Shown here: positions 1 through 20,199 of the stretch, one piece after another
Layout of the letters: every line of letters starts with the position of its first letter
Numbering within the stretch: the first letter of the stretch is position 1
Virus record (IMG/VR): IMGVR_UViG_3300037502_003333
Span: 1-20,199 of that record
Direction: 5' to 3' (one strand)
DNA from: a virus
DNA length: 20,199 nt
Program-made: the position numbers and the translations under genes
The notes under the pieces: model-generated
The model's input: the letters and a program-made list of their open reading frames with translations, nothing else
Told to the model about the DNA's origin: nothing
The model's database searches: none

Positions 1-434
1 TGCTGCGCACGTTTCTTAAACACGCGGCTACCACTTAATGTGGAAACCGGCTCAACAGTTATCAAAGTTTGTAAAGCGTCTTTGCTTTCTCGATATTCGT
101 TGATTCGAGTTTGAATATCTTGCGGAACTGTGTATCCGCCGTCCTCATTGCTTCCTTCACTCATTGCGTTTTTAAATCCCGTGCGTATATGATTGACAAA
201 CTGTTCAACTTCGTTTTCTTTTACTTCTACTGTTGGTTTTAAAGGTTTTTTGTTCTCAATCTCTTGTTTTTTCTCTTCGTAAACATCTTTCATCACGTCA
301 AACTTATCTTGAAGCCGTTTCACTTCGTCCCGGATTTTCTTTGCTTCCTCAACTTTATTTTCCGCCAATAACTTACGGGCTTCTTCTTTTTTATTGTTGA
401 TTTTCTCTAATAGTTCACGTAATTCTTTATCCAT
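1..434 (-). CDS. Major capsid protein, HK97 family (N-terminal part, runs off window)
   Basis: This is the first 144 codons of a phage_capsid (HK97 fold) protein; the gene continues past position 1. The start is ATG at 434, with AAAGGAGGA just upstream. A second ATG four bases earlier (438) hits a stop after three codons. Residues 1 to about 75 are highly charged (MDKELRELLEKINNKKEEA...) and read as a coiled coil, matching the delta domain that acts as an internal scaffold in this family and is normally removed by the head protease. From about residue 95, the run SNEDGGYTVPQDIQTRI followed by a segment with VEPVSTLSGS is typical of the start of the mature capsid shell. It lies downstream of the protease gene, the standard portal-protease-capsid order. 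The family call is from sequence pattern; the cleavage site is not determined. Confidence 0.9.
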   Translation of the reverse strand, partial: MDKELRELLEKINNKKEEARKLLAENKVEEAKKIRDEVKRLQDKFDVMKDVYEEKKQEIENKKPLKPTVEVKENEVEQFVNHIRTGFKNAMSEGSNEDGGYTVPQDIQTRINEYRESKDALQTLITVEPVSTLSGSRVFKKRAQ

Positions 435-474
435 TCATAGTTCCTCCTTTGAAATTTTGGCAATAAAAAAAGAA

Positions 475-1212
475 CTAGATCAAATCCAGTTCCAGTAAAA
501 GTTTTTCTTTTTCATCTTCCATTTTTGGTTTATTGAATAACTCAATTGCTTGTTTGATAGATTGATTCGCACTATTCACAATAGCCAAACGGTTAAACGA
601 AAAATTGTTTTCAATAACATCACCCTGGTTGTTTTCTTGATAAAGAATGCCATCAGCAAACCCTTCCTTAACAGCGACGTTCGCAGACATCCATGTTTCG
701 TCATCCATCATTTGGGAAATTTTATTTCTGGATCTTCCTGTTTTTGCAACATACGCATTGACAATGGAATCTTTGATTGTATCTAAGATGTCCGCAACTT
801 TTCTCAAGTCATGTTGATTCCCGTATGCCGCTGTCAAAGGATTGTGAATCATCATGACCGCCATCGGAGACATAAAAATTTCATCCCCCGCCATTGCGAT
901 AACGGAAGCTGCGCTCATGGCCTTAGAATCAATCTTGACGGTGATTTTGCCGTCATGCTCTTTCAAAGCGTTATAAATACCAGCCGCTGCAAACACGCTG
1001 CCTCCATAGCTGTCAATCCATACCGTGATGTTCTTGCCTTTATACTGATTAAGCTCTTCTTTGAAAGCGTTTGGCGCTGTCGCCGGTTCCCCAAACCATT
1101 CATAAATCCAAACGTCTTCATCATCCACGATGTCGCCTTCAATGCGTAATTCAACGCTTTCAGGTTCGGTTTCAGTAGCTTCATTCTTGATGAATTTCCA
1201 AAACTTTTTCAC
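475..1212 (-). CDS. ClpP-like head maturation protease
   Basis: This is a 245-residue serine protease of the ClpP/S14 type used as a prohead protease. The ClpP landmarks are visible: IDSYGGSV (oxyanion-hole region, residues 66-73), KAMSAASVIAMAG with the likely nucleophile Ser103, and MIHNPL with the likely His123. An Asp in DILDTIKD (141-148) may complete the triad. YVAKTGR and DETWMSANVAVKEGFADGI further on are also family-typical. It should cleave the capsid delta domain and possibly the portal during head assembly. The start codon is GTG, overlapping the portal stop (GTGA). Its Shine-Dalgarno lies inside the last portal codons, so translation is probably coupled. The C-terminal tail (KPKMEDEKEKLLLELDLI) is charged. 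Confidence 0.92.
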   Translation of the reverse strand: MKKFWKFIKNEATETEPESVELRIEGDIVDDEDVWIYEWFGEPATAPNAFKEELNQYKGKNITVWIDSYGGSVFAAAGIYNALKEHDGKITVKIDSKAMSAASVIAMAGDEIFMSPMAVMMIHNPLTAAYGNQHDLRKVADILDTIKDSIVNAYVAKTGRSRNKISQMMDDETWMSANVAVKEGFADGILYQENNQGDVIENNFSFNRLAIVNSANQSIKQAIELFNKPKMEDEKEKLLLELDLI

Positions 1213-2447
1213 CCTCCCTCACCTCCTTTCGTGTACTGTTGCCCAATCATGGTAATCGGGATATAGTTACCGTTTACCATCAAAACATCCCCTCCTTCCT
1301 CGGCAGGCAAGTCGAGGAAGCTTCGGGCTTCATTAGCTGTGTAGATTCCGTTATTAACACCTTTAGAGAGAGCTTCCATCTGTGTCTTAATGTCTGCCCG
1401 TAGGATCACATTGACATTGAACCTGAAATAATGCCCTTTATCGATAAGATCGTTAGAAAGAACTTTAAAAGTGATTTCTTCCTCGTACTGTTTCAAGACA
1501 TATAGCAGTGTATCAACATAGAAAGCCAAGTTTTGCGCCTCTGCTGAAGCGTAACTTGACTTTTCATAATCGTTTATTTGATTTGGTTTGATACCAAATG
1601 CCGCTGCAATCTGCAAAGCTGAATATTTTTTGAGTTCAAAAAACTGGCTGTCCGTCAATTTAATGTCAAGTGGCACCAGCTTCATTCCTAGCGGCACCGG
1701 GATGATCTTCCCGGCATTTTTTGAACCGTTAGCAAACTGTTCAAAGCCTTTCACAAGACGGTCTCGTGCTTCTTGGTTAAGATCGCCCGTATATTCAAGG
1801 ACAGCCTTACCTGTTAGCCCCGTTTTATAGAGGTTGTTCATGAATTTTTGACTTTCCAGCGCCCCGTCTACCGTGCTTTTCAAGATGCCTCGAACCGACA
1901 TACCAGTAATCCCGTCAAATGTCGCTGATGTTTTAAAGTGCAAGACTTCATCGTTTCCAAAAACGTACACTTCGCCATCATACGGGTCATTGTAGCGATA
2001 CCATATCGCGTTTTTCTTTCCTAAAATACCCTTGTCGTCCACTACAATAGTGACATATTGGCTAGGGAGTATCCACATGTCTTGTAGCTGCGGTCCGTTG
2101 TATCGACACCATACATACGCATTACCGTAATGATTCCGGTTCATTTCGACGGTTGACCAAAAGACGCTTGCTGTCATGTAAGGGTTCGGGCGCAGCTTTA
2201 ACAGGTTGTAAATTTCTTCTCTGTCGCTTTTCACGATGCCGCGTTCCGTCCGCTGATACATCTTTAACGGCAATTTACCAAGGCTTTCGGACAAGATTTT
2301 TAAACAGGCAAAATAGGTTGCTTCCGAAAGTTGGTCTTTTGGGGTATCGGGGTCAATACCTAACCACTTCAAAAGTAACGGATTGGTCATGTCTACCGTT
2401 TCATTTCGCGGCCGGAAAATTCTTATCAGGCGATTCCACCATCCCAT
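1209..2447 (-). CDS. Portal protein, HK97 family
   Basis: This 412-residue phage_portal family protein would form the dodecameric ring at the capsid vertex through which DNA is pumped and to which the tail joins. Family signs are the N-terminal segment with ATYFACLKILSESLGKLPLK, the RPNPYMTASVFW motif, NAYVWCRYN, the central LKFKTS-like stretch and FGIKPNQINDYEKSSYASAEAQ near the C-terminus, a well-conserved portal signature. The length is normal. ATG at 2447 follows AAAGGAGGTGAGACA. The gene starts 13 bases after terL ends and overlaps the protease start. The last residues, KGGEGG, are encoded by AAAGGAGGTGAGGGAGGG, which doubles as the ribosome site for the protease. Confidence 0.93.
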   Translation of the reverse strand: MGWWNRLIRIFRPRNETVDMTNPLLLKWLGIDPDTPKDQLSEATYFACLKILSESLGKLPLKMYQRTERGIVKSDREEIYNLLKLRPNPYMTASVFWSTVEMNRNHYGNAYVWCRYNGPQLQDMWILPSQYVTIVVDDKGILGKKNAIWYRYNDPYDGEVYVFGNDEVLHFKTSATFDGITGMSVRGILKSTVDGALESQKFMNNLYKTGLTGKAVLEYTGDLNQEARDRLVKGFEQFANGSKNAGKIIPVPLGMKLVPLDIKLTDSQFFELKKYSALQIAAAFGIKPNQINDYEKSSYASAEAQNLAFYVDTLLYVLKQYEEEITFKVLSNDLIDKGHYFRFNVNVILRADIKTQMEALSKGVNNGIYTANEARSFLDLPAEEGGDVLMVNGNYIPITMIGQQYTKGGEGG

Positions 2448-2460
2448 TGTCTCACCTCCT

Positions 2461-4164
2461 TTACCAACCCATCATTTTGAGGTATTCTTCTGTCATTTCG
2501 TTAACGTCTGCGGTGTCGATTTTCAACATCGCTCTTACATGTGCGTTCAAAACCGCTGCAATCGGGTCAATTCGTTCTGTTGACTTGCTTTTATCTAGCA
2601 TAATATTTTCGTTCGCATCCTGCCTTGTGACCGCATTGGAAAGAGCCCATGTCAATACAGGATTGTTGTTATGGATAATATTTCCTTGGTATACTTGCTC
2701 GCGAAAATCTTTTGTTGCGCCGCCTAATGTTTGAATCCCTTGCCGAATTTCGACTACCGTGTATCCTTCCGCTTCCATGTCCTGCATGAATTGCGTAGCG
2801 TTCCAAGGGTCGGCGCAGATTTCTCTTACTTTCACGTTGTATTGCTGTTCAAAATTCTTGATATACGACTTGATAAAGTTATAATCCACTACTGCGCCTG
2901 GTGTGGTTGTAATCCATCCTTGCTGTGCCCATAAGTCATATGGTACTTTATCCGTTTTTCTTTTCCGGTCTATCGTATCTTCCGGCATAAAACTGTGGCT
3001 TAACACGATGTATTTGCCATCCTTTTTAAATTCAAAACTCACGCTCGTTAAGTCGATTTTAGCAGATAGGTCAACGCCGACGGTACATTCAAGACCTTCA
3101 AGGGTGGGTAAATCAAAGTCTTGTCCGCATGCCGCCCATTTCGACATGTCCATATAGCCGTTATCTTTCACGTCTACCCATATATTCATGTTTTTGGTCA
3201 AGAAGTTTCGCATTTTCTCCGGTACATCGAGCGCCGCTTTTAACTCTCCACGTAAAAAATTAACCCCCTCCTCGTATGAACAAAGGATGGGGTTGGCTTT
3301 TTCCCAGTTCTTTTCGTCTTTAATGTCATCGTCTTTGTCAAGCTCGTTTATCATGACAAAGTATTCCTCGTTTTCAATTGGGTTGTCAGGGTCGAGTATT
3401 TTCGAGACATATTGATACTCGACAGAATAACAAGGATGGTTCAAATTAAAGCCTGCGGTTGTAATAATCACCATTAACGGTTGCGGTCTTGCGCCCATGC
3501 CGGATACAAGAACGTCATATATTTCAGATGTAGGATGGGCATGGTATTCGTCAATAATTCCGCACTGCACATTCAACCCGTCGCCTGTTTTCCCGGCATC
3601 TTTGGAAAGTGCGGCAATAAACGAGCCGCTTTTTAAATGCTCGATTTTTCCGTAAGCGATTTTGTATTTGCCTTTTAGGAAGTCACATCCTTGTATTTGC
3701 GCTTTAGTTTCATTCCACACGATCCTACTTTGTTCTGTTTTCGTAGCCCCGATATATACCTCGCTCATGTTTTCGCCGAAAGCAAACCCCTCGTAAGAGC
3801 CGACGCAGGCAAGAGACTGAGATTTTGCATTCTTCCTACCCACTTGCCAATAACCTTTTTTGAATCTCCTTAGCCCGGTATCTTTATGAACCCATCCGTA
3901 AATATTTCCAAACACAAATATTTGTATTGGGTGCGGTTTGATATATTCTCCAGCCAATTTCCCTTTGGTGTGTTTAAATAAAGTCATCCATTTTAAGAAG
4001 CGGAGGGCCTTTTCTTCATCGAAAATATACGGAAATTCTTCCGTTCCTTCCCGTTCGATGTCGCGCAAAAACCGTTCGCACGCCCATTTATGCTTTTGAC
4101 AGGAAACGATTTCGCCATTTAATACGTCGTGGCAATAATCAATAAGCCATTGTTTCAACATCAT
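2461..4164 (-). CDS. terL: Terminase large subunit (packaging ATPase/nuclease)
   Basis: This 567-residue Terminase_1-type protein drives DNA translocation into the prohead and cuts the concatemer. The ATPase P-loop is GRKNAKS (residues 109-115), the usual GRKNGKS with Ala for Gly. The Walker B motif is CGIIDEYHAH (D205, E206). The C-terminal RNase H-like nuclease shows VGVDLSAKIDLTS (D365), ICADPWNATQFM (D452) and RIDPIAAVLNAHVRA (D533) as its metal-binding acidic residues. The start ATGATG at 4164 overlaps the TGA of terS, so the two are translationally coupled. Length and motif spacing are normal, with no sign of damage. Confidence 0.95.
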   Translation of the reverse strand: MMLKQWLIDYCHDVLNGEIVSCQKHKWACERFLRDIEREGTEEFPYIFDEEKALRFLKWMTLFKHTKGKLAGEYIKPHPIQIFVFGNIYGWVHKDTGLRRFKKGYWQVGRKNAKSQSLACVGSYEGFAFGENMSEVYIGATKTEQSRIVWNETKAQIQGCDFLKGKYKIAYGKIEHLKSGSFIAALSKDAGKTGDGLNVQCGIIDEYHAHPTSEIYDVLVSGMGARPQPLMVIITTAGFNLNHPCYSVEYQYVSKILDPDNPIENEEYFVMINELDKDDDIKDEKNWEKANPILCSYEEGVNFLRGELKAALDVPEKMRNFLTKNMNIWVDVKDNGYMDMSKWAACGQDFDLPTLEGLECTVGVDLSAKIDLTSVSFEFKKDGKYIVLSHSFMPEDTIDRKRKTDKVPYDLWAQQGWITTTPGAVVDYNFIKSYIKNFEQQYNVKVREICADPWNATQFMQDMEAEGYTVVEIRQGIQTLGGATKDFREQVYQGNIIHNNNPVLTWALSNAVTRQDANENIMLDKSKSTERIDPIAAVLNAHVRAMLKIDTADVNEMTEEYLKMMGW

Positions 4165-4655
4165 ACATCACCGAATAGTTTTTCTTCCGGTGTCGGCTCT
4201 TTTTCTTCTTTCTTTGGCATTGCGAGCTTTGCCCGTGCACTTGGTGATAAACCGAATTCAGATGCAACAGCTTTCATTTGCTCGAATAGCTGCTTCTTTT
4301 TCGTAAGCAGCGGGTGCGGCACTTTGTTCGTTTCCGCTGCTTTGTTCGTATACTCAACCATCAGACCTTCTTCTTGGATAAGTTTTGTACATTTCACATA
4401 GTTTGAATAGGCGTCACAATAGGTAGAGAGCAAGTGGATGTCCGCTTCTGTCACTAACCGGACTTCCTTCAAAAGTTCAGCAAGTCGGTTAAATTCTTGC
4501 TTTGCAACGTCATCCAGCCATTCTGGTGGTTCGATATTTTCATCACGCATCCGCAATGCTTCTTCCGCTGCTTTCCGTTGTTCGATTTCTTTTTTCGTTA
4601 GGTGTTTATTGCCCTTAATCAGCATTAAATCAATTGGAACAGCCTTTCTTGCCAT
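4161..4655 (-). CDS. terS: Terminase small subunit, P27 family
   Basis: This is 164 residues from the ATG at 4655 (MARKAVPIDLMLIKGNKHLTKKEI), which has GAGGTGAG at the right distance. The frame stays open upstream to 4745, but that extension runs through a GC-rich dyad cluster and has no ribosome site, so it is excluded. P27-type features are the KGNKHLTKKEIEQRK opening, EPPEWLDDVAKQEFNRLAELL, DIHLLSTYCDAYSNY and a C-terminal FGLSPSARAKLA motif. The small subunit recognises the packaging site and hands DNA to TerL. It sits between the candidate cos region and terL and overlaps terL by four bases. Confidence 0.92.
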   Translation of the reverse strand: MARKAVPIDLMLIKGNKHLTKKEIEQRKAAEEALRMRDENIEPPEWLDDVAKQEFNRLAELLKEVRLVTEADIHLLSTYCDAYSNYVKCTKLIQEEGLMVEYTNKAAETNKVPHPLLTKKKQLFEQMKAVASEFGLSPSARAKLAMPKKEEKEPTPEEKLFGDV

Positions 4656-4703
4656 TTTTCTCACCTCACTTTTGCCCCCTTTAACCAAATAAAGGGAATT
4701 TTG

Positions 4704-4742
4704 TTCGCGCGAAGGTGCCCGCACCGGTCCCGGAGACCTCCG
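4704..4742. other. Candidate cos (packaging) site: three adjacent dyads
   Basis: The 107-base gap between the HNH gene and terS holds a GC-rich cluster of three dyads. TTCGCGCGAA (4704-4713) is a perfect 10-bp palindrome. GGTGC-CC-GCACC (4714-4725) and CGGAG-AC-CTCCG (4731-4742) each have perfect 5-bp arms around a 2-base centre. ACCGGT (4723-4728) is a further palindrome between them. Surrounding DNA is AT-richer. In cos phages that encode an HNH endonuclease next to terminase, cos lies just upstream of terS, exactly this place. The cut position cannot be read from sequence alone. Confidence 0.55.
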
Positions 4743-4762
4743 CAAAACTTTTTCATGCCCCC

Positions 4763-5155
4763 CTATCCATACCGTCGTTTATCCTCCGCCGTCTTGCGGT
4801 TGTGGCAGGCTTGGCATAACGATTGCAGGTTATCCATATCCAATCGCTTGCTCCAATCCACCAACAAAGGAACAACGTGGTCAACAATGACTGCCCTTGT
4901 AATCTTCTTCTCTTTCAAACAATGTTGGCATAAGTAATTGTCTCTTGCTAAGACAGCTAGTCTAACCCGTTCCCACTCTCGGCTATGGTAGAAGGCTCTT
5001 GCTTGTTGGTTCCGTTTATGCTTGTCGTATTCCTTATCGTTCCGTCTTGTTCGCTGTCTCTGCTCGGCTAGATGCTTATGTTGCCCGCAATATCTATCCC
5101 TTGTTAAGTTAGTGCAACCGATCTTGTTGCATGGTTTTAGTGGTCTGTTTGGCAT
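4763..5155 (-). CDS. HNH endonuclease (packaging-associated)
   Basis: This 130-residue HNH nuclease shows a ββα-metal core: CQHC (C76, C79), VDHVVPL with the catalytic-type D92-H93, DNLQSLCQACHNRK with N109, C114, C117, H118 and N119. The two CxxC pairs form the structural zinc site. A second possible zinc knuckle lies at the N-terminus (C9, C14, C23, H26), followed by a very basic helix. Proteins of this type beside terS are required for cos cleavage in several Gram-positive and HK97-like phages, so that role is inferred here from position. ATG at 5155 follows GGAGTGATTTA, directly after a small terminator-like hairpin. Confidence 0.9.
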   Translation of the reverse strand: MPNRPLKPCNKIGCTNLTRDRYCGQHKHLAEQRQRTRRNDKEYDKHKRNQQARAFYHSREWERVRLAVLARDNYLCQHCLKEKKITRAVIVDHVVPLLVDWSKRLDMDNLQSLCQACHNRKTAEDKRRYG

Positions 5156-5170
5156 TAAATCACTCCAAAT

Positions 5171-5196
5171 AAAAAAAACACCCGATTATTCGGATG
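5171..5196 (-). terminator. Intrinsic terminator-like hairpin before HNH gene
   Basis: Read on the minus strand, CATCCGA-ATAA-TCGGGTG forms a 7-bp stem (one G-U pair) with a 4-base loop followed by eight T. It lies just after the stop of the 60-aa gene and just before the HNH ribosome site. It would reduce, rather than stop, read-through in the late operon. Confidence 0.6.
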
Positions 5197-5201
5197 CTCA
5201 C

Positions 5202-5384
5202 TTAATTTAATTCAAACTTAATACATTTCATAGCCTTTTCATAATCAATATCTATATTTGCAGTCAGCTTTACAAACGGATACTTTTCGTTATATTCTTC
5301 AATCATTTTGGCTAACTCTTCTGTATCTTTAACACAATTATCTAGCATTTGTTTTAGCTTGTTTAAATCAATTTGAATTTTCAT
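5202..5384 (-). CDS. Small unknown protein (60 aa)
   Basis: I do not recognise this family. The 60 residues open with a helical, charged segment (KLKQMLDNCVKDTEELAKMIEEYNEKY) and end in a short region with KLTANIDIDYEKAMKCIKFEL that could be a β-hairpin plus strand. It has no membrane segment or signal peptide. ATG at 5384 follows GGAGGAGTGGTGATAA, a good ribosome site. It sits in a row of three small genes between the late promoter and the HNH nuclease, each bracketed by a terminator-like hairpin. A role in the late phase is inferred from position only. Confidence 0.75.
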   Translation of the reverse strand: MKIQIDLNKLKQMLDNCVKDTEELAKMIEEYNEKYPFVKLTANIDIDYEKAMKCIKFELN

Positions 5385-5400
5385 TTATCACCACTCCTCC

Positions 5401-5424
5401 AAATAAAAAAGCATCCGCTGCTTT
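5401..5424 (-). terminator. Weak terminator-like hairpin
   Basis: On the minus strand AAAGCA-GCGGA-TGCTTT gives a 6-bp stem with a T tract (TTTTTTATTT). It falls between the 74-aa and 60-aa genes and runs directly into the GGAGGAG ribosome site of the 60-aa gene. Confidence 0.5.
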
Positions 5425-5436
5425 AGTTGCGCTTAT

Positions 5437-5661
5437 TCAAAACCACTCAGGCTTATCCCTACTTGTTTCTGTTTTACGTTTTTCTTTTTCGTCTAAACAT
5501 TTTTCGCAAAAGAAATAATCAATTTTCGTCCATTCCGTCATACCGGTAGTCACAAGATATTTGTTTGTTTTCTTGCAATCGTAATGAACGTACTTGTGTT
5601 CACATGTTGGTTTAAAACTAGGTGGCCTAGTAATCCTAGCGCTAGACATTTCGTAAACCAT
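5437..5661 (-). CDS. Small putative zinc-binding protein (74 aa)
   Basis: This is an unrecognised 74-residue protein. It has a cysteine/histidine pattern consistent with one zinc site: C20-E-H22, H27, C30 in the first half and CEKC near residue 53 in the second, followed by a basic/acidic tail (DEKEKRKTETSRDKPEW). The spacing suggests a treble-clef or zinc-ribbon fold, but this is not certain. ATG at 5661 follows GGAGGGATTAC. It is the second gene of the late transcript, preceded by the strongest of three terminator-like hairpins. DNA or RNA binding is possible but unproven. Confidence 0.7.
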   Translation of the reverse strand: MVYEMSSARITRPPSFKPTCEHKYVHYDCKKTNKYLVTTGMTEWTKIDYFFCEKCLDEKEKRKTETSRDKPEWF

Positions 5662-5674
5662 GTAATCCCTCCAA

Positions 5675-5702
5675 ATAAAAAAGCATCCCCCGAAGGATGC
5701 TT
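5675..5702 (-). terminator. Strong intrinsic terminator-like hairpin
   Basis: On the minus strand AAGCATCC-TTCGGG-GGATGCTT forms a perfect 8-bp stem with a 6-base loop, followed by TTTTATTT. It lies eight bases after the stop of the 34-aa zinc ribbon gene and just before the ribosome site of the 74-aa gene. Confidence 0.75.
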
Positions 5703-5709
5703 GGATTAA

Positions 5710-5814
5710 TTATTTATCTTTAGAACACTCTTCACAAAAACCGGTTAATGCATTTTCATCTTCATATATCGGCTTGCCGCATTCAGGGCAATATGATTCG
5801 ATTTTTCTAGTCAT
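5710..5814 (-). CDS. Tiny zinc-ribbon protein (34 aa)
   Basis: This is a 34-residue protein, MTRKIESYCPECGKPIYEDE and onward, with two CxxC knuckles (C9-x2-C12 and C27-x2-C30), the minimal layout of a zinc ribbon. ATG at 5814 is preceded by GGGAGGGAAAGGAA. The gene ends just before a strong terminator-like hairpin. It is the first coding sequence after the candidate late promoter and leader. Function unknown; such mini-ribbons in phages may act as adaptors on RNA polymerase or other host enzymes, but nothing in the sequence shows which. Confidence 0.75.
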   Translation of the reverse strand: MTRKIESYCPECGKPIYEDENALTGFCEECSKDK

Positions 5815-5868
5815 TTCCTTTCCCTCCCTTCGCCTACTCACTTCGACAAAAGGAGACTATTTTCCTGC

Positions 5869-5956
5869 AAAAAATAAAACCACAAACAGCCATGCGCACG
5901 ATATTTTTAAGGGAGTTTTCTCAACTCCTTTTCTCGTATTTTTGCGCTGTCTGTGG
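5869..5956 (-). terminator. Structured leader RNA ending in terminator-like stem
   Basis: On the minus strand CCACAGACAGC (5946-5956) pairs along all 11 bases (one G-U) with GCTGTTTGTGG (5880-5890), and the second arm is followed at once by TTTTATTTTTT (5869-5879). Inside the 55-base loop is a further hairpin GGAGTT-GAGAA-AACTCC (5912-5928), and GCGCA/TGCGC can extend the base of the loop as an alternative. It lies about 40 bases downstream of a good promoter and before the first late gene, so it could be a small RNA with its own terminator or an attenuator. No other gene occupies this gap. Confidence 0.55.
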
Positions 5957-6001
5957 GTTGTAAAAAATACGTAATATCTAACTGTGCTATTTCCTCACGC
6001 T

Positions 6002-6049
6002 ATCATAATAACACGAAAAAAGGTTTCAAAAGTATCATGATAGTATCAT
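6002..6049 (-). promoter_or_regulatory. Candidate late promoter with repeat operator
   Basis: On the minus strand TTGAAA (6024-6029) and TATGAT (6002-6007) are 16 bases apart, close to the housekeeping consensus. Three bases upstream of the -35 box lies the perfect palindrome TATCATGATA (6033-6042). It is part of an 8-bp direct repeat, ATGATACT, at 6042-6049 and 6031-6038, start-to-start 11 bp (one helical turn). The promoter begins just after the stop of the RinA-family gene and faces the late operon. This is the usual position of a RinA-controlled promoter; binding itself is inferred. Confidence 0.65.
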
Positions 6050-6051
6050 TT

Positions 6052-6477
6052 TCATCTCCACCCAATTACTTCCGCAATCGCGTAAATAATTTCATTTCTC
6101 CATCGAAAAACCGTAGCCCTTCCAACATTCAACGCCTCTGCAATCCCATCCATGGTTAAGCGCTGTGGTTTTGTCCAATATTTTAGCTTCACCAGTTTTT
6201 TATATTCATCCGGAAGCTGGCGGTACACTTTATCAATAGCTGCTGTGATCTCTTCCATCCTTTGCAATCTTTTATGTGTCAACAACCGGTTAGCTGTTCG
6301 CTCTGTCGGAGAAGAAGGGAGATTACTTCTCCCGCCACCGACATTTTCATCTTGCTCCGTTTTTTCAAACAGTATTTCCTTTCGCAATCTTTCAATCTCT
6401 CTCAATGTTTCGTGGTAATAATACAGCTCTGCTTCAATATGCTTGAACGTCTGTTTCTTTAACTTAGTTATGGTCAT
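6052..6477 (-). CDS. RinA-family late gene transcriptional activator
   Basis: This 141-residue protein matches the RinA family of phage regulators in length and pattern. It has an N-terminal helical region (FKHIEAELYYYHETLREIERLRKEI), a linker with GGGRSNLPSSPTERTANRLL, then AIDKVYRQLPDEYKKLVKLKYW. It ends in a σ70-region-4-like HTH, LTMDGIAEALNVGRATVFRW. In staphylococcal phages RinA activates transcription of terS and the late operon. Here the gene sits immediately before a promoter facing the terminase genes, which supports the same job. The start ATG at 6477 overlaps the helicase stop by four bases. It is intact, with a strongly basic C-terminal helix. Confidence 0.88.
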   Translation of the reverse strand: MTITKLKKQTFKHIEAELYYYHETLREIERLRKEILFEKTEQDENVGGGRSNLPSSPTERTANRLLTHKRLQRMEEITAAIDKVYRQLPDEYKKLVKLKYWTKPQRLTMDGIAEALNVGRATVFRWRNEIIYAIAEVIGWR

Positions 6478-7861
6478 AATCGCGCCTCCTCCTGCACTTT
6501 CTCGATTCTTGCTTTCAACGCTTGCAACAAACGTTCTTGCGTATCAGTTTTTTCTTGTAAAGCAGCCATCACATCTTCATCCACTCCGCCTTCAACCGTC
6601 AAATGGTGAATGATAACTTTTTCAGTTTGCCCTTGACGATGAAGACGTTTGTTGGCTTGTGCATATAGTTCCTGGCTCCATGTCAGTCCGAACCAAATGA
6701 TGTGATTTCCGCCTTGTTGCAGGTTTAGTCCATATGCTGTACTGGCTGGATGGGCTAGTAATATATCAATCTGTCGGTTATTCCAATCTGTTTCATCTTG
6801 CGGCGTCTTCAATTCTCTAACCCTTAATTTTGTTTTCTCTAACGCTTTCAACAGTCGATCCTTGTCGTGCTGAAAGTTGTAAAAAACTAGTGCCGGTTTC
6901 CCGTTCAGCCCTTCAATCAATTCCATAAATGCTTCAATCTTGCAATCGTGGATGTTCACGATGTTTCGTTCTTCGTCGTAAACAGCACCGTTACATAGTT
7001 GCAGCAATTTGTTTGTCAACACTGCCGCCGATCCTGCGTCGATCGTTGCCCCATCCACCTGAAGAAGCATTTCCTTTTCAAGTTTCTCATACGCTTTTCT
7101 TGCTTTATTGTCTAGGGTAACCAGTATCGTGTTATACATGATGTCCGGCAACTCCAAATAATCTTCGGCTTTCATACTGACGCATATATCACCAATCAAA
7201 TTTTGAATCGCTTGATCTGCCCCAGGCTTTGGAGCATAGGTGAAAACGCGGTCTCGGTTTCGTTGATCCGGCTCGAAATACCGTTCGCGAAAACCGGTTA
7301 TTCGTTTCCCTAGACGTTGCCCACCATCCAACAAGTACACCTGCGCCCACAGATCCAACAATCCGTTTGGTGCTGGCGTACCAGTCAAACCGACTATTCG
7401 TTTGATGTGTGGCCGGACATTTTTCAGTGCCTTGAACCTCTTTGCCTGGTGATTTTTAAAACTGCTAAATTCATCGATCACCACCATATCAAACGGCCAT
7501 TCGTTCCGGTAATAGTCCACCAACCAAGGAACGTTTTCGCGGTTGATAACGTAAATGTCGGCTGGTGTGTTAAGCGCTCGGACCCGTTTGGTTTTTGACC
7601 CTAAACAGATCGAAAAACGTAACAGCTGTAAATGATCCCACTTTTTCGCCTCTCTCACCCAGGTGCTTTCTGCAACCTTTTTCGGTGCAATGACCAAAAC
7701 CTTGTTTATCGCGAATCGATTGTATTTTAAATCGTTGATGGCAGTTAAGGTGATGGCTGTCTTACCTAACCTAAGCCCATATCCAGAAACAGCCCAAGTG
7801 CCGGTGACGTAATTAACCGGTTGATGCAATACTTTTGGTAGCTGTGTGGAATGAACTTCAT
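6474..7861 (-). CDS. SNF2-family helicase, frameshifted at the P-loop
   Basis: This is an SNF2/DEAD-like ATPase common in phage replication modules. From ATG 7861 the reading gives the normal family start, MKFIPHSYQKYCIN, with the Q-like motif and GLFLDMGLG, then hits TAG at 7766-7768. The rest (KTAITLTAINDL, VVIDEFSSFK, GLTGTPAPNG, ANKRLHRQGQ) continues in another frame to 6474. The break is a tandem copy of TTAGG (7765-7774) inside the G-L-G-K-T codons; removing one copy restores a 460-residue protein. The long open frame can also be read from a TTG at 7889, overlapping the VRR-NUC stop. That gives 471 residues with an unrelated N-terminus but still GLRLGKT. So the gene is either inactive, altered, phase-variable, or carries a sequencing error. 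Confidence 0.85.
7765..7774 (-). repeat. TTAGG tandem duplication in helicase P-loop
   Basis: There are two back-to-back copies of TTAGG on the minus strand (7770-7774, then 7765-7769), where the family needs only one (GGC TTA GGT AAG ACA for G-L-G-K-T). The extra five bases shift the frame and bring in a TAG stop. Confidence 0.85.
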
Positions 7862-7885
7862 TCGGCATCACTCTCCCTTCTGTTC

Positions 7886-8167
7886 TCAATTCTTGGTGAC
7901 TTCCGTAATAAAATCGTCTACGCCTTCTTTGCTGTCAATCACTCTCACATCACAGCCGAAAGAAGCTATTACATTCATCTGTTTCACTTGAAGTGGTCTC
8001 GGTTTTTTCCCAGGTGCTTTCAACTCGATGAAGAAAATTTTGTTGCCCGGAAAAAGAACTAATCGGTCTGGAACTCCGTCATTTCCGGGTGATTCGAACT
8101 TATACGCTTTTCCCCCTGCTTTTCTTACCTGATCTCGTAAATAGATCTCGATCTCTTTTTCTCTCAA
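7886..8167 (-). CDS. VRR-NUC domain nuclease
   Basis: This 93-residue stand-alone VRR-NUC protein is a PD-(D/E)XK-type nuclease module. The core is clear: SPGNDGVPDRLVLFPG with D34, then KIFFIELKAPGKKPRPLQ with E48-x-K50 and Q60. It is typical of phage replication regions, directly before an SNF2 helicase, and the pair may process branched DNA together; that link is inferred. The start is TTG at 8167 with GGAGG about eight bases upstream, placed right after the stop of the previous gene (8171). The stop TGA overlaps the alternative TTG start in the helicase frame. Confidence 0.9.
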   Translation of the reverse strand: MREKEIEIYLRDQVRKAGGKAYKFESPGNDGVPDRLVLFPGNKIFFIELKAPGKKPRPLQVKQMNVIASFGCDVRVIDSKEGVDDFITEVTKN

Positions 8168-8170
8168 ACT

Positions 8171-8464
8171 TCAATCCTCCTCCGGGAAAGGAACTCCTTG
8201 CAGTCTTGCATGATAAAGCTCCATCACGTAATTAAGTTCGCCGCAAAGACGCGGTAAAGTTTTAATCACTTGTTTTCGATAAACGATCATTTGCGGGAAT
8301 TTCTTCCACACATAAACAGAGAATGGTTTACGTTTTTCTGCACATCCAGAGATTTCAATCTCGTACTCTCCTAAATCCCGATAGACACAATCCTCGCCAT
8401 CAATGATTTTTACTGTGTACTCGTTTCCAACTGCTTTTAACACTTCTCGGATGTTTCTGTTCAC
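8171..8464 (-). CDS. Unknown phage replication-module protein (97 aa)
   Basis: I recognise this only as a recurrent small phage protein without known function. It has 97 residues with VYRDLGEYEIEISG in the middle, a pattern seen beside VRR-NUC genes, and KPFSVYVWKKFPQMIVYRKQVIKTLPRL near the end. It has no membrane segment. The start is GTG at 8464 with a modest GCGAGG ribosome site 12 bases upstream. It is the first gene after the iteron gap and is followed three bases later by the nuclease, so the two are probably co-translated. Confidence 0.75.
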   Translation of the reverse strand: MNRNIREVLKAVGNEYTVKIIDGEDCVYRDLGEYEIEISGCAEKRKPFSVYVWKKFPQMIVYRKQVIKTLPRLCGELNYVMELYHARLQGVPFPEED

Positions 8465-8493
8465 GGTTCAAACCTCGCTTTGTCAAAAAGTTT

Positions 8494-8790
8494 GTAACGT
8501 TGTTACCTTTCTATCACGCGCGTATAGAGTATATTTCATTTAGGCGTATTAGGCTGTAAATACTCCTTCTAATTTCTCTAATCTCTCTATTTATTTATTT
8601 CTCTATATATTAAAGGTTACAAAGGTTACATATAATAATAATTAATAAATAAATATAGATATATCAGGGGTTTTTAGATGTAACCTTGAACGTAACCTTG
8701 TATGTAACTTTTAAAAAGAAGGTTACAATTTCCAAATTTTACAAGGTTACAAAGTTACAAGGTTACATGGAAGGTTTCGCCGAAAGTTAC
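8494..8790. repeat. Iteron array in AT-rich gap; candidate replication origin
   Basis: The 322-base gap between the primase/helicase gene and the next gene holds about twelve copies of GTTAC or its complement GTAAC, mostly as AAGGTTACAA. Starts of the 5-mer: 8494, 8502, 8617 and 8626 (offset 9), 8680, 8692 and 8704 (offset 12), 8722, 8746, 8754 and 8762 (offset 8), 8786. Orientation changes along the array: 8494 and 8680-8704 read GTAAC, the others GTTAC. Between 8630 and 8665 the DNA is almost pure A/T, a plausible unwinding element. Phage origins often lie beside the initiator gene. There is no convincing protein-coding frame in the gap. Confidence 0.65.
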
Positions 8791-11207
8791 ACCCGGATAC
8801 AGCCCCCTTTTACCACTCCGTATGGGCCGTAACGTAAAGCTCCCGGATGCTTTTTCCATCCTGGTATACGCTCTAAGATAGAATTGATACGAACAACTTC
8901 TGATCGTTTGAGGTATTTCAGGTCTCCGTTAAACAACTCGTACCATATTTCTTGTGCGCAAATACGATCACGCTTAATCCAATCATCTCCCGGCTCTGTA
9001 CGGCCAAACTCGCCGTTCCAAAACAGCCTTCTGCTTTCTTTTGATAGCTCGTACCAATTTGGCGGAACTAACCGGTCAACAAAATCACGTATTTCTCCTT
9101 CCCAAGCGTCGGAAGATCGGTGTTCTTCTTGCTGTCGTTTTGCTTCTTCTAACAATTCATCTTTTAGAATTAGAGATTCTCCACACTGCCAATAGACAAA
9201 AGCTTCTGCCCACAGCTGATCCACTTCGTTCGGTAAATCAGTGAAAACATCTTTAATCGGTGGTTGTTTCGCAGTGTCTACCGGCCAAAACCGGCGGTCC
9301 CCCGTTTCATCTTGTAAAAACCCATGAACGTTCGTTGTTCCAAAGAAGACACACCGTCTCGGGAATTTCTCTGTTTTTCGTGCGTAAGCCGGCCGATAGT
9401 TATCGACACGTCTGCTTAAAAAACTTTTCATAACTTCTCTGTCGGTTCGGTTGTATGCACTCATTTCTCCGATTTCAATCAGCCAATTCCCTTGTAAAAG
9501 CTCCGCCGCTTCTTTTCCGTCGAATGTTTTTAAATCGTCGGAAAACCAATCCTTTGCCATCGTGGAAATGAGCGTGGATTTCCCTTGTCCTTGATCTCCA
9601 ACAAGAACGACCATCGTATCGTATTTGATGCCTGGAGTCATCACACGGGCAACTGCTGCTACAAACGATTTACGTGTCACAGCTCGGACATATGGTGTAT
9701 CTAAAGCTCCGAGATAATCGATAAATAGACGATCAAGACGGTGAACACCGTCCCACTTAAGCGATTGAAGATACTCTTTCACTGGATCAAAACGATTCTT
9801 CGCCGCGCATTGGCTCAAAGCCGCATTCACCTTGTTTTCACTCCAAAAACCGAGAATGCGTTCAAGATAGACGAGCAGGCCGTGGTCGTCTCTATTTGTC
9901 CACTGAAAAACCCCTGTTTCGTTTTCCCTTGGCGACCATGGTAACGGTCCAACCCCAACAATAATGTTGGAGAACTCATCTAATTTAATCTTTCCTTTCA
10001 AATTCGGGTCGTTTTCCAAAACGGTTAAGATGTTTCTACTGTTTTTCACGGGTTTGCCTGTATTCGGACTAATCTCCAGTTTAGTAATCCAATTCAAATC
10101 TTCTTTCGTCGCTGGAGTATTGCTAGGCTCTCCAAAATCCTCAACGGCTTTTTCATACCGTTCTTGGTTAATGATGGCTGCTACCCCAGCATCATTCAAG
10201 GCAAAAGCACACATTTCTGTAAAAGACGGCAAACGGTTCACCGGCGTATCTGGTTTGGCTTCATCGTCAAGATCACCAAACTTGTGCAAACGAACCAGGT
10301 CAAATGCATTGACCAGTCTCCCGCTGCACGGATCCGTTGCGTGATGGGAGTATAGGAACAGCCCATCTTCATACACAACAGCACCGCCAACCGTAGAACC
10401 GGCCACGTAGGTATACCTGTTCGCGTCAGTATCAACTGGCTCATAAACGCCAGGTAAAAACTTCTCAATCGCTTGGTGAATGTTGTATTGGCGACAGAAA
10501 GCACCAACAACGCCAGGCTTTTCTAACGGATTCCCTTGCTTGGCAGCAAGTCTCACATGCTTGGATTCGTCTCCTGGCACCTGCGGCCACTCGTCGACAT
10601 TCCGCCAATCGTTATAAAGCGATAAAAGGCCGTCTGTATCCAAGAAAGGCTTGTCTGCATATTGGAACACGTATTGACTATCAGCACAGCATGACGGCCA
10701 ATACATGAGCCTATGAACTTGGAACGTTGTGGGATCCATATACGAGATACCGATGATGGAAGCTAGTTTTCTCGCTAACGGTTCATATTCATCAGCTGTT
10801 GCTGTTCGGTTCAAAGGAACAATCACCCGCAAACGGGGTTTTGCTTCCTCATGTTTGCGGGTGCTGTAGACGGCATAGGCGCATCCAAGCCCTTCAATGC
10901 GCCGCAATACATCAGCTGTACCACCGGCAGGGATATTGTCCATGTCTAACGTGAGGAGGTCCCTGCCGATGACATGGTTAGCTTTTCGGCGGTTGCCCTC
11001 AAGCTTTCCGCCAACAAACCCGCCGACATCTTTCAATTCATCTTGTTCACGTTTGGGTAATTTAAGGTATTCAGCAAGTGTCTCGGTCCCTCTGACAGCT
11101 GTTCTAAGCCTTTCCACCATCTCAGACCAGTACAACGTTTGCGCTGGCCAAAGAGTGGCCTTTCGGCTCCCAGCTGCAGATATGGTTATTTGTCTATCGT
11201 ATTGCAT
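8787..11207 (-). CDS. Primase / VirE-type superfamily 3-like helicase
   Basis: This is an approximately 806-residue replication protein. The N-terminal third looks like a primase domain: LLTLDMDN (D88, D90), YSTRKHEEAKPRLRVIVPL and the run around MDPTTFQVHRLMYWP. The C-terminal half is a VirE/DUF5906-like ATPase: P-loop LVGDQGQGKSTL (about 535-546), Walker B WLIEIGEMSA, then KSFLSRRVDNYRPAYAR and FFGTTN...ETGDRRFWPV, the usual arginine-finger region. It would unwind DNA and lay primers for the phage polymerase. I choose ATG 11207 because AGGTGAT sits seven bases upstream; a GTG at 11216 adds three residues but lacks a ribosome site. The iteron gap begins at its stop codon. Confidence 0.9.
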   Translation of the reverse strand: MQYDRQITISAAGSRKATLWPAQTLYWSEMVERLRTAVRGTETLAEYLKLPKREQDELKDVGGFVGGKLEGNRRKANHVIGRDLLTLDMDNIPAGGTADVLRRIEGLGCAYAVYSTRKHEEAKPRLRVIVPLNRTATADEYEPLARKLASIIGISYMDPTTFQVHRLMYWPSCCADSQYVFQYADKPFLDTDGLLSLYNDWRNVDEWPQVPGDESKHVRLAAKQGNPLEKPGVVGAFCRQYNIHQAIEKFLPGVYEPVDTDANRYTYVAGSTVGGAVVYEDGLFLYSHHATDPCSGRLVNAFDLVRLHKFGDLDDEAKPDTPVNRLPSFTEMCAFALNDAGVAAIINQERYEKAVEDFGEPSNTPATKEDLNWITKLEISPNTGKPVKNSRNILTVLENDPNLKGKIKLDEFSNIIVGVGPLPWSPRENETGVFQWTNRDDHGLLVYLERILGFWSENKVNAALSQCAAKNRFDPVKEYLQSLKWDGVHRLDRLFIDYLGALDTPYVRAVTRKSFVAAVARVMTPGIKYDTMVVLVGDQGQGKSTLISTMAKDWFSDDLKTFDGKEAAELLQGNWLIEIGEMSAYNRTDREVMKSFLSRRVDNYRPAYARKTEKFPRRCVFFGTTNVHGFLQDETGDRRFWPVDTAKQPPIKDVFTDLPNEVDQLWAEAFVYWQCGESLILKDELLEEAKRQQEEHRSSDAWEGEIRDFVDRLVPPNWYELSKESRRLFWNGEFGRTEPGDDWIKRDRICAQEIWYELFNGDLKYLKRSEVVRINSILERIPGWKKHPGALRYGPYGVVKGGCIRV

Positions 11208-11212
11208 GCAGA

Positions 11213-11437
11213 TCACCTAGTTTCGCCATTTTTAAGGCTCACGCCAAAACGAATTACACTGGGTGCAGTAATACCCATCAAGGGTTTCGAATTCTGTACC
11301 CGCTGTTTTCCAGCTCTCCACTTCCAATCCACAACACCAATCCTTTTCGGTCGATTGGAAAGATCGCATTTCCAGCCTGTACGAATACGCTCTAGCTCAT
11401 TTTGAGAAAGTTTATAGACTTTTACTTTCCCATGCAT
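11213..11437 (-). CDS. Doubtful 74-aa frame, probably the 5' part of a frameshifted gene
   Basis: ATG at 11437 follows GGAGGGAACGGA, and the first part, MHGKVKVYKLSQNELERIR, looks like a normal small phage protein. After about residue 21 the frame turns into a low-plausibility stretch, while the +2 frame over the same bases encodes a convincing zinc ribbon (11232-11369). The likeliest reading is one gene of about 65 residues with an indel near 11375-11385. Two overlapping genes, or a programmed frameshift, are alternatives. Function unknown. Confidence 0.45.
   Translation of the reverse strand: MHGKVKVYKLSQNELERIRTGWKCDLSNRPKRIGVVDWKWRAGKQRVQNSKPLMGITAPSVIRFGVSLKNGETR
11232..11369 (-). CDS. 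Zinc-ribbon frame (45 aa), out of frame with the 74-aa ORF
   Basis: Read from ATG 11369 this frame gives MRSFQSTEKDWCCGLEVESW, then a hydrophilic middle and YYCTQCNSFWREP before a stop at 11232. The Cys-Cys and CxxC pairs (C12/C13 and C35-x2-C38) and aromatic residues around them are typical of a zinc ribbon, far more protein-like than the overlapping frame. The ribosome site before ATG 11369 is weak (GGCTGGAA). That is why I suspect the true start is the ATG at 11437 in the other frame and that a frameshift joins the two. It lies between unknown early genes and the primase. Confidence 0.5.
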   Translation of the reverse strand: MRSFQSTEKDWCCGLEVESWKTAGTEFETLDGYYCTQCNSFWREP

Positions 11438-11778
11438 TCCGTTCCCTCCATCACTTCGGTCAATTTCTGATATACAAAACTTCTCGTTCCAGCTCCACCT
11501 TCATTCATCCGTTCGATGCATTCTTTTATTGCGTTCTCATATCGTTCAATCTTGTCTAACATGTGCCGGCGATTGAAAATAGCACCGGTATTCTCATATT
11601 TCATTTCGTAATATTCCGCTTTGGCTTGTGCTTGTTCAAACTGTTCCACTCGTTCGATTAACCATTTAATTTTTTCAATATCATCTAAAACAAGTTCGTA
11701 GTAATGGGTATTGGTAGCGCAATATTCCCAAAACGAAACGTTTTCTTTTATCTTCTGCAACAGCTCTTTATCGTTCAT
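11422..11778 (-). CDS. Unknown coiled-coil-rich protein (118 aa)
   Basis: This family is not recognised. The 118 residues are rich in Glu, Lys and Arg with heptad-like helices (LVLDDIEKIKWLIERVEQFEQAQAKAEYYEM; MLDKIERYENAIKECIERM) and no cysteine clusters or membrane spans. ATG 11778 overlaps the previous gene's stop by four bases, and its own stop overlaps the next gene's start, so it is part of a tightly packed operon. It resembles its upstream neighbour in having an ERVEQ/EQAEKAERY-type helix (here WLIERVEQFEQAQ, there WLIEQAEKAERYKK). The two may be distant paralogues. Confidence 0.75.
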   Translation of the reverse strand: MNDKELLQKIKENVSFWEYCATNTHYYELVLDDIEKIKWLIERVEQFEQAQAKAEYYEMKYENTGAIFNRRHMLDKIERYENAIKECIERMNEGGAGTRSFVYQKLTEVMEGTECMGK

Positions 11779-12032
11779 TCCTCTCCCTCCAATGCTTCTT
11801 TTGCGATAGCAACAGCATCATCTATGTCGAGTGGAAATATCGATATAACGATATTTTCCAAAGCCTTCTTATACCGTTCTGCTTTCTCCGCCTGCTCTAT
11901 GAGCCACTCGTAATCATAATCAGATAATGTGTAGATATAGCCTTCCCTACTTTTGTTATCACCCATTGCATAAGTACCTTTGTCTTTCCATACTCGACTT
12001 TTTATTTCTTCTAAACGCTCTATATCCGCCAT
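11775..12032 (-). CDS. Unknown small protein (85 aa)
   Basis: I do not recognise this. From ATG 12032 (MADIERLEEIKSRVW) it has 85 residues; a TTG six bases earlier is possible but AAGGGAAG is better placed for the ATG. It contains IYTLSDYDYEWLIEQAEKAERYKKALENI, a helical segment that recurs in many phage proteins, and ends with DIDDAVAIAKEALEGEE. It is acidic and probably cytoplasmic. It overlaps the following gene by four bases. Confidence 0.7.
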   Translation of the reverse strand: MADIERLEEIKSRVWKDKGTYAMGDNKSREGYIYTLSDYDYEWLIEQAEKAERYKKALENIVISIFPLDIDDAVAIAKEALEGEE

Positions 12033-12034
12033 TC

Positions 12035-12259
12035 TCAAACTTCCCTTCTCATCTTAACGAAATAAAATTCCCCTTCGGATACCCCCATAAAGTCACGCCG
12101 GTAACGGTGATACTTTCCATCCGGGTTTTTCCAAAGTTTCCGGTGTCGTTTGACTTTTGCTATTGGAGCGACATAATCAAACCCCCGTTTTTCCAGCTCG
12201 CGGCATTGTTTCACTAATTCTTGTTTGGACTTTGCGTACTTCGTAATGGTTTGTATCAT
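12035..12259 (-). CDS. Unknown basic protein (74 aa)
   Basis: This 74-residue protein is strongly basic (KVKRHRKLWKNPDGKYHRYRRDF). It starts with a helix, TITKYAKSKQELVKQCRELEKRGF, and ends with a short β-rich stretch, GEFYFVKMRREV. The composition would suit nucleic acid binding, but I see no named motif. ATG 12259 overlaps the previous stop (ATGA). Confidence 0.7.
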   Translation of the reverse strand: MIQTITKYAKSKQELVKQCRELEKRGFDYVAPIAKVKRHRKLWKNPDGKYHRYRRDFMGVSEGEFYFVKMRREV

Positions 12260-12684
12260 GTCGCGCTCACCTTCGCAATCGGCAAATACACAACGGGTAT
12301 ATGTTGAAAATGAAGATAATAGTTTGATAGATCGCGCAGCTCCAAACGACCCGATGTACGCTGCGCGGTCCAGTATTTAACGATCAAACAATTGTTTCCG
12401 ATGTTGATTTCATGCGGCAGTTTTTCGATTTTCTTTAGAAACTTGGTAAACAGTTTGTAATCAACAACAAGGGAAACATTTTCAAGCTGTACTGGCAGCA
12501 CTTTTGAAGGATTGTAAAGCCTTTCCAGTTTTTCTAAATCTCTTAGTTTTTCAATTTCTTGTTCGTTTAGGCACCCTTTTTCTTTTCTGATTTTGGAAAG
12601 GTCTTTGATTTTTTGTTTAACATCCGCTTGAAACAACTTCATTTCAGGCTTCAATTTTTCAAAATCGCCTTTTACGATTTTCAC
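12256..12684 (-). CDS. Unknown replication-region protein (about 142 aa)
   Basis: Family not recognised. The N-terminal half is a long charged helix region (KLKPEMKLFQADVKQKIKDL ... KLRDLEKLERLYNPSKV). The C-terminal half is β-rich (VSLVVDYKLFTKFLKKIEKL; NCLIVKYW; RLELRDLSNYYLHF). The start is probably GTG 12684, eight bases after AAAGGCGG; a GTG at 12693 overlaps that site and would add three residues. It lies seven bases or so after the sliding-clamp-like gene, so a clamp-associated function is a reasonable but untested guess. Confidence 0.7.
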   Translation of the reverse strand: MKIVKGDFEKLKPEMKLFQADVKQKIKDLSKIRKEKGCLNEQEIEKLRDLEKLERLYNPSKVLPVQLENVSLVVDYKLFTKFLKKIEKLPHEINIGNNCLIVKYWTAQRTSGRLELRDLSNYYLHFQHIPVVYLPIAKVSAT

Positions 12685-12699
12685 AGCAAACACCGCCTT

Positions 12700-13287
12700 T
12701 CAATAGATTCGTATAGGCATGATCAGGATTGTGATGTTGTCTGCTACCAAAAAGATCGGTCTTAAGCGTCCCGTAAATAAAAGCGAAAATTCTTTGCATT
12801 TCGCTGCCTTGAGCAGTTTCAATGCGTCCAGTAAAAACTGACCGTTTAAAACAAACCTCTCTTTAAATTTTGTAGGAAGTTTATAAAAAGCCCGATCAAA
12901 GCCGTTGAATTGGCATATCATTTCGTGTTCTTTAAAACGTATAATCGGTGTTTCTCCTAAAGCTGTTGGAGCGCAAGTGACAACATCAACCGCTTGTAAC
13001 ATTTCTTTGGTTTCAAAAGTGAAAGATTCACTGTTTTCCGGAATTTGCACCAACTGGTCTGTGTTCGGGTAAGGGTTATCAATCTTTTTCCCGGCGGGTG
13101 TGTAGATGGAGTTGGGATTTTTATCGTGATCGATTCCGAAAACTTTATATAGCCGCCGGGAATCAGTCACAACAAGTGAGCCATCCTGGTGATGGAATAC
13201 CCCTTTTAGAACAGGTCTGTTTTCGGAAGCTGTTTTCGTTACCTTGTCTGCATGTTTCATGAACGTTTCGTATGTCAACATTTGCAC
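12700..13287 (-). CDS. DNA polymerase III β (sliding clamp)-like protein, two-domain
   Basis: This 195-residue protein carries clear β-clamp signatures. RPVLKGV (24-30) with VVTDSRRLYKVFG (39-51) matches the domain 2 motif RPVLxGV...ATDSHRLA. FLLDALKLL (151-159) and FTGRLRPIFLVADNITILIMPIRI (final residues) match the domain 3 end, LRPFxI...YLIMPVRL. Bacterial β has three such domains in about 370 residues; this protein has room for two, missing domain 1. It would encircle DNA and hold the phage polymerase, encoded one base upstream. The start is GTG 13287 with AAAAGGA upstream; ATG 13281 is an alternative. Confidence 0.8.
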   Translation of the reverse strand: MQMLTYETFMKHADKVTKTASENRPVLKGVFHHQDGSLVVTDSRRLYKVFGIDHDKNPNSIYTPAGKKIDNPYPNTDQLVQIPENSESFTFETKEMLQAVDVVTCAPTALGETPIIRFKEHEMICQFNGFDRAFYKLPTKFKERFVLNGQFLLDALKLLKAAKCKEFSLLFTGRLRPIFLVADNITILIMPIRIY

Positions 13288-13288
13288 A

Positions 13289-15262
13289 TCAATCCTTTTT
13301 GTAAAATTCTGAAATAAACCCTTCCGCCTTCAATGGGAGACCAGGCGCCCATTCAATCGGTTCGCTCATGATGGCTGCGATCTTATCAAGATTAGCTTTT
13401 TCTTTCGGCACATCTAGAACAACTTCATCATGGATGTGCATGACAACTTGATAGCCTGCTTGATGTAGCCGTTTCAAACTTTCAGCCAAGCAATCTCTGG
13501 AAATCGCCTGAACGACATTTTCCACCAGTTTCCCGCCATATGTTGACACCCGTTCCCACTTTTTCGTTGTCTGATTCAAGCCGTAATAAAAAAGAGCTTC
13601 TTTGCCAAGATCATTTTCCGCAAGAAAGGGTTTAACATAAAACAGCTTTCTCCCGCTTGGCAAAGTGATTGTTAAGAAGTCTAAACCGTTGATGATGTCA
13701 CTTTCTCTTGCAAGAATTAACCCTTTTACCCCTGCCGGTTGCCCCGTTCTCATGACGGACAATGCGGCGTTTTCCAAGCTGTACCATAAATCAACAATAC
13801 GTTTGTTTGAGGATCGCCAACGTCTCACAATGTCCGGCAATTCTTCTTCTGTCAGCCCCATGTCTAACGCGCCCATTTGAATCAGTGCGCCCTTTCCTCC
13901 CTGGTAACCCAAAGCCAACTCAGCCACTTTTCCTTTTTGCCTTAGCTCATATTCGGGATTTCCTTTCTTGATTAATTCGATCGGAACACCAAACATTTGA
14001 GACGCAGAAGCTTCATAGATTTTACCGTGAGTGTTGAAGACGTCTAATCTCCATTGCTCACCGGCTAGCCAGGCGATTACTCTCGCCTCGATCGCTGAAA
14101 AGTCAGATATGACAAACAGATGACCCTCACTCGGAACAAATGCTGTTCGTATGAGTTGGGAAAGCGTATCAAATACGCTTCCGTATATCAGTTTCAACGC
14201 ATCTATTTTTCGGGATTTGACCAACCCTCTAGCATGTGCAAGTGTTTCTAAGTAATTGCGCGGAAGGTTTTGTACTTGTACAAGCCGGCCAGCCCACCTA
14301 CCGGTACGGTTGGCACCGTAAAACTGTAACAGTCCTCTCACACGTCCGTCTTCACAAACTGCTTTTTGCATGGCTCGGTACTTTTTCACACTTGTTTTAG
14401 AGAGCTCTTGACGGATCTCCAGCGCTCGTTTAATATCACTGTCGTTTGTGTCTTTCACAAGTTTAGAAACTGTGCTTTTTTGCAGATTGTCCGTCTCAAT
14501 CCCGTGGCTTTTGAGCCATCCCATCATTTGCTGTGCGCTATTGGGATTTCCAAGCCCGGTGATAGCAGCAGCTTCTTTCATTAGCTGACTTCTAACTGTT
14601 TCGTCCACATACAAAGCGCTATCAACCATATCTTGGTCAATTTTCACGCCAAACGCATTGATCAGTTGATCCAATTGCCATAATCGCTGTTCCTGCTCTG
14701 GCACGGGGAAGTTGGACAGTCTTCTTTCAATCTCTTTTTCTACCTCTACATCTTGTCGGCAGTATTCTTTGAAAAGCTCCCATTTCTCCGGCTCGTGGTG
14801 TGGAAGTGTTCTTGTTCTCCCGCCGTTTTTCTTGTTTGGAGTAGTAGGCGTACAAAACAATTTGATAAGAGCTGACCCGATGGTCATTTTTTGTTTGTCT
14901 TGTGGCAAACCAAGCACTTTAGCTGTTACGCCTAACCCAGCAGTAAACCCGCAATAAAGACCGTGAATCATGGTGCAGCGCCATTGTTCAACCGGTGTAT
15001 GAAAAAATTTGCTAAGACAGTACCATTCAAACGCCGCATTATAAGCATGTTTTGTAACGTTTGGATCGCCTAGCGCTGTAATAATTTCATGTGGAATTTG
15101 CTCCCCTTGCGCCAGGTCAACTATTTGGGTTGCACCGCCATTAACTGAATAAGCGAATAATAGTATTTCAAAGTCAGGGCTCTGAACATATTTGTAGAGC
15201 CCTGATTCTTGGATATCTACTGTAGAAAATGTCTCAATGTCGATGTTGAGCGTACGGATCAT
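13289..15262 (-). CDS. DNA polymerase, family A with 3'-5' exonuclease domain
   Basis: This 657-residue phage replicative polymerase resembles DNA polymerase I. The exonuclease domain opens with LNIDIETFSTVDI (D8, E10), has KHAYNAAFEW and YCRQDVEVE (Y167, D171). The polymerase domain has motif A VISDFSAIEARVIAWLAG (D387, E392), motif B RQKGKVAELALGYQGG (K445, Y453) and motif C MHIHDEVVLDV (H611, D612, E613). All the expected catalytic residues are present except the exo II aspartate. There AYNAAFEW has Asn and Glu, as is common in this phage subfamily. There is no 5'-nuclease domain. ATG 15262 overlaps the stop of the SSB-like gene. Confidence 0.96.
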   Translation of the reverse strand: MIRTLNIDIETFSTVDIQESGLYKYVQSPDFEILLFAYSVNGGATQIVDLAQGEQIPHEIITALGDPNVTKHAYNAAFEWYCLSKFFHTPVEQWRCTMIHGLYCGFTAGLGVTAKVLGLPQDKQKMTIGSALIKLFCTPTTPNKKNGGRTRTLPHHEPEKWELFKEYCRQDVEVEKEIERRLSNFPVPEQEQRLWQLDQLINAFGVKIDQDMVDSALYVDETVRSQLMKEAAAITGLGNPNSAQQMMGWLKSHGIETDNLQKSTVSKLVKDTNDSDIKRALEIRQELSKTSVKKYRAMQKAVCEDGRVRGLLQFYGANRTGRWAGRLVQVQNLPRNYLETLAHARGLVKSRKIDALKLIYGSVFDTLSQLIRTAFVPSEGHLFVISDFSAIEARVIAWLAGEQWRLDVFNTHGKIYEASASQMFGVPIELIKKGNPEYELRQKGKVAELALGYQGGKGALIQMGALDMGLTEEELPDIVRRWRSSNKRIVDLWYSLENAALSVMRTGQPAGVKGLILARESDIINGLDFLTITLPSGRKLFYVKPFLAENDLGKEALFYYGLNQTTKKWERVSTYGGKLVENVVQAISRDCLAESLKRLHQAGYQVVMHIHDEVVLDVPKEKANLDKIAAIMSEPIEWAPGLPLKAEGFISEFYKKD

Positions 15263-16005
15263 ATGCCGTACACTCCGCCATTAATAGGCTGCCCCGTGAT
15301 CGGGTCAAATTGTTGCGGTTGTTGTGGTTGTTGACCGTATGGTTGTTGCCCATAAGGCTGTTGTGGCTGCTGTCCATACGGTGTTTGAGGTTGATATGTT
15401 TGCTGTGGTTGTTGCATACCTGTCGGCATTTGTGCATCAACATTTGGCTGAACTGGAGTACCGAAATCAGCTTCCGCAGCTGGTGCTGATGCTCCTAACG
15501 GCTCACCGTCTCTTGTTTTTTGGACGTTTGTGCTGATATACACGCCGATTCCTTTTTTACCAGCGCTGTTGTAAGGTGCGAAATTGACCGCAATCCGCCC
15601 ATACATACCGCTGTAAACCTCAGTTGGATCAAGAATCGGATTCAAGTTAATGTCGACGATTTTAGGCGGCTGATCTGCCTTAGATGTCGCTGTAAATACC
15701 CAATGCCCTTTGCATTCTTCTCCGAACGGCATACCATCAGATGGGCGTACGCCGTCACCATCATGAATGGGGATAGCTAGAACAGGAGGTATAACCCCGT
15801 TCCATTTTTCTTTTTTGCCAATCTCTTTTGCCGCTTCAATCGCTGCGTCAATAGCTTGCTTTGTAGCGATATCAGATTTCGGAACAAGAATTGTGACGCT
15901 GAATTTTTCTTCCCCACCGAATTGACTTGCACGAGGTTTCAATAAATTCACGTATGAAAAACGTACTTCTCCAGTTACAACACGAGTTGGATTTTGATTT
16001 GCCAT
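15259..16005 (-). CDS. DUF2815 protein, ssDNA-binding-like
   Basis: This 248-residue DUF2815 family protein starts with MANQNPTRVVTGEVRFSYVN and shows KFSVTILVPKSD, HDGDGVRPSDGMPFGEECKGHWVFTATS and YSGMYGRIAVNFAPYN, typical of the family. The family is thought to be an OB-fold ssDNA-binding protein related in fold to T7 gp2.5. After residue 165 the protein becomes a disordered tail rich in Gln, Pro and Tyr with three PYGQQP units, ending in GGVYGI rather than the acidic tip of many SSBs. It is encoded directly before the polymerase with a four-base overlap, supporting a replication role. ATG 16005 follows AAAGGAGAGATGTAAAC. Confidence 0.88.
   Translation of the reverse strand: MANQNPTRVVTGEVRFSYVNLLKPRASQFGGEEKFSVTILVPKSDIATKQAIDAAIEAAKEIGKKEKWNGVIPPVLAIPIHDGDGVRPSDGMPFGEECKGHWVFTATSKADQPPKIVDINLNPILDPTEVYSGMYGRIAVNFAPYNSAGKKGIGVYISTNVQKTRDGEPLGASAPAAEADFGTPVQPNVDAQMPTGMQQPQQTYQPQTPYGQQPQQPYGQQPYGQQPQQPQQFDPITGQPINGGVYGI
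15310..15414 (-). repeat. Coding repeat: Q/P/Y-rich tail of the SSB-like protein
   Basis: These codons encode residues 198-232 of the DUF2815 protein. They contain three PYGQQP units (209-214, 217-222, 222-227) separated by QQP steps, giving a tandem CAA/CCA/TAT pattern. Unit number may vary between relatives. Confidence 0.7.
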
Positions 16006-16029
16006 GTTTACATCTCTCCTTTAAAGTGA

Positions 16030-16206
16030 TTATTTTTTATGTTCAACGACTACTTTTGCACCTGCAATTTCTGATACTCCCAGAAACCTATTATTCTCGT
16101 AAACAAACTCCACTTTGGACGTAACGTACCCTTTTTCATAAAGGTATTGGTAGATTGCGTCTTCAAGATCTTCCAGATCTAACTCAACCGTTGTAACTTC
16201 CTTCAT
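16030..16206 (-). CDS. Small unknown protein (58 aa)
   Basis: This 58-residue protein starts MKEVTTVELDLEDLEDAIYQ and ends in a β-rich half (KVEFVYENNRFLGVSEIAGAKVVVEH). I do not recognise it by name, although the acidic opening plus a two-strand tail is a recurrent phage pattern. ATG 16206 overlaps the preceding gene's stop. Its ribosome site AAAGGAGGTGTGAGCGA lies within the last codons of that gene, so the two are coupled. It is followed by the SSB-like gene after 24 bases. Confidence 0.75.
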   Translation of the reverse strand: MKEVTTVELDLEDLEDAIYQYLYEKGYVTSKVEFVYENNRFLGVSEIAGAKVVVEHKK

Positions 16207-16346
16207 TCGCTCACACCTCCTTTTGCATGTTTAAGCTTTTCTTTGTAAGGAATCTTTGAATAACAAACAATGCAAAGAATCTCGTTGCCAAAAGCAATCT
16301 TGTAAACACTGTGTGTTATATCTCTTTCACATCTTGAACATTTCAT
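16203..16346 (-). CDS. Tiny zinc-ribbon protein (47 aa)
   Basis: This 47-residue protein, MKCSRCERDITHSVYKIAFG and onward, has two CxxC knuckles (C3-x2-C6 and C25-x2-C28), a minimal zinc ribbon. ATG 16346 overlaps the stop of the DUF2800 nuclease (ATGA), and its own TGA overlaps the next ATG. The C-terminal residues AKGGVSE are dictated by the downstream ribosome site. It lies between a nuclease and an SSB-like gene; function unknown. Confidence 0.75.
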   Translation of the reverse strand: MKCSRCERDITHSVYKIAFGNEILCIVCYSKIPYKEKLKHAKGGVSE

Positions 16347-17515
16347 TGAAAATCACTCGCCGCATCAGGTGCAGCAGTGATAGCCTGACGCTTGTCCGAT
16401 ATCGGAGCAAGTGTAGGTTTTCCAGGCGATTTTTCCACAAAACCTGCTTCCTCTACTAAGCTGCGAAACTCTTTTTTCCCAAGCTGTTTTTCAAGCTTGG
16501 AAACGGTCAAAGGCACACGTTCATAAAGCATGGCTTCATCAATGCCATTTTGCTTCAAGTGTTCGAATGCTTTGTCCATGTCTGTGAACTGTCGCACACT
16601 GCGACCTTCAACAGCTTTCCATCCTGGAATATCGTTCCCTTTCAAGCATTCAGCAAGGGCATACTCTTTCAAGTCTTTCACCCAGGCTTCAATATGCAGC
16701 GCTTTTTCTAGGATGGCACCGACTTCCTCATTGCTGATGAGAGGCGGTTTCATTTGTTTGAAGTCTTCAAGCGCTGTGTACTGTTCAGCCCTTGCTCGGC
16801 ATTGCGCTTTTGCCCGGCAGAACTTGCAATGTTCGCCAGGAACAAACTCCCCTTCGCCGTTGAAAGCTTTTTGGGCAATTGGTTTGATCTCTTCGCCCCA
16901 AGCTAGCAAATCATCGATTGAAAGCGACCATTCCGAAATGCTGTCTAATCTCGGTTGCACAATGGCCAGATGAACCTGTTTGATGGGATACAACAGACTG
17001 TATTCCAGGTATGCGCCTAATGCGTACAGTTTCATCTGCGGGTTGTTTTCGGCTGATACCGGCACGCCTTTTCCATATTTGAAGTCGGTGACGTAAAGGT
17101 CTTCCCCGTGAATGATGATGCAGTCACAAGTTCCGAAACCTTCTGGAGCATATGCGCTGTAATCTACCCTCTTTTCAACTGCCACATATGGTTTGTTAGG
17201 AAAGCCGAGTGTAATAGATTGCAAGTATTCAAGATATGTGTCTGTATGTTTCAACATTTCATCCTGGAACAATTCATGTTTTTTGAATTTATTTAGCCGC
17301 ATGGTAAAAGAGCGTTGGCTCATCGGTTCGATGAAGTATTTTCGTAGCTTCAACTCGGCAATTTCATGCGCCAACGTTCCTTCTTTGGCATACGACGACG
17401 TTGTGTCTGGAAATTGCTCTTCCAGCCGGATACTAGGTGTGCAAACGAGCCAACGATGAGCGCCGCTGGCTGAAAGAAGCGCGTGTTCTCGTTCTGAATG
17501 GGCGACAGCCTGCAT
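16343..17515 (-). CDS. DUF2800 nuclease, RecB/Cas4-like with Fe-S cluster motif
   Basis: This 390-residue DUF2800 protein is a PD-(D/E)XK nuclease of the RecB/Cas4 group. The nuclease core is visible as GTLAHEIAE (H50), FGTCDCIII (D131) and LYVTDFKYGKG (D144-x-K146), with QMKLYALGAYL after it as the family Q/Y motif. Four cysteines fit a 4Fe-4S cluster as in AddB and Cas4: one near the N-terminus (WLVCTPS, C25) and C230-x2-C233-x5-C239 after the core. It probably trims DNA ends during recombination or replication. ATG 17515 shares one base with the previous stop. The C-terminal third (after 250) is helical and less conserved. Confidence 0.9.
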   Translation of the reverse strand: MQAVAHSEREHALLSASGAHRWLVCTPSIRLEEQFPDTTSSYAKEGTLAHEIAELKLRKYFIEPMSQRSFTMRLNKFKKHELFQDEMLKHTDTYLEYLQSITLGFPNKPYVAVEKRVDYSAYAPEGFGTCDCIIIHGEDLYVTDFKYGKGVPVSAENNPQMKLYALGAYLEYSLLYPIKQVHLAIVQPRLDSISEWSLSIDDLLAWGEEIKPIAQKAFNGEGEFVPGEHCKFCRAKAQCRARAEQYTALEDFKQMKPPLISNEEVGAILEKALHIEAWVKDLKEYALAECLKGNDIPGWKAVEGRSVRQFTDMDKAFEHLKQNGIDEAMLYERVPLTVSKLEKQLGKKEFRSLVEEAGFVEKSPGKPTLAPISDKRQAITAAPDAASDFQ

Positions 17516-17970
17516 TAAATCTTCGCCCCCATTTCACGTAGTTTTGTTGCAAATGCACCGTATTGCTCTTTTGGTAGCGCTGTAAGGGCTTGTACACCGA
17601 ATGAAGCGAGCAGTTGAACCAATTCTTCACGTCTTCCGGCATCAACAAGTTGTGTCGCTGCTACTGCAAGCTGATCAAGTGTGTAGCTTGGCGCTGATGT
17701 CGGCACAGCTTGCGGTTGTTCCTGTTGTGTTGGTTGTTGCACGGGCTGCGCTGGTGCTTGTTGTGCTGGTTGTTGCGTTGGTGCAGCTGTAGGCACTGCG
17801 CTTGGAACGGCTTGTGCGTCTAGTGCTAGTTGCCCTTGCTGGGTTGGTTGAATAGATTCAATATTAGAAGTAATGGCTGCAGTTGATTCAGGATTTTTAT
17901 TAATCGCATGAGTAAGAGCTTGTATAGCATTCACTAAATCAGGCGCTTTGATTTCAACAGTAATATTCAT
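17515..17970 (-). CDS. Unknown early protein with PQ-rich linker (151 aa)
   Basis: From ATG 17970 (MNITVEIKAPDLVNAIQALT), with GGAGGAATAAAAACA upstream, this encodes 151 residues; the open frame further upstream to 18117 crosses a hairpin and is not coding. A short N-terminal domain (1-45) is joined by a long disordered linker of Ala, Pro and Gln (about residues 60-100) to a C-terminal helical domain (YTLDQLAVAATQLVDAGRREELVQLLASFGVQALTAL). This architecture is common next to DUF2800/DUF2815 genes in Firmicutes phages, but I know of no function. The linker and the neighbouring SSB-like tail share Q/P-rich composition. Confidence 0.8.
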   Translation of the reverse strand: MNITVEIKAPDLVNAIQALTHAINKNPESTAAITSNIESIQPTQQGQLALDAQAVPSAVPTAAPTQQPAQQAPAQPVQQPTQQEQPQAVPTSAPSYTLDQLAVAATQLVDAGRREELVQLLASFGVQALTALPKEQYGAFATKLREMGAKI

Positions 17971-18023
17971 TGTTTTTATTCCTCCTTGTGATAAAATAAC
18001 GGTAGGATTGTTTTTCTTAGCCT

Positions 18024-18052
18024 GTCTCACTCTGCCAAGTGAGACTTTTTTT
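18024..18052 (+). terminator. Intrinsic terminator facing the plus strand
   Basis: GTCTCACT-CTGCCA-AGTGAGAC is a perfect 8-bp stem with a 6-base loop followed by seven T on the plus strand. On the minus strand the hairpin is followed by AGGCTAAG and cannot terminate. It lies in the 97-base gap between two minus-strand genes. Confidence 0.65.
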
Positions 18053-18067
18053 GTGCTGATCTCAGCA

Positions 18068-18328
18068 TTAATTCCGAGATCCCTCGATGTACTTTCTAAG
18101 TTGCTCTCTGTCCACAATCATCTGAGCAATCTCAACGAGTTGATCATGCTCCTTTTTCCGTTTGATGAGCTTGTCCAGATCGCGTTTGCAAAGCTGGTAT
18201 TCCTTTACCCAACGATCAGCTGCATCGATATTGTCATTTCGCAGTTCCATCCGGGCCCGATCTAGGCAAGAGTGACAGCATTCATACAATTCAGCAGCCA
18301 ACTTTCGATCTTGTGGAAGGACGTCCAT
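18068..18328 (-). CDS. Unknown early protein (86 aa)
   Basis: I do not recognise the family. The start is ATG 18328 (MDVLPQDRKLAAELYECCHS), behind GAAAGGAGGTGATC, an almost perfect complement of the 16S rRNA 3' end. The frame is open further upstream to 18511, but that part is a shadow of the next gene. The 86 residues are helical and charged, with an ECCHSCLDRAR motif (three Cys and one His close together, possibly metal-binding) and a basic middle (YQLCKRDLDKLIKRKKEH). Confidence 0.75.
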   Translation of the reverse strand: MDVLPQDRKLAAELYECCHSCLDRARMELRNDNIDAADRWVKEYQLCKRDLDKLIKRKKEHDQLVEIAQMIVDREQLRKYIEGSRN

Positions 18329-18345
18329 TGTGTGATCACCTCCTT

Positions 18346-18501
18346 TCAATCTTTCGGTATCTCGCGTATTTGATTCGTATAGCGATGTACCAGCATCAAC
18401 ATGCCACCGTTTCGCTTCGATACCAGCCAATTGTTCGGATTGAGATTGTACCGCAGCATGGTGAGTTTTTCTTTTCGAGTTGGACGCTTTCCGGATTTCA
18501 A
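18346..18501 (-). CDS. DUF6906-like small protein (51 aa)
   Basis: This 51-residue protein starts at TTG 18501 (read as M-KSGKRPTRKEKLTMLRYNL), with GAGGAGGTG eight bases upstream. It has KRPTRKEK, NPNNWLVSKR and MLVHRYTNQIREI, the layout of the small phage/Firmicutes DUF6906-type proteins (KRxTRxxK, LNPxNWLV, VHRxTG). The family assignment is from memory of the pattern. It overlaps a longer open frame in another phase that is not protein-like. It ends 18 bases before the next start, and the ribosome site for that gene follows its stop directly. Confidence 0.75.
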   Translation of the reverse strand: MKSGKRPTRKEKLTMLRYNLNPNNWLVSKRNGGMLMLVHRYTNQIREIPKD

Positions 18502-18515
18502 TATTTTTCACCTCC

Positions 18516-18731
18516 TCAAATATTTCTTGCTTCTGAAACAGTTCTATACAGCTGCATCACAAACGGATTTTCTTTCTCAAATTCAATGTTTCGCAAAACC
18601 GGAATGTTGTATGCTCTCTCCAGGTCAGACAGTAAATTCGCTAGACGAGCATCTTTAATGTTTTGTGGTGTTTTAGAAGATAAAATGTTTTTGAAACGTT
18701 TTGTAAACATCAGCATTTCCCCAGTGGTCAT
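18516..18731 (-). CDS. Small unknown early protein (71 aa)
   Basis: This is an unrecognised 71-residue protein, MTTGEMLMFTKRFKNILSSK and onward, mostly helical, with a central ARLANLLSDLERAYNIPV segment and a C-terminal PFVMQLYRTVSEARNI. It has no cysteines or membrane span. ATG 18731 follows AAGGAGATGATCGATA. Its stop (TGA in ATTTGAGGAGG) merges with the ribosome site of the next gene. The pattern of a short protein with an LYRTVSEAR end is often seen among early phage genes. Confidence 0.75.
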   Translation of the reverse strand: MTTGEMLMFTKRFKNILSSKTPQNIKDARLANLLSDLERAYNIPVLRNIEFEKENPFVMQLYRTVSEARNI

Positions 18732-18745
18732 TATCGATCATCTCC

Positions 18746-18874
18746 TTAAAACTCATATTTCGTATCTTCCCAATCGCACTCTTGACATGCTGCTTCCCAA
18801 ACGTATCCTTTCCCCTCAACGACTTCTACAACTTCCCAACGAACGTTTTCAGAATCGCAACGTGGACAATCCAA
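18746..18874 (-). CDS. Tiny zinc-ribbon protein (42 aa, TTG start)
   Basis: This 42-residue protein begins at TTG 18874 (M-DCPRCDSENVRWEVVEVVE) behind AAAGGAGGTGAGCACA. Cysteine pairs C3-x2-C6 and C30-x2-C33 form a classic zinc ribbon with a β-hairpin between them and an acidic end (CDWEDTKYEF). No ATG exists in this frame, which explains why it is easily missed. It follows the DUF771 gene after 15 bases. Function unknown. Confidence 0.8.
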   Translation of the reverse strand: MDCPRCDSENVRWEVVEVVEGKGYVWEAACQECDWEDTKYEF

Positions 18875-18889
18875 TGTGCTCACCTCCTT

Positions 18890-19159
18890 TCAGTTCGTCG
18901 GCTGCTCCTTGAGCCACATAATCAAAAATTCTTCACATTCCTTCGCTGGGAAGTACCACTTGCCTCCGACCCGAAATTTCGGAAAACGCGGATCGTAAAA
19001 GAATTTCTCTTTGATGTTGTTCTCGCTCATGCAGGTTTGGCGACATAGCTCTTTCATATCCCAAAATGTGTGGCGGTGTTGAATTTTATCCAATCGTTTC
19101 CGCAGTTCTTCAAGAAAACGTTGTTCAATTTGATGTTCATCGATGTTGAACGTTAGCAT
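18890..19159 (-). CDS. DUF771 family helix-turn-helix protein
   Basis: From ATG 19159 (MLTFNIDEHQIEQRFLEEL), behind GGGAGG at six bases, this gives 89 residues; the TTG/ATG choices further upstream sit on the ribosome site. The family pattern is an N-terminal helix, then FWDMKELCRQTCMSENNIKEKFFYDPRFPKFRVGGKWYFPAKE, a winged HTH-like layout of DUF771 (WDMKxLxxxTxxSxxxIKExxLxxPxF...). Such proteins are found beside phage early regulators and are thought to bind DNA. The start overlaps the end of the antirepressor by 23 bases. Confidence 0.85.
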   Translation of the reverse strand: MLTFNIDEHQIEQRFLEELRKRLDKIQHRHTFWDMKELCRQTCMSENNIKEKFFYDPRFPKFRVGGKWYFPAKECEEFLIMWLKEQPTN

Positions 19160-19937
19160 ACCCATCCTCCCTTTCAATGAGAGGTAAGATGCCTAATTTG
19201 TTTTTCAAAGTTTCGTAAATGAAAAGACGTCCTTTTTGTGTCCAGTATGTGTGCATTTTGCTTATTTCTGAATCAATTGCGTGTGTTTTGCTTTGTGTGT
19301 AGCCTTTTTCTTGGTACTTTGCGTATAATAACCAACAATCGCCTTGCTTGTATTGAACTCCTAATTCATGAAGCAGTTTATTAAGTTTTCTAGCACTCAT
19401 ACCGTAGTCTTTTGCTATCTTGCTGATTGATAGCAATGATTTGTTTTGCAGTACTAGGTCGTAATAAGTTGCCTTTGGCTGTAATTCTTTGATGATTTGA
19501 TCCTTTTGAGCATTTTGTAACTGAAGCTGTTCGTTTTTCTCTACTTGTTCAACCAACTGCAGTAGTGCTTCTTTGTACGTTGTCGGTAGTTTGAACGGCT
19601 GTTTCTGCTCCTCCAATTCCGCGCGCATGCGCTTAAACTCCTCAATGAACCGCACCTTCATTTTCATTGCTTCTGGTGTTGTGTAACTCATGGCAACAAT
19701 GGTGAATCCTTCTTCGGTGAGCAGGTATTTTTTGTACCACTGCTTGTTTTGTGGGTGTTGATATTGGGTCTGCTCAAAGTTGAGCACCCCCCATTCTCTT
19801 TCGCCAGCTTCATTCAATTTTTCGATCTGTACTTCAATATCACGTACAACGTTTCGATGATCTTTCTCAAACACTTCCGCTATCGTTAAGCTGTCTGTTA
19901 CAACACGATTGCTTTCGATGAAAACTAACTGATTCAT
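19137..19937 (-). CDS. Rha/KilAC-type antirepressor
   Basis: This 266-residue phage regulator has two domains. The N-terminal Rha domain (about 1-105) shows VVTDSLTIAEVFEKDHRNVVRDIE, YLLTEEGFTIVAMSYTTPEAMKMKVRFIEEFKRM, the hallmark of Rha proteins. After a coiled-coil linker (QLVEQVEKNEQLQLQNAQKDQIIKELQPKATYYDLVL) comes a KilA-C/ANT domain (about 165-260) with SISKIAKDYGMSARKLNKLLHELGVQYK and THAIDSEISKMHTYWTQKGRLFIYETL. Such proteins counter the lysogenic repressor or shift early expression. ATG 19937 follows GAAAGGAGTGAAAGTTAA. Only the target is unknown. Confidence 0.92.
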   Translation of the reverse strand: MNQLVFIESNRVVTDSLTIAEVFEKDHRNVVRDIEVQIEKLNEAGEREWGVLNFEQTQYQHPQNKQWYKKYLLTEEGFTIVAMSYTTPEAMKMKVRFIEEFKRMRAELEEQKQPFKLPTTYKEALLQLVEQVEKNEQLQLQNAQKDQIIKELQPKATYYDLVLQNKSLLSISKIAKDYGMSARKLNKLLHELGVQYKQGDCWLLYAKYQEKGYTQSKTHAIDSEISKMHTYWTQKGRLFIYETLKNKLGILPLIEREDGYANVQHR

Positions 19938-19964
19938 TTAACTTTCACTCCTTTCTGTCGCATT

Positions 19965-20174
19965 CTATGCGACTTTATGAGTAAAAAAAATATCTATTGC
20001 TTCTTCTCGAGATAGTTCAAGAGCTTTAACAATTAGATTAACCTCTTTGACAGTCAGAGTTGAGGCATTCAATTTACGATAAAGTGTACTACGGTTAATA
20101 CCAATCATAGAAGCTAACTTTCCTATTGTTAAACCCTTTTCGACAATTTTGCCTTTTAATTTGTTTACATTCAT
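19965..20174 (-). CDS. Cro-like helix-turn-helix repressor
   Basis: This 69-residue HTH_3/XRE protein (MNVNKLKGKIVEKGLTIGKL from ATG 20174) has the HTH in LTIGKLASMIGINRSTLYRKLN. It then has LTVKEVNLIVKALELSREEAIDIFF, a typical fifth-helix region. A small one-domain repressor as the first early gene before an antirepressor fits a Cro role, although an operator region and the divergent CI gene are beyond the window edge. AAGGTGGTGA supports ATG 20174; GTG 20186 and 20183 are also possible and add up to four residues. Confidence 0.85.
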   Translation of the reverse strand: MNVNKLKGKIVEKGLTIGKLASMIGINRSTLYRKLNASTLTVKEVNLIVKALELSREEAIDIFFTHKVA

Positions 20175-20199
20175 CACATTCACCACCTTTCCCTTGTCG

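Follow-up and report, generated by a model that had tools for sequence, protein, structure and literature searches.

Gene Organization of the Locus

The window, meaning the whole stretch of viral DNA that was analysed, is a virus record of 20,199 bases in which a rinA-family late activator gene is followed on the minus strand by small genes, an HNH endonuclease gene, and the genes of the small (TerS) and large (TerL) terminase subunits, in this order and on the same strand (Table 1). The rinA gene reads from 6477 to 6052 and closes with a TGA stop codon at 6054–6052. Its RinA type, proposed earlier from the letters alone, is borne out by profile searches; the 141-residue protein scores 88.8 bits against the RinA family profile NCBIfam TIGR01636 (curated cut-off 31.9) and matches phrog_36 at E 4.6e-36, while the Alt-like phrog_2198 is matched at E 6e-4 only, which does not place the protein in the Alt family. 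In the AlphaFold2 model (pLDDT 84.9), a helix-turn-helix is formed by residues 109–116 and 120–138. Positions p1 to p9 denote G119-R120-A121-T122-V123-F124-R125-W126-R127 of this protein; the last helix (120–138) holds p2–p9, with p1 immediately before it, and the code residues discussed below are 119 (p1), 121 (p3), and 125 (p7). The top PDB fold match of the modelled C-terminal domain is SigA region 4 (rmsd 1.8 over 60 columns, with a weak E of 0.12), and the leading place of sigma region 4 in the fold list agrees with a published remark that the C-terminal part of a RinA protein is like sigma region 4 (PMC12323379).

Table 1. Features of the rinA–terminase region, with positions in the window.
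Feature	Positions	Strand	Evidence
rinA-family late activator gene, 141 aa	6052..6477	-	TIGR01636, phrog_36, AlphaFold2 model
Putative operator half-site 1, ATGATACT, about -52 to -45	6042..6049	-	position kept in relatives
Spacer ATC, 3 bp, between half-sites	6039..6041	-	column statistics
Putative operator half-site 2, ATGATACT, covering the -35 position (about -41 to -34)	6031..6038	-	covaries with half-site 1
TTTGAAA, conserved TTTNG(G/A) block after half-site 2; includes the TTGAAA of the sequence-only reading	6024..6030	-	column statistics
Likely extended -10, TGT-TATTAT = TGTTATTAT, conserved register	6005..6013	-	column statistics
TATGAT, -10 of the sequence-only reading, less conserved register	6002..6007	-	comparison of sites
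ATGATAGCGTG, matches the conserved block ATGNTANTGTG around the predicted start ~5998	5996..6006	-	column statistics
Hairpin within the 5' leader predicted for the late transcript, CCCACAGACAGCGC...GCGCATGGCTGTTTGTGG	5880..5956	-	fold z -3.0
HNH endonuclease gene of the downstream operon	4763..5155	-	Pfam HNH 4.6e-13
Terminase small subunit, P27 family	4161..4745	-	profile matches
Terminase large subunit	2461..4164	-	profile match

A Conserved Repeat Pair Downstream of rinA

Right behind the rinA stop, the minus strand reads ATGATACT-ATC-ATGATACT-TTTGAAACC...TGTTATTATGATAGCGTG, that is, two exact copies of ATGATACT facing the terminase operon at a start-to-start distance of 11 bp. The repeats, a palindrome, TTGAAA, and TATGAT named in the sequence-only reading were all found in place on this strand. 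The 8-mer has two occurrences in the 20.2 kb window, both in this pair, and the spaced pair is unique in the window even with 3 mismatches, at an expectation of 0.14 from shuffles; the evidence for a real site comes from relatives and not from such window statistics.

A first protein search of viral contigs returned ATGTCACT, ATGGCACT, or ATTGCACT, each in two copies right after rinA and always 11 bp apart, so that the one-turn spacing noted earlier in the window also holds for relatives that share this regulator; a protein search of genome contigs gave one weak locus, which carried no site. A protein-blind site pattern, ATNNNACT-N3-ATNNNACTTTNG-N16-TATNATG, yielded 42 matches, most of them directly after the stop codon of a RinA-family gene. 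When RinAs from all searches to that point were pooled and sites were scored on their fixed letters alone, a pair was found downstream in 82 of 124 distinct RinA relatives, whereas the 3 kb upstream held one in 2 of 124; in a set retrieved by protein alone the corresponding counts were 47/75 and 1/75. The remaining 42 of the 124 RinAs had no scored site within reach, several of them showing degenerate copies by eye, and for some RinAs without an adjoining site other genes lie between rinA and the site.

The half-site consensus is ATxyzACT, in which the three middle letters vary between phages and change in both copies. Across 42 sites, chosen without regard to the middle letters and belonging to RinAs below 75% identity, the two copies carry the same middle letter in 108 of 126 cases (shuffled pairing: mean 54.6, maximum 77, 0/10,000 shuffles reaching the observed value). 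Such coordinated change would be expected if both half-sites are read by one protein.

Promoter Elements and Predicted Start

The sequence-only reading had placed a promoter at TTGAAA (6029–6024) and TATGAT (6007–6002), separated by 16 bp on the minus strand. However, a scan for sigma-70-like promoters gave 9 sites in 3.5 kb against 7.6 expected, with no excess over chance, and the promoter call therefore cannot stand on consensus alone. In relatives, the TTGAAA hexamer varies (TTGGCC, TTGAGC, TCGGGG, and others), whereas the TTTNG(G/A) block is conserved. A TA..AT element lies 21 bases after half-site 2 with T in 40, A in 42, and the last T in 42 of 42 sites, usually preceded by TG; in the window it corresponds to TATTAT at 6010–6005, 3 bp upstream of TATGAT. 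At the hexamer read earlier, 3 bp further, the key A is present in 35 of 42 sites. The T, A, and final T are complete in 40/42 sites in the TATTAT register versus 26/42 in the TATGAT register. Because the protein-blind search pattern had fixed TATNATG, the register was retested on the sites found by protein alone, in which the same three letters are complete in 21/23 and 11/23, respectively. The TATGAT register had been reconsidered on account of TTGACA at 16-bp spacing in PSA, L060, and L062, and the protein-only sites settled the matter for TATTAT. The promoter faces TerS and TerL, in agreement with the late-operon direction proposed earlier, but the comparison supports neither TATGAT as the -10 nor TTGAAA as a conserved -35; the likely -10 is the extended element TGTTATTAT at 6013–6005, from which transcription would start at ~5998 instead of the earlier 5995.

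The block ATGNTANTGTG (window 5996–6006 and relatives) is as conserved as the -10 and shows no change with the RinA helix. A role as a third half-site was considered, as ATGATAGC resembles ATGATACT, and was rejected because the block stays the same while the helix varies (e.g., L011, L033). The repeats and the -10 stand at a fixed distance across phages, and the geometry, with a putative activator site overlapping the -35 position, an extended -10, and a poor -35, is the layout of class II activation.

Association of Half-Site Letters with the Recognition Helix

Every column of the protein alignment was scanned against each middle letter. For letter x, p7 was the best column (z-score 23; next best 3.9); for letter z, it was p3 (z-score 14); and letter y associated with p3, p1, p7, and p2. 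Arg at p7 (residue 125) is accompanied by x = G in 62/62 cases and Asn, Tyr, or Ala by x = T in 17/17, an agreement that holds in 21/21 sites at under 60% identity. At p3 (residue 121), Arg goes with z = C (46/47), Ser or Thr with G (6/6), Ile or Asn with T (5/5), and Ala with G (16) or T (4), all four T cases belonging to the clade of the window itself. With residues other than Arg at p3, Asn, His, or Asp at p1 accompanies y = C (14/14), and Ser, Gly, or Thr accompanies y = A (16/18). When the tree is computed with the helix columns left out, p7 undergoes 14 changes and so does x; independent pairs agree in 8/8 cases for p7 and x (p 0.008) and in 7/7 for p3 and z (p 0.016), while the crossed controls, p3 with x and p7 with z, are not significant on this tree.

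These associations suggest that x is set mainly by residue 125 and z by residue 121, and that y depends on residues 119–121. Across about 80 related viruses, then, the letters of the landing site vary together with particular RinA residues, such that the site would be partly predictable from the protein. The earlier claim that the operator of this RinA branch is readable here thereby gains support, as the half-site letters track the recognition helix. The window site itself carries z = T with Ala at p3, a minority outcome; since Ala at p3 mostly gives G, more than one site would be compatible with the code in the case of the window.

Predictions Outside the Training Set

In phages D6E and E2, no site adjoins rinA. 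From the D6E helix KRQAMRWR a ATGTCACT pair is expected, and from the E2 helix RITCLRWR a ATGATACT pair; whole-genome scans found exactly one pair in each genome (49 kb and 41 kb, respectively), of the expected kind and about 1.1 kb downstream of rinA. In the Geobacillus phages PK5.1, PK3.5, and PK3.6 (L066–L068, L073–L075), there are three or four half-sites at 12-bp spacing rather than two at 11 bp; PK5.1 (ERQALRWR) has ATGTCA(C/G)T three times after one inserted gene, TGATACT occurs four times in PK3.6 (RPTVFRMR), and TTGCACT three times in PK3.5 (RRKVFLMR).

The rules were then recorded before a further search and applied to RinAs 27–67% identical to the set, where x was predicted in 16/19 cases, z in 15/17 under a lenient scoring that allowed G or T for Ala, Ser, or Thr at p3 (the passing cases all had G), and y in 8/15, so that letter y is only partly explained out of sample. 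The x rule fails in phage EW and in a subfamily whose members have 8 extra residues inserted ahead of the helix; one failure of the z rule is a mis-registered phiSLT repeat, which by eye reads ATTGTGCA. The insertion subfamily (L225, L224, L281, L286, L288, L298) carries CGCAAT/CGCACT arms that break the x rule.

Direct and Inverted Layouts

Among distant RinAs, direct repeats at 11 bp occur in phiSLT and phi12 (ATTGTGCA), SP38-1, and PSA, while inverted arms at 19–21 bp start to start occur in Streptococcus Javan264 (GTGACAAAAA..TTTTTGTCAC), in viral contigs (TTGGCACAA..TTGTGCCA), and in staphylococcal EW. In both layouts the repeats directly follow rinA and precede the same block of TATTAT type. 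Counted by hand in EW and the Javan phages, the first arm sits at the position that copy 1 holds among direct repeats, and about 11 bases separate the end of the second arm from the -10; hence, as hand-measured in these few phages, the first half-site apparently keeps the same distance from the -10 in both layouts. Inverted arms were seen at L220, L222–L225, L228, L230–L243, L254, L255, L259, and L265, the named loci among these being phages of Streptococcus and Staphylococcus.

Taken jointly, a short and largely modular code of the RinA family (p7 to x, p3 to z, p1/p2 to y), combined with one half-site used in two layouts, is a reading favoured by a modest margin of belief. In the papers covered by the literature search, no description of a RinA recognition code or a layout switch was found. 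The kind of site is already known from RinA, Alt, and Ltr, and the novelty of the operator itself is uncertain.

Proposed Mechanism and Alternative Explanations

The element is very probably the RinA operator and the RinA-dependent late promoter of this phage, and this segment probably serves as the switch for turning on its late (packaging, particle) genes. In the mechanism proposed, two RinA DNA-binding domains (a presumed protomer number), each a sigma-region-4-like helix-turn-helix, would occupy a pair of direct ATxyzACT half-sites spaced by one helical turn (11 bp), with the second half-site over the -35 position; the host RNA polymerase, presumably contacted there, would be recruited by a class II-like mode of activation to an extended -10 (TGnTATTAT) promoter without a good -35, at a time expected to be late in infection.

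Several other explanations have to be weighed against this one. An ordinary host sigma-A promoter, TTGAAA-16-TATGAT, beside which the repeats would be incidental, has 10 of 12 consensus matches and normal spacing in its favour; it is nonetheless highly improbable, as TTGAAA is not conserved as a -35, a good -10 in the TATGAT register is often absent, and the repeats keep a constant distance from the -10 across phages. A phage repressor, an anti-repressor, or a host factor might instead own the pair, given that direct repeats by phage promoters are generally also typical of repressors, but the letters x and z follow the helix residues of RinA with tree-independent support, and the expected site is present in D6E, E2, and PK5.1 despite the intervening genes, which leaves little room for another regulator.

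That RinA might bind here as a repressor or autoregulator, and not as a late activator, is hinted at by a site that touches the 3' end of rinA, yet this too seems very unlikely, considering that a conserved extended -10 directed towards terS lies downstream of the half-sites and that activation is the known function of RinA, Alt, and Ltr (PMC13123087, PMC9867676). Finally, TATCATGATA (6042–6033, minus strand) is a perfect 10-bp palindrome in the window and had been noted earlier as embedded in the repeats, and it might be regarded as an RNA hairpin or a dyad operator. Its exact form recurs in 2/42 diverged sites only, both carrying a GAT half-site, and is a by-product of the common ATC spacer followed by ATGATA; the comparison largely refutes a dyad or hairpin, a notion with next to no probability left, and the palindrome was set aside as incidental.

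Comparison with Known Systems

The RinA of Staphylococcus aureus phage phi11/80alpha, reportedly studied by Ferrer in 2011 and Quiles-Puchalt in 2013, resembles that of the window in its protein family and in a gene position just before the late operon. Its relatives phiSLT and phi12 likewise have two copies of the repeat at 11 bp and the same -10 block; compared via these relatives, the system differs from the window in its half-site letters. The CII protein of phage lambda has direct repeats around the -35 position, at a spacing of about one turn, and activates a promoter with a poor -35, but it is unrelated to RinA in protein and half-site, and the analogy is functional only.

Binding of RinA to a region of DNA repeats that precedes terS has been reported (PMC9867676). 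Alt of lactococcal TP901-1 is also a late activator with direct repeats just upstream of its late promoter, placed at -76 to -32 (as cited in PMC13123087), but it belongs to a distinct family and its repeats are four and imperfect, in contrast to the two of the window. Ltr of Staphylococcus phage phi13, whose gene stands directly before its own repeat-bearing promoter as in the window, is stated to be without sequence similarity to RinA, and its repeats differ, being three of 18 bp plus one partial at -107 to -42 (PMC13123087). As for the code, DNA-binding residues have been correlated with site letters across the MerR family (PMC5045206); the kind of analysis is the same, applied to MerR and not to RinA.

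In many phages that infect Gram-positive bacteria, packaging and lysis are governed by RinA-type activators, whose operators have been difficult to recognize because the activators are so diverse in sequence. Should the code hold, the late promoter of such a phage could be located and its RinA specificity predicted from sequence, as could cross-activation between co-resident prophages; if it is truly modular, each phage would have a private late operator, and operators would be readable from the protein across the family. The family offers a natural series of protein–DNA pairs in which residue and base have changed together many times, and the residue–letter table offers direct mutational tests.

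Features of the Predicted Late Leader

The hairpin at 5880–5956 is kept in L002–L004, in which the flanks differ, and is a possible leader RNA element or terminator. An Rfam search of the window gave no match; in related loci, RF02967 (DUF3800-VII RNA) is found at L107:4086–4175 and L044:1719–1808. Terminator-like hairpins between the promoter and terS raise the question of how far the late transcript extends and of read-through. On the minus strand, three gene junctions (~5702–5660, ~5415–5395, and ~5199–5155) are similar to one another; all of them carry a GCATCC/GGATGC-type element and a T run, and at each a TTTATTTGGAG ribosome-binding site stands just before a small gene.

Follow-up and report, generated by a model that had tools for sequence, protein, structure and literature searches.

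Inteins and group I introns interrupt conserved motifs that are endonuclease targets, and the interruption, which makes the target immune, is neutralised during expression. A different kind of interruption is found in gene 60 of phage T4; to our knowledge, hardly any other bypass site has been accepted in bacteria or their phages. In gene 60, a GGA take-off codon is followed by UAG and a 50 nt insert, and this insert possibly gave protection from the nuclease by which the 5′ homing endonuclease was spread (PMC5009743); mobA is the homing endonuclease linked to the gene (PMC2988022). A review published in 2016 knew of no natural in-frame stop-hop (PMC5009743).

The window analysed here, the whole 20,199 nt stretch of IMG/VR virus record IMGVR_UViG_3300037502_003333, encodes an SNF2 helicase on its minus strand, with matches above cut-off to PF00176 (SNF2-rel_dom, 1.2e-17) and PF00271 (Helicase_C, 1.3e-5). 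An earlier note on this DNA had proposed that a TTAGG duplication breaks the gene inside its P-loop, and our reading of the sequence confirmed both the duplication and the frame break: minus-strand positions 7774-7765 read TTAGGTTAGG, a 5 nt tandem duplication (plus strand CCTAACCTAA, 7765-7774), and the event lies at 7774-7764, within the interval given by that note. On this strand the gene reads ATG AAG TTC ... GAT ATG GGC TTA GGT TAG GTA AGA CAG. Translation from ATG 7861 yields MKFIPHSYQKYCINRLITSPALGLFLDMGLG and then meets TAG (7768-7766) directly after ...DMGLG; as well as this translation, the N-termini of relatives bear out the claim that this is the normal beginning of the family. According to the ORF list, the remainder of the helicase (GKTAITLTAINDLKYNRFAIN..., from GKT onward) lies in a different frame from the N-terminal part and is open to 6474. 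The window site carries no slippery heptamer of the form X XXY YYZ for −1 frameshifting, the shift site being C TTA GGT, and no tRNA genes were found in the window. The features of the locus are listed in Table 1.

Table 1. Features of the interrupted SNF2 locus in the window
Feature	Position	Strand	Basis
First SNF2 frame, 31 codons MKFIPH...DMGLG plus TAG	7766..7861	−	Translation; same family N-terminus in relatives
Proposed take-off codon GGT, second Gly of DMGLG	7769..7771	−	Sequence; GGY in 117/119 related stop-type alleles; hop predicted
TTAGGTTAGG, 5 nt tandem duplication	7765..7774	−	Sequence; identical ten bases in L002, L063, L106 and others
TAG stop adjoining the take-off codon	7766..7768	−	Translation
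Proposed landing codon GGT, perfect match to take-off	7764..7766	−	Sequence; landing-codon statistics; hop predicted
SNF2 remainder, 429 codons from P-loop Lys AAG 7763-7761, then stop	6474..7763	−	ORF list; Pfam
VRR-NUC-like nuclease gene, directly upstream of SNF2	7886..8167	−	Pfam VRR_NUC, E=1.6e-4, slightly below the curated cut-off

Upstream of these genes, seven copies of AAGGTTAC occur on both strands at 8613-8766, in the intergenic region between a VapE-like gene and the small gene upstream of the VRR-NUC gene; the expectation is 0.5 copies in the whole window. The cluster is possibly a replication or regulatory site.

To collect relatives, we searched viral contigs and GTDB genomes at the protein level, using the portion of the helicase after the break as the query, and obtained 159 loci. 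Pattern scans for GGT followed by a stop, for other Gly codons and for longer gaps were added, and near copies were collapsed. The result was a set of approximately 129 distinct phage SNF2 alleles in which insertions of 1-17 nt fall at a few shared P-loop codons, mostly with a GGY codon followed by a stop. Insert lengths were 1 nt (three alleles), 2 nt (one), 4 nt (30), 5 nt (41), 6 nt (37), 7 nt (eight), 8 nt (two), 9 nt (two), 10 nt (three), 15 nt (one) and 17 nt (one). The locus L002, in an independent contig with different upstream DNA, has ten bases identical to those of the window, and L082, which is 92% identical downstream, reads GGC TTG GGT TGA GGT AAG, a 6 nt insertion with an in-frame TGA stop. 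The identical ten bases, the L082 version and the approximately 129 alleles together far exceed what a chance origin of the window duplication would give. We found no earlier report of this family of inserts in the openly licensed literature, and such a report may exist.

Paenibacillus phage Pd_22F and Fusobacterium phage phiPaco are among the more distant cases, and in their public annotation the helicase has a late start or is split; together with NatCom_29429 and Montesquieu, these are complete phage genomes with the same or equivalent inserts. Among host genomes, the pattern was matched in 9 of 395 genomes of one bacterial order and 3 of 391 of another class, several on multi-megabase contigs, although not all of these matches are confirmed as SNF2 and two (G332 and G642) look unlike the family. 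One genome, G005, has two further GGT-stop P-loop pattern matches (L418 and L419) besides its L114 locus. A sequencing or assembly error, which the earlier note had entertained, has nothing in its favour beyond the oddity of the sequence itself and, because inserts of the same kind recur in independent contigs, complete phage genomes and large host contigs, is so very unlikely as to be negligible.

On the tree of 280 genes, interrupted and intact genes are intermixed, with at least 44 changes between the two states, and eight different inserts occur within one set of proteins that are at least 70% mutually identical. Duplications account for a minority of the inserts (CTC GGT TGA C, for example, is not one); the window and other TTA alleles have an exact two-copy repeat. 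This exact tandem repeat is what would recommend a reversible phase-variation switch driven by slippage of TTAGG, another suggestion of the earlier note, yet there are only two copies, the insert is constant in close relatives, and most inserts in the family are not tandem repeats at all. Among the loci compared, we saw neither a copy-number difference between near-identical relatives nor the near-identical pair with and without the insert that would be expected of an on/off switch, and we regard this explanation as extremely improbable. Two other candidate elements were considered and set aside: the relatives fetched contained no long intron or intein at the P-loop site, the longest insert being 17 nt, and an integron-like core site (GTTRRRY) was, by eye, not kept in many alleles.

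The early end of the first frame, after 31 codons, could also mean that the window helicase is a pseudogene created by a recent inactivating mutation. However, insertions are found at the same site in many lineages without any other lesion, and the interrupted state is stable among close relatives. The C-terminal part is open for at least 400 codons from the P-loop Lys in 155 of 157 interrupted genes, compared with 163 of 167 uninterrupted ones, and the median dN/dS is 0.17 for interrupted pairs versus 0.12 for uninterrupted pairs. Between the window and L002, the C-terminal parts differ at 116.5 of 274 synonymous sites and 19.5 of 986 non-synonymous sites; the N-terminal parts of the window and L082 are separated by 11 synonymous changes and one non-synonymous change. 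Given the open C-terminal parts and this purifying selection, the interrupted SNF2 genes are not pseudogenes. As many interrupted lineages keep both halves at full length under purifying selection, a fresh inactivation of the window helicase, as the earlier note had considered, is very unlikely. The window insertion belongs to a widespread type of insert that has been maintained in evolution.

Selection on the N-terminal part also bears on the possibility that the helicase is made from an overlapping ORF of 471 codons, starting at TTG 7889 or ATG 7868 and reading GLRLGKT at the P-loop. We agree with the earlier note that this ORF has an N-terminus foreign to the family. Both the window and L002 have its frame open, but in 114 of the 129 interrupted alleles the equivalent frame is closed no more than 90 nt upstream, and the conserved N-terminus MKFIPHSYQ... 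lies in the other frame, under purifying selection. Homologues that naturally start with LPKVLHQPVNYV, which would have meant that there is no frameshift, are thus not the rule in this family, and we consider expression from the longer ORF highly improbable.

Because the insert lengths fall in all three frames (4, 5, 6 and 7 nt are all common), neither readthrough nor one fixed frameshift suffices to restore the helicase, and both were ruled out. A Gly codon adjoins the stop in 119 of the 129 alleles and is GGT in 96, GGC in 21, GGG in two and GGA in none, that is, GGY in 117 of 119; the main scan required GGT plus a stop, which partly imposes the frequencies of both, whereas the HNH-anchored set described below carried no such requirement. 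In intact genes, the second Gly codon is GGA in 32, GGC in 32, GGG in 23 and GGT in 16. When the landing codon is taken as the codon just before the resume codon, it makes at least two of three pairs with tRNA-Gly(GCC) in 117 of the 119 stop cases: the match to GGY is full in 50, at two positions in 67 and at one position in two (L068 and L336), and the third base is never G in these 119 alleles. A hop with re-pairing on this codon would yield an uninterrupted DMGLGKT in every stop-type allele. In the window, both codons are perfect GGT.

Landing codons that begin with bases other than GG are where the third position is most constrained. For gaps of 4-5 nt, the third base of the landing codon is C or T in 48 of 50 non-GG landings versus 10 of 31 GG landings (p=6e-10), and in phylogenetically independent pairs the rule holds by about 7:0 (median p 0.016). 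Non-Gly landings on AGY or GAC make up 29 of the 69 alleles of the first tally and many of the 4-5 nt alleles overall; for gaps of 7-10 nt, a full GGY landing is present in 11 of 13. We found no signal of mRNA structure, folding near the site being the same as in shuffled sequences and intact genes. The codons before take-off are also constrained: the first Gly codon is GGC in 93 of 101 interrupted genes versus 21 of 103 intact genes, and the Leu codon is TTA, TTG or CTC in 98 of 101 versus 49 of 103 (in the window, these codons occupy 7777-7772). This constraint could be a cis signal for recoding or, alternatively, a trace of endonuclease resistance.

Other re-pairing layouts are rare. L145 and L332 read CTT CGG C, L359 reads GGG TAA and L377 reads CTC TAG GT; these interruptions of 1-2 nt resemble +1 or +2 shift sites rather than hops, and L145, from a metagenome assembly, could be an error. 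The allele of phage Montesquieu, a virulent phage that forms large clear plaques (PMC9331655), reads ATG TAG CTA ATC.

Comparison of the genes upstream of SNF2 in relatives revealed a small HNH gene (HNH_3) directly upstream of many interrupted SNF2 genes, between the VRR-NUC gene and SNF2; the window does not have it. An HNH gene lies directly upstream in 19 of 77 interrupted loci versus one of 121 intact loci, and the single intact case resembles a different HNH type. Starting from the HNH gene instead, we obtained 60 distinct downstream SNF2 genes, of which 46 carry an insert (L349 being counted as an insertion after reading by hand), 13 have an altered P-loop and only one has the canonical DMGLGKT, a motif present in 112 of 147 uninterrupted genes of other loci. 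The stop adjoins the take-off codon in 40 of the 46 HNH-linked inserts, leaving six without an adjacent stop. L355 and L394 have HNH-linked inserts of 15 and 17 nt, both starting GGC CCA, in which no stop adjoins the Gly codon.

The altered P-loops of HNH-linked genes without an insert include DCGLGKT, ECGLGKT and DCGLGKS, as if these genes may have escaped an endonuclease by substitution. Altered P-loop residues of this HNH-linked, insert-free kind were noted in L338, L351, L356, L360, L376, L379, L388, L403 and L404. Among the few pairs examined for presence or absence of the HNH gene and for co-conversion (L051/L052 and window/L002), L051 and L052 are nearly identical and both carry the insert, and the HNH gene is present in one only; in the window and L002, a short stretch that begins slightly upstream of the start codon and ends slightly beyond the P-loop is nearly identical, and the flanks on either side have diverged. 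Loci of this family show an HNH gene adjoining its putative target gene, carriers that nearly all lack the canonical target, and presence/absence polymorphism with a co-conversion tract. The HNH link, the altered targets, the L051/L052 pair and the window-L002 tract are the marks expected of a homing endonuclease that targets P-loop DNA. A profile search for HNH remnants in loci without the gene gave one weak partial match only, in L187. The tail of the gene upstream in L002 resembles HNH tails, by eye only.

Our data are consistent with a model that combines a ribosomal hop with HNH cleavage and immunity, both of which we infer from sequence comparison. We consider it probable that the insert is an inherited, transmissible immunity device in a homing-endonuclease target, and that full-length helicase is still made by ribosomal bypass. 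The peptidyl-tRNA-Gly (anticodon GCC) would release GGT 7771-7769 while TAG occupies the A site, and the same tRNA-Gly would re-pair with GGT 7766-7764, five bases on; translation would then resume at AAG 7763-7761, giving a continuous DMGLGKT. The HNH_3 endonuclease encoded upstream of SNF2 in many relatives probably cuts uninterrupted P-loop DNA, and an insert or a residue change in the P-loop would make its carrier immune to the HNH protein. The window lineage may have kept the insert as a leftover, without the HNH gene, and we propose that it persists because bypassing keeps the helicase gene working.

Immunity could also exist without bypass, if the helicase were dispensed with, if an intact gene were regained by recombination, or if the insert were removed at the RNA or DNA level. 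The strong HNH link and the recombination tracts at the site need no recoding. However, the take-off and landing rules follow tRNA pairing, a stop adjoins the take-off codon in most of the HNH-linked inserts, and purifying selection has acted over the long term while the genes were interrupted; we therefore judge immunity without bypass unlikely. In its general form, the stop-hop model would state that short natural stop-hops evolve repeatedly under pressure from homing endonucleases that target a catalytic motif, so that one gene family comes to hold dozens of independent recoding sites under a simple rule (take-off by tRNA-Gly GCC before a stop, with at least two pairs on landing). We favour this broader statement with somewhat more reserve.

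If the model is true, more than 100 short sites with comparable lengths, codons and phylogeny would open bypassing to statistics and simple reporters. It would also mean that endonuclease pressure can create recoding sites, that bypass inserts join introns and inteins as a third general device of immunity, and that many phage helicases are truncated or split by gene callers, including those of Pd_22F, phiPaco, Montesquieu and NatCom_29429.

Set against the described systems, the SNF2 site shares with T4 gene 60 a Gly take-off codon followed immediately by a stop, a matched landing codon (in the window), and an insert in the gene of an essential DNA enzyme with a homing endonuclease gene nearby and a proposed protective role. 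However, the gap is 50 nt in gene 60 and 5 nt in the window (1-17 nt in the SNF2 family), gene 60 has a take-off stem-loop and a 5′ stem-loop whereas the SNF2 site gives no stem-loop signal, and the SNF2 family has landings that often make only two of three pairs, many different inserts and a target in the P-loop. As the long structured gap is absent, we do not file the SNF2 site as a gene-60-type element. We infer that it works like the short stop-hop so far known from synthetic constructs (PMC5009743). In the synthetic E. coli stop-hops cited in that review, the P-site tRNA likewise leaves the pre-stop codon and re-pairs with a matching codon a few bases on; the SNF2 sites differ in being natural and conserved. 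The byp inserts of Magnusiomyces mitochondria (PMC5009743) offer a parallel in their many short bypassed inserts and in landings that sometimes rely on two-out-of-three pairing, whereas the SNF2 sites belong to bacteriophages, fall in a single motif of one gene, and have a stop codon in the A site and a link to an endonuclease. In contrast to inteins and group I introns, the SNF2 inserts contain no splicing element and are only a few bases long.
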